Shown here: piece after piece, positions 1 to 64,000 of the stretch
Layout of the letters: each line of letters starts with the position of its first letter
Position numbering within the stretch: the stretch's first letter is position 1
Assembly (NCBI GenBank): GCA_022824395.1
Contig: JAJDZX010000025.1
Coordinates: forward strand, 1-64,000
DNA from: Alphaproteobacteria bacterium
GTDB lineage: Bacteria; Pseudomonadota; Alphaproteobacteria; TMED109
Direction: 5' to 3'
Length of the DNA stretch: 64,000 bases
Program-made: the position numbers and the translations under genes
Notes under the pieces: model-generated
What the model was told of the DNA's origin: nothing
Databases searched by the model: none
Seen by the model: only the letters and a program-made list of their open reading frames with translations

Positions 1-138
1 TAACGCCTGCGTGGCGCCATGTCAATACGTTTAGTGACTACAACTGTACGCGCCCCGTGCCGCCCCCGGCGGGACCACGCCCTGAACGTTCAGCAACTTA
101 CGGCGAGTGGAGCCCCGAAACTCCCTCAGAACTTCGGT

Positions 139-1710
139 CTAAGCCGCCGCCACACCGCTCACCGGCGAATAGGGATGGACGGCGCCGACACATCGGCCGT
201 CGGCCATGACCGCTGCGCCGGACGGGTTTGCGTACATGGACGGGAACGACGTCGGGTTCCAGGGGGTCGAAGGCGCCACCGCAGCGATCGCGGCGGTTGC
301 GGCTGCATCGAGACGGCCGTCATGCACCAGGGTGTCGATGCCGCTGGCATCGAGCCTGGGTTGGGCCAGGGCGGTTTCCAGCTCCATATCGAAGTCGTTC
401 GTGAAGGACGCAAGCTGGAACACGGACGGCATGATCTTCCGCCCGCCGGAAGCGCCGTATCCGAACCACGGGGCACCGTTTCGGGTCGCGACCATCGGGC
501 ACATATTCGTCAGCGGGCGCTGACCAGGAGCCAGCGAATTCGGTCCCCCGGGCCTCGGGTCGAACCAGTTGATGCCGTTGTTCATCAGGATGCCGCTGTC
601 TGGCAGCACCATGCGGGAACCGAACGGCGAGAGCAGCGTCGTCGTCAGCATCACCAGGTTGCCGTCGGCGTCCGCGGCCGAGATGTGCGTGGTGCAACCC
701 TGGCTGCCGTCATCGCCGGCATGCCCCAGACGTTCCAGCCTCTGGCGATAGGCGTCGACGAGTGCCGCAGCGTAGGCGCCGTACGCGCCGGGATCCGGCT
801 TCGCCGATTCAAAGTGCGGCAGTTCCCTGAGGGCTGCTGCGAAGGTGGGGCCGGCGGTGAGCCCGCGCGGCACGTGGTAGACCGCGTCCCCCCGGGGCAG
901 TTGGAGCGGTTCCACGATTCGCGCGGAATAACCGGCCAGATCGCGGTCGGACAGGCAGCCGCCCGCCGCCCGGACGTCATGCACCAGCGAGCGGGCCAGC
1001 TTGCCTTCGTAGAAGCCTTGCGGCCCTTCATCGGCCAGCAGCCGCAACGACCGCGCGAGTGCCCCCATCGACAGGTACGACGGCGTCGCCTCCTGGGGCA
1101 TCGACGGCGGCAGGCCGCCCGGCAGCCATACCGCGGAGGAGGACGGGTAGCGGGAAAGGAGTTCGGCCTCTGCGGCGACCTGCAGGGTGGTCCACCATGT
1201 CACCCGGTGGCCGCGTTCGGCGAGCGCGATGGCCGGGGCAACCAGGTCAGCCCACGGCTTGCGCCCGTAGGTTGCGGCTGCCAGGCCGTAGCCCGAAACG
1301 GACCCGGGGATCGCGATCGACTTGGGACCGTGGATGTTGGCGTCATCCTCGACTTCGGGCCAGCCGAACATCTCGGCGCCTGCGGCGCCGGTCAGGGGAT
1401 AATCGGACGGATCGAGTGCCGCGGGCGCGACCATGGCGAAGTCGATGACCCGCACCGCGCGCTCCGCGGCGATGTAGGCGACCATGAAACCGCCGCCCCC
1501 CAGCCCGCTCATCCAGGGTTCCGTCACGGTCAAGGCGAGTGCGGTGGCAATGGCCGCGTCCACCGCGTTGCCGCCGGTCGAGATCACGCCGGCGCCGGTC
1601 CTGGCCGCTTCGATCTCCTGCGCGACCACCACGCCCTTCTGGCCGTGCCCGGCAGGTTTCGCGACCTGCCAGTTCTCGATCGGGACCGGTGAGTGCGCAG
1701 TGCCGTGCAT
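139..1710 (-). CDS. gamma-glutamyltranspeptidase-family protein
   Basis: This 523-residue protein belongs to the Ntn-hydrolase family of gamma-glutamyltranspeptidases, which self-cleave and then transfer or hydrolyse gamma-glutamyl groups. The family hallmark is visible: GCTTHISAADADGN, with Thr340 as the likely nucleophile and new N-terminus of a small subunit of about 184 residues. The downstream stretches LMNNGINWF and GYGASGGRKIMP also fit the family. I see no clear signal peptide, so it may be one of the cytoplasmic or divergent members. ATG at 1710 has AAGGAA eight bases upstream. A second ATG at 1770 overlaps the stop of the upstream acetolactate synthase gene (ATGA), so the two genes are translationally coupled or at least co-transcribed, and the true start could be either. 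The substrate is not predictable. Confidence 0.8.
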   Translation of the reverse strand: MHGTAHSPVPIENWQVAKPAGHGQKGVVVAQEIEAARTGAGVISTGGNAVDAAIATALALTVTEPWMSGLGGGGFMVAYIAAERAVRVIDFAMVAPAALDPSDYPLTGAAGAEMFGWPEVEDDANIHGPKSIAIPGSVSGYGLAAATYGRKPWADLVAPAIALAERGHRVTWWTTLQVAAEAELLSRYPSSSAVWLPGGLPPSMPQEATPSYLSMGALARSLRLLADEGPQGFYEGKLARSLVHDVRAAGGCLSDRDLAGYSARIVEPLQLPRGDAVYHVPRGLTAGPTFAAALRELPHFESAKPDPGAYGAYAAALVDAYRQRLERLGHAGDDGSQGCTTHISAADADGNLVMLTTTLLSPFGSRMVLPDSGILMNNGINWFDPRPGGPNSLAPGQRPLTNMCPMVATRNGAPWFGYGASGGRKIMPSVFQLASFTNDFDMELETALAQPRLDASGIDTLVHDGRLDAAATAAIAAVAPSTPWNPTSFPSMYANPSGAAVMADGRCVGAVHPYSPVSGVAAA

Positions 1711-1766
1711 CGAGGGTTCCTTGCGAATTGGTGCCGTGACGCCGCCCGCTCGGGCCCTCGCGTCGG

Positions 1767-3479
1767 TCATGCTCCGATGGCCGCGCTCTGCTGCTGGATG
1801 CGGCTGTTCAGGATATGGTCGTTTTCGGAGTAGTCGACCGGGCAATCGATTAGGTGCACGCCCGGGCTGGACAGACACGTCGCGAGCAGGGGAGCGAGGC
1901 CTTCCGCACTTTCCACGCGATGTCCCTGCGCTCCGTAGCTCTCGGCGTAGGCCCGAAAATCCGGATTTCCGTATTCCAGTCCCCAGTCAGAGAATCCCAT
2001 GTTCGCCTGCTTCCACCGGATCATGCCGTAGGCGCCGTCGTTCAGGATCAGGCAGGTCAGGTTCATGTTGAGGCGGACCGCCGTCTCAATTTCCTGGGAA
2101 TTCATCATGAAGCCCCCGTCGCCGCAGACGGCTATGACCTTGCGGTCGGGATGGACGAGGTGGGCGGCCATGGCGGAGGGGAGGCCCGCGCCCATGGTGG
2201 CCAGCGCATTGTCCAGGAGCACCGTGTTGGGGCCGCGCGCACGGTAGTTGCGGGCGAACCAAATCTTGTACACACCGTTGTCCAGACACACGATTCCGTC
2301 ATCCGGCATGACTCCCCGGACGTCCCGGACCAGCCGCTGCGGGTAAATCGGAAACCGGTCGTCATCCTCACCTTCGGCCATGCTGGCATCGTGATGGAGC
2401 TTGATCTCCTGCATGCGGGCGAAGTCCCAGGACGTTTCTTCAAGCTCCAGCAAGCGGCTGATCCGCCAGATCGAATTGGCGATGTCGCCGACCACCTCGA
2501 TTTGCGGGAAGTAGACAGGATCCACCTCCGCCGACCGGAAGTTCACGTGAATGACATCGGTTCCCCGGGCGACGCCGACCGGGTCCGCGTCTGACTGGTG
2601 CGGCGATTCCGTGGGGACGTCGCCACGGTGCATGAAGAACGGGGGTTTCTCGATCACGTCATGGCCGACGTTGATGACCAGGTCGGCGCGTTCGATCGCA
2701 CGGTGCACGAAATCGCCGGCCGACAGGGCGGCACAGCCCATGAACAGCGGGTGGGCTTCATCGATGACTCCCTTGCCCAGCTGGGTGGTGGCGAAGGGAA
2801 TGCGGAACCGTTCCACCATCTCGGTCAGCATGCGGCTGGTGAGTTTGCGGTTCCCGCCCGCGCCGATCACGATGATCGGCGACTTGGCGTTGGCAATCCG
2901 CTCAACGGCCGCCCGCACCGCCTTTTCTTCCGAGATCGGACGACGGACGTAGGAGGCCGGTACCGGTCGCTCGTGCGTGGGTTCACCGGCCACGTCCTCG
3001 GGAAGTTCCAGGTGCACGGCGCCGGGCTTTTCCTCCTCCGCCTGGCGCAGGGCTTCGCGGACCCGGGTCGGAATATTGTCAGCGGAAACAATCTGGTGCG
3101 CATACTTTGTGATAGGCTTCATCATTTCCACGACATCGAGAATCTGAAACCTGCCCTGCTTGGAACGCTTCACGGGCTTCTGGCCGGTGATCATCATCAT
3201 GGGCATGCCGCCGAGGGTCGCGTATGCCGCGGCGGTAGTGAAGTTGGTGGCGCCCGGCCCAAGGGTCGAGAGGCAGATGCCGGCCTTGCCGGTGAAGCGG
3301 CCGTACGTGGCGGCCATGAACCCGGCCGCCTGCTCGTGACGGGTCAGGACCAGCCTGATCGTGTTGGAGCGGGTCAGGGAGTCGAGGAAATCAAGGTTCT
3401 CCTCGCCCGGGATTCCAAAGATCGTGTCAACGCCCTCCGCTTCCAGCGCCCGCACCAGCAGGTCCGATGCCTTGCCCAT
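1767..3479 (-). CDS. acetolactate synthase large-subunit-type TPP enzyme
   Basis: A 570-residue thiamine-diphosphate enzyme of the acetolactate synthase type, which condenses two pyruvates (or pyruvate and 2-oxobutyrate). Domains run in the usual order: N-terminal PYR domain with the cofactor-activating Glu49 in LTRHEQAAGF, a central FAD/nucleotide-type domain (about 190-330), and the PP domain with the TPP/Mg motif GDGGFMMNS near residue 450 closed by LNDGAYG. ATG 3479 is preceded by GGAGAA. No small regulatory subunit (ilvN) lies beside it. This favours a catabolic or stand-alone enzyme over the biosynthetic ilvBN pair, though another alpha-keto acid substrate is possible. It precedes the gamma-glutamyltranspeptidase-like gene with a 4-base overlap to that gene's upstream start codon. 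Confidence 0.82.
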   Translation of the reverse strand: MGKASDLLVRALEAEGVDTIFGIPGEENLDFLDSLTRSNTIRLVLTRHEQAAGFMAATYGRFTGKAGICLSTLGPGATNFTTAAAYATLGGMPMMMITGQKPVKRSKQGRFQILDVVEMMKPITKYAHQIVSADNIPTRVREALRQAEEEKPGAVHLELPEDVAGEPTHERPVPASYVRRPISEEKAVRAAVERIANAKSPIIVIGAGGNRKLTSRMLTEMVERFRIPFATTQLGKGVIDEAHPLFMGCAALSAGDFVHRAIERADLVINVGHDVIEKPPFFMHRGDVPTESPHQSDADPVGVARGTDVIHVNFRSAEVDPVYFPQIEVVGDIANSIWRISRLLELEETSWDFARMQEIKLHHDASMAEGEDDDRFPIYPQRLVRDVRGVMPDDGIVCLDNGVYKIWFARNYRARGPNTVLLDNALATMGAGLPSAMAAHLVHPDRKVIAVCGDGGFMMNSQEIETAVRLNMNLTCLILNDGAYGMIRWKQANMGFSDWGLEYGNPDFRAYAESYGAQGHRVESAEGLAPLLATCLSSPGVHLIDCPVDYSENDHILNSRIQQQSAAIGA

Positions 3480-3792
3480 GTTGATTCTCCAGTTCTGGTC
3501 GTTACATCGTTCTAGCGGCGCGACCGGCAGGTGCCTAGTGCCGGGATCCGGGCCATGGTTGTGCGGGGACGGCGCACACGGGCTGCAGGGTGGGCGCGAT
3601 ACACTCGGCATCGGGAGCGGTCGGTCACCTGGCGGGCGCCGCGACAGAGCCGGATTCGCCGGTCGGGCGGCGACAGACCGCGGAGTTTCCGTCTCGAGGC
3701 GGCACCGCCGTGGCGGGGGTGCGTCGATTGCGCGGGTCCGGGCCCGGCAGGCCGTCATTTCTGCCGAACCCGCGGGTGCCCTGGGAAACAGC
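3480..3792. other. divergent intergenic region, acetolactate synthase / pdxH
   Basis: This 313-base spacer separates two divergent genes and must hold both promoters. It is GC-rich. It is open in the pdxH frame, but the translation there looks like shadow sequence (Arg/Gly rich, no family resemblance). I see no convincing -35/-10 pair, operator or RNA gene. Confidence 0.5.
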
Positions 3793-4404
3793 ATGGAAAA
3801 GAAGCAGATGGCGCCGTTACCTGAGGCCGATGATCCGGTCGTGCTCTTGCAAAGCTGGCGTGCCGACGCTGAGCGGGAGGAGGCGCACGACCCCTCGGCG
3901 GCGTGCCTGGCAACCGTCGGCAGCGATGGAGCTCCAGCCGCAAGAATCGTGCTGATCAAGGCGCTGGACGCTCGCGGCCTCGTGTTCTACACGAACAGCG
4001 AGAGTCGGAAAGGACGGGAGCTAGCAGACCGTCCGGTGGCCGCGTTGACGATTCACTGGCCGGTGCTTCGCCGTCAGGTTCGCGTCGAAGGTCCGGTGGT
4101 TCCCGTCAGCGACGAGGAAGCCGATGCATACTTTGCATCACGGCCCCGCGGTAGCCAGATCGGCGCGTGGGCAAGCGCGCAATCCAGCGTGCTTGTCGGT
4201 GGACTCGACGAATTGAGCCGCCATTTCGGCGATGTCTCGGAACGGTTCGCGGGCAGGCCTGTGACGCGTCCCCCGCACTGGACCGGCTACCGCGTGGTAC
4301 CGCACCGGATCGAGTTCTGGCGTCACCGTGACGACCGTTTGCACGAGCGTCTGCGGTATGAGCGCGCCGGGGACGGCTGGCGGCATGACCGGTTGGCGCC
4401 CTAG
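3793..4404 (+). CDS. pdxH: pyridoxine/pyridoxamine 5'-phosphate oxidase
   Basis: This FMN-dependent oxidase converts pyridoxine or pyridoxamine 5'-phosphate to pyridoxal 5'-phosphate, the last step of vitamin B6 synthesis and salvage. The 203-residue length is typical. Family blocks are easy to see: RIVLIKALDARGLVFYTN (51-68) followed by SRKGREL for FMN phosphate binding, HWPVLRRQVRVEGPV, the YFASRPRGSQIGAWAS segment, and the C-terminal PPHWTGYRVVP...IEFW and WRHDRLAP ending. ATG 3793 gives the standard N-terminus. The open frame extends far upstream without family similarity. It stands alone, converging on the secreted metalloprotease-like gene. Confidence 0.95.
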   Translation: MEKKQMAPLPEADDPVVLLQSWRADAEREEAHDPSAACLATVGSDGAPAARIVLIKALDARGLVFYTNSESRKGRELADRPVAALTIHWPVLRRQVRVEGPVVPVSDEEADAYFASRPRGSQIGAWASAQSSVLVGGLDELSRHFGDVSERFAGRPVTRPPHWTGYRVVPHRIEFWRHRDDRLHERLRYERAGDGWRHDRLAP

Positions 4405-4484
4405 CAGTCGGCGGGCGGGTCCCGGGGATACTGCTCGTAGATCGTGAACCGGTCGGCTGCCTGGACTCGAGCCAGGATCCGCGC

Positions 4485-5024
4485 TCAAGGACTGGTCCTG
4501 TTCCCGACCCGCGCCGCGGGGCGCCGGCCCTCACTCCGGGCCCGCTCGAGCCAGGTCAGTCCCTCCGCGTAGCAACCGGCGAGGAGTTCCGAGCGATCGG
4601 CTCCCGTCCCCCCGTACTTCGGGATGAACAACTTGAACTGCTCGATGTAGCGGCGCGCGGCGGTCAGCACCTCTTCACCCCGGGCGGTATGGGCGAGTTC
4701 GTGCGCGCTCCAGCAATCCACCAGGAGTTCGTCTCCGGATTGCAGGGCGATGTGACCGTACTCGTGCAGGAAGAAGAACTTCGAGGCGCCGGGATAGCGG
4801 CGCTCGATCGCCACGACGCGCTGCAGGCAGTAGTAGATCCGGCCCTCCGATTCGGCGATGGCGATCCCGCCGCCGGTCCGGGCGCAGTTCGGGATCAGGT
4901 GGGCCTCGGGAATGTTTGCCTCGCGGTCCGGCGTGTCCGGATCTGCAAGCGCCGCCTCCTGACCGCTGGCCAGGGCCATGGTCAGGAGCACCAGCAATGC
5001 CGCCAAAGGCAGGCGCGGCTTCAC
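4485..5024 (-). CDS. secreted zincin-like protein with HEYGH motif
   Basis: A 179-residue protein from GTG 5024. Residues 2-28 form a signal peptide (basic KPR, then a leucine/alanine core), so it is probably periplasmic. The mature part has FFFLHEYGHIAL at about 84-95, a classic HExxH zinc site, followed by SGDELLVDCWSAHELAH, in which Asp103 sits where gluzincin-like families place a third ligand. A second HExxH (HELAH, 108-112) follows at once. Three cysteines (47, 67, 104) could form disulfides. It resembles small peptidase-like proteins of the HExxH...ADxWA kind, but I cannot name the family. Proteolytic activity is inferred from the motif only. An upstream in-frame extension exists but lacks any plausible start with a ribosome site. 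Confidence 0.6.
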   Translation of the reverse strand: MKPRLPLAALLVLLTMALASGQEAALADPDTPDREANIPEAHLIPNCARTGGGIAIAESEGRIYYCLQRVVAIERRYPGASKFFFLHEYGHIALQSGDELLVDCWSAHELAHTARGEEVLTAARRYIEQFKLFIPKYGGTGADRSELLAGCYAEGLTWLERARSEGRRPAARVGNRTSP

Positions 5025-5157
5025 GAAACCGTGTTCCCGGACGGCGACCGCATCGCCCGGACGCGAACTGGGGACCGGCCCTGAAGCCGGCCTTGGGACC
5101 GTGGCCGTCGGTGTGCGCGGTCTCTGGGAGTGGCCGTCACGGGGCGCTCCAGGAGGA

Positions 5158-5613
5158 TCAGGCGGGATAGTGGACGGCAATCCCTTCGACGATGCAGGCG
5201 GGTCGTTCCGCCCCGTCGATTTCCACGGTGGAGCGATTCTCAACCTTGACGCCTCCCTTGAAGTCCTCGACCCGCAGGATTTCCAGGCGGCTCCTGATCC
5301 TGTCGCCAGGCCGCACCGGCGTCAGGAACCGCAGACGGTTGGCGCCGTAGTTGATGGTCTGGGCCACGCCCTCAACCTTGAGGATCGCGGACGTAAAGGA
5401 GCTGATCAGCGAGAGCGTGAGGAACCCGTGCGCAATGGTCGAGCCGAAGGGGCCGGACCTCGACCGCTCGGCATCGAGATGGATCCACTGGTAATCCTCG
5501 GTCGCCTTTGCAAACCGGTCGATACGCTCCTGGTCCATTTCCAGCCACGGGCTGGTTCCGACCTCCGTGCCTGCGTATCGGGGTAAATCTGCAAGGGCAA
5601 TAACAGTGGGCAT
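5158..5613 (-). CDS. MaoC/NodN-type acyl dehydratase
   Basis: A 151-residue single hot-dog-fold protein of the MaoC family, which hydrates or dehydrates (R)-3-hydroxyacyl thioesters. The hydratase motif is present as ATEDYQWIHLD (37-47) with Asp40 and His45 in the catalytic positions, then GSTIAHGFLTLSL (57-69). The QWIH form, rather than NPIH, is typical of the NodN-like subgroup. ATG 5613 follows GGAGC. Another in-frame ATG lies seven codons upstream but has no ribosome site. Nothing nearby shows the substrate. It is transcribed away from msrB. Confidence 0.82.
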   Translation of the reverse strand: MPTVIALADLPRYAGTEVGTSPWLEMDQERIDRFAKATEDYQWIHLDAERSRSGPFGSTIAHGFLTLSLISSFTSAILKVEGVAQTINYGANRLRFLTPVRPGDRIRSRLEILRVEDFKGGVKVENRSTVEIDGAERPACIVEGIAVHYPA

Positions 5614-5925
5614 CGTGGTGTTGCTCCGGCTCATGGCGGGTTGTAACGAATGGTCCGCCGGTGCGGCCCGAGGCGACCTTGCAAGTGATCCGCGACCGTG
5701 GGAAACCGGGACTGTCCTGCGTCGTCCGGGAAGCCTAGCAGGACGCTTCCGATGGTGACGAATAGCGGGCAAATCGGGCCCGAGACAGCGGTCGCAGACC
5801 CGAAACGACAGCCGGGTCGCACGCGCTTGGGTATCAGCCTCGGGGCGTCATCGCGACCGAGCGGACGGACCCATGCCTTTCATCGCGAAGCGGGTATAGT
5901 GCCCGCAATCGCAGGAGCTTGGCGC
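5614..5925. other. divergent intergenic region, MaoC / msrB
   Basis: This 312-base spacer lies between divergent genes. TATAGT at 5895-5900 is a good -10 hexamer for msrB and would give a leader of about 20 bases. The matching -35 is poor. Nothing else recognisable is present. Confidence 0.4.
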
Positions 5926-6357
5926 ATGGATCACGACCGGGGGGACACGTCAGAGCGGGATGCGCACTGGCGCGGGCGGCTGTCGCCGGAAGCCTATGCC
6001 GTAACCCGTCAGGCCGGTACCGAACGCGCGTTCAGCGGGCGTTACTGGGACGAGAAACGTCCGGGCACGTACGTCTGCGTGTGCTGTGACACGCCCCTGT
6101 TCGCCTCGGGCGCGAAGTTCGATTCGGGCACTGGGTGGCCGAGCTTTACCGCTCCCCTGACCGATACCTGTGTCACCGAACAGAGCGACACGAGCTACGG
6201 CATGGTACGGACCGAAGTGTTGTGCGCTGCCTGCGAGGCGCATCTCGGCCACGTCTTTCCGGACGGGCCCCCGCCCACGGGGCTTCGTTACTGCTTGAAT
6301 TCCGCCGCATTGGTCCTGCATCCGTCGGACGGGTCGCCGCCTGATCAGCCCAGCTGA
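5926..6357 (+). CDS. msrB: peptide-methionine (R)-S-oxide reductase
   Basis: This enzyme repairs methionine R-sulfoxide in proteins using thioredoxin. The 143-residue protein has the two zinc-binding CxxC pairs (Cys51/Cys54 and Cys100/Cys103), the signature [10 protein letters not shown], and the catalytic Cys123 in [12 protein letters not shown] resolving cysteine (Cys82) is in the usual place after the GWPSF block. AGGAGC lies six bases before ATG 5926. It stands alone on its strand. The next gene downstream starts 26 bases later but is functionally unrelated. Confidence 0.95.
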
Positions 6358-6383
6358 CCGAGCAGGTTGGCACTTCCCAGGCG

Positions 6384-7376
6384 TTGATCTCGGTGTCGGG
6401 TAGCGCGCGCGCCCGCGTGGGCGTCGTCGGAGTCGGCCGCTGGGGCCGGAACCTCGCCCGGAACTTTCACGCAATCGGCTGCCTTGCGGGTTTGTGCGAC
6501 ACGGATCCTGAACACCTCCGGGATGCGGCGGATGCCTATCCGGCGGTGCGTGCCTACCCCGAGTCCGAGGCGCTGATCCGGTCAGGGGACGTCGAGGCCA
6601 TCGCGATCGCGACGCCCGCCGGCACGCATCATGAACTCGCCGCATCAGCCTTGGCTGCGGGTCTGCACGTGTTCGTCGAGAAACCGATGACCACCGATCT
6701 TGGCGCGGCGAGGACGTTGGTGGTCCGGGCCCGGGCCGCGGGGCTGCAGCTCGTGACCGGACACCTGCTGCACTATCACCCGGCCTTTCAGACGTTGCGG
6801 GCGATGGTGCATGACGGACGGCTCGGAGCGCTGCGCGGTATCGAGACGAGCAGGCTCATGTCGGGGCCCGAAACCCCACGGGAACACGTGATCTGGGAGT
6901 TCGCGCCGCATGACATCGCAATGATCCTCGCCTGCACCGGTGCTCTGCCATCGTCAGTCCGTTGCGCCGGGCCGGATTCGGCGTCGGATGGCCCTTCGGC
7001 GGCACATGCCCGTGTGGAGCTCGCCTTTTCCGCCGGTCTCCGGACCCGGACAACGGTGTCGTGGCGAGGCCGTGCCAAGGTGCAGCGGTTCGAGGTGGAG
7101 GGGGATGCCGCGACGGCCGTGTTCGACGATACAGCGGCCCCGGGTTCGAAATTGACGCTGGCCGCCGCCGGTCAGCCGCCGAGGCCGGTGCCGGTGCCGG
7201 AGCGGGAACCGCTGGCCGGCGAATGCGCGGCCTTCGTTGAGGCGGTGGAAACCGGCGTGGCCCCGCCGAGCGGGGCAGACGAGGGATTGCGGGTCATGAC
7301 GGTGCTCGACGCCTGTTTTCGCTCGCTGGAGGAACGGGGGACGGTACCGCTGCGGATCCCGGGGAACGCCGGATGA
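6384..7376 (+). CDS. Gfo/Idh/MocA-family NAD(P)-dependent oxidoreductase
   Basis: A 330-residue dehydrogenase with an N-terminal Rossmann fold (VGVVGVGRWGRNLARNF, 12-28) and the family signature VFVEKPMTT, with Glu99-Lys100-Pro101 where Lys is the usual catalytic/proton-relay residue. The second half is the alpha/beta substrate domain, including HPAFQTLRAMV. It overlaps the DegT-type aminotransferase by 4 bases (ATGA). This pairing is typical of nucleotide-sugar pathways such as 3-amino or 2,3-diamino uronate synthesis (WlbA/WbpB plus WbpE types), so I infer oxidation of a sugar nucleotide before transamination. TTG 6384 or GTG 6393 could be the start; neither has a clear ribosome site. Confidence 0.8.
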   Translation: MISVSGSARARVGVVGVGRWGRNLARNFHAIGCLAGLCDTDPEHLRDAADAYPAVRAYPESEALIRSGDVEAIAIATPAGTHHELAASALAAGLHVFVEKPMTTDLGAARTLVVRARAAGLQLVTGHLLHYHPAFQTLRAMVHDGRLGALRGIETSRLMSGPETPREHVIWEFAPHDIAMILACTGALPSSVRCAGPDSASDGPSAAHARVELAFSAGLRTRTTVSWRGRAKVQRFEVEGDAATAVFDDTAAPGSKLTLAAAGQPPRPVPVPEREPLAGECAAFVEAVETGVAPPSGADEGLRVMTVLDACFRSLEERGTVPLRIPGNAG

Positions 7377-8566
7377 CCGATTCGCCAGCCCGACCACCTG
7401 TGACCCTCCTTGACCCGGTAGCCCAGTACCGGAGGCTGCAGCCCGCGGTCGATGCCCGCCTGGCCGCGGTGCTCAAGCATGGCCGCTTCATCAACGGGCC
7501 CGAGGTTGCCGAACTGGAAGCCGAACTGGCGACCCTGACAGGATCCAGGCACGTCGTGACGGTCGCCAACGGGACCGATGCGTTGAACATCGCGCTGCGC
7601 ACGGAGCGGATCGGTCCGGGCGACGCGGTGTTCGTCCCGGCGTTCAGTTTCGTGGCGAGTGCCGGCGCCGTCGCGCTCAACGGCGCCACGCCCGTCTTCG
7701 TCGACATCGACTCGCGGACCTTCGTGATGGACCCCGCGGTGTTGGCCGATACCATCCGTCATGTGCGCGCGGCCGGCGATCTCGTGCCGCGCGCCGTCAT
7801 GCCGGTCGACCTGTTCGGGCTGCCGGCCGACTACGACCGCCTGGTGCCGCTGTGCCGGGAAGAGGATCTGTTTCTGCTCGTGGATGCCGCCCAGAGCCTG
7901 GGAGCCAGCCAGCATGGCCGGAGCGTGGGTTCGTTGGGGGATGCGTCCATCACGAGCTTCTTCCCCAGCAAGCCGCTCGGCGCGTGGGGCGACGGCGGGG
8001 CCATGTTCACCGACGGCCCGGAGCGCATGGGGCGGTGGCGGAGCGTCAGTGCGCACGGAACCGCGGAGGATCCGTACGATGCCCAACGGACCGGCACCAA
8101 CTCCAGGCTCGATACACTGCAAGCAGCAGTGCTGCTGGCCAAGCTGCCCGGCTTCGGGGACGAAATCGCCCGCCGCAATGCCATAGCCGAGGCCTACACC
8201 GAGGCCCTGTGCGGCCTGGCCGAGACTCCCGAAGTGCCCGCCGGCAGCGTCAGCGTCTGGGCGCAGTATTCGTTGCTCCTGGATGACCGGGACGCCGTCC
8301 GGTCCGCGCTTTCCGAGCGCGGAATCCCGACGCGCGTGTACTACCCGCGGACCTTGCCCGCCCAACGTGCCTTCCGGCATGCCGCTGCGCTGGGGCTTCC
8401 TTGTCCGGTGGCCGAGGAGACCGCGACCCGGATCGTCAGTCTGCCCATGCACTCCGAACTCGACGACCGCGCGGTGGACCGGGTCATCGCGGCCCTGCTG
8501 GAGGTCCTTCGGGGCCGGCAGCCCGCCCCGCCTAGCGCTGACTTGGATCCGTCTGCTGGCGCATGA
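7373..8566 (+). CDS. DegT/DnrJ/EryC1/StrS-family PLP aminotransferase
   Basis: A 397-residue sugar-type aminotransferase. The PLP-binding lysine is Lys200 in SFFPSKPLGAWGDGG, and VTVANGTDALNIALR near the N-terminus is the usual cofactor phosphate region. FVPAFSFVASAGAV and VDAAQSLGA (cofactor Asp) also match the family. It most likely transaminates a 3-keto or 4-keto nucleotide sugar made by the overlapping Gfo/Idh/MocA enzyme. No acyltransferase or glycosyltransferase follows, so the end product is unknown. Its last 35 bases run antisense to the end of the convergent secreted-protein gene. The similarity is clear enough to be sure of the fold but not the sugar. Confidence 0.87.
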   Translation: MTDSPARPPVTLLDPVAQYRRLQPAVDARLAAVLKHGRFINGPEVAELEAELATLTGSRHVVTVANGTDALNIALRTERIGPGDAVFVPAFSFVASAGAVALNGATPVFVDIDSRTFVMDPAVLADTIRHVRAAGDLVPRAVMPVDLFGLPADYDRLVPLCREEDLFLLVDAAQSLGASQHGRSVGSLGDASITSFFPSKPLGAWGDGGAMFTDGPERMGRWRSVSAHGTAEDPYDAQRTGTNSRLDTLQAAVLLAKLPGFGDEIARRNAIAEAYTEALCGLAETPEVPAGSVSVWAQYSLLLDDRDAVRSALSERGIPTRVYYPRTLPAQRAFRHAAALGLPCPVAEETATRIVSLPMHSELDDRAVDRVIAALLEVLRGRQPAPPSADLDPSAGA

Positions 8567-9002
8567 TGGCCGAGTCGCCGACCGCGAGGCCGACCTGCCG
8601 GGCACAGCCGCCATCACAGCCGGACGCGGCGACGCGCAGGCAGTATTCGCCGCCACTGCCGGCCGCGTGCAGGAACAGCGGAAAGTTGAACCGCAGTTCG
8701 GTCGCCTCGCCGGCAAACCTGGCCGGCTCCTCGATGAAGCGCTGCAGGGGTTGCCCGCACTCACCGGCATCGATCGCGATCGAGAAGGTGGCCTCTTCCG
8801 TCACTACCGACTCCAGGCGTTTCAGCGACACGGCGACGTTGTAGACGCCGAGGTCGGATGCCCCTGCTCCGGCTCCGTGGATCCGGAATTCGCAGACCGG
8901 GTCATTCGCCGTGTCCGGGGCGCAGGTCGCCTCCTGGCCGAGGGCCGTGGGTGCGGCCAGCAAGGTGAGCAGCAGGGCCGCGCACCCGACTCCGCGGATC
9001 AC
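8532..9002 (-). CDS. hypothetical secreted protein
   Basis: A 156-residue protein of unknown function starting at GTG 9002. The GTG overlaps the stop of the upstream dehydrogenase gene by four bases (GTGA), which decides the start. Residues 1-22 are a clean signal peptide (IRGVGCAALLLTLLAAPTALG followed by QEAT). The mature region has six cysteines (CAPD, VCEF, ECGQ, YCLR, GCDGGC) and a beta-rich look, consistent with a small disulfide-bonded periplasmic domain. I do not recognise a family. It converges on the aminotransferase with a 35-base overlap of coding ends. Confidence 0.6.
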   Translation of the reverse strand: MIRGVGCAALLLTLLAAPTALGQEATCAPDTANDPVCEFRIHGAGAGASDLGVYNVAVSLKRLESVVTEEATFSIAIDAGECGQPLQRFIEEPARFAGEATELRFNFPLFLHAAGSGGEYCLRVAASGCDGGCARQVGLAVGDSAIMRQQTDPSQR

Positions 9003-10093
9003 GATGCGACGGCTTGCGGCGCGATGTCCGGAGCGGGGACGCCGTACTCGTCGCCTGCGGCGCAGATCGAGTCCCACGTCGTGTCCGTCAGGGGGATCCC
9101 GTTCTCGAGCCGGTCGGCGCGGGATCGGTTCTCGGGCTCGCCAGGCGTCATCACCCGGCCCCCTTCCTCAAGCGGCCGCGCGCTTCGGAAGAACGCGAGG
9201 TAGCGCTGCATTTCAGCGGCGAACGCGCTCTCGGAACCCAGCACGTCGGGACGGAAGTAGAACGACAGCATGCCATTTGCGAGGTTGGACTGGGCGGGGG
9301 TCGCACACCCCGAGCCCGTGAGGGCGCCGGCCAGGACTTCGCAGAGGAAGGCCAGACCGGAACCCTTGTGCTCGCCCATGGCCCGGATGGCACCGCCGCC
9401 ACCGCGCATGTCATTTGGATTTGCCCCCGTCCCGGCGCCGTAGATGAGTTCGGGGTTGGTCGAGAACTCGCCCTCTGCGGAGATCAGGGCGCCCTCCGGC
9501 AACGGCTTGCCGCCCTGATGGGCCACCAGGACCTTGCCTTCCGCCACCACGGACGTCGCGAAGTCCAGGATGAGCGGGTCCTCTCCGGGGATGGGAACGC
9601 CGGCAGCGAAGGGATTGGTCGAGAATCTGCGGTCGGGCGACCCGAAAGGAGCGACCAGCAGGCCGAGGCCCGACGTGTTGACGAAGTGGACGGAGGCGAT
9701 TCCGGCATCGGCCGCGCGCTCGGGCCAGTCGCCGATGCGACCCAGATGGCCGGAATTGCGGATGCCGACGATGGCAAGGCCCTGCTCCTGGGCCTTGGCG
9801 ATGCCCAGGTCCACGCAGAACGGGCCGACTGTCTGCCCGAAACCGAAGCAGCCGTCGACAACGGCATGCGTAGGTCCTTCGCTCACCACTTCGGGCTGGA
9901 TTCCGGCCTTCACGGACCCGATCTCCATCCAGGAGAGGTAGCGGGGCACGCGAATCACGCCATGACTGTCATGCCCGGCGAGGTTGGCCTGGCAGAGATA
10001 GAACGCAATCCGGTTGGACTCGTCCTCGGAGCAGTTCGCGCCCCTGAAGATCTGTGCGACATAGGTTTCCAGCAGGTCGGCAGGGATGCGCAT
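8999..10093 (-). CDS. malate/lactate/ureidoglycolate dehydrogenase family enzyme
   Basis: A 364-residue member of the Ldh2/MDH2 family of NAD(P)-dependent 2-hydroxyacid dehydrogenases, unrelated to the classical Rossmann LDH. Typical segments are AGHDSHGVIRVPRYL (His of HDSHG is the catalytic acid/base region), RNSGHLGRIGDWPERA, FSTNPFAAGVP and LDFATSVVAEGKV. The substrate may be a malate-like, sulfolactate-like or ureidoglycolate-like hydroxyacid; nothing here decides. ATG 10093 has AGGAG about ten bases upstream. It is translated just before the small secreted protein, with a GTGA overlap. Confidence 0.85.
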   Translation of the reverse strand: MRIPADLLETYVAQIFRGANCSEDESNRIAFYLCQANLAGHDSHGVIRVPRYLSWMEIGSVKAGIQPEVVSEGPTHAVVDGCFGFGQTVGPFCVDLGIAKAQEQGLAIVGIRNSGHLGRIGDWPERAADAGIASVHFVNTSGLGLLVAPFGSPDRRFSTNPFAAGVPIPGEDPLILDFATSVVAEGKVLVAHQGGKPLPEGALISAEGEFSTNPELIYGAGTGANPNDMRGGGGAIRAMGEHKGSGLAFLCEVLAGALTGSGCATPAQSNLANGMLSFYFRPDVLGSESAFAAEMQRYLAFFRSARPLEEGGRVMTPGEPENRSRADRLENGIPLTDTTWDSICAAGDEYGVPAPDIAPQAVAS

Positions 10094-10485
10094 AGGGGAG
10101 ACTCCTGGCGAAGGTCGTGCATGCGGTCGGCAGGGTAGCGGCTGGCAGCCCGGCGTGACGACCGGGGGCCGGTGCGTCGCTACGAACGGAGGATGTTCGG
10201 AGAACATCGATCGTGCAGTGCGTTCCGCGGACAGGATAGTAGGCATTGGACCGGGTGTGCCATATGCATCCGCCGCGCAACCGGGTCAGCTCCTGCACCG
10301 GCCCGAAGCGATCACGAAGTACCGGCTCATGGCGTCGTGGCGACCTGGCCGGCAGCGGCCGACAGGTCCGCCGGCATGGCGACGGCCACGGAATGGCCGG
10401 GCGTGACTGTTGCGGTGCGGGGCCGTCCCCAATACCTATTGGACCATCTGCAACACGGCCCGGGTGCGGGTCGGAAAGGATGGCC
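10094..10485. other. divergent intergenic region with a palindromic operator candidate
   Basis: This 392-base spacer separates the Ldh2-type gene (minus) and the SDR (plus). It is non-coding on both strands as far as I can judge. The one notable element is a perfect 7+7 inverted repeat at 10192-10208, listed separately. No RNA gene or clear promoter was seen. Confidence 0.5.
10192..10208. promoter_or_regulatory. palindrome GATGTTC-N3-GAACATC
   Basis: A perfect 7-bp inverted repeat with a 3-base spacer lies between two divergent dehydrogenase genes, about 100 bases before the Ldh2-type start. Its size and place fit a dimeric repressor or activator site. No regulator gene is adjacent, so the binding protein is unknown. 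Confidence 0.4.
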
Positions 10486-11247
10486 ATGAGACTGCAAGAC
10501 AAAGTTGCGATCGTCACCGGGGGCGCCAGCGGATTCGGGGAAGGCATCGCGCAGCGCTTTGCGAAGGAAGGAGCGCGCGTGGTGGTCGCCGACATCAACG
10601 GCGACGGGGCCGAGCAGGTCGCCCAGGCAATCCGGGATTCCGGCGGCGGTGCCGTCGCTTGCCGGGTCGACGTGGCCAGTGATGCTGACACCAGGCGCAT
10701 GATCGAAACCGCCACCGGTGCGTTCGGGCAGCTCGACATCCTGGTGCAGAACGCCGCCATCGGAATGAAGCCGACGCCGCTCGTCGAGGTGGACGAGGAG
10801 TTCTTCGACCGGCTGTTCCGGATCAACGTGAAGAGTTGCTTCCTGGGCGTGAAGCACGCCGTACCGGTGCTGCGCCGGCAGGGACGGGGCGGCGTGATCC
10901 TGAACACGGTGTCGACGGCAGCGCTGGCGCCGCGGCCGGGCCTCGCCCCGTACAACTCGACGAAGGGGGCCCTGCTCACGCTGAGCCGCACGCTGGCGCT
11001 CGAGCTTGCGGCCGAGAACATTCGGGTGAACGGGATCTGTCCGGTCGCCGGGGAGACCGCGATGCTGCCGGATTTCCTTGGCGACGGCGACCAGGAAGAG
11101 GCGCTGGCGCGGTTCCGCGCCACGGTGCCGATAGGGCGGCTCTCCACGCCGACGGACGTGGCGAACGCTGCGCTGTTCCTCGCCTCGGACGAGGCCGAGT
11201 TCCTGACCGGGGTAATGCTTGAGGTGGACGGCGGGCGCTGTATCTGA
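10486..11247 (+). CDS. SDR-family oxidoreductase
   Basis: A 253-residue classical short-chain dehydrogenase. The cofactor glycine motif is TGGASGFGEG (11-20). ADIN at the end of beta-2 places an Asp that favours NAD(H). VQNAAIG is the NAG-like motif. The catalytic Tyr156 and Lys160 sit in PYNSTKGALL, with the Ser of VSTAAL upstream. It resembles 3-oxoacyl-ACP reductase or glucose dehydrogenase-like SDRs, but the substrate cannot be told. GGAAAGG lies 7 bases before ATG 10486; an ATG two codons earlier is possible. It converges on gltX with only 11 bases between stops. Confidence 0.87.
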   Translation: MRLQDKVAIVTGGASGFGEGIAQRFAKEGARVVVADINGDGAEQVAQAIRDSGGGAVACRVDVASDADTRRMIETATGAFGQLDILVQNAAIGMKPTPLVEVDEEFFDRLFRINVKSCFLGVKHAVPVLRRQGRGGVILNTVSTAALAPRPGLAPYNSTKGALLTLSRTLALELAAENIRVNGICPVAGETAMLPDFLGDGDQEEALARFRATVPIGRLSTPTDVANAALFLASDEAEFLTGVMLEVDGGRCI

Positions 11248-11258
11248 GCCGGCGCGCC

Positions 11259-12656
11259 TCAGTCGAGCACGTCGCCAATCCGGCCCAGCGTCTCGGCGCG
11301 GCCCAGGACGTCCATGACCGAGAAAATGGGCGGGGAGGTTGTGCCCCCCGTCAGGGCCGCCCGGAGCGGCTGGGCCACCTTGCCCAGCTTCGTGTCGGTA
11401 CGCGAGGCATACTCGCGAACCCGCGTCTCGAGGCTGTCGCTCGACCAGTCGTCGGCCGCGGCAAGGATCTCGGACACGTCCCGGAGGAGCGCCCGTGCTG
11501 CCGGATCGAGCTGGCGTTCCGCCTTTGAATCGAGGGCGAGGGGGCGGGGGAGCACGTAGAAGCGGGCGACCGTGGCCAACTCGTTGAGGGTGCGAGCGCG
11601 TACCTTCAGGTCGGGCATGGCACGGGTCAGGCGCCCGACGTGCTCCGGATCGCCCGGCAGTCCTTCGGCGCTCAGGCGGGCGCCGAGTTCCGCTGCCAGG
11701 TCCGCGTCATCCGTGTCGCGCAGATAGACGCTGTTCAGGTGGTCGAGCCGCTTGAGGTCGAAGCGTGCGGCGCCCTGTCCGACCCCGTTCAGGTCGAACC
11801 AGCGGATGGCGTCCTCGGTGCGGATGACCTCTTCGTCGCCGCGGGCCCAGCCGAGCCGGAGCAGGTAGTTCCGGAGCGCCGCCGGCAGGTAGCCCGCCTC
11901 CCGGTAGTGATCGACCCCGAGGGCGCCGTGCCGCTTGCTGAGCTTCTTCCCGTCCGCGCCGTGGATCAGGGGAATGTGCGCGAACGCGGGCCGTGCCCAA
12001 CCGAGCAGGTCATAGATCTGGCACTGCCGGAAGGCGTTGGTGAAGTGATCGTCGCCGCGGATGACGTGCGTGACCCCCATGTCATGATCGTCCACCACCA
12101 CCGACAGCATGTAGGTGGGCGTGCCGTCCGCGCGCAGGATGACGAAGTCGTCGATTTCCTGGTTCGCGACGGTGACGCTGCCCTGGACGGAGTCAGCGAT
12201 GGCGGTGTCCCCGGTGACCGGCGTGCGGATGCGGACCGTGGGCGCGACTCCAGCGGGCGCATCGGCCGGGTCCCGATCGCGCCACCGGCCGTCGTACCAC
12301 ATCGCGCGTTTCTCTTCGGTCGCCTGCGCCCGCATCGCGGCAAGTTCCTCCGGGGTGCAGTAGCAGCGGTAGGCGTGCCCGGTGCGAAGCAGAGTCTCGG
12401 CAATCTCGCGGTGACGCTCCGAGCGGCTTGACTGAAAGACCGGCTCGCCGTCCCAGCCGAGTTCAAGCCAGGACAGTCCGTCGATAATCGCGCGCGTCGC
12501 CTCGGGCGTCGAGCGGGCGCGGTCCGTGTCTTCCACCCGGAGAAGGAACCGCCCCTCTCGTCCACGGGCGTACAGCCAGTTGAAGAGGGCGGTCCGGGCC
12601 CCGCCGATGTGGAGGAACCCGGTGGGGGACGGGGCAAAGCGCGTCACGATGGTCAT
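11259..12656 (-). CDS. gltX: glutamyl-tRNA synthetase
   Basis: This class Ic synthetase charges tRNA-Glu (and possibly tRNA-Gln for the transamidation route). The 465-residue protein has the HIGH-type motif HIGG (16-19) after [10 protein letters not shown], and the KMSKS-type motif KLSKRHGA near residue 236. The C-terminal anticodon-binding domain follows. Alphaproteobacteria often carry two GluRS paralogues; this one occupies the lexA-proximal position typical of the group. It lies 77 bases after lexA on the same strand. Confidence 0.95.
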
Positions 12657-12733
12657 GGGCGAATGCCTCGGGGCAGACGGCGGAGCGGCGCGCGGGGCCG
12701 CGGACGCGCGCCCGGAATGGGAGCAGGAGCCTA

Positions 12734-13384
12734 CTAGATGCTGGTGCGGTACAGCCCCTTCATGATGCCCTGGATCTGAAGCTGGCCCGGGTGCACCACG
12801 ATCGGTTCCATGTCCCTGTTTTCAGGCACGAGCTCGATGGAGTCGGCCCGCGGCCGGAACCGCTTCAGCGTGGCTTCGCGACCGTCGATGAAGGCAATGA
12901 CGATCTGCCCGCTTTCGGCGGTCTGCTGGCGCCGGAAGATCCCCATGTCCCCGTCGAGGATTCCCGCGTCGATCATCGAGTCCCCCTGGATCTTGAGCGC
13001 GAAGTGCTCGCCGCTGCCGATACCCAGATTCATCGTGGGCGGAACCTTGATGAAGGATTCGTGCTGGATGGCCTCGATCGGCGTGCCGGCGGCGATCGTT
13101 CCGAAGTAGGGGAGGTCGATCAGGGTTCCCCATTGGCCGGAACTGCTGCTCTCGACCGTCGCCGCGGCCTCCTCGGGCTTGCGCACGACCCGGATGGCGC
13201 GCGCCCGGTTGGGCAGGCGTTCGACGAATCCACGTTCCACCAGCGAGGTGAGATGGCGGTGGATGCCGGATTTCGACTTGAGCCCGAGGGCGTTCTTCAT
13301 ATCCTCGAACGAGGGGGAGATTCCGGTCTCCTCGATCCGCTTGTTGAGGTAGACGAGGAGTTCGTGCTGTTTTCGAGTAAGCAT
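12734..13384 (-). CDS. lexA: LexA SOS repressor
   Basis: A 216-residue repressor-protease. Residues 1-65 form the winged-helix DNA-binding domain ([26 protein letters not shown]). The self-cleavage site is Ala99-Gly100 in [11 protein letters not shown]. The catalytic dyad is Ser136 ([10 protein letters not shown]) and Lys174 (EATLKRFR). The long linker and the SGIHRHL recognition helix are typical of the alphaproteobacterial type, which reads GTTC direct repeats. Such a repeat lies in its own promoter, so autoregulation is likely. It is placed between moeA and gltX; comEC, which commonly follows lexA in related genomes, is not here. Confidence 0.95.
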
Positions 13385-13421
13385 GCAGGGAACCCTATGC
13401 GGTCGCGGCCCGTGCCTCTAT

Positions 13422-13450
13422 GTTCTACTTTGTTCGCAACAAGAAGTCAA
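13422..13450 (-). promoter_or_regulatory. lexA promoter with LexA-type direct repeat
   Basis: On the minus strand, TTGACT (13450-13445) is followed by a 17-base spacer and TAGAAC (13427-13422). A direct repeat GAAC-N6-GAAC (13435-13422) overlaps the spacer and -10, where LexA would block RNA polymerase. The alphaproteobacterial consensus has 7 bases between the half sites; here there are 6. The promoter lies 38 bases before the lexA ATG. Confidence 0.65.
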
Positions 13451-13505
13451 TGTGACCATGTTGCGTCCTCTCCAATGATCGGTGGGATCCGGAACCGGCG
13501 GGTGC

Positions 13506-14723
13506 TCACAGACCGCCGGCGGCCGACGGGAAAGGAAGAGCGGTCACCGGTGTGCCGGCAGGGGCCGCTGGCGCGTGCGGCGGCCGGATGACCAGGCAAT
13601 CGGCCCGGGCGAGCAGCGATAGCACGGAACTGTCCTGAAGTTCAAATGGATGCACTGTCATGACGCCGTCGGGATCCCGGCTGGCGGTCGCCCGGAGGTA
13701 ATCCTCGCGACGGTCATTCGCCGGCAGGGCTAGGCCGAGCACCGCCTGCGCCGACGCGGGGCCCGGCTCGAGCCCCTGCATCGCCCGCAGTGCGGGCAGG
13801 AGAAACACCAGGGCGCAGACGAAGGTGGACACCGGGTTGCCGGGGAAGCCGAGGACCGGGGGTCCCCCCGGCAGCGTGCCAAACAGCAGCGGTTTGCCGG
13901 GGCGCATGGCGATCTTCCAGAAGTGCCGGGTCAATCCGGCCTCCTCGAGTGCCCGCCCGACGAGGTCGTAGGCGCCGACCGACACGCCGCCGGTCGTCAC
14001 CAGCAGGTCGAACGCCCGCACGCCGTCGACGGCGGCCCGCAGCGCAGCCGGATCGTCCGGCACCAGCGACAGGTCGACCGCATCGCCGCCCGCGGCCCGG
14101 ATCATCGATTCGAGCGCGAAGGTGTTCGACGAGACGATCTGGCCGGAGCGTCGTGCCTCGCCCGGCAGGACGATTTCGTCGCCGGTCGCGAGCAGCGCGA
14201 TCCGCGGACGCCGCCGGACGCTGAGCCAGGGCCAGTCAGCGGCGGCGGACAGGCCGATGTCGCGGGCTGTCAGCACGCTCCCGGCCGCCACGAGGGTGTC
14301 GCCCGTGCGGAAATCGATCCCGCGGCCGCGAACGTGTTTCCCGGCCGGGGCACCGGCCAGGACGCGGATCCGGCCGTCGTCCCGGGCTTCCGTGTTCTCC
14401 TGGATGACGATGCTGTCGGTGCCGGCGGGCAGCGGGGCGCCGGTGAAAATCCGGACGGCCTCGCCGGTCCGGGTGGTGCCATCGAAAGGTCGACCCGCCG
14501 GCGCCTCGCCGATGACGGCCAGGTCGCAGGGCGTTGCCGCCACGTCGGCCGCCCGGACGGCGTAGCCGTCCATGGCGGAGACGGCCGCCGGCGGCTGGTC
14601 GGTACGCGCGGTGACATCGGCGGCCAGCACCCGGCCCAGCGCCGCCGACAGGGCGATCCGCTCGGTCGCCACCAGGGGCACGGCCGCGAGGATCTGCCGG
14701 CGGGCGTCCGCAACCGGGATCAT
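13506..14723 (-). CDS. moeA: molybdopterin molybdenumtransferase
   Basis: MoeA inserts molybdate into adenylylated molybdopterin to make Mo-cofactor. The 405-residue protein has the full set of family motifs: [25 protein letters not shown], the LLATGDEIV segment, [11 protein letters not shown] and [20 protein letters not shown] 14723 overlaps the moaC stop (ATGA), so it is translationally coupled to moaC. A second MoeA paralogue lies at 30660 beside mobB. Domain IV is present at the C-terminus. Confidence 0.94.
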
Positions 14724-15199
14724 GGGGCGCGGAAGGTGCCCGACTTGCCGCCGGCCTTGTGGAGGAGACGGACGCTGCCGATCTGCATCGCGCGATCGAC
14801 CGCCTTGCACATGTCGTAGATCGTGAGCGCCGCGACGCTGGCGGCCGTCAGCGCTTCCATTTCCACGCCGGTCCTGGAGGAGGTGGCGCAGGTCGCCTGG
14901 ACATCGACCGCCGCGTCATCGGCATTGCAGACCAGTTCCACTGCCACCGAATCGAGCGGCAACGGGTGGCACAGCGGGATCAGCTCGTGGGTGCGCTTCG
15001 CCGCCATGATGCCGGCGACCCGTGCGACGCCGAGGACGTCGCCCTTCTGGTGTCCGCCGTCCACGATCATCTGCAGGGTGGCCGGCGACATGGTGACCCG
15101 CGCCGCCGCGGTGGCGGTGCGGCGGGTGACGGCCTTGGCGCCCACGTCCACCATCCGGGCATGTCCGGATGGATCCAGGTGCGTGAAGCGCTCGCTCAT
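14720..15199 (-). CDS. moaC: cyclic pyranopterin monophosphate synthase
   Basis: MoaC, acting after MoaA, makes cyclic pyranopterin monophosphate, the first stable molybdopterin precursor. The 159-residue length is normal. Typical blocks are [10 protein letters not shown] (catalytic surroundings), [22 protein letters not shown] and the C-terminal GGKSGTF. It overlaps trpC upstream and moeA downstream by four bases each, so the trp and Mo-cofactor genes form one operon. Confidence 0.96.
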
Positions 15200-16002
15200 G
15201 CCGGGTCTGTCCGCTGGCTCAGCAGGGTGCGGACTGCGGCCGTGACGTCGGCGTTCCGCATCAGCGTCTCTCCAACCAGGAAGCGGCGGACCCCGCAGTC
15301 GGCCAGGCGGCGGAGGTCCGCCGGTCCGCCGAGGCCGCTCTCCGCCACCAGGTCGCGCCCGGTCGGCGCCCGGGCGGCCAGGCGTTCGGTGGTCGCGAGG
15401 TCGACCGCGAAGGTGCGTAGGTTGCGATTGTTGATCCCGATCAGGTCCGGATCCAGCGCCTCCGCACGCTCGAGTTCGCGCTCGTCGTGCACTTCGGCCA
15501 GGACGTCCATCCCGAGCGCCTTCGCGTCCGCCGCCAGCACCCGCGCCTCCGGGTCCGTCAGGGCGGCCAATATCAGCAGCACGCAGTCCGCACCGAGCGA
15601 GCGGGCTTCCAGGACCTGGTACCGCTCCAGCATGAAGTCCTTGCGGAGCACCGGGACCGGAGCCGCCGCCCGCGCGGCCCGGAGGTGGGCATCGGCACCC
15701 TCGAAGTAGGGTTCATCCGTCAGCACCGAGATACAGGCGGCCCCGCCCCGGTGTAAAGCACGGGCCAGTGCCGCAGGGTCGAAATCGTCGCGCAGGCGGC
15801 CCTTGGACGGGCTGGCCCGCTTGATTTCGGCGATGAGTCCGTAGGTGTCGGACGCGACCGACTGGCGGAGCGCCGCCGCGAAGCCACGGGGGGGCTCCTG
15901 ACCGGCCACCTGCCGCTCCAGCTCGGCCTCCGGCACTGCGATGCGCCGGTTCGCCACGTGGGTGCGCTTGGTCTCGAGGATGGCGCGTAACCGGTCGTTC
16001 AT
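15196..16002 (-). CDS. trpC: indole-3-glycerol phosphate synthase
   Basis: This enzyme closes the indole ring in tryptophan synthesis, converting CdRP to indole-3-glycerol phosphate. A 268-residue TIM barrel with [12 protein letters not shown] (catalytic Lys), [19 protein letters not shown] and [12 protein letters not shown]. It is the monofunctional form, without a fused TrpF. It overlaps trpD upstream and moaC downstream by 4 bases each. trpF, trpB and trpA are not in the window, as is usual for the alphaproteobacterial split trp operon. Confidence 0.96.
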
Positions 16003-17027
16003 GCCAACCCCTGCGTGCAGGCGATCAGCCGTTCGAGCGCGCCGCCGGCCGCGCCGGTATCGATCGACCGGGCCGCATGCGCGGCGCCTTCCCTGAGATC
16101 GCCGGCCTGCCCGGCGACGACCAGCGCGGCGCCCGCGTTCAGCAGCACGATGTCGCGGTACGGGCCCGGTGCGCCGTCCAGCAGCCGCCGGATGCTGGCC
16201 GCGTTCGCCGCGGCATCGCCGCCGATCAGGTCTTTGGGCGAGGCTCTCGCGAGGCCGGCGTCCTCGGGGGACGCCGTGAACGTGCGCACCCGGCCGTCCC
16301 TGAGTTCGGCGACGCTGGATTCGCCGGTGAGCGTGAGCTCGTCCATGCCGTCGCCGCCGTGCACGATCCAGGCGTGCTCGGAGCCCAGTTCCCGGAGCAC
16401 CTCGGCCAGGGGCGTCAGCCAGCGCGCGGCGAACACGCCGATGACCTGACGGCGGACGGCGGCCGGATTGGCGAGCGGCCCCAGCAGGTTGAAGATCGTG
16501 CGCAATCCGAGATCGGCCCGCACGGGCCCGACGTGCCGCATGGCCGGGTGATAGATCGTGGCCATCAGGAAGCCGACGCCGGCGGTCCGCATGGCCTCCT
16601 CGACCGCCGCGACGGGCGCGGTGACGTTGACCCCGAGGGCGCCCAGCACGTCGGAGGATCCGGACTTCGATGAGACCGCGCGGTTACCGTGCTTGGCGAC
16701 CGGCACCCCGCACCCCGCGACCACGAGGGCCGCCGCGGTCGAGACGTTGACGGTGCCCAGTCCGTCGCCGCCGGTGCCGCAGGTGTCGATGGCGCCGGGC
16801 GGGGCGCTGACGGGCGTGGCCTTCGCCCGCATGGCCCGCGCGGCTCCGGCGATCTCGTCCACCCGCTCCGTGCGGACCCGCAACGCCATCAGGAACGCGG
16901 CCGTCTGGGCCGGGCTGGCCGCCCCCTCCATCAGGAGCGAGAACGCGTGCTCGGCCTGTTCGCGGTCGAGCACGCCGCCGTCGGCAACCCGCGCCAGCAC
17001 GTCGCGAAACTCCGCCCCGGCGTTCAC
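15999..17027 (-). CDS. trpD: anthranilate phosphoribosyltransferase
   Basis: TrpD joins anthranilate and PRPP. The 342-residue protein has the PRPP-binding [19 protein letters not shown] and [21 protein letters not shown] blocks, and the [13 protein letters not shown] segment. Start and stop overlap the neighbouring trpG and trpC genes by 4 bases, showing tight coupling. Full length with no anomalies. Confidence 0.96.
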
Positions 17028-17608
17028 GCGGACGCCTCCGCCCGACTCGTCTGGAGAAAGTTCCGCAACAGCGGGTGGCCCTGTTCGGACGCGATGCTCT
17101 CCGGGTGGAACTGGACCCCGAAGAGCGCGTGCTCGACGTGCCGGATGCCCATGATGACACCGTCGGCGGTCTCGGCGGTGATCCGCAGGCAGTCGGGCAG
17201 GGAGGTCCGTTCGAGCACCAGCGAATGGTAGCGGGCGGCCGTGAACGGGGAGGGCAGGCCGCGGAAGATGTCCTGTCCGTCATGCTCGATCGGGCTGGTC
17301 TTGCCGTGCATCACCGTCCGGGCGCGGACGACCCGGCCGCCGAACGCCTGGCCGATGGACTGGTGCCCCAGGCAGACCCCGAGCACCGGTGTCCGGCCGG
17401 CGGCGGCGCGCACCAGCTCGAGGCAGATCCCCGCCTCGTTGGGGGTACATGGCCCCGGCGACAGGACGATTCCATCCGGTTCGCGGGCGAGCACGTCCGC
17501 GGCCGAGAGGGTGTCGTTCCGGTGGACCTCGACGGACGCCCCCAATTCCTCCAGATAGTGCCAGAGGTTCCAGGTGAAGCTGTCATAGTTGTCGATCAGG
17601 ACGTACAT
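17024..17608 (-). CDS. trpG: anthranilate synthase glutamine amidotransferase component
   Basis: A 194-residue class I glutamine amidotransferase that supplies ammonia to Trp[13 protein letters not shown] is the diagnostic N-terminus. The catalytic Cys79 lies in [12 protein letters not shown], and the His/Glu pair in [10 protein letters not shown] near residue 170. The start ATG 17608 lies 28 bases after the trpE stop. It may also serve aminodeoxychorismate synthase (PabA role), as the two are often shared, but the operon position supports TrpG. Confidence 0.95.
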
Positions 17609-17636
17609 CGACGCGCTCCGGTGCGTGACGTCCGGC

Positions 17637-19145
17637 CTAGCCGCGGCCGCCGGCGAACCGCACCGCCTCTTCGGCGGCATGGAACAGCGCCCGGGCCTTG
17701 TCGACCGTTTCCTGGTACTCGGCCTGGGGATTGCTGTCGGCAACGATCCCGGCTCCGGCCTGCACGTACATCGTCCCGTCCTGCACCACCGCGGTGCGAA
17801 GCGCGATGCACGAATCCATCGATCCGTTCACCGAGAAGTAACCGACGCACCCGGCGTAGATCCCCCGCCGTTCCGACTCCAGCTCGTCGATGATCTCCAG
17901 CGCCCGGACCTTGGGGGCGCCGCTCACGGTGCCGGCCGGAAAGCCCGCCATCAGCGCATCGATGCCGTCGTGCCTGGGGTCCAGATCGCCGTCGACGTTG
18001 GAGACGATATGCATCACGTGGCTGTAGCGCTCGACGATCATCTGCTCGGTCACCCGCACGGAGCCGGGCACGCTGACGCGACCCACGTCGTTGCGGCCGA
18101 GATCCAGCAGCATGAGATGTTCGGCGCACTCCTTGGGGTCGGCCAGGAGTTCGCGTTCGTAGGCGAGGTCACGCGCGCGGTCCGCGCCCCGCGGCCGGGT
18201 TCCGGCGATCGGCCGGACGGTGACCGTCCCGTCGCGCGCACGCACCAGGATCTCGGGGCTCGACCCCACGACGGCGACGCCGGCAAGGTCAAGGTAGAAG
18301 AGGAAGGGCGATGGATTGAGGCGGCGCAGGGCCCGGTAAAGCGCAAACGGCGGCAGCCGGAAGGGGGCGGCGAACCGCTGGGCCAGGACCACCTGGAAGA
18401 TGTCGCCGTCCAGGATGTACTCGCGCGCCCGGGTCACCATCCCCCGGTAGCGGTCCGGGGTCATGTTGGAGACCGGCGTGGGCGGCGGGAGCTGGTCGGT
18501 GTCCGGCTCCGGCTCGGGCGCGAGCGGCGTCGCGAGCGCCTGCACCGCGTCCTCCAGCCGGCGTTCGGCCTCGGTGAAGGCGGCGTCGGCCGGACGTCCG
18601 CTCTCCGGGTAGACCGGGGTCGCGAGCGTCACCGTGTCGGAGACCGCGTCGAAGATGGCCATGACCGTCGGGCGGATCAGGAGGCTGTCGGGCAGCCCGA
18701 GCGCGGGCGGGCGGTCCGTCGGCAGCCGCTCGATCAGGCGCACCGTGTCGAACCCCATGAAGCCGACCAGCCCGGCCGCCATCGGCGGCAGCCCGGCCGG
18801 GAGGTCGATGCGCGATTCGTCCAGCAGCCGGCGCAGTGATTCAAGGGTCCCGAGCGGTTCGCGCTCGAAGGCGTCGGGATCGCGGTGGGCGTTGCGATTG
18901 ATCTCGGCCCGGTCGCCGTGGCACCGCCAGATCACGTCCGGGGCGAAGCCGATGATCGAGTAGCGCCCGCGCGTGTCGCCGCCCTCGACGGATTCGAGCA
19001 GGAAGCTGTTGGGCCGGCTGCGGGCCAGCTTCAGCATGGCCGACACCGGGGTCTCGAGGTCCGCGATCAGGGTGCGCCAGACGATCTGCGGGGTCCCTGC
19101 GTCGTACGGCTGCCGGAACGCGCCGCGCGGGGGCTGAACCGGCAT
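17637..19145 (-). CDS. trpE: anthranilate synthase component I
   Basis: TrpE converts chorismate and ammonia to anthranilate. The 502-residue protein has the tryptophan feedback site LLES (49-52) in [20 protein letters not shown] and the catalytic core: [33 protein letters not shown], and [19 protein letters not shown]. It is the first gene of the trp block, 16 bases after ppiD. There is no room for a leader peptide attenuator directly upstream, so regulation would be from further up or by feedback. Confidence 0.96.
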
Positions 19146-19161
19146 GCGGGCGGCTCCGCTG

Positions 19162-21057
19162 CTAGTTCGCCGTGCCGGTGCTGTCGGTGAGGACCCGGTC
19201 CAGCGCCGTCTGGTTGATGCGCACCTGGTGCGCGGTCCAGAGCGACGCGATGAACGCGTTCACGACGTCGCCGCCGAGCGTGCCACCGAGCGCAGTGCGG
19301 CCGGCGGCCAGGTCGTCGCTGGTGGGTTCATCGGCGGGGATGACCTCGTCGAGCGTCACGACGACGTAGCCGCCGCCGAGTTCCTCGGCGCCGCTCGTCG
19401 CGCCGGCGTCGAGCGCGAACGCCACCCGCCGGGCGGCCTCGGGAAAGTCGGCCGCCCCGCCCTCGCCGTTGCGCGTGAACGAATCGGAGGTGTGCAGGAC
19501 GCCGCCGTGCACCGTGGCCAGCGCGGCGAGGCTGGCGGTGCCGGAGGCCGCCGCCGCGTACGCTTCGGCGCGCGTTCTCGCATCGGCGAGCCGGGCCTCC
19601 TCCGCGAGATCCTCGAGAATGTCGGCGCGGGCCTCGTCGAGCGTCATGGCCCGGGCCGGGATATCCTGATCCACCCGCACGGCGATCATGCGTCCGTCGT
19701 CGAGTTCCTCGAGGTCGGACGTGGCACCGGCGCTGACGTTGAAGCCCAGCGCCAGGAGTGCCCGGTCGGGCGCGTCCGGGTGCGCGGCGCCGGCGCTGTC
19801 ACGGCCCTGCGCGTCGATATCGGTGACCGTCATCACCGACGCGCCGCTTGCCCGGGCCGCCTCTTCGAGCGAGGCGTTGCCGGCGCGTTCGTCATAGAAG
19901 ACCTCGGCGCGCTCGTGCAGCAGGTCGAAGGCGCGCTCCAGCTGCAGGGCGGCGGTCAGCGTCTCCCGGATGTCGTCGAGCGACGGCGCCCGGGCCTCCT
20001 CGACGTCGGCAACTTCAAAGACACGCCAGCCGAAGGTCGTCTCCACGGGCCCGTGCACCGTGTTCGCGCCAGCCGAGAAGACCGCCTCCGCGTAGTCCGC
20101 GTCGAGCTCCTCGCGGGCCACGAGGCCGAGCTCCGTGACCGGCTCGCCCAGGACCTCCTCGACCGCGCCGGCGAGACCGACGCCCTCGCGCGCCCGGGCC
20201 AGCACGCGATCGGCGTCGTCCCGCGAATCGGCCAGGTACTGTCTGACCCGGCGCCGCTCGATCTCGAAGTACTCGTCACGCCGCTGCTCGAACGCCTCCG
20301 CCAGCTCGTCCTCGGAAATCGCGATCGCGCCCTTCAGGACCTCCGGGTCCAGGACCGCGTAGCTCAGGTGGCGCCGTTGGGGGGTCTGGTAGCGTTCGCC
20401 CTGGTCGGCGTGGCGGGCCCGCACGGCCTCGTCCTCCGCCGGCGCGGGCGCATCGGAATCGGCGGCCAGGAACACGGCGGCCCGCGCCCGGCGTCGCTCC
20501 CGCTCCAGCGCGTGGAAGGCCCGCACCCAGCGGTCCGGCGGCTGGGCGCCCAACGACACGGCATCGAGCAGCAGCTCGCTGGTGCGCAGTTCGCCAAGGA
20601 GGGCGAGGAACTCTTCCTGCTGCAGGCCCTGCGCGCGCGCGGCGTAGGTGAACAGGTTGCGGTCGAACTGTCCCAGGCTGTTCCGGAACATCTGCTGGTC
20701 CTGCAGCCACGTGCCGAGATCCTGCTGGCCGGCGGTGAGGCCGCGTTCGGACACCTCCACGCGAACCAGGAGACGCCGGGCCATGTCGTTCAGGACCTGC
20801 TCCGGCAACCCGAGCTGGCGGATCAGGCTCTCGTCGACTGCGCCGCCGAGCGCCTGTCGGAGTTCCGACAGGCGCTGGTTGTAGCGGTCGAAGAAGGCCG
20901 ATGCGCGAATGTCCCGATCGCCGACCTCGGCGACGACGGGGTCGCGATAGCCGCTGAAGATGTCGCCGACGCCCCACAACCCGAAGCTGGCCGCCAGCAG
21001 CAGCAGAAATCCCTTCGCGACCCAGGACCCGGCATGACGGCGCATCGCCTGCAGCAT
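19162..21057 (-). CDS. ppiD: PpiD-like membrane-anchored peptidyl-prolyl isomerase/chaperone
   Basis: A 631-residue SurA/PpiD-type protein. Residues about 14-31 form a single N-terminal membrane anchor (KGFLLLLAASFGLWGVGDIF). Next come a SurA_N-like chaperone region (about 35-170), then a parvulin-type domain (about 240-360) that looks divergent, and a long alanine-rich C-terminal part. It would act in the periplasm on proteins leaving the Sec translocon, which fits the secG gene just across the divergent promoter. ATG 21057 has GAGAGAG upstream. It heads the trp operon in many alphaproteobacteria. Whether isomerase activity remains is uncertain. Confidence 0.85.
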   Translation of the reverse strand: MLQAMRRHAGSWVAKGFLLLLAASFGLWGVGDIFSGYRDPVVAEVGDRDIRASAFFDRYNQRLSELRQALGGAVDESLIRQLGLPEQVLNDMARRLLVRVEVSERGLTAGQQDLGTWLQDQQMFRNSLGQFDRNLFTYAARAQGLQQEEFLALLGELRTSELLLDAVSLGAQPPDRWVRAFHALERERRRARAAVFLAADSDAPAPAEDEAVRARHADQGERYQTPQRRHLSYAVLDPEVLKGAIAISEDELAEAFEQRRDEYFEIERRRVRQYLADSRDDADRVLARAREGVGLAGAVEEVLGEPVTELGLVAREELDADYAEAVFSAGANTVHGPVETTFGWRVFEVADVEEARAPSLDDIRETLTAALQLERAFDLLHERAEVFYDERAGNASLEEAARASGASVMTVTDIDAQGRDSAGAAHPDAPDRALLALGFNVSAGATSDLEELDDGRMIAVRVDQDIPARAMTLDEARADILEDLAEEARLADARTRAEAYAAAASGTASLAALATVHGGVLHTSDSFTRNGEGGAADFPEAARRVAFALDAGATSGAEELGGGYVVVTLDEVIPADEPTSDDLAAGRTALGGTLGGDVVNAFIASLWTAHQVRINQTALDRVLTDSTGTAN

Positions 21058-21157
21058 GATCGACTCTCTCGACGAAAAAGCGGTGACCGCCAGACTATAG
21101 TGGAGCGCCACGCTCCGGCCACCCATGGCGTCACCGGTTTCGCGAGAGAGCTGCGCT

Positions 21158-21940
21158 GTGTCCGTGTCATCCAGCCTGGTGGTCGGCAACTGGAAGATGC
21201 ATGGAACGCTGGCCGAGGCGGCGGCGCTCGTGGCCGGCCTGGCGGAGCGGCTGGCGGCCGACCGCTCGGCGGTCGTGCGGCGTGCGGAGATCGTGCTCTG
21301 CCCCCCGCATCCGCTGCTCGTCCCGGTGGGCCAGCGGGTCCGGGAGACCCCGTTCCGGCTGGGCGGGCAGGATTGCTCGAGCGCGGCGCCGGGTCCGCGC
21401 ACCGGCGAAGTGGCGGCGGCGATGCTCCGCGATGCCGGCTGCGGGTACGTGCTGCTCGGGCATTCGGAGCGACGGCAGCACCAGCACGAGAGCAACGCCG
21501 CGGTGCGCGCGAAGGTGGCGGCCGCCCAGGCGGCGGGCCTGACGGCGATCGTCTGCGTCGGGGAGAGCGCCGCCGTCCGGCAGGACGGGCAGGCCGCCCG
21601 GCACGTCACGGATCAGGTCCTCGCCTCGCTGCCGGCGGCCGTCGATGCCGCGGCCACCGTGGTGGCGTACGAGCCGGTCTGGTCGATCGGCACCGGTGAC
21701 ACGCCGGGCGTGCCCGACATCGAGGCCATGCACGCGGCGCTTCGCGACGCCCTGGTGCGGACCCACGGTCCGGGCCCGTGGCGGGTGCTCTACGGCGGAT
21801 CGGTGCGGGCCCGCAATGCCGGCCCGCTCGCGGCCGGGAACGGCGTCGACGGGCTGCTCGTCGGGGGCGCATCCTTGCAACCCGGGGAGTTCTGGGGCAT
21901 ATGCGAGGCAGTCTCCCTGACCCGGACCGTCCCGCCATGA
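21158..21940 (+). CDS. tpiA: triosephosphate isomerase
   Basis: This TIM barrel interconverts dihydroxyacetone phosphate and glyceraldehyde 3-phosphate. About 260 residues with NWKMHG (Lys13), LLGHSERR (electrophile His) and AYEPVWSIGTG (base Glu), followed by the phosphate loop VLYGGSVRARN. I chose GTG 21158 because GAGAGAG lies just upstream; ATG 21125 in frame is an alternative. Between it and ppiD, ACTATAGT at 21094-21101 offers a -10 hexamer on both strands. It overlaps secG by four bases. Confidence 0.94.
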   Translation: MSVSSSLVVGNWKMHGTLAEAAALVAGLAERLAADRSAVVRRAEIVLCPPHPLLVPVGQRVRETPFRLGGQDCSSAAPGPRTGEVAAAMLRDAGCGYVLLGHSERRQHQHESNAAVRAKVAAAQAAGLTAIVCVGESAAVRQDGQAARHVTDQVLASLPAAVDAAATVVAYEPVWSIGTGDTPGVPDIEAMHAALRDALVRTHGPGPWRVLYGGSVRARNAGPLAAGNGVDGLLVGGASLQPGEFWGICEAVSLTRTVPP

Positions 21941-22284
21941 CAGCTTTCCTGCTCGTGATCCACGTCTGCGTCGCCGCGGCCCTGGTCGGCACCATTCTGC
22001 TGCAGCGCAGCGACGGCGGTGCGCTGGGCGGCATCGGCGGGGGCTCCGACCCGTTCGGCGGGGTCATGAGCAGCCGCGGCTCGGCGAACCTGCTGACGCG
22101 GACGACCGCCGTGCTGGCGGTCGCGTTCATGGGCATCAGCCTGCTGCTGGCGGTGCTGGCGAGCATCCCCGACGACGACCCGCTGTCGGTGGTGCCCATC
22201 ACCGAGGAGAGCCTGCCGGGCGGCATCCTGGAGCCCGTGACCGACGAGGCCGACTCCGAGCCGGCGCCGCCCACTGGAGAGTGA
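21937..22284 (+). CDS. secG: preprotein translocase subunit SecG
   Basis: A 115-residue SecG: two membrane helices ([20 protein letters not shown] and [20 protein letters not shown]) joined by the glycine-rich loop [15 protein letters not shown] typical of the family. An acidic, proline-rich tail of about 35 residues follows. It assists SecYE. ATG overlaps the tpiA stop (ATGA), the usual alphaproteobacterial tpiA-secG-pyrG order. Confidence 0.94.
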
Positions 22285-22342
22285 CGACCTCCGCGGTCGC
22301 CGGCATCCCCGTTCCGCGCCACGCCAGCCCCGGCCCGGCGTG

Positions 22343-23994
<1,652 letters not shown>

Positions 23995-23995
<1 letters not shown>

Positions 23996-24825
23996 TGCCG
24001 GCCGAGGCGGTGATGGTGGGCAACGTGGCCATCGGCAATGAACGACCGCTCGCCCTGATCGCCGGACCGTGCGCGATGGAAAGCCGGACGCACGCATTGG
24101 AGACGTGCGCCGCCCTGCAGGAGATCGCCCGCGACGCCGGGGTGGGGCTCGTCTACAAGACCTCGTTCGACAAGGCGAACCGAACGAGCGCCGCCAGCCC
24201 GCGCGGACTGGGGATGGCGCCGGCGCTCGACGTGTTCGCGGAGCTGCGCGAACGGCTCGGGGCCGTCGTGGTGACCGACGTGCACGAGCGCGAGCAGTGC
24301 GCGCCGGTCGCCGAGCACGTCGACCTGCTGCAGATTCCTGCGTTCCTGTGCCGCCAGACGGATCTCCTGCACGCCGCCGCCGTGACCGGGAAACCGGTCA
24401 TGGTGAAGAAGGGGCAGTTCCTCGCGCCCTGGGACATGCAGAACGTGGTCGACAAGCTGCGCGGCGCGGGCAACGCACAGGTTCTGGTGTGCGAGCGCGG
24501 CACCTCCTTTGGCTACAATCGCCTCGTGAACGACATGCGGGCCCTCCCGGTGCTGCGCGAGACCGGCTGTCCGGTGGTGTTCGACGCGACGCACTCGGTG
24601 CAGGAGCCGGGCGGGGAGGGGACCCGCTCTGGCGGCCACCGCGAGTTCGTTCCCATCCTTGCGCGCGCGGCCTGTGCGGTCGGCGTGGCGGCGGTGTTCA
24701 TGGAGACCCATCCCGACCCCGACCGCGCGCCGAGCGACGGCCCGAACATGGTGCCGATGGCCGGGCTCCCGGCGCTGCTCGGCACGCTGGTGGCGTTCGA
24801 TCGGCTGGCCAAGGAGCAACGATGA
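23995..24825 (+). CDS. kdsA: 3-deoxy-8-phosphooctulonate (KDO-8-P) synthase
   Basis: KdsA condenses phosphoenolpyruvate with arabinose 5-phosphate for the Kdo sugar of LPS. The 276-residue protein has [53 protein letters not shown] and [11 protein letters not shown]. The residue after MVKKGQFL is typical of the metal-dependent class in part (PCAMESR), but I do not assign the class. It lies between pyrG and eno with overlapping ends. Confidence 0.96.
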
Positions 24826-26114
24826 TGACGGCGACGGTGCTGCGCGCGCTCCGCGCGCGCGAGATCCTGGACAGTCGGGGCCACCCGACGGTGGCGGTGG
24901 AAGTCACCCTCGAGGCGGGCGCCCGGGCGCTGGCCGCGGTGCCATCCGGCGCCTCCACCGGGGCACACGAGGCCCATGAACGGCGCGACGGGGATCGGGC
25001 CCGGTACCGTGGCCGCGGGGTCCTTGCCGCGGTGGCCGCCGTCGAGGGGGAAATCCAGGATGCCGTGCTCGGCCTCGACGCGATGGACCAGCGCACCCTC
25101 GACGATGCGCTCAACACGCTGGATGGCACCCCGGACAAGTCGCGCCTGGGCGCCAACGCACTGCTGGGGGTCAGCCTGGCCGCGGCCCGCGCGGCGGCCA
25201 CGTGCCGAGGTGTCCCGCTCTATCGGCATCTGGGCGGCCTTGGTGCGCGGACCTTGCCGACGCCGCTCATGAACCTGCTGAACGGCGGCGCCCACGCGCG
25301 AAACGGCCTGGATGTGCAGGAATTCATGATCGTCCCCGGCGGGGCATCGACGTTCGCCGAGGCCGTGCGGTGGGGATCCGAGATCTTCCATGCGCTGGCC
25401 GACTTGCTGAGCGAGGCCGGACACGGCACCGGCCTCGGAGACGAAGGCGGCTTTGCGCCGGCCCTCGAGGGCACCGACGCCGCCATCGGGTGCCTGCTGC
25501 AGGCGATCGAACGGGCGGGCTACCGGCCGGGCGAAGAGGTCGGGATCGCCCTCGACGCGGCGGCCGGGGAGCTGCTGGAGGACGGGCGGTACCGGCTCGT
25601 CGGGGAGGACCGCACGCTGGACGCGGCGGAACTTGCGGCGTACTGGACCGCCCTGCTCGACCGGCATCCGGTCGTGTCGATCGAAGACCCGTTCGGCGAC
25701 GATGACTGGAGTGCCTGGCAGGACTTCACCGCCGCCGCGGGGAAGCGGCTGCAGATCGTCGGTGATGACCTGTTCGTCACGAACGTCGGCCGCCTCGAGC
25801 AGGGGATCGAGGGCGGTGCCGCCAACGCCCTCTTGGCGAAGGTCAACCAGGTGGGAACGCTGAGCGAGGCAATGGATGCCATGCAGCGGGCGGCTGCAGC
25901 CGGTTTCGGCGTGATCGTGTCGCACCGCTCGGGCGAGACCGAGGACACGACGATCGCGGATCTCGCGGTCGGCACGGGGTGCGGGCAGATCAAGACCGGT
26001 TCCCTCGCGCGCGGCGAACGCACCGCGAAGTACAACCGGCTGCTGGCGGTCGCGGACGAGCTGGGTGCCGGTGCCAGGTACGCAGGCTGGCAGGTGCTGC
26101 GGCCCAGTCGCTGA
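24822..26114 (+). CDS. eno: enolase
   Basis: Enolase dehydrates 2-phosphoglycerate to phosphoenolpyruvate. The 430-residue protein has [13 protein letters not shown], the substrate loop [18 protein letters not shown], the metal ligands in [11 protein letters not shown] and VGDDLFVTN, the catalytic Lys in [11 protein letters not shown], and [23 protein letters not shown] precedes ATG 24822, which overlaps the kdsA stop. In many alphaproteobacteria ftsB and pdhA follow eno; here a DUF4396 gene follows at once. Confidence 0.97.
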
Positions 26115-26567
26115 ATGGCGGGCATGAGCATTTCGAGCACCGTTCCGGTCACCGGCTCCCGCTGGCAGTTGCTGCGCCTGGCCTGCCGCAACACGGCGGC
26201 CTGCCTCTTCGGCTGTGCGCTGGGTGATCTGGGGACGATCTGGGTCTGCCAGCTCGCGGGAGTCACTTGGCCCGTCTGGCTGATCATGAGCCTCGCCATG
26301 GTGAACGGCATTGCCACCAGCTTCACGCTCGAGACCATCCTGCTGGTGCGGATCATGCAGCTGCGCGAGGCGGTGCGGACCGCGTTCGGCATGTCGCTGC
26401 TGTCCATGCTCGGCATGGAAGTGGCCATGAACGCCGTCGACATACTGCTCACCGGCGGCGCCAGGCTCACGTGGTGGGTGATCCCGCCGATGCTGGCAGC
26501 CGGCTTCCTGGTGCCGTTGCCGTACAACTACTGGCGCCTGCGGGTCCTTGGGAGATCCTGCCACTAG
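26115..26567 (+). CDS. DUF4396-type integral membrane protein
   Basis: A 150-residue protein with four predicted membrane helices (about 20-45, 55-78, 90-112, 118-142). Segments LFGCALGDLGTIW, LAMVNGIATSFTLETILL, MEVAMNAVDILLTGG and the C-terminal LVPLPYNYWRL...CH match my memory of the DUF4396 family of unknown function. ATG 26115 follows the eno stop directly with no ribosome site of its own; ATG 26124 is an alternative. It probably depends on eno translation. It converges on the torD-like gene. Confidence 0.65.
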   Translation: MAGMSISSTVPVTGSRWQLLRLACRNTAACLFGCALGDLGTIWVCQLAGVTWPVWLIMSLAMVNGIATSFTLETILLVRIMQLREAVRTAFGMSLLSMLGMEVAMNAVDILLTGGARLTWWVIPPMLAAGFLVPLPYNYWRLRVLGRSCH

Positions 26568-26619
26568 CGGGCCTGCCTGCTATTCCCGGACGCCTTCCCG
26601 CCGTCCGGCACCCGCGACG

Positions 26620-27249
26620 TCAGGCGGCTGGAGCGATTTGCTCGAAGGCGCGCTGCTCGGTCTCGAGAAACGCGCCGCCGGCAGCACCCACCGCCCGGTA
26701 GAAGGCGGCCTCCGGGTGCTCGGTGAGATCCCGGAAGAGGGCCGGAATCCAGGTCCAGACGTGCTGCGAAAAGAAGTCCTTCTGCGACGGCAGGGACGCC
26801 GGCGGGCCGAAGGTGCCGGCGATCAGCCCGGCCATCGTCTCGAGGATGGCGGCAGCATGGTCCTCGGGATCGCCGGTCGTCCGCGCGCCGCGGACCCCGA
26901 GGTCGCGGAAGGTGCGCCGGAGTTCGGCCAGCGGCTTCTCGTACAGGAACCCGGTCAGGTAGTAGGACTGGTACGGGTTGATGCCCGCTTCCCCCAGGCC
27001 GAGAAACAGATCGTCGTACTCGTGGCGGACGGCCTCGTGCGTCATCGTGCGGGCGCACCCACCGAGCGCGCCCAGCGCGCCCAGCAGGGCCGCCTCGCCG
27101 GCGCCCTCGAGCGCGGCGGCCGCCGTCAGCAGATCCGCCGCAGGAGGTGCATGGAGAAGCCCGGAAAACAGCAGGTAGCACTGGGCCCGCGAGCGATCCT
27201 CGATATCCAGCGAAGACGGCGTGCCGCCGCCGGACCCGCCCGCGCTCAA
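26620..27249 (-). CDS. TorD/DmsD-family molybdoenzyme chaperone
   Basis: A 209-residue all-helical TorD-like chaperone, a type that binds Tat signal peptides of molybdoenzymes and guards cofactor insertion. Family features include YDDLFLGLG, GFLYEKPLAELR, DPEDHAAAILETMAGLI, FFSQHVWTWIPALFRDL and FYRAVGAAGGAFLETE. The start is TTG 27249, which overlaps the DUF3306 stop (TTGA). The neighbours DUF3306, DUF3305 and a 4Fe-4S protein are those of formate dehydrogenase clusters, so formate dehydrogenase is the likely client, but no such gene is in the window. Confidence 0.82.
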   Translation of the reverse strand: MSAGGSGGGTPSSLDIEDRSRAQCYLLFSGLLHAPPAADLLTAAAALEGAGEAALLGALGALGGCARTMTHEAVRHEYDDLFLGLGEAGINPYQSYYLTGFLYEKPLAELRRTFRDLGVRGARTTGDPEDHAAAILETMAGLIAGTFGPPASLPSQKDFFSQHVWTWIPALFRDLTEHPEAAFYRAVGAAGGAFLETEQRAFEQIAPAA

Positions 27250-27752
27250 GCCGGCTTCTCCTGCGCGTCCGGGTCATCGGCGGTCTCGTCCGCGGTCTCG
27301 ACACCGTCCCGGGAAGCGTCCGCTTCGGCATCGGCCGCCATCGTCTCCCCGGTCGGATGAGGACCGGGCGGGGCAGCCGGATCCCGGGCATAACGGCGGC
27401 CGGCCCGGACGGCAGCGGCGATCGCTTCGGTGCCGGTCTTGTGGAGCGAGGCGAAGTCCTCGTCGTAGTCGTTCAGCCCGTCGAGGTTGGCGAGCACCGG
27501 GTCGCTCCGCCACAGCCGCCGGAGCGCCAGGCGGCGCAGGGCCGGCGCCACCGTGCGCTGCAGAAACGGACGGTAGTCCGATTCCGCCCCCAGCTCTTCC
27601 ACGTCCGGCAGGTCGGGGGATTCGGGCACGTCCGTGTCCTGGCCGCTGGCCGCCGCCGGCGGGACGGAGGCATCGGGGGATCCGACATCGTCGCGCGCGG
27701 CCGGCCGGGCGGCCCTGGCCCGCTTCGACCATCGGGTGAAGAAGTCGCTCAT
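27246..27752 (-). CDS. DUF3306-type protein of formate dehydrogenase clusters
   Basis: A 168-residue hydrophilic protein. It begins MSDFFTRWSKRARAARP and contains LPDVEELGAESDYRPFLQ, then RRLALRRLWRSDPVLANLDGLNDYDEDF, the conserved core of DUF3306 proteins. These are found next to formate dehydrogenase genes in proteobacteria; their function is unknown. The C-terminal 50 residues are Ala/Asp/Glu rich. It overlaps the DUF3305 gene upstream and torD downstream by four bases each. Confidence 0.75.
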   Translation of the reverse strand: MSDFFTRWSKRARAARPAARDDVGSPDASVPPAAASGQDTDVPESPDLPDVEELGAESDYRPFLQRTVAPALRRLALRRLWRSDPVLANLDGLNDYDEDFASLHKTGTEAIAAAVRAGRRYARDPAAPPGPHPTGETMAADAEADASRDGVETADETADDPDAQEKPA

Positions 27753-28201
27753 CGGGGCGTCCGCGGCGGCCGGGCGAAGGATTCGGGCGATGGCCTGGGC
27801 TGGCGCGCCCGTTTCCGGAATGGCTCCTCCACGTGATGGCGACGCACGAACGCGGTCACCCACACCGCGATGGAGTCGGGCATGGCCACGGCGTCGACGC
27901 GCGAATCGGCATCGTCCGCGTAGTCCTGTGCCTCGAACGGGCACACCGTGGCGAGGAACGGCTCCGACAGGACGCCATCGCGATCCGGTCTCAGGATCAC
28001 GTACACGGCTCGGGCACTGGCGAGATTTGTGCGGTAGCCTTCTGTTTCCTTGTGATGAAGCTCCAGTACGAGCTTCGGGTCTCCGGCGTTGGCCGGCGTG
28101 GATTCGGGTGTCACGGCCACAGCTTGCCAGACGGCGGAAGCCCATCGTCCGAAACCTTCCGTGCGCTCGAGCGTCACTCGCACCGGTAACCGGGTCCGCA
28201 T
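27749..28201 (-). CDS. DUF3305-type protein of formate dehydrogenase clusters
   Basis: A 150-residue soluble protein with the DUF3305 pattern: an N-terminal strand LPVRVTLERTEGFGRWASAVWQ, then LELHHKETEGYRTNLASARAVYVILR, a region ending with CPFEAQDYAD, and PDSIAVWVTAFVRRHHVEEPF. Its role is unknown beyond constant association with formate dehydrogenase maturation genes. It is the first gene of the minus-strand trio, 253 bases from the divergent 4Fe-4S gene. Confidence 0.75.
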   Translation of the reverse strand: MRTRLPVRVTLERTEGFGRWASAVWQAVAVTPESTPANAGDPKLVLELHHKETEGYRTNLASARAVYVILRPDRDGVLSEPFLATVCPFEAQDYADDADSRVDAVAMPDSIAVWVTAFVRRHHVEEPFRKRARQPRPSPESFARPPRTPR

Positions 28202-28454
28202 GCCGGGTCTCCCGCTGGCTCCCGAGAAGCCACCATACTAGGCGGTGGCGGTGCACCGTGCGGTTCAGCGTCCGCGGCAGAACCGTCATAGTGCCCCACC
28301 GGAGCCGCGTCAGCGTGGGTTCGCGCCGGGAGCGGAGGTGGAGGAGGCGGCACCGCGGCCGCGAGTGCGCCGGGGGCCATGGCCGGCCACCGGGCGGCGA
28401 ACTCGCGCTAAGCTGTCGAGCAGCCGTTTCCGCGTGGTTGGAGAGGTACCGGCC

Positions 28455-30164
28455 GTGGTGGCAGCGACCCGTTCGCCCCTGGACGCCGCGTTGCGCGCGT
28501 GGACGCAGGAACCCGCACCGCCGGGGCGGGCGCTGGAGGTTCGCGGGCGCGGCCGGGTGCTGGTCATGGGCGCCGCTGCCGACGCGTTGCCCGCGGGGCA
28601 TGCGCTTGCCGTGAGGAATACCGTCACGGTCCTGGCGACCGACGGCGCGTCGGCAGGCATCGCGGGAGCAGGGGAGGCCCCGTTCCCCGTCGTGACGGAC
28701 CAGCCGGCCCGCCTCCGGGGCCATTTCGGGGCCTGGGCCCTGACGCTCCGGGGCGGTGAGGTGCTGGAAGCGGACGCGGTCCTCGATCTCACCCGCGATC
28801 CGCCGGTGATCCAGGTGCCCGAACTCCGGCGGGGGTATGAACGTTGCGACCCGCGCAACCCGAGGGCGCTGACGGCCGCGTTGGATGCGGTCGCGAACTG
28901 CGAGGGTATGTTCGAGCATCCGCTCTACGTCGACGTGCGGAGCGAGTACTGCGCGCACGCGCGAAGCCGGATCGAAGGCTGCACGCGCTGTCTCGACCTT
29001 TGCCCGCCGGGCGCGCTGGCCCCGGCGGGCGATCACGTTGCCCTCGACCCCCTCGTCTGTGCGGGCTGCGGGCTCTGCACGGCTGCCTGTCCGACGGGGA
29101 CACTCCGCTACGACCTCCCCGCCGAGGAGGCGTCCCTGCGGCGACTGCGGGCCGCGTTGCAGGCATGGAACGGTGCGGCCAGGGATGCCCCGTTCCTCCT
29201 CCTGCACGGCGACGGATTTGGCGCAGAACTGGTGGAGGCAACGCGACAGCTGGAGGGTGGCATCCCGTCCAGATGGCTGCCGGTCTCGTTGGGGGTCGCG
29301 TCGCAAACCGGCGCCGACTTGCTCGCGATGACGCTGGCGTGGGGAGCCGCCTACGTTGTCTGCGTCAGCAATCCGGCCCGCCCGGACACGCACCGCCCGA
29401 TCGAGGACCAGATCGCGATCGTGAACGCGATTACCGAGGCCCTCGGGTTCGGCGCCCGGGCCGTGCAGGTGGCGACGGCCGATCCGGATGCCCTGCAGAC
29501 GAAACTGCTGACCGTGGAAGGCGCGGCAGACTGGCCGGCTGCAGAGTTCCTGCCGCTCGGCGAGCGGCGCGCCGGCGCGCTGCAGGCCGTCCGCCACCTG
29601 CACGCGCACGCGCCGAGCCCCCCCGACACCATCGTCCTGCCGAAGGATGCGCCATTCGGAACCGTCGAGGTGGACCCGGATGCATGCACCCTGTGCCTGG
29701 CTTGCGTCGGGGCCTGTCCGACCGGCGCGCTGCAGGCGGACCCCGACACTCCCCGGCTGGGTTTTCAGGAAGACGCGTGCGTCCAGTGCGGGCTGTGTCG
29801 CGCGACCTGCCCGGAAAGCGCGATCACGCTGCATCCACGGCTGCAGCCCGCGCTCGTCCCCGGTGCGCGCCGCACGCTGCACGAAGAGCAACCCTTTGCG
29901 TGCGTGTCGTGCGGCAAGCCGTTCGGCGTGCGCCAGTCCATCGAACGCACGCTGGAACGGCTGGCCGGCCATCCGATGCTGGCGGCCGACCCCCGCCTGG
30001 CACGGCGTGTGAAGATGTGTGCTGACTGCCGGGTCATCGACCAGTTCCGAGACGCCTCTGCTGCCGGTGACCGCCCGCGTCCCAGGGTCCGAACCACTGA
30101 CGACTATCGGCGCGGGACGGATGCGGCGGAGGGTGACAAGCCCTCGAATGGCAGGCGGAAGTGA
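28455..30164 (+). CDS. multi-cluster 4Fe-4S ferredoxin-type protein
   Basis: A 569-residue cytoplasmic iron-sulfur protein. The N-terminal 170 residues carry no cluster motif. Cluster motifs follow at about 176 (CTRCLDLCPPG), 202 (CAGCGLCTAACP), 411 (CTLCLACVGACP) and 441 (CVQCGLCRATCP), plus single pairs CVSC (about 482) and CADC (about 522). At least four 4Fe-4S sites are thus possible. Proteins of this layout accompany formate dehydrogenase maturation genes, and an electron-transfer or maturation role is inferred. GTG 28455 has GAGAGG eight bases upstream; GTG 28458 and 28434 are alternatives. It overlaps mobB by four bases (GTGA). Confidence 0.78.
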   Translation: MVAATRSPLDAALRAWTQEPAPPGRALEVRGRGRVLVMGAAADALPAGHALAVRNTVTVLATDGASAGIAGAGEAPFPVVTDQPARLRGHFGAWALTLRGGEVLEADAVLDLTRDPPVIQVPELRRGYERCDPRNPRALTAALDAVANCEGMFEHPLYVDVRSEYCAHARSRIEGCTRCLDLCPPGALAPAGDHVALDPLVCAGCGLCTAACPTGTLRYDLPAEEASLRRLRAALQAWNGAARDAPFLLLHGDGFGAELVEATRQLEGGIPSRWLPVSLGVASQTGADLLAMTLAWGAAYVVCVSNPARPDTHRPIEDQIAIVNAITEALGFGARAVQVATADPDALQTKLLTVEGAADWPAAEFLPLGERRAGALQAVRHLHAHAPSPPDTIVLPKDAPFGTVEVDPDACTLCLACVGACPTGALQADPDTPRLGFQEDACVQCGLCRATCPESAITLHPRLQPALVPGARRTLHEEQPFACVSCGKPFGVRQSIERTLERLAGHPMLAADPRLARRVKMCADCRVIDQFRDASAAGDRPRPRVRTTDDYRRGTDAAEGDKPSNGRRK

Positions 30165-30670
30165 TCCCCCGGATCGGCATCGTGGGATGGCAGGGAAGCG
30201 GCAAGACGTCCCTGATCACCCGCATCATTCCCGAGCTCGGTCGCCGCGGTCATTCCGTCTCGACGATGAAGCACGCGCATGCGAGCTTCGAAATCGACCG
30301 ACCCGGGAAGGACAGTTTCGTGCATCGTGAGGCGGGAGCGCGCGAGGTGCTCGTGGCCTCCGGGCAGCGCTGGGCGCTGATCCACGAGGAGCGCGACGTC
30401 GATCGGACCCCCGAGCGGCTGATCGCCCGCATGGAACCGGTCGACGTCCTGCTCATCGAAGGCTGGAAGGGCGGCGCTCACAAGAAGATCGAGGTGCACC
30501 GCCCGGCGCTGCGGCGTCCGCTGCTCGCGACCGACGATCCCCAGGTCGTGGCAATTGCCGCCGATGCGCCCGTTTCAGGTTGCGGGCGGCCGGTCCTCCC
30601 GCTCAATGACGAATCGGCCGTCGTCGACTTCGTGCTGGCCGAACTCGGCCTGTCGAACCGTGCAGCTTAA
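30161..30670 (+). CDS. mobB: molybdopterin-guanine dinucleotide biosynthesis protein B
   Basis: MobB is a small GTP-binding protein that aids MobA in making the guanine dinucleotide form of Mo-cofactor, the form used by formate dehydrogenases of the DMSO reductase family. The 169-residue protein has the P-loop GWQGSGKTSL, the family stretch STMKHAHASFEID, GKDSFVHREAGA and LLIEGWKGG. The start is GTG 30161, overlapping the upstream stop. The following moeA copy overlaps its end. Confidence 0.92.
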   Translation: MIPRIGIVGWQGSGKTSLITRIIPELGRRGHSVSTMKHAHASFEIDRPGKDSFVHREAGAREVLVASGQRWALIHEERDVDRTPERLIARMEPVDVLLIEGWKGGAHKKIEVHRPALRRPLLATDDPQVVAIAADAPVSGCGRPVLPLNDESAVVDFVLAELGLSNRAA

Positions 30671-31910
30671 GGACGACTGCTTCGCGTTCGGCGGCGAGCT
30701 GATCCCGGTGGCGGAAGCCCATGCCGAGCTGGACCGCCGCCTGCAGGCGTGCACGCGGTCGGTCGACGTGCCGGCCGGCTCCTCGTCCGGCCGGATCCTC
30801 GCCGAGGACATCGTCAGCGATCGTGACGTGCCGCCGCATGCAAACACGGCCGTTGACGGTTACGCGTTCCGGTTCAGTGATCTGGGCGAGACGGCTGATG
30901 GCTGGCTGAAGTTGGTCGGAAGCGCGGGGGCCGGGCACCCCTGGGCGGGCGAACTGCCTCCCGGGGCTGCCGTGCGGGTGCTGACCGGGGCTGTCCTGCC
31001 GGCGGCGGCAGATACCGTGGTGATGGAGGAGGATGCCGGCCTCCAGGGCCAGCGCGTGTTCGTGCCCGCCGGGTTGAAACGGGGGGCCAACGCGCGCTCC
31101 GCGGGCGAGGACCTCCAGGCCGGGGCGGCGGTGCTGCGCGCGGGCCGGCGCCTGGGCGCGGCGGAGGCGGGAATCCTCGCGGCCCTCGGGCGCACGTCGG
31201 TCGAGGTTCGCACGCGACTGCGGATCGCGGTCCTGTCGTCAGGCGATGAGCTTGCCGAGCCGGGCGGCGACCTCGGGACTGGCCAGGTGTACGACTCGAA
31301 TCGGGCGATGCTGTGCGCACTGGCCCGCGGAGCCGGGGCCGACGTCAGTGACCTCGGCATCGTGGGAGATCGGGCCGAGGACGTGCACGAGGCGTTCAGC
31401 CGGGCTGCCAGGTTTCACGACCTGCTCATCGTCTCCGGCGGGATGTCCGAGAGCGAGGAGGACCACGTGCGGCGCCTGCTGAACGACACCGGATCCCTCT
31501 ATTTCTGGCGTCTCGCCGTCAAGCCGGGACGTCCCGTCGGGCTGGGCCAATTCGCGGAGACGCCGGTCGTGGGCCTGCCGGGCAACCCGGTCGCGGCTTT
31601 CGTGATGTTCCTCGTGGTTGCGCGGCGGGTGATCGCCCGTCTGGGGGGCGAGGACTGGACGTTTCCGTCCGGGGTGCCGGGAACCTGCGGGTTCACGTAC
31701 CGCAAAAAGACCGGCCGTCGCGAGTTCCTGCGCGTGCGCCGGCACTCTACGGAGCAGCCGGAGGTCCTCGAACTGTTCCCCCGCGCCGGCGCCGGGATCC
31801 TTTCTTCGGTGGTGTGGGCGGACGGGCTCGCAGTCCTGCCCGAGGACGTGGCCGAGGTACGTGTGGGCCAGGCGGTCAGCTGGTTTCCATTCCGCGGGCT
31901 GCTGGATTGA
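30660..31910 (+). CDS. second MoeA-type molybdopterin molybdenumtransferase
   Basis: A 416-residue MoeA paralogue. Core motifs are intact: DVPPHANTAVDGYAF, LTGAVLPAAADTVVMEEDA, LSSGDELAEPGG, VYDSNRAML, VSGGMSESEEDHV and VGLPGNPVAAFVMF. The start is GTG 30660, overlapping the end of mobB by 11 bases. Its place after mobB in a formate-dehydrogenase-type accessory operon suggests it serves that enzyme, while the copy at 13506 belongs to the trp-moaC operon. Whether the two insert different metals or have split duties cannot be read from the sequence. Confidence 0.88.
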   Translation: MQLKDDCFAFGGELIPVAEAHAELDRRLQACTRSVDVPAGSSSGRILAEDIVSDRDVPPHANTAVDGYAFRFSDLGETADGWLKLVGSAGAGHPWAGELPPGAAVRVLTGAVLPAAADTVVMEEDAGLQGQRVFVPAGLKRGANARSAGEDLQAGAAVLRAGRRLGAAEAGILAALGRTSVEVRTRLRIAVLSSGDELAEPGGDLGTGQVYDSNRAMLCALARGAGADVSDLGIVGDRAEDVHEAFSRAARFHDLLIVSGGMSESEEDHVRRLLNDTGSLYFWRLAVKPGRPVGLGQFAETPVVGLPGNPVAAFVMFLVVARRVIARLGGEDWTFPSGVPGTCGFTYRKKTGRREFLRVRRHSTEQPEVLELFPRAGAGILSSVVWADGLAVLPEDVAEVRVGQAVSWFPFRGLLD

Positions 31911-32050
31911 TCGCCGCGGGCTCCGCCGCGAGCGCGGTCGGCGGCCGCCGCTGCGCGGAGAAGGCCCGATCGTTCCCAAGGGAATCGGTGGCGCGCGGCG
32001 GATCGTCGCTGAAGCCGCGCCGACGGCTCCCGGGGCCGGTTCTTAGGTTC

Positions 32051-32527
32051 TTAGAGGACGGGGCCGTTCACCACTACGGCGGCGCGCTTTTGCAGCGAGC
32101 GCGCGATCCGCTCGGCCGGGAAGCCTAGCTGCGAGAGTCCGATGCCGACATCGAACACTTCCGTGTAGTCGGCAATCAGCCCGGCGCGAAACCGGAACCG
32201 GCCCATGCCCTCCATGGTGACCCGGGTGCCGCGGGCGCTGGGCAGCAGCGAATCGTAGTGAAACCGGTACGTCCCGTAGGCCAGGCCGTTCCCTTCGCAG
32301 AGCTCCTTGTAGGTCCAGTCCAGGTTTTCCGAATGCGCGTGAAAGTGATCGTCGATCATGGCCGCGATCGCGACGCGCCCATGGAACGCCCCGTAGAAGC
32401 CGTCATGGTAGACGCCGTCGTCGGTGAAGAATTCCGCGAGCCTGCGACCATGGCCTGCGCAGGCGGCTTCGGTGAAGCGGTCGATGAAGTCGGCAAGGTC
32501 GGGAGGGTTGTCGGAGGTCGGAGGCAT
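32051..32527 (-). CDS. SnoaL/NTF2-like protein
   Basis: A 158-residue protein that looks like a cone-shaped NTF2/SnoaL fold: DFIDRFTEAACAGHGRRLAEFFTDDGVYHDGFYGAFHG is the usual helix plus D-G-xY opening, and MEGMGRFRFRAGLIADYTEVFD is the closing sheet. Such proteins are small isomerases, hydrolases or binding domains for polyketides or steroids; I cannot say which. It is monocistronic, convergent with the moeA copy upstream in coordinates and divergent from the iron transporter. Confidence 0.65.
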   Translation of the reverse strand: MPPTSDNPPDLADFIDRFTEAACAGHGRRLAEFFTDDGVYHDGFYGAFHGRVAIAAMIDDHFHAHSENLDWTYKELCEGNGLAYGTYRFHYDSLLPSARGTRVTMEGMGRFRFRAGLIADYTEVFDVGIGLSQLGFPAERIARSLQKRAAVVVNGPVL

Positions 32528-32691
32528 TGCAGTCCCTGTGGGGGCGTGTCCCGGCGCAGCGGCCCGAACTACGGGGCCGACCTGCTGAGAAGCGCGGGAT
32601 CGAGGCGTTGCCCGGCAGCATAGGTCGGCGGATTGGACTGTCCACGCGGCGGGCAGCGGTTGCGGAAGCCGGGGACATGGGTTATGAAGCT

Positions 32692-32710
32692 GCGAATGAT
32701 TGTTACTTGC
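32692..32710 (+). promoter_or_regulatory. possible Fur-type iron box
   Basis: The 19 bases GCGAATGATTGTTACTTGC match the classical Fur consensus at 11 of 19 positions and lie 12 bases before the ATG of the iron-binding protein gene. The match is modest, and alphaproteobacteria often use RirA or Irr instead. The location is the main support. Confidence 0.35.
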
Positions 32711-32722
32711 AACATCTCCCCG

Positions 32723-33751
32723 ATGCGCGCCACAACCGCGACGCTGGTCCTTGCGATGACCACGGCCCTGCTCGTGCCGGCGAACGCCGGATCGGCGGAG
32801 TCGGTCAACCTGTATTCCGCCCGGAAGGAGGCACTGGTCAGACCGCTACTGGACGCGTTCACGGAGGCTACCGGCACCGAGGTCAGGTTGGTGACGGCCA
32901 AGGGCGGCCAACTTCATCAGCGGTTGCTGGCAGAGGGCGAGAACTCGCCGGCGGACGTTCTCCTCACCGTGGATGCTGGCAATCTCTGGCGAGCAGCCGA
33001 AGCCGGGCTGTTGCGGACGGTGAGTTCGCCGTACCTCGATGCCGCCGTGCCGGAAACCTACCGCGACCCGGACGGTCGGTGGTACGGCCTCAGCCTCCGC
33101 GCGCGCGCCATCGTGTATGCGACCGAACGGGTCAGCGGCACGGACCTCGCCGACCACCTGGACGGGTACCTCGGACTGGCCGATCTGGTCTGGCGCGGGC
33201 GGATCGCCGTCCGCTCCAGCAATTCGATCTACAACCAGTCCCTGATCGCCGCGATCATCGCGAACTACGGACCCGAGGTCGCCGAGCGGTGGGCGCACGG
33301 TCTCGTGGAGAATTTCGCCCGGCCTCCGAGCGGCGGTGACCGGGACCAAATCCGCGCGGTGGCGGCAGGCGAGGCCGATCTCTCGATCGTGAACAGCTAC
33401 TACTACGCGGTGCTGCTCGGTTCCGACGATGCGGATTGGCTGGCCGGCACAGCCATCTACTTTCCGGCCGACACGCAGATGGGCGCCCATGTCAACGTCA
33501 GCGGGGCCGGCGTCGCCCGACACGCGCCGCATCCCGATGCGGCGCTGGAACTCATCGAGTTTCTGGCCTCGCCGGAGGCGCAGTCGCTCTACGCGGAACT
33601 GAACCACGAGTTCCCGGTGCATCCCGATGTAGGACCGAGCGGGGTCGTTGCGGAGTGGGGGAGTATCGCGACTGACGACATACCGGTCGTCCAGTTCGGC
33701 CGACTGAATCCCGACGCGGTGCGAATCGCTGATCGCGCGGGGTGGAACTAA
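32723..33751 (+). CDS. iron(III) ABC transporter periplasmic binding protein
   Basis: A 342-residue FbpA/FutA-type ferric-binding protein. Residues 1-25 form a signal peptide (TTATLVLAMTTALLVPANA, cut near SAES). VNLYSARKEALV begins the mature lobe. The iron-coordinating adjacent tyrosines are visible as Tyr226-Tyr228 in NSYYYAVLL. LYAELNHEFPVHP near the end is also typical. ATG 32723 gives the best signal peptide; ATG 32684 would add 13 residues. It is the first gene of a three-gene uptake system and is followed by the permease after four bases. Confidence 0.88.
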   Translation: MRATTATLVLAMTTALLVPANAGSAESVNLYSARKEALVRPLLDAFTEATGTEVRLVTAKGGQLHQRLLAEGENSPADVLLTVDAGNLWRAAEAGLLRTVSSPYLDAAVPETYRDPDGRWYGLSLRARAIVYATERVSGTDLADHLDGYLGLADLVWRGRIAVRSSNSIYNQSLIAAIIANYGPEVAERWAHGLVENFARPPSGGDRDQIRAVAAGEADLSIVNSYYYAVLLGSDDADWLAGTAIYFPADTQMGAHVNVSGAGVARHAPHPDAALELIEFLASPEAQSLYAELNHEFPVHPDVGPSGVVAEWGSIATDDIPVVQFGRLNPDAVRIADRAGWN

Positions 33752-33755
33752 GCGC

Positions 33756-35438
33756 ATGCGCCTGGCCAGAATCCGCCGCCTAGGCCATGCGGGACGGCGG
33801 ATTCGGTCGCTCAACGGCTGGACCTGGACAGCCTCCGGCGCGTCGCTGCTGCTGGTCGCGCCACTGTTGGTGGTCCTGTCCGGGGCGGCCGGCCCGGCCA
33901 ACGATCTCTGGCCGCACCTGGTCGATACGGTGCTCGCGGGGTACGTCGTCAACACCGTCGGCATCGCGTTCGGCGTGGCCGCGGGAACGGCGGTTCTCGG
34001 GGTCGGCACGGCGTGGCTGATCGCCATGTGCGACTTCCCCGGTCGCTCGGTGTTCGCCTGGGCGCTGATCCTGCCGCTCGCGCTGCCGGGCTACGTCGCC
34101 GCATTCGTGTACGGGGACCTGCTCGAGTTTGCCGGACCGGTCCAGACCGCACTGCGCGACGGGTTCGGATGGGGCAAGGACGACTACTGGTTCCCGGCAG
34201 TGCGCTCGCCGCTGGGGGCCATCGCGGTGTTGTCGCTCGTGCTCTACCCCTACGTGTACCTTCTGGTGCAGACGGCGTTCGCGACGCAGTCGGCCACGCT
34301 GATCGAGACCGGCCGGCTGCTCGGGCGGGGCCCGCTCACGATCTTTCGAACCCTGGCCATTCCCCTGGCCCGGCCGGCGCTGGCCGCCGGCTGCGCGCTC
34401 GCGGTCATGGAGACGCTGAACGACATCGGGGTGGCCGAATTGTTCGGCATCGGAACCTTCACCACCGGCATCTACCGAGCCTGGTTCGGATTCGGGGATG
34501 TCGGGGTGGCCGCGCGACTGGCGACGGTGCTGCTGCTGGTCGTGCTCGCTGTCCTCTGGGCGGAGCGGCGGCTGCGGCGAACCATCCGGTACCATCCCGA
34601 GAATGACCGCAGCCGGCCGGTGATCCGGTACGCGCTGCGCGGCCGCCGATCGGCGCTGGCCATCCTCGGCTGCGCCTTCCCGGTTGGCTTGGGGTTTGCG
34701 CTGCCGGCCGTCGTTCTGGTCTGGTGGCATGTTCGTGCCGGTGCCCCGGTCGACCCGGCGTTTGCCGGAATTGTGTTCAATACCCTGGGCCTGGCGCTTG
34801 GCGCCACGGTGCTGACCGTGGGCATTGCGGGGCTCGTCGTGTTCGGTCTCCGTCTTGACCCGGCGATCGTGCGGCCGTTCGCCAGGACGGCGGGCGCGGG
34901 GTACGCGATCCCTGGCGTGGTCGTTGCGGTTGGCGTCCTCGGCCTCTGCTCGCTGCTTGATCACGCGCTCGATGGCGCCAGCCACGCCATGTTTGGCACC
35001 GGCACCGGTTTGCTGTTGTCGGGATCCGTAACCGTTCTCCTGTTCGCCTACGCGGTCCGCTTCCTGGCGGTATCGATGAACGCTCTGGAAAGCTCCTACC
35101 ACCGAATACCGGGCAGCCTCGACGCCGCGGCCCGGACCCTCGGTGTGTTTCCGCGCGGCATGTTGCTGCGGGTGCACGTCCCGCTGCTGCGGAGCGGTGT
35201 TGCGACGGCCGCCGCGCTGGTCTTCGTCGAGGTCATGAAGGAGCTGCCGGCCACGCTGATCCTGCGGCCGTTCGACTTCAACACCCTTGCCGTCCGGGCT
35301 TTTGAAATGGCCGACGAGGAACGGATCGCCGATGCTGCGCTGCCGGCCCTCGCGATCGTCGCGGCCGGCCTGCCTCCGCTGATCGTGCTGTCGCGCCGGT
35401 TTCGGCAGCCGCAGATCCGAGCCGAAGCCCCCTCGTGA
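33756..35438 (+). CDS. iron(III) ABC transporter permease
   Basis: A 560-residue inner-membrane permease of the FbpB type, with two fused permease halves and about 12 membrane helices. Each half has an EAA-type loop: ETGRLLGRGPLTIFRTLAIPLARPAL (about 182-207) and DAAARTLGVFPRGMLLRVHVPLL (about 453-475). It forms the channel for iron delivered by the binding protein at 32723. A strong hairpin follows the stop codon, before the ATPase gene. Confidence 0.9.
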   Translation: MRLARIRRLGHAGRRIRSLNGWTWTASGASLLLVAPLLVVLSGAAGPANDLWPHLVDTVLAGYVVNTVGIAFGVAAGTAVLGVGTAWLIAMCDFPGRSVFAWALILPLALPGYVAAFVYGDLLEFAGPVQTALRDGFGWGKDDYWFPAVRSPLGAIAVLSLVLYPYVYLLVQTAFATQSATLIETGRLLGRGPLTIFRTLAIPLARPALAAGCALAVMETLNDIGVAELFGIGTFTTGIYRAWFGFGDVGVAARLATVLLLVVLAVLWAERRLRRTIRYHPENDRSRPVIRYALRGRRSALAILGCAFPVGLGFALPAVVLVWWHVRAGAPVDPAFAGIVFNTLGLALGATVLTVGIAGLVVFGLRLDPAIVRPFARTAGAGYAIPGVVVAVGVLGLCSLLDHALDGASHAMFGTGTGLLLSGSVTVLLFAYAVRFLAVSMNALESSYHRIPGSLDAAARTLGVFPRGMLLRVHVPLLRSGVATAAALVFVEVMKELPATLILRPFDFNTLAVRAFEMADEERIADAALPALAIVAAGLPPLIVLSRRFRQPQIRAEAPS

Positions 35439-35451
35439 CGGATCAATCCAT

Positions 35452-35483
35452 CTGACCTGCCTCGGCGCACCGGGGCAGGTCAG
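35452..35483. terminator. 13-bp-stem hairpin between permease and ATPase genes
   Basis: CTGACCTGCC (35452-35461) pairs perfectly with GGCAGGTCAG (35474-35483), and the stem extends by three more pairs, one of them G-U, leaving a six-base loop. No T-run follows, so it may act as a partial terminator or an mRNA-stabilising element that lowers or uncouples ATPase expression. Confidence 0.6.
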
Positions 35484-35619
35484 CCCGTCCTTCCCGATGC
35501 CGCGGCCCTCACGATCTGCCGGGCGTCCTGCCGAATTTTGCCTGACCGGGCGCCGGCCATTGATTCTTGGGGCGCCGGGATGCAATTGTCACCCGGTCGG
35601 AAGCGCGGAATTACCTCCG

Positions 35620-36672
35620 ATGACGAGCGGAACCAGGCACGGCTTGGAAGTCAGGGGTCTGTCGGTGCGGTCGCAGACCGGCGACCGGAACCTGATCGCG
35701 GACGTGTTCCTCGACGCACGCCACGGTGAAGTCCTGTGGATCGTGGGGCCGTCCGGAGCCGGCAAGACCACGCTGCTGCGGGCCATCGCCGGAATCGAGC
35801 ACATCCACGGCGGCTCGATCGTCGTGGATGGCCGGGTCCTGGCAAACCGCGCCGTCGAGATCCCGCCGGAGGAACGGCGGGTCGGGATGGTGTTCCAGAA
35901 TGCCGCCCTGTTCCCGCATCTCAACGCAGCCGACAACGTGGCGTTCGGCCTGAACGGCGGAGCCCGCCTTGCGCGCACGTCGCGGGCGCAGGAGCTGCTG
36001 GAGCGGGTCGAGTTGGCCGGCGTTGCCGACCGGCTTCCGCACACGCTGTCGGGCGGCGAGGCGCAGCGGGTGGCGCTCGCGCGCGCGCTGGCCACCGACC
36101 CGGACGTCATGCTGCTCGACGAGCCGTTTTCGGGTCTTGATCCGCAGCTGCGCACCGATCTGGCGGCAGCGACCTGCCGCGTTCTGAGAGAATCTGGAAC
36201 CGTCGCCGTGCTCGTCGGCCACAATCCGGAGGACGCGATGCGGTTCGCCGATCGGATCAGCGTGATGCAGGGCGGCACGGTCCTGCAGCTCGGCACTCCG
36301 CACGAGATCTATGCCCACCCTGCCAATGCGTTTTGCGCCGGCATCCTGGGGCACGTGAACAGGGTTCCGGTGCAGGTGCGCCGTGGCGGCGTGGAGACGC
36401 CGTTCGGACCGGTCGAGGCGCCAGGCCTTCCTGACGGCAGCGCGGCCGAGCTTCTCATCCGTGAAGAAGGCCTGCTGCTGGGCGAGGGCACGTCGGCCAG
36501 TGTCGGCAGCGTGCGACTCCTCGGCGCGCTGGCGGTGGTCGAGATCAGGCCGTCCGGGGAGGAGATGATTTTCCATGCCCGCGTGCCTGCGGACGCCGCC
36601 CCGGCGCCGGGTTCGGAAGTCGGGATACGGCTCGATCCGGCGCGCGCATTCGTGTTTCCCGTAGGCAATTGA
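35620..36672 (+). CDS. iron(III) ABC transporter ATP-binding protein
   Basis: A 350-residue FbpC-type ATPase. Walker A is GPSGAGKTT (43-51), the Q-loop VFQNAALFPHL, the signature LSGGEAQR (143-150) and Walker B VMLLDEPFSGLD (163-174), with the H-switch in VLVGHNPEDAM. About 100 residues after the NBD form a regulatory TOBE-like domain. It powers the 33756 permease. It lies 181 bases downstream, with a hairpin between, and ATG 35620 is chosen because earlier in-frame starts give no family similarity. Confidence 0.9.
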   Translation: MTSGTRHGLEVRGLSVRSQTGDRNLIADVFLDARHGEVLWIVGPSGAGKTTLLRAIAGIEHIHGGSIVVDGRVLANRAVEIPPEERRVGMVFQNAALFPHLNAADNVAFGLNGGARLARTSRAQELLERVELAGVADRLPHTLSGGEAQRVALARALATDPDVMLLDEPFSGLDPQLRTDLAAATCRVLRESGTVAVLVGHNPEDAMRFADRISVMQGGTVLQLGTPHEIYAHPANAFCAGILGHVNRVPVQVRRGGVETPFGPVEAPGLPDGSAAELLIREEGLLLGEGTSASVGSVRLLGALAVVEIRPSGEEMIFHARVPADAAPAPGSEVGIRLDPARAFVFPVGN

Positions 36673-36675
36673 TTG

Positions 36676-36704
36676 TTGCGGAACTCCGCATCTTTGCCAT
36701 ACTA
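36676..36704 (+). promoter_or_regulatory. candidate promoter of tatABC-serS
   Basis: TTGCGG (36676-36681), a 17-base spacer and ATACTA (36699-36704) lie about 53 bases before tatA. The hexamers are imperfect, but this is the only AT-rich stretch between the ATPase gene and tatA. Confidence 0.4.
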
Positions 36705-36756
36705 AGTCTCGCGGGTTGCGTCCCCCAACCATGGCGCAGTCGGAGGTTCTAAGGCC

Positions 36757-37008
36757 ATGGGCATTGGCATTTGGCAGGTCATCCTGATCCTTGCGATCGT
36801 TCTCATCCTCTTCGGGGCTGGCAAGCTGCCGCGGGTGATGGGCGATCTGGCAAAGGGCATCAAAAGTTTCCGCTCCGGTATGAAGGAGGAGGTCGCCGGT
36901 GACGCCGACGACCCGAAGGAAGTGGCGCACGAAGCAACTGTTGCTGCCGATGACGCAGCGCCCTCGGCCGCCGCCGCAGCGAAAGCCGACGAAACGGCCA
37001 AATCGTAA
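36757..37008 (+). CDS. tatA: Sec-independent translocase protein TatA
   Basis: TatA forms the pore-like oligomer that moves folded proteins across the inner membrane. An 83-residue protein with the single N-terminal helix IWQVILILAIVLILFGAGKLP, the FGAGKLP hinge, the amphipathic helix VMGDLAKGIKSFRSGMKEE, and an Ala/Asp-rich tail. It is followed by tatB and tatC, a complete Tat system. This suits the folded cofactor enzymes implied by the Mo and Fe-S genes nearby. Confidence 0.95.
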   Translation: MGIGIWQVILILAIVLILFGAGKLPRVMGDLAKGIKSFRSGMKEEVAGDADDPKEVAHEATVAADDAAPSAAAAAKADETAKS

Positions 37009-37038
37009 CGGCACGGCCCAGCGTGCCCCGAGGCTTTG

Positions 37039-37572
37039 ATGCTCGACATTGGCTGGACGGAAGTCCTTGTCATCAGTGTGGTGGTGCTCTTTGTCGTCGG
37101 GCCCCGGGACATACCGAAAGTTCTCCGCACGGTGGGGCAGTGGGCCGGGAAAATCCGGGCGCTGGCCAAGGAATTCCGTGAATCCGTCGACGATGCCGTC
37201 CGCGAGGCCGAGCTTGACGAGGTCCGCAAGACCGTCGAGGCGGCCCGGGGCGGATTTCGGGACGAGATCAGGGCCACGGTAGACCCGGGCGGCGAACTCA
37301 CGCGCTCGCTGCAGGACGTCCGGGTGCCGTCCGAATCGAAGAAGCCCGCGAACGCGGCCGCGGCGGAGGAGGACGCGCCGGCTGAGCCGGTCGCAGCTCC
37401 GCCCAGCCCGCCGCCGGCGCGCCCGCCGACCGTATCGAGCGGCACGCCGGTCCCGCAGCCGGCCGGAGCGACCGCCCGCGCCCAGTCAGAGACCAAGGAA
37501 GCCGCCTCTCGTCCGGTCGGATTGCGCCATCTCGGCGCGACCGACCCCGAACCGGGCAAGGACGAGGCATAG
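37039..37572 (+). CDS. tatB: Sec-independent translocase protein TatB
   Basis: A 177-residue TatB. The N-terminus MLDIGWTEVLVISVVVLFVVGPRDIP with Glu9 and the GPRDIP hinge distinguishes TatB from TatA. A long amphipathic helix (KVLRTVGQWAGKIRALAKEF) and a proline/alanine-rich tail follow. It binds twin-arginine signal peptides together with TatC. ATG 37039 has a GAGG box upstream; a TTG directly before it is not needed. Confidence 0.93.
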   Translation: MLDIGWTEVLVISVVVLFVVGPRDIPKVLRTVGQWAGKIRALAKEFRESVDDAVREAELDEVRKTVEAARGGFRDEIRATVDPGGELTRSLQDVRVPSESKKPANAAAAEEDAPAEPVAAPPSPPPARPPTVSSGTPVPQPAGATARAQSETKEAASRPVGLRHLGATDPEPGKDEA

Positions 37573-37581
37573 TTTCCGCAC

Positions 37582-38478
37582 ATGGCGTCGCGCACGGATC
37601 GAGATGAAGCGGAGATCGAAGCCTCCAGGGCACCGTTAATCGACCACCTCATCGAACTGCGGGACCGTCTGAAGTGGGCGGCCATCGCGTTCTTTGTTTG
37701 CTTCGTGATCGCCTACGTCTTTGCCGAGGACATCTACGCCTTCCTGGTGAGGCCCCTCGCGAAGATCTACGAACAGCGCGGCGTCGAAAATCCGCGCATG
37801 ATCTATACGGCCCTGACCGAGGCGTTCTTCACTTACCTGAAGGTGTCGTTCTACACCGCGTTGTTCGTTTCCTTCCCGGTCATTGCGACGCAGCTCTACA
37901 AGTTCGCGGCCCCCGGCCTGTACCGGACCGAACGCCATGCCTTTCTGCCGTTCCTCGTGGCGACACCCGTGCTGTTCGCTCTGGGCGCCACGCTGGTCTA
38001 CTCCTTCATCTTTCCGCTCGCCTGGTCGTTCTTTCTCTCATTCCAGACCGCCCCCGTCGACACTGGCCTGGCGATCGAGCTCGAGGCGAAGGTCAATGAG
38101 TACCTCTCGCTCGTCCTGAAACTCATGTTCGCCTTCGGGCTGGCATTCCAGCTGCCCGTCGCCATCACCCTGCTGGCGCGGGCCGGACTCACGACTGCGG
38201 ACGCCCTGCGCCGACGGCGAAAATATGCGGTCGTAATTGCCTTCGTCGGGGCGGCCCTCCTGACGCCCCCGGACCTGATCAGCCAGGTCGGCCTCGGGAT
38301 TCCCATCATCGTCCTGTTCGAGATCTCGATCCTCCTTGCTGCAGCCATGGAGCGCCGCTACGCGCGGGACGAGGACGAGGATCTCGCCGACGACGAGGGC
38401 GACGATCCGGACGACGGCCCGGACGACGGTGGGCCGGACGATGACATTCCGGAAACCGACTACCACATGGGCAGGTAG
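37582..38478 (+). CDS. tatC: Sec-independent translocase protein TatC
   Basis: TatC is the six-helix receptor for twin-arginine signals. The 298-residue protein has the family N-terminus [21 protein letters not shown], the first periplasmic loop with [15 protein letters not shown], and [21 protein letters not shown]. The C-terminal 45 residues are strikingly acidic (Asp/Glu runs with [11 protein letters not shown]), longer than the usual tail, and would face the cytoplasm. Confidence 0.95.
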
Positions 38479-38489
38479 GCGGGCACGTC

Positions 38490-39770
38490 ATGTTTGCGAT
38501 GGCGTGGATTCGCGAGCACCCGGATGCGTTTGACGCCGGACTGGCGCGCCGCGGGCTCGCGCCGCAGGCGGCGACCGTCCTCGGGCTCGATGCCCGGCGG
38601 CGCAAGTGCCTGACCGACCTGCAGGCGGCACAGACGGAGCGAAATGCAGCCAGTCGCGAGATCGGCATGCGGAAGGCCGCCGGCGACGATGCGGCGGAGT
38701 TGATCCAGCGGGTGGGCTCGCTCAAGCAGGCCATTCCGGAGCTCCAGGAACGCGCGGACCGGCTGGGCGCCGAGCTACGCGAGCAACTCGCGGAACTCCC
38801 CAATCTGCCGGCCGATGAGGTTCCGGACGGCCCCGACGAGCGCGCCAACCGCGAACTTCGCCGCTGGGGCGAACTACCCGCGTTCGCCTTCGAGCCTCGG
38901 GATCATGTCGCCCTCGGCGAAGCGCTGCGGCTGATGGATTTCCAGCGTTCGGCCCGCATGTCGGGTGCACGGTTCGTGATTCTCTCAGGCGCGCTGGCCC
39001 GTCTGGAACGCGCCCTGGCCACCTTCATGATGGACCTGCAGACCGAGGAGCACGGCTACCAGGAAGTGAGCCCGCCCACGCTCGTCCGCGAAGCCGCGCT
39101 GTACGGAACCGGCCAGCTGCCGAAGTTCGCGGACGACCTGTTTCACACGACGGATGGACGATGGCTCATACCCACCGCGGAGGTGCCGCTGACCAACCTG
39201 GTGGCAGACGAAATCCAGGACGGTGCAGTCCTGCCGCTCCGGTACACCGCGCTGACGCCGTGCTACCGGGCGGAGGCGGGGGCTGGCGGCCGCGACAACC
39301 GCGGCATGATCCGCATGCACCAGTTCAGCAAGGTCGAGCTGGTTTCCGTCACGCGGCCTGAGGAATCCGAGGCAGAGCTCGAACAGATGACCCGCTGTGC
39401 CGAGGCGGTCCTGCAGCGCCTCGGGCTCGCGTACCGGGTGGTCCTGCTGTCGAGCGGCGACATGGGCTTTGCCGCGCGCCAGACGTACGACCTTGAGGTC
39501 TGGCTGCCGGGGCAGCAGGCGTTTCGGGAAATATCGAGCTGCTCCAACTGCGGGGATTTTCAGGCCCGCCGCATGAATGCGCGGTTTCGCTGCCCGGAAT
39601 CCGGGGAGCTCCGATTCGTTCACACGCTGAACGGGTCCGGGGTTGCCGCCGGGCGGCTGCTCATCGCCGTAATGGAGAACTACCAGGAAGCCGACGGCTC
39701 CATCACGATCCCCGCTGCCCTGCGGCCCTATCTGGGCGGCCTCGACCGGATTGCCGCCGCCTCCGACTGA
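38490..39770 (+). CDS. serS: seryl-tRNA synthetase
   Basis: A 426-residue class II synthetase charging tRNA-Ser. The N-terminal coiled-coil arm spans about 28-105. Motif 2 is visible in [22 protein letters not shown] and motif 3 in [33 protein letters not shown] is also typical. ATG 38490 gives [11 protein letters not shown], matching the family start. It follows tatC by 11 bases, the usual alphaproteobacterial order. A tRNA-Ser gene, the target of the mobile element, lies 10 kb downstream. Confidence 0.95.
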
Positions 39771-39801
39771 AACCGGCTATCGCATCCACAGGAGACCATC
39801 G

Positions 39802-40782
39802 ATGGAGTATGTGAACTTCGGACGCACGGGTACCAAAGTGTCGAAGCTCTGCCTCGGCATGATGACGTTCGGCACGCCGGGCTGGCGCGACTACGTGATG
39901 GAGGAAGGGCCCAGCCGACCGATCATCAAGGCGGCTGTGGACGCTGGCATCAATTTCTTCGATACCGCGAATGTCTATGCACTGGGAGGCAGCGAGGAGG
40001 TCACGGGCCGGGTGCTGGGGAGCCTCCTTCGGCGCCACGAGTACGTGCTGGCAACCAAGGTCTTTCAGCGCATGGGCGACGGTCCGAACGACGGTGGCCT
40101 GTCACGCAAGCACATCATGGAGAGCATCGAGGCATCGCTCCGTCGACTCGGCACCGATTACGTGGATCTCTACATCATTCACCGCTGGGATGACGAAACG
40201 CCGATCGAGGAAACGATGGAGGCGCTGCACGACGTCGTGCGCGCCGGAAAGGCGCTGTACGTCGGGGCGTCCAGCATGTACGCTTGGCAATTCATGAAAG
40301 CCCAGGCAGTGGCGCGGCAGAACGGCTGGACGCCGTTCGTGTCGATGCAGAATCACTACAACCTGATCTATCGGGAGGAAGAGCGGGAGATGCTCCCGCT
40401 TTGCCTCGATCAGGGTATTGCCGTCACCCCCTGGAGCCCGCTGGCCCGAGGCTTTCTGGTGGGCAACCGGCACCGCCAGGGGGGAGGCGGCACCGTCCGC
40501 GCCAAGACCGACGACATCGCCCAGAGCATGTACTACCGGGACATTGACTTTGCGATTGCCGACCGCGTTGGCGAAGTTGCTGAACGCCTTGGAGCCTCCC
40601 GGCCGGAGATCGCCCTCAGCTGGCTGTTGGCGCAACCGGCCGTTACCGCACCGATCGTCGGGGTATCGAGCCAGGAACAGCTGGCCACGCTGTTGAAGGC
40701 GGTCGACCGAACACTCGATGCAGGCGACGTGGAGTATCTGGAAGAACTCTACGAGCCACGCGCCATCGCCGGGCATTCCTGA
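39802..40782 (+). CDS. aldo/keto reductase
   Basis: A 326-residue NADPH-dependent aldo/keto reductase of the YajO/TAS-like group. The barrel signature is FFDTANVYALGGSEEVTGRVLG, with the catalytic Asp/Tyr pair here. Lys is in YVLATKVFQRMG and His in YIIHRWDDETPIEETMEAL. AGGAG lies before ATG 39802. Its stop codon lies nine bases from the left end of the integrated element. Before insertion it would have converged directly on the tRNA-Ser gene. The physiological substrate is unknown. Confidence 0.9.
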   Translation: MEYVNFGRTGTKVSKLCLGMMTFGTPGWRDYVMEEGPSRPIIKAAVDAGINFFDTANVYALGGSEEVTGRVLGSLLRRHEYVLATKVFQRMGDGPNDGGLSRKHIMESIEASLRRLGTDYVDLYIIHRWDDETPIEETMEALHDVVRAGKALYVGASSMYAWQFMKAQAVARQNGWTPFVSMQNHYNLIYREEEREMLPLCLDQGIAVTPWSPLARGFLVGNRHRQGGGGTVRAKTDDIAQSMYYRDIDFAIADRVGEVAERLGASRPEIALSWLLAQPAVTAPIVGVSSQEQLATLLKAVDRTLDAGDVEYLEELYEPRAIAGHS

Positions 40783-40790
40783 TTCTGGAT

Positions 40791-40804
40791 TGGCGGATGG
40801 GGAG
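40791..40804. repeat. attL core (14-bp direct repeat)
   Basis: TGGCGGATGGGGAG here is identical to 50380-50393, the last 14 bases of the tRNA-Ser gene including CCA (read on the minus strand). The match ends abruptly at both sides. It marks the left junction of the element, nine bases after the aldo/keto reductase stop. Confidence 0.85.
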
Positions 40805-40921
40805 TCCGCGAACGCCTGTTTTCAGCCGATGGCGGCTTGTCGCAACTGACCCGGAAATAGCCTTGTAAACCCGACATTTACCGCGATATCCGGTTTCTTG
40901 CGCCGCCGCCCAATATCAACT

Positions 40922-40954
40922 AGTCTCATGTCAGTTGTAACAAACGGGAACACA
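40922..40954 (+). repeat. left arm repeat of the element
   Basis: The pattern AGTCTCATG-N7-TNACAAACGG-N2-ACACA occurs here and at 50290-50322 in the same orientation; 24 of 33 positions agree. The copies lie 118 and 57 bases inside the two ends, as integrase arm-type or excision-factor sites do. This copy also carries CAGTTGT and ACAACTG as an inverted pair (40932-40958) just before the integrase gene. Confidence 0.55.
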
Positions 40955-40987
40955 ACTGGCAATGGCGGACACAGTGGGAATCGAACG

Positions 40988-42163
40988 ATGACCGCGCGAA
41001 TGTCGGCGCGTTTCGTCGAGACTGTTTCGAAGCCTGGGCGCTACGGTGACGGGCGCGGCGGGCATGGCTTGATCCTGAACGTGCACCGCACCATCCATGG
41101 CGATCTGTCGCGCTCATGGATACAGAGGATCCGAATTGCCGGGCGCGTGACGCACTTGGGTCTCGGCAGCTTTCCGCTTGTGACCCTGGCCGACGCGCGA
41201 CGGGCCGCGCTCGAGAACCGGCGGAAGGTCGCAACGGGAGTCGACCCGCGCACCGGGGGCATACCGACGTTTGCAGCTGGCGTTGACGCGGTGCTTGCGA
41301 TTCAGTCCGGCGCATGGCGTGACAGTGGGAAATCGGAAAGCCAATGGCGGGCCAGCTTGCGAGACTACGCGGGGCCGCTCATGCGGAAGCGGGTAGACGC
41401 GATCGAGTCGGGTGACGTCCTCGCGGTGCTCGCGCCGATCTGGAACACGAAGCGCGAGACCGCCCGCCGCGTTCGCCAGCGCATCGGCGCCGTCATGAAG
41501 TGGGCGATTGCCGAGGGTCACCGGAAAGACAATCCGGTTGACGCAATCGGCGCCGCACTGCCGAAAAATGGCGCTCGCAAGCGGCACCATCGGGCGTTGC
41601 CGTACGGGCGCGTCGCGGACGCGCTAGCGGCCGTGCGGGCGGGCGGGGCCTATGTCCATACCAAACTCGCGTTTGAGTTTCTTGTGCTCACGGCGGCGCG
41701 TTCGGGCGAAGTGAGGGGCGCGACGTGGGACGAAATCGACATGGGCGAACGCCTTTGGACGGTGCCGGCAGACCGCATGAAGGCGGGCCGCGAGCATCGG
41801 GTACCGCTATCGGCGCGGGCGCTGGCCGTGCTACGCGAGGCGATGGAATATCGCGACGGTTCGGGCCTTGTGTTCCCTTCCGCTCGCGGACGGCTGCAGT
41901 CGGACTCCACCATGAGCAAGCTGCTACGCGAGACCGGAATCGAGGCGGTGCCGCATGGCTTCCGTAGCAGCTTCCGCGATTGGGCGGGCGAACGGACGCA
42001 CACACCGCACGCGGTCATGGAAGCCGCGCTAGCGCATACGATCCGCGACAAGGCCGAGGCCGCGTACGCGCGAAGTGACCTATTGGACAAGCGCCGCGAT
42101 CTCATGGACGCATGGGCGCGGTTTGTCACCATGGACACGCGGAAAGTTGTTGCTATTCGCTGA
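40988..42163 (+). CDS. int: P4-type tyrosine integrase
   Basis: A 391-residue site-specific recombinase. The N-terminal about 85 residues match the P4-integrase DUF4102 arm-binding domain (LGLGSFPLVTLADARRAA). The catalytic domain shows Arg238 in TAARSGEVRGATW, His323 and Arg326 in PHGFRSSFRDWA, His350 and the nucleophile Tyr360 in AHTIRDKAEAAYARSDLL. It should integrate and excise the element at the tRNA-Ser 3' end. ATG 40988 is chosen because the family N-terminus begins here; ATG 40928 is also in frame. It is unusual in sitting at the end far from the tRNA gene, reading inward. Confidence 0.93.
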   Translation: MTARMSARFVETVSKPGRYGDGRGGHGLILNVHRTIHGDLSRSWIQRIRIAGRVTHLGLGSFPLVTLADARRAALENRRKVATGVDPRTGGIPTFAAGVDAVLAIQSGAWRDSGKSESQWRASLRDYAGPLMRKRVDAIESGDVLAVLAPIWNTKRETARRVRQRIGAVMKWAIAEGHRKDNPVDAIGAALPKNGARKRHHRALPYGRVADALAAVRAGGAYVHTKLAFEFLVLTAARSGEVRGATWDEIDMGERLWTVPADRMKAGREHRVPLSARALAVLREAMEYRDGSGLVFPSARGRLQSDSTMSKLLRETGIEAVPHGFRSSFRDWAGERTHTPHAVMEAALAHTIRDKAEAAYARSDLLDKRRDLMDAWARFVTMDTRKVVAIR

Positions 42164-42246
42164 ACGCGCCATTAGGGTGTCGTAACTGGGAGATTGCTGT
42201 TCGCTTGGGCGCGGATTCGAACGAATCCTATGGGCGGGAATTCCCC

Positions 42247-42474
42247 ATGCGCGACCAAGTACCAGAGACCGAACAGACCCAAGACGCTTATCGGCTGCTC
42301 ACTGTCCGCGAAGTAGAGAAGCGGCTGAGCATGAGCCATGCCACGCTGTACCGGCTGATGAACGCCGGCCGGTTCCCAAAGCCGCTGAACCTTGGGCCGC
42401 AAGTCCGGCGCTGGCGAAGTGATGAAGTCGAGGCTTGGCTAGAAGCACGTAGCGAAGAGCGCGAAGCCGCCTAG
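42247..42474 (+). CDS. AlpA-family transcriptional regulator
   Basis: A 75-residue MerR-like winged-helix protein of the AlpA/excisionase type: LLTVREVEKRLSMSHATLYRLMNAGRFPKPLNLGPQVRRW followed by SDEVEAWLEAR. AlpA proteins activate integrase or replication genes of P4-like islands and PICIs, or act as excision factors. GGGCGGGAA precedes ATG 42247. It lies between the integrase and the ATPase, the normal place in satellites. Confidence 0.88.
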   Translation: MRDQVPETEQTQDAYRLLTVREVEKRLSMSHATLYRLMNAGRFPKPLNLGPQVRRWRSDEVEAWLEARSEEREAA

Positions 42475-42507
42475 TCGGTTGCCCGCCCCGCACAAGGCGG
42501 GGCGAGC

Positions 42508-43590
42508 ATGTTCCGGTCGTTACAGGCGGCCGGGACGGGGCAACGGCTAGGTTGGAGCCGCCGCGTGGAAGAGTCTAAGCAATCGCAATCTGAGCGGGAA
42601 CCGGACGCGACCCCGGCGCCGGACCCGTGGATAATCCCGCTGCAAACGCTGATGGACCGGAAGACGTCGATAACTTGGCTTGTGAAGGATCTACTCCAAG
42701 CCGACGGTTCCGCGCTGCTACTCGGGGCCGCGAAGTCCGGCAAGTCGACTCTCGCGCGGCAGTTGGCCGCGACGGTCACCCAGACCGGCAACCGTGAATT
42801 TGTCGGGCGGCGGGTCATTAGCGATCGCAGCGGCTTTTCGGGCCGCGCGCTGATCGTGAACCTGGAAGACTCCGACGACACCGCCAAGCACCATTTGTTG
42901 AAGTTGGGAGCCGACCCGTTGCGCCTCTACATGACCACGTGGCCGCAACCGCCAGTGAAGGAACGGCTAGCCGCGCTCGATGAGGCAATCGGCTACTGCG
43001 CCCCTGATCTTGTCGTTATCGACACGCTGCAAGCCTGGCTCCAAGTCGAGGACATCAACGCGTACGCCGAAGTCCAAGGGGCGCTTGCGTCGCTGTGTGG
43101 CCTCGCACGTCAACACAACACGTGCCTGCTACTCCTGCACCATGCGAGGAAAGCGGGCGGAACCGGGGGCGCCGAAGCGCTAGGGTCAACCGCGATCGCT
43201 GGCGCTACCGATTGCATTCTGAGCCTGAAAGTCCGCGAGGACGCGGACCAAACCCGCACCATTGAAGCCAACGGGCGAAACAGCGTGAAGCTGAAACGCA
43301 CCGCGCTGAAACTCGAGGATGGCCGGATCGTTTCGGCTGGCACGATCGGACGCCTGAACGCCGAGGAATTGAAAGATCGGATTCTTGAGGAAGTAGAGAA
43401 CGCGGACGGCGGCGAAGTGACGGAAAGCGAACTGCGGGAACGCATCGGCGGGCGCAAGCAAACGCTGTTGAAATTGCTAGATGAGCTGGTCAGTTTCCGC
43501 GACCTGGAGCGTCGCGGGACTGGCAAGCGCAACGACGCGCGCCGATATTCGGTTCCCGGTTCCGTCCCTATGTCTAGGGACGGGAACTGA
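42508..43590 (+). CDS. RepA/RecA-fold AAA-type ATPase (replication helicase candidate)
   Basis: A 360-residue ATPase. Walker A is GAAKSGKST (73-81); Walker B is DLVVIDT (167-173); LLLLHHARKAGG and GSTAIAGATD are the sensor regions of the hexameric RepA-like helicases of IncQ plasmids and of many islands. The C-terminal 70 residues look like a winged helix (VTESELRERIGGRKQTLLKLLDEL), possibly for DNA binding. ATG 42508 follows a purine-rich GGGGCGAGC; GTG 42565 would also work. It probably drives autonomous replication of the excised element. Its last bases fold into the first of two related hairpins. Confidence 0.8.
   Translation: MFRSLQAAGTGQRLGWSRRVEESKQSQSEREPDATPAPDPWIIPLQTLMDRKTSITWLVKDLLQADGSALLLGAAKSGKSTLARQLAATVTQTGNREFVGRRVISDRSGFSGRALIVNLEDSDDTAKHHLLKLGADPLRLYMTTWPQPPVKERLAALDEAIGYCAPDLVVIDTLQAWLQVEDINAYAEVQGALASLCGLARQHNTCLLLLHHARKAGGTGGAEALGSTAIAGATDCILSLKVREDADQTRTIEANGRNSVKLKRTALKLEDGRIVSAGTIGRLNAEELKDRILEEVENADGGEVTESELRERIGGRKQTLLKLLDELVSFRDLERRGTGKRNDARRYSVPGSVPMSRDGN
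43559..43587. repeat. hairpin 1 at the end of the ATPase gene
   Basis: GTTCC-GTCCCTA, loop TGTC, TAGGGAC-GG(G)AAC forms a stem of twelve pairs with one bulged G. It overlaps the last codons of the ATPase gene. A sister hairpin with the same GGTTCC...CTAGGG...GGGAAC plan follows 76 bases later. Confidence 0.65.
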
Positions 43591-43634
43591 AAGCACTCCT
43601 AGCCAATGGGCGCAACGGTTCTTGTCGATTATTT

Positions 43635-43667
43635 CGGTTCCCACTCCAAGCCCTAGGGTGGGAACCG
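43635..43667. repeat. hairpin 2, related to hairpin 1
   Basis: CGGTTCCCAC (43635-43644) pairs perfectly with GTGGGAACCG (43658-43667). The loop contains the palindrome CCCTAGGG. The twin structures in a 250-base non-coding tract after a replication ATPase suggest an origin, a regulator target or a transcript processing site. Confidence 0.65.
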
Positions 43668-43841
43668 GAACCGAATGCCGGGCGCACCGGGGACCGTACC
43701 CCGGGGCACACCTGCGGCGGGCATGGTCGGGCACGCCTGCCCCCCTGCCTGGCGTCCCTGCCCCGGCAGGTGCCCCCGTGATGGCACCGCCCGAAAGGTG
43801 GGGCGGGGGGAAGGCCGACGCGCCAAGTATTGTGTGTAACG

Positions 43842-45269
43842 ATGACCGATTTACTTCCCTTCCAACGTCGATTCCTTAGAGCGGCGGCGCGTTCGGACAT
43901 ACGGACGGCGGCGCTTTCGTGCCCGCGAGGAAACGGCAAGAGCTGGATTGCGGCGCAACTGGCGCGGCGGGTGCTTGATCCGGGCGATTCGATGTTTCAG
44001 GCCGGATCGGAGTCGGTATTGGTCGCCGCGAGCCTGGAGCAAGCCCGGATCGTCTTCCGCTTCCTGCGAGCCGATATCGAGGAGACGGGAAATTATCGGT
44101 TTCTCGATTCGCATACGCGGATCGCTGCCGTGCATGAGGCCAGCAACACGCGGCTTCGGGTGATCGGTAGCAATGGCCGAACCGCAATGGGCCTCGTGAA
44201 CACGCCGCTTGTGATTGCCGATGAACCGGGCGCCTGGCTGCCGGTCGGCGGCGGCCTTGTGCATGACGCGATCCAAACGGCAATGGCGAAGCCGGGAAGC
44301 CCGTTGAAGGCCGTCTACATTGGAACGCTCGCGCCGGCGACGGCGGGATGGTGGCATGAGCTGATCGCCGACGGTTCGCGTGGGAGCGTTCACGTGCAGT
44401 GTCTACAGGGGCGCCGCGATCGGTGGGACAGTTGGGCCGAAGTCATGCGGGTGAATCCGCTCGCCAAGGTGTCGGCAGACTTCCGGGACCGTCTACGCGA
44501 GGAACGTGCCGAAGCGCGACGCGATGGTCGACTCAAGGCGCGGTTCCTGTCCTATCGGCTGAACGTGCCGACGGCGGACGAGTCGACCGTGCTGCTGACG
44601 GTGGAGGATTGGAGGGGTGTGCTTGCCCGCGAAGTTGCCCCGCGCCACGGCCGCCCGATTGTCGGAATCGATCTTGGCGGGGGCCGGGCATGGTCCGCCG
44701 CCGTCGCCATGTGGCAAAGCGGACGGATCGAGGCGCTGGCCGTTGCACCGGGCCTGCCGTCACTGGAAGAGCAGGAAAAGCGGGATCGGGTGCCAGCGGG
44801 AACCTACCGACGCCTTGCCGCGTCCGGTGCGCTTCGCGTCGCGGAAGGCTTGCGGGTGCCGCCAGTCGCGGCGCTATGGGGCTCGATTGCGGACGCCTGG
44901 GGCAACCCGGCGCGGATCGTCTGCGACCGGTTCCGACTGCCGGAGCTGCGAGACGTGGCGAACGGTGCGCAAGTACTCCCGCGCCGCGCCCGTTGGAGCG
45001 AGGCGAGCGAGGATATCCGGGCGTTGCGCCGGATCGCGGCGGACGGGCCTGTATCGGTCGCCGAGTCGGCGCGGGGCCTGCTTACCGCGAGCCTGTCCGG
45101 GGCAATGGTGAAAAACGATGACCAAGGTTCCACCAGACTTGCCAAGCGGGGCACCGACAACACGGCGCGTGACGACGTGGCGGCGGCGTTGGTACTAGTC
45201 GCCGGGCTGTTCGAGCGAGCGAGGAAAGAACCGCGTCCTCGTATGCGGTATCACGGGCTGATCGGGTGA
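43842..45269 (+). CDS. terL: phage terminase large subunit
   Basis: A 475-residue packaging motor. The ATPase domain has Walker A PRGNGKS (28-34) and Walker B LVIADEPG with Asp127-Glu128. The RNase H-type nuclease domain begins at GIDLGGGRAWSAAVAMW (Asp277) and ends with TARDDVAAALVLVAG, where the terminal metal-binding Asp lies. This is full length for the HK97 group. No recognisable small terminase is upstream; the preceding 250 bases are hairpin-rich. It overlaps the HNH gene by four bases (GTGA). Confidence 0.85.
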   Translation: MTDLLPFQRRFLRAAARSDIRTAALSCPRGNGKSWIAAQLARRVLDPGDSMFQAGSESVLVAASLEQARIVFRFLRADIEETGNYRFLDSHTRIAAVHEASNTRLRVIGSNGRTAMGLVNTPLVIADEPGAWLPVGGGLVHDAIQTAMAKPGSPLKAVYIGTLAPATAGWWHELIADGSRGSVHVQCLQGRRDRWDSWAEVMRVNPLAKVSADFRDRLREERAEARRDGRLKARFLSYRLNVPTADESTVLLTVEDWRGVLAREVAPRHGRPIVGIDLGGGRAWSAAVAMWQSGRIEALAVAPGLPSLEEQEKRDRVPAGTYRRLAASGALRVAEGLRVPPVAALWGSIADAWGNPARIVCDRFRLPELRDVANGAQVLPRRARWSEASEDIRALRRIAADGPVSVAESARGLLTASLSGAMVKNDDQGSTRLAKRGTDNTARDDVAAALVLVAGLFERARKEPRPRMRYHGLIG

Positions 45270-45544
45270 GCATTCGACACCGGCAGCTGCACGCCGGTCG
45301 ATGGGCGCGGACGCGGCGGCGCGTCTTCAAGCGCGACGGTTACCGCTGCCGACGCTGCGGTCGAGCGGGGCGCCTCGAGGCCGACCACGTGGATCCGGAT
45401 TGGGGCACCGACCCGTACGACCTGGCGAACCTGCAAACGCTTTGCCGGACGTGCCACATCAGCAAGACCGCTGAGGAAAACCGCCGCGAGCCGAGTCCGG
45501 AGCAGCTCGATTGGCGGCGCATGTTGGAGGAAATGATCGGGTAG
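45266..45544 (+). CDS. HNH nuclease next to terminase
   Basis: A 92-residue HNH endonuclease. Zinc-knuckle cysteines Cys28/Cys31 and Cys60/Cys63 surround LEADHVDPDWGTDPYDLANLQTLC, in which His41 and Asn55 are core HNH residues. In HK97-type phages and in capsid-forming satellites such nucleases sit beside the terminase and are needed for DNA maturation at cos. GTG 45266 overlaps the terL stop. A role in packaging is inferred from position. Confidence 0.87.
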   Translation: MSIRHRQLHAGRWARTRRRVFKRDGYRCRRCGRAGRLEADHVDPDWGTDPYDLANLQTLCRTCHISKTAEENRREPSPEQLDWRRMLEEMIG

Positions 45545-45634
45545 ACGTTTCCGCCGATAGAACGCATACTTGCGGCTGCATGGGCGCAAATGAGCGAACC
45601 GCCATCGGGCGGGAATCAGTGGAAGCGCCCAGCA

Positions 45635-46900
45635 ATGACAAAAGCCCAGAAGCGACTCGCCGACCTGCTAGAGCGGCAATCCAAATCGCGGCAACGCATG
45701 GCCGAGCTGGCCGGTGCCGACGAACTGAACGACGAAACCCGCGCCGAACTGGACACGATCGAGGCGGGCGTGCCTGACCTGGAGCGCCAGATTCGCGCCG
45801 CCCGCGTCGCCGCCGCCGACGAGGAAGCCGAGCAACGGCAAGCCGCCCGCGATACCGAACCGGACGCCGAAGACCGCGAGCGGGCCGAACTGCGCGGCAA
45901 GGTCCGGCTTTCCCGTTACATCGGCGCGGCAGTCGAGACCCGCGCGGCGGACGGTCCCGAAGCCGAGTACAACGCGGCGATCGGCCTTCCGGCCAACCGC
46001 TTCCCGCTAGAGCTGCTGGCCGCGCCGGCAACCGAGACGCGGGCAACGACCAACGCGGACGCCGAAGCAACGCAGCGCCCCTGGGTGGATCGCCTCTTTA
46101 GCGAGACCGCCGCCATGAAGGTCGGAATCACGTTCCAAAGCGTCGGGCCGGGGGTGTCCGCGCATCCTGTCGTGACGGCGGGTGCCAGCGCCGCCCAACG
46201 GGGCCGTTCGGAAGCTGCTTCCGATGCAGCGTGGACGGTGGCCGTCAAGGACATCAAGCCGACGCGAAACACCGTCCGGGCCTCCTTCTCCGAGGAAGAC
46301 GCAAACCGATTGCCGGGCCTGGAAGACGCCCTGCGCCGCGATTTGAGCATGGCGCTTACCGAAGGCGTGGATCGGGCGATCTTCCTGGGTGATGCGGGCG
46401 CGAACGAAGACACCGCCGACATTACGGGGCTGATCGCACAGACGGGCGTTACCGAAAAGACGCTGACACAGGCCGCCAAGGTCAAGGCGCCCGACACGCT
46501 GGCCGCGTTCGCGTCACTTGTGGACGGCAAGCACGCTTCCGGACTCGGCGACCTGATGGTATGCGCGAGCGTGGGTAGCAACACGCTTTGGCTGTCCACG
46601 ATCGCAGCGGCGACCGCCGACACGAAAACGGTTGCCAGCTTCCTGCGCGAGAACGGGCTGGATTGGGGTGTGCGCGGCGACATTGACACGGCGACCGCCG
46701 CCGGTGACTTCGGCGCATTCGTCGGGCTTGGGCGGGGCATCCAGGGGGCCGGAGTCGCGGCGATCTGGAACGCGGGAATGCTGATCCGTGACCCGTACAC
46801 GGCCGCCGCCAAAGGCGAGGTCGCGCTGACGCTTTCGCACTTCTGGGGCTTCGCCTTGCCCCGACCGTCGAACTTCGCACGACTCAAGTTTGTTGCCTGA
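45635..46900 (+). CDS. HK97-fold major capsid protein
   Basis: A 421-residue capsid subunit. Residues 1-85 are a charged coiled coil (MTKAQKRLADLLERQSKSR onward), the scaffold-like delta domain that the prohead protease would remove. The shell domain follows, with VGPGVSAHPVVTAG, NTVRASFSEEDANRLPGLEDALRRDL, a FLGDAGANEDTADITGL region and the C-terminal AAIWNAGMLIRDPYTAAAKGEV...FWGFALPR. ATG 45590 would add 15 residues. It lies upstream of its protease, the reverse of the HK97 order. Confidence 0.83.
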   Translation: MTKAQKRLADLLERQSKSRQRMAELAGADELNDETRAELDTIEAGVPDLERQIRAARVAAADEEAEQRQAARDTEPDAEDRERAELRGKVRLSRYIGAAVETRAADGPEAEYNAAIGLPANRFPLELLAAPATETRATTNADAEATQRPWVDRLFSETAAMKVGITFQSVGPGVSAHPVVTAGASAAQRGRSEAASDAAWTVAVKDIKPTRNTVRASFSEEDANRLPGLEDALRRDLSMALTEGVDRAIFLGDAGANEDTADITGLIAQTGVTEKTLTQAAKVKAPDTLAAFASLVDGKHASGLGDLMVCASVGSNTLWLSTIAAATADTKTVASFLRENGLDWGVRGDIDTATAAGDFGAFVGLGRGIQGAGVAAIWNAGMLIRDPYTAAAKGEVALTLSHFWGFALPRPSNFARLKFVA

Positions 46901-46911
46901 CGGGGCGGCCG

Positions 46912-47391
46912 ATGGAGGCGTACGAGCGCCGCCTCTTCCGCACTGAACTACGGGCGGAAGGGAGGCGCCTGACGGGAACCGCGATGGTGTATGGCGACAC
47001 GTCGCCATCGCACCGCGAGCGATTCGAACCGGGCGCGTTGCAGCTGGCGGAAGCCGTCACGCTGAACCTGCTACATGAGCCGTTGCAGGCGATAGCCTGG
47101 GCACCGGGCGGCGGGCTTGACTTCGAGCATGACCAGTCCGAATTGCGAATGGTCGTCGCGGACGCGCCGCCGACGCCGGCGGGCAACCTGGCGCTTGAAT
47201 TGGTCCGCGAGGGGCAGGCCAAGGGCCTTTCCATCGAGTTTCGAGCCGAACGCGACCGCCGCGAGGATGGAGTCCGGATTGTGGAGTCGGCGGTGCTTTC
47301 CGGTCTCGCGATCGTGCGGGCGCCTTCGTACAAGCAATCGCAGATTGAAGCGCGCCGGGCGTCGGGCAAGAGGCTTCCCGTATGGCTCTAG
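46912..47391 (+). CDS. HK97-type prohead protease
   Basis: A 159-residue serine protease that trims the capsid delta domain. Typical blocks: GTAMVYGDTSPSHRERFEPGAL, LNLLHEPLQAIAW with His55, and AKGLSIEFRA with the nucleophile Ser107, then VLSGLAIVRAPSYKQSQIEAR at the end. It lies 11 bases after the capsid gene and overlaps the next gene by ten bases. That it follows the capsid gene is unusual for HK97-like modules. Confidence 0.87.
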   Translation: MEAYERRLFRTELRAEGRRLTGTAMVYGDTSPSHRERFEPGALQLAEAVTLNLLHEPLQAIAWAPGGGLDFEHDQSELRMVVADAPPTPAGNLALELVREGQAKGLSIEFRAERDRREDGVRIVESAVLSGLAIVRAPSYKQSQIEARRASGKRLPVWL

Positions 47392-47789
47392 TTCCCCCAC
47401 GCTTTGAAACGCAATTCGTGACGCTGGCCGCCGATGGAACGCCGGTGGACCTGGCCGCGAATGCAACCCTGCTGCCGCCGGATTTCCCCGACGATCCGCT
47501 TGTCATCTCCGACAGTGACGGGGAGGGCTACAGGTTCTCCGACGTATTCGTGCAGGTCATCGAAGGAAACGCACGCTGGCGGGAATCGGCTGCTGCGCCG
47601 GCGCCGTCCGACGCGGGGCACGTAGCGTCAACTGGTGACGGGGCCGTGCTGCGACTTGAGCGCGGACGGAGCCTGTGGTTCTGGGCGCCGGGCGGTGCGG
47701 CGGCGGAGCTGGCCGTTTCAGTGGCCAGCGCGGCCCCGGTGCGGAGCGACGCCCAATACGACTACGACGTCGGCGTGGCGGACGAATAG
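47382..47789 (+). CDS. unknown protein of the head operon
   Basis: A 135-residue acidic, beta-rich protein (ETQFVTLAADGTPVDL, LRLERGRSLWFWAPGG) that I do not recognise. It overlaps the protease end by 10 bases and stops immediately before the connector gene. Its position among head genes suggests a capsid decoration, cement or head-completion role. There is no signal peptide or membrane segment. Confidence 0.6.
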   Translation: MALVPPRFETQFVTLAADGTPVDLAANATLLPPDFPDDPLVISDSDGEGYRFSDVFVQVIEGNARWRESAAAPAPSDAGHVASTGDGAVLRLERGRSLWFWAPGGAAAELAVSVASAAPVRSDAQYDYDVGVADE

Positions 47790-48140
47790 ATGCCCGTCAC
47801 CCGCTTCTACCGGGCGCCGCCGCAGCAATCACCTTTGCCGCCGGACCCGCCGCCCGTCACCGCCGCCCTGACGTTGGACGAGCTCAAGCTCGCGCTCCGC
47901 ATCGACGGCGACTCGTCCGACTCCCAACTGACGCGCAATCTTGAGGCTGCAAGGGCATTGACGGAGCGGCAGGCGCCGGGGGCTCCGACTGCGATCAAGG
48001 CCGAAGCGATGATCCGCGCCATTGGCTGGCTGCACGATGGAATCGATCTTCCTGATGCAAGCGTCACGTCCGTGTGGACGCGCAGCGGGGCCAGGGCGTT
48101 GTTGTCTGCGTGGACGGCGCGGCGGGCGGGCCTCGCCTGA
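47790..48140 (+). CDS. gp6-like head-tail connector protein
   Basis: A 116-residue protein. After a proline-rich start, ALTLDELKLALRIDGDSSDSQLTRNLEAARALTE followed by KAEAMIRAIGWLHD is the all-helical pattern of HK97 gp6-type connectors, which form the ring below the portal and later meet the tail. ATG 47790 follows the previous stop directly, and its stop overlaps the portal start by one base (TGATG). In a tail-less satellite this is the part expected to dock a helper tail. Confidence 0.72.
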   Translation: MPVTRFYRAPPQQSPLPPDPPPVTAALTLDELKLALRIDGDSSDSQLTRNLEAARALTERQAPGAPTAIKAEAMIRAIGWLHDGIDLPDASVTSVWTRSGARALLSAWTARRAGLA

Positions 48141-49213
48141 TGCGCTGGCCTTGGCAGGCTCGCACGGAACGGCGATCGAGCGCCGGAGACTTCGCAGACC
48201 TGATCTTGCGGGCAATCGAGGCGGACGAAGCCGCCGCAACGATGGACGTTGCCGCGACCGGCGCCGTGGAAGCCGCCGCGGGCGCACTGTCGCGGGCCTT
48301 CGCGGGCGCGACAGTGGAAGGGCCGGAATGGGCCGTGCGAGCCGTCACGCGCGATTGCCTGGCACTGACGGGGCGCGATCTCATTCGCAAGGGACAATCG
48401 CTGCACGCGCTCCGAATGGGCATGGACGGGCGTTTGCTGCTTGTGCCGTGTTCGGATTGGCATTGGCAGGACGGAAATCACGATCCGGCGACATGGCGGG
48501 TCCGGGCGTCCGCGTACGGGCCGCGCTCAACCGAAACCTGGCTGTTGCCGCTCGATAGCGTGGTATTCGTGACCTGGGGCCGACGCTCCGAACGTCCGTA
48601 CACCGGCACCGGGCCGCTCACGTTCGCCAGTCAGACCGCGAAGCTAGGTTTCCATGCCGAGCGGGGCCTGGCCGACGAAGCGGCGGGGCCGATTGCCCAA
48701 CTGCTGGCAATCCCGAGCGACGGCGGCGACGGCACCGAAGCCAACGACCCGCTAGCGAAGTTGAAGAGCGACATTGCGAAGGCGCGGGGCAAGGCCGCAT
48801 TCGTGGAAACGACCTCCGGCGGCTGGGGCGAGGGCCGCGACGCTGCACCGCGCCGCGACTGGCAAGCCGCCCGCCTGGGGCCAAATCCGCCCGCCGGGCT
48901 GGTAGAGGCGCGGCAAGCCGCGTTTGCCGCCACACTGGCCGCGTGCGGGGCGTCCGTGGCGCTGTTCGATGACGCGGACGGCACCGCGAAGCGCGAAGCG
49001 TTGCGCCAATTCCATATGGGCACCGTCCGCCCGCTTGCCCGCGTCCTGGAAGCGGAATTGTCGCGGAAGTTGGGCGCCACGATCCGGCTTCGATTCGACG
49101 GCTACGCGCTCGATATGGTCTCACGCGCCCAAGTGGTGCAGAAGCTGGCACAAGCGGGCGTCGCGCTCGAGGTCGCCATGTCCGCTGTTGGCATGACGGA
49201 CGATGCACCGTGA
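48140..49213 (+). CDS. phage portal protein
   Basis: A 357-residue portal of the HK97-like group. Recognisable features: VAATGAVEAAAGALSRAFA near the start, CLALTGRDLIRKGQSLHALRM, the YGPRSTETWLLPLDSVVFVTW beta region, PYTGTGPLTFASQTAKL, and the C-terminal FHMGTVRPLARVLEAELSRKLG. It is shorter than typical phage portals (about 400 or more). It forms the dodecameric DNA gate of the head. It lies at the end of the head operon rather than next to terL, another departure from HK97 order. Confidence 0.78.
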   Translation: MRWPWQARTERRSSAGDFADLILRAIEADEAAATMDVAATGAVEAAAGALSRAFAGATVEGPEWAVRAVTRDCLALTGRDLIRKGQSLHALRMGMDGRLLLVPCSDWHWQDGNHDPATWRVRASAYGPRSTETWLLPLDSVVFVTWGRRSERPYTGTGPLTFASQTAKLGFHAERGLADEAAGPIAQLLAIPSDGGDGTEANDPLAKLKSDIAKARGKAAFVETTSGGWGEGRDAAPRRDWQAARLGPNPPAGLVEARQAAFAATLAACGASVALFDDADGTAKREALRQFHMGTVRPLARVLEAELSRKLGATIRLRFDGYALDMVSRAQVVQKLAQAGVALEVAMSAVGMTDDAP

Positions 49214-49419
49214 CCGAGACCGCGCCCCGGTCGGTGCGTGCCGGAAAATACCAGCCGGCCCAGCACTGGACCGACCGCCCTGACCGGTCACGCCCGCGCC
49301 GTCGATGCAGCGGTTGCAACAAGATGTTTCAGCCGACCGAGCGAAGACGGCTGTTGTGCCGCTTCTGCTTCAAGCGCGGGGGGCCGCCCAGCTCATGGCA
49401 CAACGAGGGGAGTGACTGA
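49210..49419 (+). CDS. small zinc-ribbon-like protein
   Basis: A 69-residue basic protein with two CxxC pairs (CSGC at 33-36 and CRFC at 50-53), a probable zinc ribbon. GTG 49210 overlaps the portal stop, and its own stop overlaps the next ATG, so it is translated as part of the head operon. The function is unknown; a role in packaging or gene control is possible. Confidence 0.55.
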   Translation: MTETAPRSVRAGKYQPAQHWTDRPDRSRPRRRCSGCNKMFQPTERRRLLCRFCFKRGGPPSSWHNEGSD

Positions 49420-49673
49420 TGCCCAAGCCGAAGACCGTTGCCGTTGAGCTCTCGCCTGAATCGGTGCAGATGCTGGCCGAGATGGTGCCGGCCGCGAAGC
49501 TGATGGCCGCGTCGCAGGGGGTGCCGGTGATGTCGCCCGCTGACCTGGTCGGGATCGCCATTGCCTACATGCATGAGCGCGTCATTGGCCGTGCCGCCGC
49601 AATGGCGGAAGAAAACGAAGCCGCAGCAGAAGGCCAAGGCGAATCGCTTTGGCCTACGCCGTCGGTTCACTGA
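49419..49673 (+). CDS. small hypothetical protein, last gene of head operon
   Basis: An 84-residue, mostly helical protein (LSPESVQMLAEMVPAAKLMAA; SPADLVGIAIAYMHERVIGRAAAMAEENEAA). No family recognised. Its start overlaps the previous stop (TGATG). The operon's hairpin lies 41 bases after its stop. Confidence 0.55.
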   Translation: MPKPKTVAVELSPESVQMLAEMVPAAKLMAASQGVPVMSPADLVGIAIAYMHERVIGRAAAMAEENEAAAEGQGESLWPTPSVH

Positions 49674-49936
49674 AACGGTCGGGCGGCTTTCCTCGCCGTT
49701 TGTCGCCTGATCAGAGACCGGGGCGCCCGGCAGGGCGCCCCGGTCTCACCTAGTCGAGACCGCCGCGGCGGGTGATTCGCATCGCCTGTTCGCGCCCATG
49801 CTTCCGCGGCGGTCTCATTCCCCTGACTGCGAGGAAACCGCAGGTCGGGGTCACGGTTTGCGAGCGCGGCAAGTATGGCGACGATCAACGCCTTGAGCGC
49901 CGTGGCATCCGCGTCAAGGTCTCTATCGGTAGTCAC
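49667..49936 (-). CDS. doubtful small minus-strand ORF
   Basis: An 89-codon frame from GTG 49936. The first 35 residues look like a real helix (ATALKALIVAILAALANRD), but the rest is read through the hairpin at 49714-49747 and is Arg/Pro rich. The end overlaps the plus-strand gene by seven bases. It may be a real short gene after the 49964 gene, a truncated one, or chance. Confidence 0.3.
   Translation of the reverse strand: MTTDRDLDADATALKALIVAILAALANRDPDLRFPRSQGNETAAEAWARTGDANHPPRRSRLGETGAPCRAPRSLIRRQTARKAARPFQ
49714..49747. terminator. perfect 15-bp-stem hairpin after the head operon
   Basis: GAGACCGGGGCGCCC (49714-49728), loop GGCA, and its exact complement (49733-49747). It is the strongest hairpin in the window and lies just after the last plus-strand gene of the element. 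It lacks a T-run but would stop or protect the operon transcript. Confidence 0.75.
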
Positions 49937-49963
49937 GCCTGATCGTTGCCCCGGCCTAAGCGG

Positions 49964-50215
49964 TTACGGCGATTCGGCAATCGTGGCACCGGGAATGAGT
50001 ACTTGCTGATCGGGTAGACGCTCGGCAAGGGCCGTCATGCGTTCTTCGAGTCGCGCCATGCGCACGTCGAGCGCGTGGACGTTGCCGCGCAATTCCCGCA
50101 AATCGCCCGCGATCGGCGCCAAGCTCGCATTCATCATCAGGTAGAACATGCCCGCGACGGCCGCCATTGGGACGGCGAACTCGGCGGCCAGCTTCGCAGC
50201 ATCAGTCCATTGCAT
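49964..50215 (-). CDS. small membrane protein with coiled coil
   Basis: An 83-residue protein. Residues about 10-27 form one membrane helix (AEFAVPMAAVAGMFYLMM), followed by a heptad-like helix (LRELRGNVHALDVRMARLEERMTALAERL, shown here as positions 39-66) and a short tail. ATG 50215 follows GGGAGA at a good distance. It is on the minus strand at the right end of the element, opposite to all head genes, as accessory or exclusion genes often are. XhlA-like phage proteins have a similar layout, but the family is not certain. Confidence 0.6.
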   Translation of the reverse strand: MQWTDAAKLAAEFAVPMAAVAGMFYLMMNASLAPIAGDLRELRGNVHALDVRMARLEERMTALAERLPDQQVLIPGATIAESP

Positions 50216-50289
50216 CGCGACTCTCCCTACCAAATCCTAGCAGGCCGTTCCCTGATAGTCTTTGCCCCTTGTCCCAAGCAATCGCCACC

Positions 50290-50322
50290 AGTCTCATGCA
50301 CAAAGTCACAAACGGCGACACA
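50290..50322 (+). repeat. right arm repeat of the element
   Basis: This is the partner of 40922-40954 in the same orientation, with AGTCTCATG, ACAAACGG and ACACA conserved at the same spacing. It lies 57 bases inside the attR core. Confidence 0.55.
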
Positions 50323-50379
50323 CCGGCTTGCAGTGTTTCGGCGAAACGCCAATGGATTTCGGCGCTTATTCGGGAACCG

Positions 50380-50393
50380 TGGCGGATGGGGAG
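50380..50393. repeat. attR core inside tRNA-Ser
   Basis: TGGCGGATGGGGAG, the second copy of the 14-bp core, forms the 3' end of the intact tRNA-Ser gene (discriminator, CCA and the 3' acceptor strand). Confidence 0.85.
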
Positions 50394-50469
50394 GGATTCG
50401 AACCCCCGGATTCCTTGCGGAATCGCCGGTTTTCAAGACCGGTGCTTTCGACCACTCAGCCACCCATCC
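50380..50469 (-). tRNA. tRNA-Ser(UGA)
   Basis: Read on the minus strand, the gene starts GGATGGGTGGCTGAGTGGTC. The acceptor stem GGATGGG pairs with CCCATCC. The anticodon loop is CTTGAAA with anticodon UGA. The long variable arm (GCGATTCCGCAAGGAATC, 18 bases) shows a class II serine tRNA, and GGTTCGAATCC is the T arm. The discriminator is G and CCA is encoded. The 3' end serves as attachment site for the element, and the tRNA stays intact after insertion. Confidence 0.97.
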
Positions 50470-50591
50470 AGTTGGTGCAGCCGGCACGAAGACTACGGCG
50501 ATAACGTGACGCCTGCCAACGCCCGATCCTGCGAGCCGGCACCACCCGGCTCTTGACCATCTGAGCAGCGAGCCCCGCTGAAGAGCCTTGT

Positions 50592-52274
50592 ATGAGCAGC
50601 AGCCAACAAACCATTCCCGTCGGCGACCTGATCGCTGATTTTCTCGATGCGATCGGGGTCGCCACCGTGTTCGGCGTGGTCTCTATCCACAACATCCCGA
50701 TACTCGACGCCATCGGTCGCCGGAACGCGATCCGTTTCGTAATGGGGCGTGGCGAGGCCGGCGCCGGGCACATGGCAGATGCCTATGCCCGCGTGTCGGG
50801 CGGGCTTGGTGTGCTGGTCACGAGCACGGGCCCGGGGGCGGCAAACGCTTCGGGAGCCCTGGTCGAAGCCGGGTTTGCCGGCACGCCGTTGCTGCACCTG
50901 ACCGGCCAGACAGCGAGCGGGCATCTGGACCGCCGGCAGGGCCCGGTGCATGACGTGCCGGATCAGCTCGGCATGCTTGAATCGGTATCGAAGGCGGCAT
51001 TTCGAGTGCGGAACGCGGAGAATGCCTTCGGGACGCTCGTCCAGGCCGCCACCTTGGCATTGACGCCGCCGACCGGCCCGGTCAGCGTCGAGATCCCGAT
51101 CGATATTCAACGCGAAACGGTCACCCGGCCCGGGGAACTCGAATTCCTGTCCCTGCCGGTACCGCGTCCGGACCCCGGAGCAACGGCGGGCCTAGATGCG
51201 ATCGCGGCACGGGTCGCGAACGCGCGCCGCCCGCTGCTATGGACCGGCAACGGAGCCAAGCATGCTGGCGCCGCGGTGGAACGCTGGCTGCAGCTCGGCA
51301 TCCCGCTGGCGACGAGCTGGAACGGCCGCGGCGTCGTGCCGGAAGAGGATCCGCTGGTCCTCGGTCCCCTCATGACCACGCCCGAGTGCCGCGAGTTCCT
51401 GGGCTCCGTCGATCTCCTGGTGGTCGCCGGGTGTCGGCTTCGTGGGCAGGAAACCGTCGACATGAGCATGCCGCTCCCGGAAAGCCGGATTCACATTGAC
51501 GTGGATCCCGCAGCGTCCGGGCGCACGTACAGCGCCGACCTCTTTCATGTGGGAGAGGCCGAGGCGGCCCTCGACGCCATCGCCGGGCGCCTTGAAGCGG
51601 TATCGCTCTCGATCGACTCCAGACACGCTGCCGCGGTTGCCGAAACCAGGGATCGGGCAGTGGCCAACTATGTGGACGGACTGAATGCGTACCGGGAATT
51701 CCCGGCCCGCCTGCGCGAAGCCATGCCGCGGGACGCCGTCTGGGTCCGGGATATCACGCTCGCGAACAGCACCTGGGGCAACCGGATTTTCCCGCTCAGC
51801 GATCCGCGCACCAACGTCTTTCCGGTCAGCGCGGCGATTGGTCCGGGGCTGCCGTTCGGCATTGGCGCGGCCATCGGGGCCAACGGCAGGAAAGTCGTCT
51901 CCATGTGCGGAGACGGCGGTTTCTGCCTCAGCCTGGCCGAGGTGTGGACCGCGGTGCAGGAGCAGTCGGACGTCGTCTTCGTCGTCATGAACGACAACGG
52001 ATACGGCGTGATCCGGCATATCCAGGACGCGCTGTACGGCGGGCGGCATTTCTTCGGCGATCTGCTGGCCCCGGATTTTCAGCAGCTGGCAGCTCTGGCC
52101 GGGCTGCACTTTGCACGGGTGCAGGCGGTGGATCAGCTTGACGGGGCCGTGCGGGAAGCGCTGGCGGTGAGCGGTCCGGCGCTGATCGAGATCGACATGG
52201 CGGCGATCGGTGAGTACCCGCGCTACTTCAGGCCCCCGCCGTACACGCGGCAGAGCGACCAGGCCAGCTCCTGA
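50592..52274 (+). CDS. TPP-dependent acetolactate synthase-like enzyme
   Basis: A 560-residue thiamine-diphosphate enzyme related to acetolactate synthase, glyoxylate carboligase and benzoylformate decarboxylase. The cofactor Glu55 lies in MGRGEAGAGHMADAY, and the TPP/Mg motif is CGDGGFCLSLAEV near 438 with NDNGYGV. It is not close to the 1767 enzyme in sequence, so it is a paralogue with another substrate. It lies next to the tRNA-Ser just outside the element and stands alone. ATG 50592 gives the usual N-terminus. Confidence 0.8.
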   Translation: MSSSQQTIPVGDLIADFLDAIGVATVFGVVSIHNIPILDAIGRRNAIRFVMGRGEAGAGHMADAYARVSGGLGVLVTSTGPGAANASGALVEAGFAGTPLLHLTGQTASGHLDRRQGPVHDVPDQLGMLESVSKAAFRVRNAENAFGTLVQAATLALTPPTGPVSVEIPIDIQRETVTRPGELEFLSLPVPRPDPGATAGLDAIAARVANARRPLLWTGNGAKHAGAAVERWLQLGIPLATSWNGRGVVPEEDPLVLGPLMTTPECREFLGSVDLLVVAGCRLRGQETVDMSMPLPESRIHIDVDPAASGRTYSADLFHVGEAEAALDAIAGRLEAVSLSIDSRHAAAVAETRDRAVANYVDGLNAYREFPARLREAMPRDAVWVRDITLANSTWGNRIFPLSDPRTNVFPVSAAIGPGLPFGIGAAIGANGRKVVSMCGDGGFCLSLAEVWTAVQEQSDVVFVVMNDNGYGVIRHIQDALYGGRHFFGDLLAPDFQQLAALAGLHFARVQAVDQLDGAVREALAVSGPALIEIDMAAIGEYPRYFRPPPYTRQSDQASS

Positions 52275-52359
52275 CGGGCTACGGTCCCGGTGCGGTCTGA
52301 CGGTTCGTGCGCTTGGCTGTGGTCCCCGGCTCGCTCGGAGTCCGGGCAGATCCCGCCTA

Positions 52360-53097
52360 CTACCCGTCAACCGCCGCGAACTGCCTCAGGACTTCCTGGT
52401 GCATCAGCCGCTCGAACGCGTCCTCCTTGGGCGCGGCCTCGATGCGCGCAAGCAGCGCCTCGGCCTGGCCCCGGAAATCGTCTGCATCGAGCTGCAAGAG
52501 CCCGATGGCGTAGCCAGCCATCACGATGACATTGTCGGGTGCGAGTTCCGTCGCGCGCTGGAAGTGGGCGAGCGCCGCATCTTCGCTGGCGCCGTAGATC
52601 ACGGCACCCAGGAAACCGGCCGCATCGATGATCTTGGCGTGCCAGCCGCCGACCGCGAGGTGCCCGTACACGAAGTCAGGATCGATCTCGAGGCCCCGTT
52701 TCATCGACTCGATCGTCTTCTCGGCGTAGCCGCCGCTCAAGGCTTGGGTGGTCGGGAGCGTTTCCGCGTACCGCCCCATGGCATGCGCCAGCTCCTGATG
52801 CGCTAACTTGTTTGAGGCGTCGAGTTCGACGGCCCGCTCGCCCAGACCGACGGCCCGGGAGAGCACGGCCTGCTTCTCTTCCTTCGTCTCGGCGAGATGA
52901 TGCCCGTAGATCGCCAGGGCTTGCGCGGCCAGGGCATACCCTTCCGACGTGCCGATCGCTTCGCCAAGATCAGCCGCCTCGAGGAATCTGCCCTCGAAAC
53001 GGGCCGTCGTCACGTCTTCGATGGTCTGCGCAGCGGCTGCTCCCGAGGCCGCGATGACGATTGCGAGCAGCGCGAACGGTCTTGCAAGTTTGGCCAC
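52360..53097 (-). CDS. periplasmic TPR-repeat protein
   Basis: A 245-residue protein with a signal peptide (1-23, FALLAIVIAASGAAAA before QTIED). The mature part is helical and has tetratricopeptide-like pairs: LSRAVGLGERAVELDASNKLAHQELAHAMGR, TIESMKRGLEIDPDFVYGHLAVGGWH and AALAHFQRATELAPDNVIVMAGYAIGL. It probably serves as a protein-binding scaffold in the periplasm. It converges with the TPP enzyme and diverges from glpK. Confidence 0.72.
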   Translation of the reverse strand: MAKLARPFALLAIVIAASGAAAAQTIEDVTTARFEGRFLEAADLGEAIGTSEGYALAAQALAIYGHHLAETKEEKQAVLSRAVGLGERAVELDASNKLAHQELAHAMGRYAETLPTTQALSGGYAEKTIESMKRGLEIDPDFVYGHLAVGGWHAKIIDAAGFLGAVIYGASEDAALAHFQRATELAPDNVIVMAGYAIGLLQLDADDFRGQAEALLARIEAAPKEDAFERLMHQEVLRQFAAVDG

Positions 53098-53411
53098 GGG
53101 TCACCTCTTGGGTTGCGTCATGGACGGGCACCGATTGTACCGGCTGCCGCGCCTCGTTTCACCGTGGCCGCCTTGCCGCATAGGGGAGCATCCGCGACGC
53201 CGACTCAGGTGTCGCCCGGTCCCGGTTTGCGTCGCCGCTCGTGCGGCACGAAGACGATCGAGATCGGGCGCCGGAGTTCGCTCGAACCCGTCAGGCGGCT
53301 TGCTGGGTGGCGGCCGCAAAAGTCCGGCCGCCTATCGCCGGCGCGATGCGGCCCTGGCAATCGCGTCGCCGGACACGCACTCGCTAGAGTGCGGTTCGGA
53401 TGAACGGCACC
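53098..53411. other. divergent intergenic region, TPR protein / glpK
   Basis: This 314-base spacer contains a GGCGGCCG / CGGCCGCC inverted repeat with an eight-base loop (53309-53332) about 80 bases before glpK, which could be a leader hairpin. No clear promoter or RNA gene was seen. Confidence 0.4.
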
Positions 53412-54902
53412 ATGACGCAACCGGCGCTTCTCGCCATCGATCAGGGAACCAGCAGCAGCCGGGCCATCGTGTTCGGCCTCGACGGAAGCCCGGCGGCGGT
53501 CGCCCAAGAGGCGATCTCGTCTCGGTACCCCGCTGCCGGATGGGTCGAGCAGGACCCGGAGGAGATTTGGCGCGCTACGCTCTCGACGTGCCGCGCCGCC
53601 GTTCGCACCGCGAACGACCAGGGACTGGCGATCGTCGCGGCCGGTATCGCCAATCAGCGCGAAACGACATTGGTTTGGGACCGGGTCACGGGCCGACCTG
53701 TCTACAACGCGATCGTGTGGCAGGACCGCCGCGGGGCGGCACGGTGCGCCGAGCTTCGACGAGAGGGGCTTGCGCCGGCGATTTCGAGGGCGACCGGTCT
53801 GGTTCCAGATTCCTATTTTTCTGCGACCAAGCTCGAATGGCTGCTCGGGCACGTCGGGGCGAACGGCGCGGGGGGCCCAAGTCGGGCTCTGGCGTTCGGG
53901 ACGATTGACAGCTTCCTGCTGTGGCGCCTTACCGGCGGCCGCGTGCACGCGACCGACGCCACCAACGCTTCGCGCACCATGCTGTTCAACATCGCTGCCC
54001 AGAAATGGGACCCGGATCTGCTTGCGCTGTTCGGGGTGGCCCGTTCGGTGCTGCCGGAAGTTCGGGACAGCGTGGCTGATTACGGAACGATCGATTCCGC
54101 ATTGTTCGGAGACGGGATCCCGATCTGCGGCATGGCCGGTGACCAGCAGGCGGCCGCGGTGGGCCAAGCATGCTTCACGCGGGGCATGGCCAAGTGCACG
54201 TACGGAACGGGCGCGTTCCTGCTGATCAATGTCGGCAGCAACCTGCCGGAACCGGGGGGCGGGCTGCTGGGGACTGTCGGCTCCCGAATCGGGAATCAGG
54301 TCAGCTACGCCATCGAAGGCACGATCTTCAATGCCGGTGGCACGATGCACTGGCTGAGCGAAACCCTTCGGCTGGTGGCTGATCCCGCCCGATCCGCCGG
54401 GCTGGCCGGGACGGTACGCGACAACGGCGGAGTCGTGCTGGTACCGGCATTTACCGGATTGGGGGCGCCGCACTGGGATCCGGAAGCACGCGGTGGGGTT
54501 TTCGGTCTGACGCGTGATACAACGCCTGCGCACATCGTGCGCGCGGGTCTGGAGGCAGTTGCTTACCAGACTCACGATTTGGTCTCGGCCGCCGGCGGGC
54601 TTGGCCGGGATGGCCGGCTTCGGGTCGACGGGGCAATGGCCAACAACGACTGGCTCATGCAGTTCCTTGCAGACACCCTTGACGCGCCCGTGGAGCGGCC
54701 GCTGGTGAGCGAGACGACCGCTCTCGGGGCGGCTTTTTTGGCGGGCCTAGGCGCCGGGATCTACCGCGATACCCGGGAGTTGAGCCGGCTTTGGAAGGAA
54801 GACCGCTGCTTCGAACCCACCGGCGCCGATCCTTCCGCCAACCTTGCGCTCTGGCAGAAATGTGTCCAGCGCGTGCTGCGGACGGGCGACGCCGCGTCCT
54901 GA
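53412..54902 (+). CDS. glpK: glycerol kinase
   Basis: GlpK phosphorylates glycerol to glycerol 3-phosphate. The 496-residue FGGY-family protein starts with LLAIDQGTSSSRAIVF (phosphate loop), and has ANQRETTLVWDRVTGRPVYNAIVWQDRR, the YFSATKLEWLL loop, FGTIDSFLLWRLTGG, AGDQQAAAVGQACF and YGTGAFLLIN. ATG 53412 gives the normal short lead; ATG 53400 is also in frame. No glycerol facilitator or GlpD is nearby. Confidence 0.93.
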   Translation: MTQPALLAIDQGTSSSRAIVFGLDGSPAAVAQEAISSRYPAAGWVEQDPEEIWRATLSTCRAAVRTANDQGLAIVAAGIANQRETTLVWDRVTGRPVYNAIVWQDRRGAARCAELRREGLAPAISRATGLVPDSYFSATKLEWLLGHVGANGAGGPSRALAFGTIDSFLLWRLTGGRVHATDATNASRTMLFNIAAQKWDPDLLALFGVARSVLPEVRDSVADYGTIDSALFGDGIPICGMAGDQQAAAVGQACFTRGMAKCTYGTGAFLLINVGSNLPEPGGGLLGTVGSRIGNQVSYAIEGTIFNAGGTMHWLSETLRLVADPARSAGLAGTVRDNGGVVLVPAFTGLGAPHWDPEARGGVFGLTRDTTPAHIVRAGLEAVAYQTHDLVSAAGGLGRDGRLRVDGAMANNDWLMQFLADTLDAPVERPLVSETTALGAAFLAGLGAGIYRDTRELSRLWKEDRCFEPTGADPSANLALWQKCVQRVLRTGDAAS

Positions 54903-55099
54903 ACTGCCGGCCAGCTCAGGCGTCAGTCAACGGACCATCTTCCGGTTGGCACGTGGTCCTGCTTGCAAAATCCGCCCGTTCCGCCTAGAGGAAGGCCAGT
55001 ACTCACACGGGATCGGCCCGGCGTTGTCTGCGCCCGGCCTTCCGGTGCCGGATTTCCGGTTTCTCCCGTGGCGGCTCAACCGGATAAAGGAGCTCCCGA

Positions 55100-56197
55100 G
55101 TGTCCATTCCTCACTTCACGATGCGCCAGCTCCTGGAAGCTGGCGTGCACTTCGGCCACATGGTTCGCCGATGGAACCCCCGGATGGCCCCGTTCATCCA
55201 CAGCGAACGTGACGGCATTCACATCATCGATCTGCAGCAAACCGTGCCGATGCTGTACGCGGCCCTGTCGTTCCTCCGGGAAGTCGCGGCGGGCGGGGGC
55301 CGCGTGCTGTTCGTCGGCACCAAGCGGCAGGCACAGCGCCCGGTCGAGGAGCACGCCCTGCGGTGCGGTCAACACTATGTCAACCAGCGCTGGCTTGGCG
55401 GCATGCTGACCAACTGGAAGACGATCTCGAAATCCATCGACCGCCTGAAGCAAATGGAACAGCGGTTGGAGGAAGATGAGGGCAACCTCCCGAAGAAGGA
55501 GGTGCTGAACCTGCAGCGTCAGCGAGTGAAGCTGCTTCGCTCGCTCGGCGGAATCCGTGAAATGGGCGGGCTGCCGGACGCCATGGTGGTCGTCGACACC
55601 AATCACGAACGCATTGCCGTGGCCGAGGCCAGGTCGCTGGGGATCCCGGTCATCGCCGTCCTGGACACGAATTCCGATCCGGTGGGGATCGATTACCCGA
55701 TTCCGGGCAACGATGACGCGACGCGCGCAGTCATCCTGTACTGCGAACTTGCCGCGAATGCCGTGCTGGGCGGACTGGAAGAGGAGCAGAAGTTGGCCGG
55801 AGTCGATGTCGGCGCATCGGAGGAGGGAGGCGTTGGCGACACGTCCCTCGACGTCGGCGACGAAACGGCCGAGGCCGGCACGACGGCCCCGGCAGCATCG
55901 ATTGCCGATGCAGCCGCCCCCGCGGAGCCCCCGGATGAAGCCGTTGCCACCGCACCCGTTGATTCCCCGGACGAAGCGGAAGCGGCGACCGCAGGAACCG
56001 GAGACGAGACGGCGCCTGAGGAGGCAGGGTCGGAAGGATCCGAGCCCGAGGAGATCGGATCGGCAGAGGCTGCACCGGAAGAGACCGGGTCGGACGAACC
56101 GGCACCGGAAGAGGCTGGGTCGGACGAACCGGCGTCGGAGGAGGCTGCCTCGCCCGAACCGGCCGTGCCGGAAACGACTGGGGAGACAGAACAATGA
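55100..56197 (+). CDS. rpsB: 30S ribosomal protein S2 with long acidic tail
   Basis: S2 binds the small subunit between head and body. The first about 230 residues are standard: TMRQLLEAGVHFGH (as MRQLLEAGVHFGH), RRWNPRMAPFI, FVGTKRQAQ, QRWLGGMLTNWKTI and PVIAVLDTNSDP. An extension of about 130 residues follows, made of Ala, Glu, Pro, Thr and Asp with near-repeats such as EETGSDEPAPEEAGSDEP. The family is normally 230-260 residues. The start is GTG 55100 with AAGGAG upstream. It overlaps tsf by four bases. Confidence 0.95.
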   Translation: MSIPHFTMRQLLEAGVHFGHMVRRWNPRMAPFIHSERDGIHIIDLQQTVPMLYAALSFLREVAAGGGRVLFVGTKRQAQRPVEEHALRCGQHYVNQRWLGGMLTNWKTISKSIDRLKQMEQRLEEDEGNLPKKEVLNLQRQRVKLLRSLGGIREMGGLPDAMVVVDTNHERIAVAEARSLGIPVIAVLDTNSDPVGIDYPIPGNDDATRAVILYCELAANAVLGGLEEEQKLAGVDVGASEEGGVGDTSLDVGDETAEAGTTAPAASIADAAAPAEPPDEAVATAPVDSPDEAEAATAGTGDETAPEEAGSEGSEPEEIGSAEAAPEETGSDEPAPEEAGSDEPASEEAASPEPAVPETTGETEQ

Positions 56198-57123
56198 CCC
56201 GGATTTCTGCAGCGCTGGTCAAGCAGCTTCGAGAAAAGACCGGCTCCGGCATGATGGACTGCAAGCGCGCGCTGGCGGAAACCGACGGTGATCTGGAGGC
56301 AGCACAGGACTGGCTGCGCGCGAAGGGTATCGCCGGAGCTGAAAAGAAGGCGGGACGGGCTGCCGCGGAGGGACTGGTGGGTCTCCGCGTGGATGGCAAC
56401 CGGGCAGCCTTGGTCGAAGTCAATGCCGAAACCGACTTTGTCGCGCGGAATGCGGAATTCCAGGCGTTTGTCCGCGAGGTTGCCGAGGCCGGGCTGGACG
56501 CCGGCGGTGACGTCGAGGCGCTCGCCGCGTCACGGTTGGCCGGGGGCGGGGGCGCGACGATAGCCGAGCGCGCGATCGAGGTGAGCGCCCGCACCGGCGA
56601 GAACATCGTGGTGCGCCGCACCGAGTCGGTCGCGATCGAGCGCGGGCTGATCGGGAGCTACATGCACGGTTCCGTCGTGCCTGGCCTTGGACGCATCGGC
56701 ACGTTGGTCGCGGTTGAGACCGACGGGGATCCGGCAGGCCTCGAAGAGTGCGTCAAGCAGCTTGCCATGCATGTGGCCGCCGCCAGGCCGCAGGCGATCC
56801 GTCGCGACGACCTCGATCCCGCATTGATCGAGCGGGAGCGGGCCGTGCTCCTGGAACAGGCGAGGGACAGCGGCCGGCCGGACCATATCATCGAAAAGAT
56901 GGTCGATGGCCGGATGCGAAAGTTCTATGGCGAGGTGGTGCTCACCGAGCAGGTGTGGGTCATCGACAACAAGACGAAGGTCAGCGATGCCCTCGCGTCG
57001 GCTGCGAAGGAAGCGGGGGTAGGGGCCGAACTGTCCGGCCTCGCCTGCCTCGTGCTCGGCGAGGGCGTCGAGAGGCGGGTCTCTAATCTGGCCGCCGAGG
57101 TTGCCGGTACGCTCAAGGGATGA
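56194..57123 (+). CDS. tsf: translation elongation factor Ts
   Basis: EF-Ts exchanges GDP for GTP on EF-Tu. The 309-residue protein has the UBA-like N-terminus (LVKQLREKTGSGMMDCKRALAE) and the core VEVNAETDFVARNAEFQ. The two subdomains of the dimerisation core follow. ATG overlaps the rpsB stop, the classical rpsB-tsf arrangement. Confidence 0.96.
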   Translation: MTRISAALVKQLREKTGSGMMDCKRALAETDGDLEAAQDWLRAKGIAGAEKKAGRAAAEGLVGLRVDGNRAALVEVNAETDFVARNAEFQAFVREVAEAGLDAGGDVEALAASRLAGGGGATIAERAIEVSARTGENIVVRRTESVAIERGLIGSYMHGSVVPGLGRIGTLVAVETDGDPAGLEECVKQLAMHVAAARPQAIRRDDLDPALIERERAVLLEQARDSGRPDHIIEKMVDGRMRKFYGEVVLTEQVWVIDNKTKVSDALASAAKEAGVGAELSGLACLVLGEGVERRVSNLAAEVAGTLKG

Positions 57124-57157
57124 CCGGCCCGGCGATCGCCGGTGGTGAAGGGGACCG

Positions 57158-57991
57158 ATGGGCGCGAGCAGAGGGACCAGGGCGAAGACGGTAGCGCTAC
57201 CGCCGGGGCCGTACTATCGCCGGGTGCTCGTGAAGCTGTCCGGTGAGGCGTTCGCAGGTCCGCAGGGCTACGGGATCGACGGCGACAAGGTAAGCCACAT
57301 CGCCAGAGAGGTACGGTCGGTCTACCGCCTTGGCGTTCAGGTCTGCATCGTGATCGGGGCAGGCAATATTTTCCGCGGCGCAGAGAGCAAGCTGCAATAC
57401 CTTGACCGTCCCACGGCGGACGAAATGGGGATGCTGGCGACCGTCATCAACGGGCTGGCGCTGCACAGCGCCCTGCGGGCACACAACATCAAGGCGCACG
57501 TGATGTCGGCAATTTCCATGCCGGAGATCTGCCAGCCATTCGTGCGCTGGCAGGCGCACACCTACCTTGAACAGTCGGAGGTCCTGGTGTGTGCCGCAGG
57601 CACCGGTTCCCCGTTGTTTACCACGGACACCGCGGCCGCCGTACGCGCAGCGGAACTGCGGTGCGACGCGATCTTCAAGGGGACGCAGGTGGACGGGGTC
57701 TACGATTCCGATCCACACCGCAACCCGAATGCCAGGCGATTTCCCTGGATATCGTACCAGCACGCCCTTGCGAAGAATCTCAAGGTGATGGATTCGGCCG
57801 CGCTGTCGATCGCCCGTGATGCAAAGATTCCGATCCTGGTCTTCTCTCTCGAAGGGACCAACGCACTCGTCGATGCCGTGCAGGGCCAGGGAACGTTTAC
57901 GATGGTCAGCGACGAGCCACGCCATTTGGTGCTGCACGACCGGCGGGTCGGCGAGAAGGCCTTCGGTATGATGGGCGCTGAGGAAGGCTGA
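57158..57991 (+). CDS. pyrH: uridylate kinase
   Basis: PyrH phosphorylates UMP to UDP. The 277-residue protein of the amino-acid-kinase fold has VLVKLSGEAFAG, IVIGAGNIFRG, ADEMGMLATVINGLAL, GTGSPLFTTDTAAAVRAAEL and KGTQVDGVYDSDP. It is about 30 residues longer than usual, owing to extra residues at both ends. It lies 34 bases after tsf. Confidence 0.95.
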   Translation: MGASRGTRAKTVALPPGPYYRRVLVKLSGEAFAGPQGYGIDGDKVSHIAREVRSVYRLGVQVCIVIGAGNIFRGAESKLQYLDRPTADEMGMLATVINGLALHSALRAHNIKAHVMSAISMPEICQPFVRWQAHTYLEQSEVLVCAAGTGSPLFTTDTAAAVRAAELRCDAIFKGTQVDGVYDSDPHRNPNARRFPWISYQHALAKNLKVMDSAALSIARDAKIPILVFSLEGTNALVDAVQGQGTFTMVSDEPRHLVLHDRRVGEKAFGMMGAEEG

Positions 57992-57996
57992 CTACC

Positions 57997-58554
57997 ATGA
58001 CCGATTCGACTCTCGCCGACGCCAAACGACGCATGGAAGGCGCCATTCGCGTTCTCAAGGAAGAGTTCTCCGGGCTACGCTCCGGGCGCGCCCACACGAG
58101 CCTGCTGGAACCCATCCAGGTCGAGGCGTACGGACAGACCATGCGGCTTGCCGAGGTGGCGACCGTTGGCGCACCGGAAGCACGCCTCCTGACCGTCCAG
58201 GTATGGGACCAGGGCAACGTCAAGGCTGCCGAGCGGGCCATCCGTGAATCGGATCTCGGGCTCAATCCCATCACGGAAGGAACTCTCCTCCGGGTGCCGC
58301 TGCCGGAACTGACGGAAGACCGGCGCAAGGAGTTCGCAAGGACTGCTGACCGGTATGCGGAACAGGCCCGGGTTGCCGTTCGAAATGTCCGCCAGCACGT
58401 GATGCAGGGTCTTCGCAACGCGCAGCGGGAGGGCTCGCTTTCGGAGGATGAGCACCGTCGAGAAAGCGATGAAGTGCAGAAGCTTACCGATGATTTTGTC
58501 GGGCAGGTCGACCAGTTGGTAGCAGTCAAGCGGCAGGAAATTCTGCAGGTGTGA
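57997..58554 (+). CDS. frr: ribosome recycling factor
   Basis: RRF splits ribosomes after termination with EF-G. The 185-residue length is normal. EEFSGLRSGRAHTSLLEPIQVEAYG and the ARVAVRNVRQHVMQ (RNxR) motif are diagnostic. It follows pyrH by five bases and its stop overlaps the uppS GTG. Confidence 0.97.
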   Translation: MTDSTLADAKRRMEGAIRVLKEEFSGLRSGRAHTSLLEPIQVEAYGQTMRLAEVATVGAPEARLLTVQVWDQGNVKAAERAIRESDLGLNPITEGTLLRVPLPELTEDRRKEFARTADRYAEQARVAVRNVRQHVMQGLRNAQREGSLSEDEHRRESDEVQKLTDDFVGQVDQLVAVKRQEILQV

Positions 58555-59309
58555 TTCGGAAGACCGGCCCTCGAGTTCCGGAGGGCGCGCGGGCCGACCA
58601 GCCCACCGGGAGCCCCGCGCACGTTGCCGTGATCATGGACGGCAACGGCCGTTGGGCTGTGCAGCGCGGGCTGGCTCGGGTCGACGGGCATCGGAAAGGC
58701 GCCGATGCCGTCCGCGAGACGATTGCCGGCGCGATCGCCTGCGAGGTGCGCTATCTGACGCTCTACGCGTTTTCTACCGAGAACTGGAAGCGGCCCCGCA
58801 GCGAGATCGAGGTGCTGATGTCGCTCATGGTCCGGCATGTGCACTCCGAGATGGAGGCGCTGGCAGAGCAGAACGTGCGGGTGACGTTTATCGGCGACCG
58901 GGCGCAGCTTCCGTCCGAGGTGTCGGCAGGCATGGACATGCTGGAGGATCGAACGTCCTCGAATGACGGCCTGCAGGTTATCGTCGGACTGAACTACAGC
59001 GGACGCAGCGAACTGGCCTGGGCATTTCGCCAGCTTCTTCAAGACGCCATCGAGGGGCATATTGCTCCCTCTGATCTGGACGAAAGTGCCCTCGGCCGTC
59101 GGCTGATGACCGCCGGCGTGCCGGATCCGGACCTCGTGATCCGGACCGGGGGCGAGCACCGGATCTCCAATTTCCTGTTGTGGCAGATCGCGTACTCCGA
59201 ACTGTACTTCACTTCGATTCTCTGGCCGGATTTCACCCGTCAGGATTTTCAGAACGCGATTGCGGCGTACACGTGTCGACGCCGCCGGTTTGGCGGGATC
59301 GATGCGTAG
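58551..59309 (+). CDS. uppS: undecaprenyl diphosphate synthase
   Basis: This cis-prenyltransferase makes the C55 carrier lipid for peptidoglycan and LPS. The 252-residue protein has VAVIMDGNGRWA with the catalytic Asp, GHRKGADAV, LTLYAFSTENWKRP and LVIRTGGEHRISNFLLWQ plus YSELYF. GTG 58551 overlaps the frr stop (GTGA). Its end overlaps cdsA by eight bases. Confidence 0.96.
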   Translation: MIRKTGPRVPEGARADQPTGSPAHVAVIMDGNGRWAVQRGLARVDGHRKGADAVRETIAGAIACEVRYLTLYAFSTENWKRPRSEIEVLMSLMVRHVHSEMEALAEQNVRVTFIGDRAQLPSEVSAGMDMLEDRTSSNDGLQVIVGLNYSGRSELAWAFRQLLQDAIEGHIAPSDLDESALGRRLMTAGVPDPDLVIRTGGEHRISNFLLWQIAYSELYFTSILWPDFTRQDFQNAIAAYTCRRRRFGGIDA

Positions 59310-60096
59310 GGCCGCCCTGGTGGAACTGGCTATCCGCACCGCGTCAGCAGCTGTGCTCGTGCCCCTCGCGCTGGTTCCGGCGTGGACAGGCGGATGGCCG
59401 CTGGCGCTGCTGCTCACCCTGGCGGGCTGGAGGATCGGTTACGAATGGTTTCACATGCAGGGGCGACGCGGCCTGGCGGCGCAGATTCCGGCGTCGGGCG
59501 CTGCTGCCGGGGGCCTGGCGGCGTACTTCTTCGCGGGTCCCGCCGCCGCCGTTGCGACCGCGTGCCTGGGCGCCGTCACCGGCAGGATCGTGCGCGAAGG
59601 GTTTACACGAACCCTTCACCGGGGATTGCTGGGCGTCGCATTGCTCGCTGTTCCATTAGTACTGCTGTGGGAACTTCGGGAGACCGGCGAGGACGGGCGC
59701 GACCTGTTGCTGTGGTGCCTGCTGGTCGTGTGGACCACCGATACCTTCGCGTTTCTGTGCGGACGCGTCCTGCGGGGCCGGCTTCTGATACCTGCGATCA
59801 GCCCCGCCAAGACCTGGAGCGGCCTGTTCGGCGGTATCTTCGCAGCTGGCGTGGTGGGCGGCTACGCCGGGATACTGCTAGGATTTCCTGCCGAAACTGC
59901 CGTGCTCAGCGCAGTTTGCGTGGGGATGGCCACGATCACGGGTGACCTTGTCATGAGCGCGGTCAAGCGCACGCACGGATGCAAGGACACCGGTCGGCTG
60001 ATACCCGGCCATGGCGGGGTTCTCGATCGTGTCGACGGCCTGCTGTTTGGCGTGACGCTCGTGGCCATCTGGAAGCTGATCGTCGAAGGGGCCTGA
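59302..60096 (+). CDS. cdsA: phosphatidate cytidylyltransferase
   Basis: CdsA makes CDP-diacylglycerol, the branch point of phospholipid synthesis. A 264-residue polytopic membrane protein with the family signature near the end: SAVKRTHGCKDTGRLIPGHG followed by GVLDRVD. ISPAKTWSGLFGG is also typical. ATG 59302 lies within the end of uppS. dxr follows after one base. Confidence 0.93.
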   Translation: MRRAALVELAIRTASAAVLVPLALVPAWTGGWPLALLLTLAGWRIGYEWFHMQGRRGLAAQIPASGAAAGGLAAYFFAGPAAAVATACLGAVTGRIVREGFTRTLHRGLLGVALLAVPLVLLWELRETGEDGRDLLLWCLLVVWTTDTFAFLCGRVLRGRLLIPAISPAKTWSGLFGGIFAAGVVGGYAGILLGFPAETAVLSAVCVGMATITGDLVMSAVKRTHGCKDTGRLIPGHGGVLDRVDGLLFGVTLVAIWKLIVEGA

Positions 60097-60097
60097 A

Positions 60098-61261
60098 GTG
60101 GGACCACCAGGAAAGACGATCACCGTGCTCGGCTCCACCGGCTCAGTGGGGCAAAGTACCGTCAGCCTGCTGCTCGAGCATCCGGAGCGCTGGGAGGTCG
60201 TGGCGCTTGCCGCCGGCAGCAACGCCGCCAGGCTGGCGGAACAGGCCCGGGCGCTGGGCGCCCGGTACGCGGCGATCGCCGACCAGAGCCAGGCCAAGGT
60301 TCTTCGGGACGAACTCGCCGGAACCGGGATCGAGATCGGCGTCGGCGAGGACGCCGTCATCGAGGCCGGTGCGCGCCCGGCGGAATGGGTCATGGCGGCA
60401 ATCGGCGGTGCCGCGGGCCTGGCGCCCACGGCGAAGGCCCTTGAACGAGGCGCCACGGTGGCGCTGGCCAACAAGGAAAGCATGGTGTGCGCCGGGACGC
60501 TGCTCAAGCGTACGGCGGCTCGGTCAGGGGCCAGCATCATTCCGGTTGATTCCGAGCACAGCGCAATATTTCAGGTGTTCGATGCGGGTCGGCCGGAGCG
60601 GGTTCGCGCCGTCGTCCTGACCGCATCCGGAGGACCGTTCCTGGACCGCAGCCTGGACAGTCTCGCGTCCGTCACGCCGGCCGACGCCGTCGCCCACCCG
60701 GTGTGGGACATGGGCGCCAAGATTTCCGTGGATTCGGCGACGATGATGAACAAGGGGCTCGAGCTGATCGAAGCCGCGCACCTGTTTCCGGTGCAACCCC
60801 ACCAGCTTGACGTCCTGATCCATCCGCAATCGGTCATCCATGGATTGGTGGAGTACGTGGACGGTACGCTGTGTGCCGTCCTCGGCATCCCGGACATGCG
60901 GGTACCCATCGCGTGCGCACTGGCCTGGCCCGACCGCATGGAGCTGGAACTGCCCCGCCTCGACCTGGCAGATCACGGCCATCTCACCTTCCGGAAGCCT
61001 GATCCGGACCGATTCCCGGCGCTCCGGATTGCGCGGGAAGCCTTGCAACAAGGCGGGTCGGCGCCTACGATCCTGAATGCCGCCAACGAAGAGGCGGTTG
61101 CCGCGTTTCTTCGCGGCGCGCTCCCGTTTTCAAGAATTACCGCCGTGTCCGAGGAAGTGCTCGCGACGCTCCCGGATACCCCCATCGATGACTTCACTGC
61201 TGTCGTCGCGGTCGACGCTCGTGCCCGTGCGTCCGCCCGTGCTATGACCGGCGTGCACTAG
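60098..61261 (+). CDS. dxr: 1-deoxy-D-xylulose 5-phosphate reductoisomerase
   Basis: Dxr performs the committed step of the MEP isoprenoid pathway, making MEP from DXP with NADPH. The 387-residue protein starts at GTG with the cofactor loop VLGSTGSVGQST. Other blocks: ALANKESMVCAG, PVDSEHSAIFQ, TASGGPFL, WDMGAKISVDSATMMNKGLE and IHPQSVIHGLVEY. It feeds uppS two genes upstream. Confidence 0.96.
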   Translation: MGPPGKTITVLGSTGSVGQSTVSLLLEHPERWEVVALAAGSNAARLAEQARALGARYAAIADQSQAKVLRDELAGTGIEIGVGEDAVIEAGARPAEWVMAAIGGAAGLAPTAKALERGATVALANKESMVCAGTLLKRTAARSGASIIPVDSEHSAIFQVFDAGRPERVRAVVLTASGGPFLDRSLDSLASVTPADAVAHPVWDMGAKISVDSATMMNKGLELIEAAHLFPVQPHQLDVLIHPQSVIHGLVEYVDGTLCAVLGIPDMRVPIACALAWPDRMELELPRLDLADHGHLTFRKPDPDRFPALRIAREALQQGGSAPTILNAANEEAVAAFLRGALPFSRITAVSEEVLATLPDTPIDDFTAVVAVDARARASARAMTGVH

Positions 61262-61275
61262 GGTTCACAGCGTCC

Positions 61276-62376
61276 GTGCTTTCATCCCTGCTTTGGTTCT
61301 TGCTGGTGCTCTGCATCGTCGTGTTCGTCCACGAGCTCGGGCATTACCTGATCGCTCGCTGGAACGGCGCCAAGGTGGAGGTCTTCTCGATCGGGTTTGG
61401 ACGCGAGTTGGTCGGCGTCACCGACCGCGCGGGGACGCGATGGCGTCTCAGCGTCATTCCTCTCGGCGGCTACGTTCGCTTCCCCAATCCGCCGGATCAA
61501 GCAGACGGCGATTCTGGCGTTTCGGAGATGCCGGACGAGAGCCTGCAGGCGCATTCGCCGGTGCGGCGCATCGCCATTCTGGCAGCGGGTCCGGGAGCCA
61601 ACTTTCTCTTTGCCGTCGTCGTATTTTTCGGGCTGATCCTGGCATTCGGGAAGGCCGGAGTCTCGAACACCGTCGAACAGGTCCTCCCGGACAGCGCGGC
61701 AGAGAGCGCGGGCATCCTGGCGGGGGATCGGATTCTGTCCATCGACGGACAGACGGTCACGCGCGCTCAGGAGATCCGTGACGCCGTCAGCCCATATCCC
61801 GGGACCGCGCTCACGTTTGTCATCGACCGTGACGGTCGGGTGATGAAACTGGACGTAACACCGGTGGCGGTGGACTGGACCGATCCGCTGGGCACGGTGC
61901 ACCGGGTTGGCCGGGTCGGCGTGGCCCTTGCCCGGGCGGAGCGCGAACCCGCGACGATGCTGGAAGCGGCGCGGGAAGCCGTCGGCGAGACCTGGTACCT
62001 GACGAGTACCGTGCTGCAGGCCTTCGGCGAGATCCTGACGGGGCGCCGCAGCACGGACGAACTGGGCGGTCCGGTGATGATCGCGCAGGTGTCGGGAAAC
62101 TTCGCCGAGCAGGGGCTGCTCCCGCTGCTCGGTTTCATCGCATTCCTCTCCGTCAATCTCGGGATCATCAACCTGTTCCCGATCCCGATGCTGGATGGCG
62201 GGCAAATCGTCGTCGCGGTAGCCGAACTGGCTCGCGGGCGGCGGCTCAGTCAGCGCTTCATGTACTGGTTTCAGATGACGGGCCTCGTGACGGTCGGGGG
62301 CCTCATGTTGTTCGTCATCGCCAATGACCTGAGCCGTCCCAGCGTGCTGAATTTCGTAGGTGGACTGTTCCAATGA
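61276..62376 (+). CDS. rseP: RseP/site-2 zinc metalloprotease
   Basis: An intramembrane protease that cleaves anti-sigma factors and remnant signal peptides. The 366-residue protein has HELGH (19-23) in the first membrane helix, one PDZ domain (about 120-200, GILAGDRILSIDGQ), and the second active-site motif NLFPIPMLDGGQ near 300. It has one PDZ where E. coli RseP has two. GTG 61276 starts it. Its stop overlaps bamA. Confidence 0.93.
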   Translation: MLSSLLWFLLVLCIVVFVHELGHYLIARWNGAKVEVFSIGFGRELVGVTDRAGTRWRLSVIPLGGYVRFPNPPDQADGDSGVSEMPDESLQAHSPVRRIAILAAGPGANFLFAVVVFFGLILAFGKAGVSNTVEQVLPDSAAESAGILAGDRILSIDGQTVTRAQEIRDAVSPYPGTALTFVIDRDGRVMKLDVTPVAVDWTDPLGTVHRVGRVGVALARAEREPATMLEAAREAVGETWYLTSTVLQAFGEILTGRRSTDELGGPVMIAQVSGNFAEQGLLPLLGFIAFLSVNLGIINLFPIPMLDGGQIVVAVAELARGRRLSQRFMYWFQMTGLVTVGGLMLFVIANDLSRPSVLNFVGGLFQ

Positions 62377-64000
62377 CGGGATGTCGTCTCGCCCCGTCCG
62401 CCGGGTTCCTTCTCATTGCCGGTTTCGTCCTACTGCTCGGCTGGTCGGGTGCTGCAGATGCGCAGGACAGCCCGATCAGCGACATCCGGATCGAGGGCAA
62501 CCAGCGAATCGAGGACTCGACAATCCTGTCGAACCTCACCGTGCGTGCCGGCCAGCAGATCGAACCGGGGAGCCCGTTTGATCCGCTGCTCCTCGACACC
62601 GCCCTGAAGTCGCTCTTCGAAACCGGGCTTTTCGCCGACGTCACGCTGTCTCGCGAGGGCACCATCCTCATCGTGCGGGTGGTGGAGAACCCGATCGTCA
62701 ACCGCGTGGTGTTCGAAGGCAATCAGAGGGTTGAAGACGAAGACCTGGCCAGCGAAATCACGCTGCGTCAGCGCACCGTTTTCACGCGCAGTCGTGTCCG
62801 GACCGATCAGGAACGCCTCCTGACCGTGTACCGCCGGAGCGGCCGGTTCGGGGCATCAGTGGTGCCGAAGGTGATTCTCCTGGATCAGAACCGGGTCAAC
62901 GTGATCTTTGAAATCGACGAAGGGCCGCTCACGGGAATCGAGAGCATCAATTTTGTCGGCAACCGCCGCTTCAGCGATGGTGACCTGCGGGACGTGATGC
63001 GCACGCGCGAAAGCCGCTGGTGGCGGTTCCTGTCCTCGAGTGACCGGTACGACCCCGATCAACTGGCCTTCGACGAAGAGCTGCTCCGCCGTCACTACTT
63101 CGACCGGGGGTACCTCCGCTTCAGGATTCTGTCCTCGGCCGCCGAGCTGCTGCCTGACGGGGACGCCTTCCTGATCACGATCGCCGTCGACGAGGGCGAG
63201 CGCTACACCATCAGCGAGACTTCCGCCACCTCGGAGCTGCCCGAGGTGGATGTCGAGCCCTTGCAGGATCTCATCGAGACCGAGGTCGGGGACGACTACA
63301 GCCGCAGCGCCATCCAGGACACGATCGGAATCCTGTCGGACGCCGTGGTGACGGCGGGATTTCCGTTCGTCCAGGTCGATGTGCAACCGGAGGTGGACGA
63401 GGAAGCGAAGACGATCGCGCTGCACTACCGGCTCAGCGAGGGGGAGCGGATCTACGTTGACCGCATCGAGATCAAGGGGAACGTCCGCACGCTCGACCAC
63501 GTGGTCCGCCGGTACCTTCGCCTGTCCGAAGGGGATCCCCTGAACCGGGGTCTGCTCGCCCGCTCGCGGACGCTGGTCGGAAACCTCGGCTTCTTCTCCG
63601 ACGTGCAGTTCCAGGAAGTACCCGGTAGCGCCCCCGATCAGCGGACCGTTGAGCTGACCGTGGCGGAACGCTCCACCGGCGAAATCAGCTTTGGTCTGGG
63701 GTACTCGACCAGCCGCGGCGCGATCGGGAACATCTCGCTTCGCGAGCGCAACCTTCTGGGCACCGGCAGCAGCCTGACGGTGGCCCTAGAGAACGCGCGC
63801 ACCGGAGGCTTGTACAGCATCGCCTATTCCGAGCCGTACTTCCGGCAGCGCGACGTGTCCCTCAGCACCAGTGTCTTTTCGTCCAACACGGACCGGATCG
63901 GCACCGCGTACGCATCGGATGAGCAGGGTGCCCGAATCGGTTTCGGCTTCAGCCTCGGTGAGTACCTTCGTCAGCGCCTGACGTACGGCATCACGTGGGT
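62373..64000 (+). CDS. bamA: outer membrane assembly protein BamA (truncated by window end)
   Basis: The 5' 542 codons of bamA are present and the frame is still open at the window edge. Residues 1-29 are a signal peptide (GFLLIAGFVLLLGWSGAADA, then QDSP). POTRA domains follow, each with the usual start: ISDIRIEGNQRIEDSTI, VNRVVFEGNQRVEDEDL, LTGIESINFVGNRRFSDGDL and VDRIEIKGNVRTLDHVV. The barrel begins near GEISFGLGYSTSRGAIG. ATG 62373 overlaps the rseP stop (ATGA). It inserts beta-barrel proteins into the outer membrane. Confidence 0.95.
   Translation, partial: MTGCRLAPSAGFLLIAGFVLLLGWSGAADAQDSPISDIRIEGNQRIEDSTILSNLTVRAGQQIEPGSPFDPLLLDTALKSLFETGLFADVTLSREGTILIVRVVENPIVNRVVFEGNQRVEDEDLASEITLRQRTVFTRSRVRTDQERLLTVYRRSGRFGASVVPKVILLDQNRVNVIFEIDEGPLTGIESINFVGNRRFSDGDLRDVMRTRESRWWRFLSSSDRYDPDQLAFDEELLRRHYFDRGYLRFRILSSAAELLPDGDAFLITIAVDEGERYTISETSATSELPEVDVEPLQDLIETEVGDDYSRSAIQDTIGILSDAVVTAGFPFVQVDVQPEVDEEAKTIALHYRLSEGERIYVDRIEIKGNVRTLDHVVRRYLRLSEGDPLNRGLLARSRTLVGNLGFFSDVQFQEVPGSAPDQRTVELTVAERSTGEISFGLGYSTSRGAIGNISLRERNLLGTGSSLTVALENARTGGLYSIAYSEPYFRQRDVSLSTSVFSSNTDRIGTAYASDEQGARIGFGFSLGEYLRQRLTYGITW

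Follow-up and report, generated by a model that had tools for sequence, protein, structure and literature searches.

Capsid-forming PICIs (cf-PICIs) have been described from enterobacteria, Gram-positive bacteria and a few other groups; the part of PMC10803314 drawn on here states that they are 'primarily found in' seven groups, and alphaproteobacteria are not named there. Published systems with a gene set of this kind use helper tails, according to the section of PMC10690885 on which we rely. A further element, cf-PISP TG54 of Vibrio crassostreae, is 15.8 kb long and plasmid-maintained, and its capsid clusters with those of gammaproteobacterial cf-PICIs (PMC13230959, excerpted text). In the window, by which we mean the whole 64,000-nucleotide stretch of alphaproteobacterial DNA analysed, a 9.6-kb mobile element, E1, occupies positions 40791-50393. 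We read E1, at a probability of about 0.82, as an undamaged integrative satellite which builds and fills a head of its own, is itself tail-less, uses the tails of a helper phage and belongs to a mostly alphaproteobacterial lineage of ~10-kb elements.

The only cf-PICI reference used was EcCIEDL933 of E. coli EDL933, which we take to be the locus at about 1680329-1694760 of NZ_CP008957.1, a record that does not itself use this name. Both elements have an integrase followed by an AlpA-like regulator at one end, a replication gene, genes for HNH, TerL, capsid, prohead protease, portal and connector, and the order capsid, protease, portal; annotated tail and lysis genes are absent from EcCIEDL933 as they are from E1. 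E1 thus shows the cf-PICI traits of capsid, prohead protease, portal, connector, TerL and HNH, of missing tail and lysis genes, and of an att-bounded unit starting with integrase and AlpA, and has no separately recognised small terminase subunit (TerS). Unlike those of EcCIEDL933, the late genes of E1 are led by TerL-HNH and end with the portal, as expected from the rearranged head operon of the earlier note, and neither TerS nor a head-closure protein was recognised. The E1 family further differs in its separate TerL group, in its mostly alphaproteobacterial hosts and in a unit of ~10 kb versus a cf-PICI average of 14 kb (PMC10803314, same part). Given the missing TerS match, the different gene order and size and the distinct TerL lineage, we keep the E1 family out of the cf-PICIs, while reading it, by analogy, as working like them. 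Of the two options left standing by the earlier note, convergence with this class now looks better, and membership has lost ground, as judged against the one reference.

TG54 carries head and packaging genes without a tail, as the E1 family does, and as a satellite-plasmid is comparable to two circular relatives of E1 without a recognised integrase, L019 and L021 (TG54 as described in the excerpt of PMC13230959). The MulchRoom and MiniFlayer satellites of Streptomyces phages also encode capsid and packaging genes and are helper-dependent; unlike E1, they live in Streptomyces with helpers that are virulent, lack a primase homologue and have a scaffolding protein in the head module (PMC10690885, in the section cited). 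HK97-type tailed phages (AF069529.1) share with E1 the TerL family, the protease and the capsid and portal folds, but their order is TerS-TerL-portal-protease-capsid, followed by tail genes.

E1 is delimited by two copies of a 14-bp core, TGGCGGATGGGGAG, at 40791..40804 (attL) and 50380..50393 (attR), giving a unit length of 9,589 bp. The attR copy is the 3′ end of a tRNA-Ser(tga) gene (50380..50469, reverse strand), the integration target, which is left intact; attL repeats this end exactly. In 6/6 other genomes of the same genus the site is uninterrupted and the flanks are directly joined, with flank matches overlapping by 14 bp in five genomes and by 13 bp in one; none of the relatives found here has a tail module at this position. 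All E1 frames are open, the interior is 93.8% coding by the gene list reported here, the largest gap is 239 bp, and no broken or truncated genes or ragged end were seen in the element. The intactness, exact repeats and nearly gapless operon claimed earlier are thus confirmed. A 44-nt repeat on the forward strand at 40911..40954 is 70% like its partner at 50279..50322 (forward strand), and the two may be integrase arm-type sites.

The 14 ORFs of E1 were scanned with Pfam and PHROGs, the four smallest with PHROGs only. On the forward strand, the left part encodes a tyrosine integrase (40898..42163; Phage_int_M, Phage_integrase and Arm-DNA-bind_3 in Pfam), an AlpA-type regulator or excisionase (42247..42474; Phage_AlpA, 2.2e-12; ORF open from 42112, start picked by eye) and a RepA-like ATPase (42508..43590; AAA_25, 2.1e-26). 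AlpA was the sole regulator seen in the scan, and none of the 14 ORFs matched a tail or lysis family, in agreement with the earlier statement that tail, lysis and repressor genes are missing. An inverted-repeat cluster, TTCGGTTCCC, at 43542..43681 possibly represents RepA-binding iterons or an origin; a second element of the same genome, E2, has a TTTCTTTACCCG cluster at the equivalent position. Upstream of terL there is only the 239-bp gap of non-coding, repeat-rich DNA. Within it, a conserved block adjoining TerL (43779..43826, forward strand) aligns with E2 at the same place and is a candidate packaging (cos) site. Its 13-bp core was sought upstream of TerL in 26 loci, allowing ≤2 mismatches and comparing with a null, and was found in four (L005, L006, L007 and L019; expectation 2.0% per locus). 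As the core occurs in 4/26 loci only, the candidate cos site is supported just near E1 and E2.

The head and packaging genes follow on the same strand. TerL (43830..45269) was detected by PHROGs alone (phrog_9, 1.9e-35), and the adjacent HNH endonuclease (45266..45544) by PF01844 and phrog_144. A lower-ranked match of the HNH protein is to phrog_4581, a PHROG named terminase small subunit; no separate TerS match was obtained among the 14 ORFs. The major capsid protein, with a helical N-terminal part (45590..46900, start probably 45635), matched PF05065 at 9.3e-5 with a score of 22.4 bits, slightly below the cut-off of 24.2. Its predicted model (pLDDT 78) matched HK97-fold capsids with a best E of 3.5e-12, at a modest TM-score of 0.39 by query length for the top hit. 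Then come the prohead protease (S78; 46912..47391; PF04586, 1.6e-11), a 135-aa protein without Pfam or PHROGs match (47382..47789), which by its position could perhaps be a head decoration or neck protein, and a gp6-like head-tail connector (47790..48140; PF05135, 1.6e-4; phrog_40). The portal protein (48074..49213, start probably 48140) matched PF04860 at 4.4e-9, its score of 36.4 again slightly below the cut-off (39.1); the predicted model matched HK97-type portals (best E 1.9e-8) with a modest top-hit TM-score of 0.46 by query length. Family matches and predicted folds together uphold the earlier gene set of integrase, AlpA, RepA, TerL, HNH, capsid, protease, connector and portal. Downstream lie a 69-aa protein (49210..49419, forward), whose homologues in L006, L007 and L010 also follow the portal gene, an 84-aa protein (49419..49673, forward), 45% identical to the E2 protein at the same place, and two reverse-strand 89-aa proteins without PHROG match (49667..49936 and 49964..50233), the second of which has, by eye, the look of a small membrane protein. 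A homologue of this second protein was seen in L047, beside a portal remnant and a tRNA-Ser(cga).

E2 is a divergent copy elsewhere in the genome, inserted in a different target gene, and the head genes that it shares with E1 stand in identical order. Identity between the two is 36% for the capsid, 53% for the portal, 63% for the protease, 51% for the integrase and 35% for RepA. No connector was recognised in E2, and its portal escaped PF04860. The E2 site is also uninterrupted in 6/6 other genomes of the genus.

In total, 35 loci with an E1-type TerL were found (31 and a further four); L008, at a contig edge and with a portal only, is outside this count, L029 is L020 reversed, and L030 lacks the portal at a contig end. 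Hosts are mostly alphaproteobacteria, a class assignment taken from the named relatives L006-L009 and from kinship labels. Fourteen of the 35 loci are repeat-bounded, at 9,589-10,944 bp (mean 10,131, SD 396), and the largest genes that are plausible in them encode TerL, primase/RepA, integrase and capsid; the long ORFs of L051 and L005, at first without assignment, turned out to be primase/helicase proteins. Of 23 IMG/VR contigs, five carry the same sequence exactly at both ends (55, 99 or 127 bp), and these five we read as circles; L021, L023 and L024 are among the circular contigs of the family. The 33 usable TerLs (the partial ones of L022 and L024 were left out of trees) form one side of a branch with 100/100 support, versus 23 other TerLs that include phages, two tape-measure-bearing prophages and EcCIEDL933. 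From TerL sequences, the lineage has a terminase group of its own and probably did not arise from the same source as the E. coli cf-PICI.

Capsid, TerL and portal of E1 gave zero matches in 50,697 phage records at E 1e-3, and the capsid of L010 likewise gave none in the phage collection. The nearest homologues belong to further elements of the E1 kind and do not come from one tailed phage. A capsid search of 144 genomes returned only the two copies of E1's own genome; single-protein capsid scans of the genome and viral contigs, a protease scan and the portal model in other same-genus genomes found nothing. G092, G211 and G355 yielded nothing more than portal remnants, and G097 a weak match. 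The tailed prophage for which the earlier note proposed looking elsewhere in this genome did not appear in a scan of three families: PhageMin_Tail and Phage-tail_3 had no match, and Phage_portal matched only at E1, under cut-off, a model (PF04860) that misses the E2 portal.

In the proposed life cycle, integrase and AlpA would excise E1 from the tRNA-Ser, at the limits visible in the empty sites, and RepA, acting on the adjacent repeats, would replicate the circle. After cutting at the putative packaging site immediately ahead of terL, TerL and HNH would load ~9.6 kb into a prohead of HK97 type, which capsid, protease and portal, assigned by homology and predicted fold, would assemble. The connector at the portal would then accept a tail supplied by a phage, either resident in the same cell or infecting it, and the helper's lysis genes would free the particle. 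E1-family satellites probably pack ~10 kb into small heads that they make themselves, with phage tails borrowed; the tail step we infer for E1 by analogy. With one genome per head, ~10 kb would correspond to about T=3.

A tailed prophage reduced to its head part by deletion of the tail and lysis genes might be suggested by the HK97-type head genes of E1 and by same-class prophages with a tape measure and moderately related TerLs (L103, L111), but we consider this origin very improbable. E1 genes are all intact and fit exactly between the att repeats, the tail-less gene set recurs across many targets and hosts within a very narrow size range, and the tape-measure carriers, the two prophages as well as the plasmids L055 and L056, fall outside the family TerL group; on these grounds the reading was rejected. 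A divergent E2 in the same genome (capsid 36%) and 35 E1-type TerL loci likewise argue that E1 is not a deleted prophage. We give hardly any credence at all to a gene transfer agent (GTA) or a head cluster that the host has domesticated and retained. GTAs are frequent in Alphaproteobacteria and the head operon sits in the chromosome, but the element has its own integrase, att sites and replication gene, is absent from 6/6 same-genus genomes, occurs with E2 as two divergent copies at unlike targets and has circular contigs among its relatives; its integration functions and the empty sites led us to reject this explanation. A P4-like or classical PICI, which has no capsid gene and redirects helper capsids, was rejected because E1 has an HK97-fold capsid.

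Descent from cf-PICIs, with E1 as a rearranged and shortened branch of one of the published capsid clades, we consider doubtful. About 900 cf-PICI capsids have been published. EcCIEDL933 has most of the genes of E1, likewise opens with integrase and AlpA and has capsid, protease and portal in the same order; its TerL is matched by family models (2e-17), and its AlpA-like regulator, protease and, weakly, connector by family proteins. Its capsid and portal, however, are unmatched by family models at E 0.01, the family TerL group excludes it (100/100), and E1 is smaller and without TerS. It is unlikely that E1 can do without a borrowed tail, be it that its own small proteins form a short tail or a minimal neck, that the heads spread without tails or that a different route is used. 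Unassigned proteins do lie beside connector and portal (47382-47789, 49210-49673), and no helper was found in the genome with the three families scanned. Some family members appear to keep tail-joining parts, since L020 and L031 match phrog_5 ('tail completion or Neck1') and L023 matches the Pfam family 'Phage_tail_terminator_9'. An ORF of 859-1,205 aa, ~1,000 aa in round terms, stands beside the portal in L025-L028, with a weak 'virion structural' PHROG match in 2/4. This tail-family scan covered part of the ORFs of the 35 loci, in which many small proteins are without assignment. Lysis matches are nevertheless absent from the scanned ORFs, the large unassigned ORFs tested in bounded units are primases or an integrase, and the published systems of this gene set, as noted, use helper tails.

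For the satellite with its own head and borrowed tails, we lean slightly towards a wider picture: a deep, separate, alphaproteobacteria-centred radiation of ~10-kb capsid satellites, with integrating and plasmid-like branches (ParA, no recognised integrase), with heads among the smallest DNA-filled ones of HK97 type, docking to the tails of unrelated phages, and with tail-stealing evolved independently of known cf-PICIs. If the main reading is true, an own head with a borrowed tail is a repeated, stable strategy, here with its own terminase lineage in alphaproteobacteria, and the size limit for a self-packaged satellite comes down, with units of ~10 kb. Complete satellites may then also be present among the 9-12 kb virus contigs that seem incomplete. 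One family carrier, the marine Pseudorhodobacter turbinis S12M18 (L053; NZ_CP039965.1, with RepA to integrase at about 1198033-1208355), is cultured, so that tail acceptance by a foreign head becomes testable. The 27-kb contig of L005 was assigned to a Candidatus Binatia bin, perhaps wrongly, and L101 has one integrase inside the unit and another just outside.

E1, the window element at 40791–50393, is a real, intact element. As claimed in the earlier note, it lies within exact 14-bp repeats. These are at 40791 and 50380, and the right one is the 3′ end of tRNA-Ser(tga). The insert is a single unit of 9,589 bp. Its site is empty in 6/6 other same-genus genomes, where the left flank, whose genes we read as serS and an aldo/keto reductase, runs into tRNA-Ser without interruption; the matches of the two flanks have 14 bp in common in five genomes and 13 bp in one. 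The genes follow in the order integrase, AlpA, RepA-like AAA_25 ATPase, TerL, HNH, capsid, S78 protease, a protein of 135 aa, gp6-like connector and portal; two small proteins come next, and two small genes on the minus strand end the series. By the listed genes 93.8% of the interior is coding. Pfam scores of capsid and portal are slightly below cut-offs. Structure models built on 22-sequence alignments (mean pLDDT 78 for capsid and 72 for portal) had PDB matches to HK97-fold capsids and to HK97-type portals, at strong E-values though modest TM-scores. The N-terminal part of the capsid model is long and helical, resembling the HK97 delta domain. Direct repeats of 44 nt, 70% identical, are located by both ends of E1 (40911–40954 and 50279–50322) and are possible integrase arm sites.

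A search with the E1 capsid revealed one further locus in the same genome (35% identity over the match, 36% in the alignment). This second element, E2 (L003 7421–17390, contig G000:C41), is a unit of 9,958 bp with a 12-bp repeat. It sits within, and interrupts, a gene that by its flanking frames looks like one for a glycine-betaine-type binding protein of an ABC transporter; the site is uninterrupted in 6/6 other same-genus genomes. E2 carries AlpA, RepA, TerL, HNH, capsid, protease, portal, a small post-portal protein and an integrase, the latter at the opposite end and on the opposite strand compared to E1; no connector was recognised among its genes. Identity between E1 and E2 proteins is 63% for protease, 53% for portal, 51% for integrase, and 35–36% for TerL, capsid and RepA.

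In both elements, inverted-repeat clusters are located between RepA and TerL; their sequences differ, as RepA-specific origins would be expected to, and they are candidates for such origins. A block of ~49 columns directly before terL aligns between E1 and E2, and the longer alignment holding it scored 45 versus a maximum of 27 over 200 shuffles. Of 26 other loci, four have the 13-bp core of the block (≤2 mismatches) upstream of terL, with 2.0% expected per locus. The block is a candidate cos site limited to the E1/E2 branch.

In total, 35 loci carry a TerL of the E1 kind. Portal and TerL alignment searches yielded five genome-contig loci and 23 distinct IMG/VR contigs (7.6–17.3 kb, median 10.2 kb), while the capsid alignment search recovered L010 again and no other. 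Further members came from genome searches (G305, G714, G761, G658, G591) and a plasmid search (Pseudorhodobacter turbinis). Exact repeats bound 14 of the 35 loci, with unit sizes of 9,589–10,944 bp (mean 10,131, SD 396); the targets are tRNA-Ser(tga), Ser(gct), Glu, Pro, Lys and Met, two tRNA-Arg, two Asn, three Cys and one coding gene. Five of the IMG/VR contigs begin and end in exact repeats (55, 99 or 127 bp) and are read as circles. Most members show the order TerL-HNH-capsid-protease-connector-portal, with circular permutation in some contigs. The arrangement in L005 is capsid-protease-connector-portal-TerL-HNH, and in L020 TerL-HNH are on the opposite strand. Replication genes vary, with AAA_25 RepA in several members and primase/helicase types in L051 and L005. 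Two circular family contigs have no recognised integrase; one (L021) has a ParA-type ATPase and the other (L019) a Tn3-type transposase, which suggests plasmid-like forms. L101, at tRNA-Cys, has integrases at 6647–7696 and 16311–17402, one within the repeat-bounded unit and the other just beyond; the extra one perhaps belongs to a neighbouring or tandem element.

In a tree of 29 family and 15 outgroup TerLs, the family formed one side of a branch (100/100). When the set was enlarged by four family members and by eight TerLs of moderate similarity from the same class, the 33 family TerLs still fell on one side (100/100); members were picked by similarity, and the group may have an unsampled tailed sister. 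Two of the eight added loci, L103 and L111, encode tape-measure proteins and are both outside the family, as are L106, with a phage-type portal, scaffold and head protein, and L104, L105, L107, L108 and L110. In L104, L105 and L110 the integrase, TerL and head genes are arranged differently, L105 being bounded by 27–28-bp repeats at tRNA-Asp. Also outside are EcCIEDL933, the E. coli reference for capsid-forming PICIs (cf-PICIs), and three plasmids from alphaproteobacteria that carry head genes. These circular plasmids of 16–17.5 kb (L054, CP099479.1; L055, NZ_CP088250.1; L056, NZ_CP157016.1; hosts Roseomonas, Methylorubrum, Paracoccus) carry phage head and packaging genes. Tape-measure matches in L055 and L056 make these two very small phage-like plasmids; L054, scanned in part, has no annotated tail gene. 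Tape measures in non-family loci sharpen the contrast with the family.

The absence of tail and lysis genes from E1, claimed earlier, was borne out: tail-tube, tape-measure, baseplate, fibre and lysis proteins had no Pfam or PHROGs match among the scanned ORFs of E1, E2 and selected relatives. TerL, RepA/primase, integrase and capsid are the longest ORFs (≤635 aa) on the gene strands of the 14 bounded units, so that a tape measure would hardly fit. A notable exception is one subclade with an 859–1,205-aa ORF between connector and portal (L025:4937–7990, L026:3–2582, L027:5266–8391, L028:5408–9025), weakly matching ‘virion structural protein’ in two of the four. Tail-joining matches were detected in three members: phrog_5 ‘tail completion or Neck1’ in L020 and L031, and Pfam ‘Phage_tail_terminator_9’ in L023. 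They slightly raise the improbable reading that the element needs no borrowed tail, and make a little lower, at about 0.82, the probability that E1 is a satellite packaging into its own head and using a helper tail. Chance deletion of the tail from a prophage does not fit, since E1 and E2 are divergent and share one head-gene set.

The limits, empty sites, gene set, predicted folds, recurrence, size and TerL grouping are established. A tail-borrowing satellite of this kind would excise from its site, start replication from the repeat clusters, undergo cos packaging of one genome per small head, and borrow a phage tail, with lysis by the helper. No tail donor was found elsewhere in the genome (133 contigs, 92.9% complete) with three families, PhageMin_Tail and Phage-tail_3 giving no match and Phage_portal matching E1 alone, a search of limited sensitivity since the E2 portal itself was missed. 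A published cf-PICI is described in PMC11389934 as also mobilised by phages non-resident in its strain.

In PMC10690885, cf-PICIs are described as having capsid and protease, portal and connectors, both the large and the small terminase, and HNH, with helper tails as their sole need. Three capsid radiations are reported (PMC11389934). According to PMC10803314, cf-PICIs average 14 kb, and alphaproteobacteria are not among the main host groups that it lists. By gene content E1 appears to work alike. However, TerS was sought in E1 and not found, its gene order and size are different, and its TerL belongs to another lineage than that of EcCIEDL933, the sole cf-PICI reference used. Thus, we consider E1 a variant of the cf-PICI kind: of the proposal that it is a member of, or convergent with, this class, the likeness in working stands, while membership is not assigned. 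Titles and abstract openings of the papers listed in literature searches revealed no alphaproteobacterial elements of the E1 kind; the primary surveys (Alqurainy 2023, Moura de Sousa 2023) could contain alphaproteobacterial cases.

None of 50,697 phage records matched the capsid, TerL or portal of E1 (E 1e-3); E2 TerL matched 519, all at <60% identity (22–27% among the matches listed). Of 385 genomes in the class sample, five were matched by the first portal model: the element is intact in the own genome and in G305, G092 and G211 hold remnants, and the match in G097 is weak. The TerL model at 1e-30 matched 14/385, with family members in own and G305; none of seven inspected among the 12 others (all but G106, G287, G308, G367 and G402) was in the family group. 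In the phylum sample, the portal model matched 11/398 genomes, every one belonging to the same class. Six of the matches reached 1e-50 or better, including the remnant in G355, and five were near 1e-11, one of which (G614, L109) was inspected and had no family TerL or capsid. Own genome apart, intact elements occur in 1/384 and 4/397 genomes of the class and phylum samples, well below or about one in a hundred. Portal fragments at L047:6936–7849, L048, L049, L050 and L102, some close to tRNA genes, are probably decayed copies of family-like elements.
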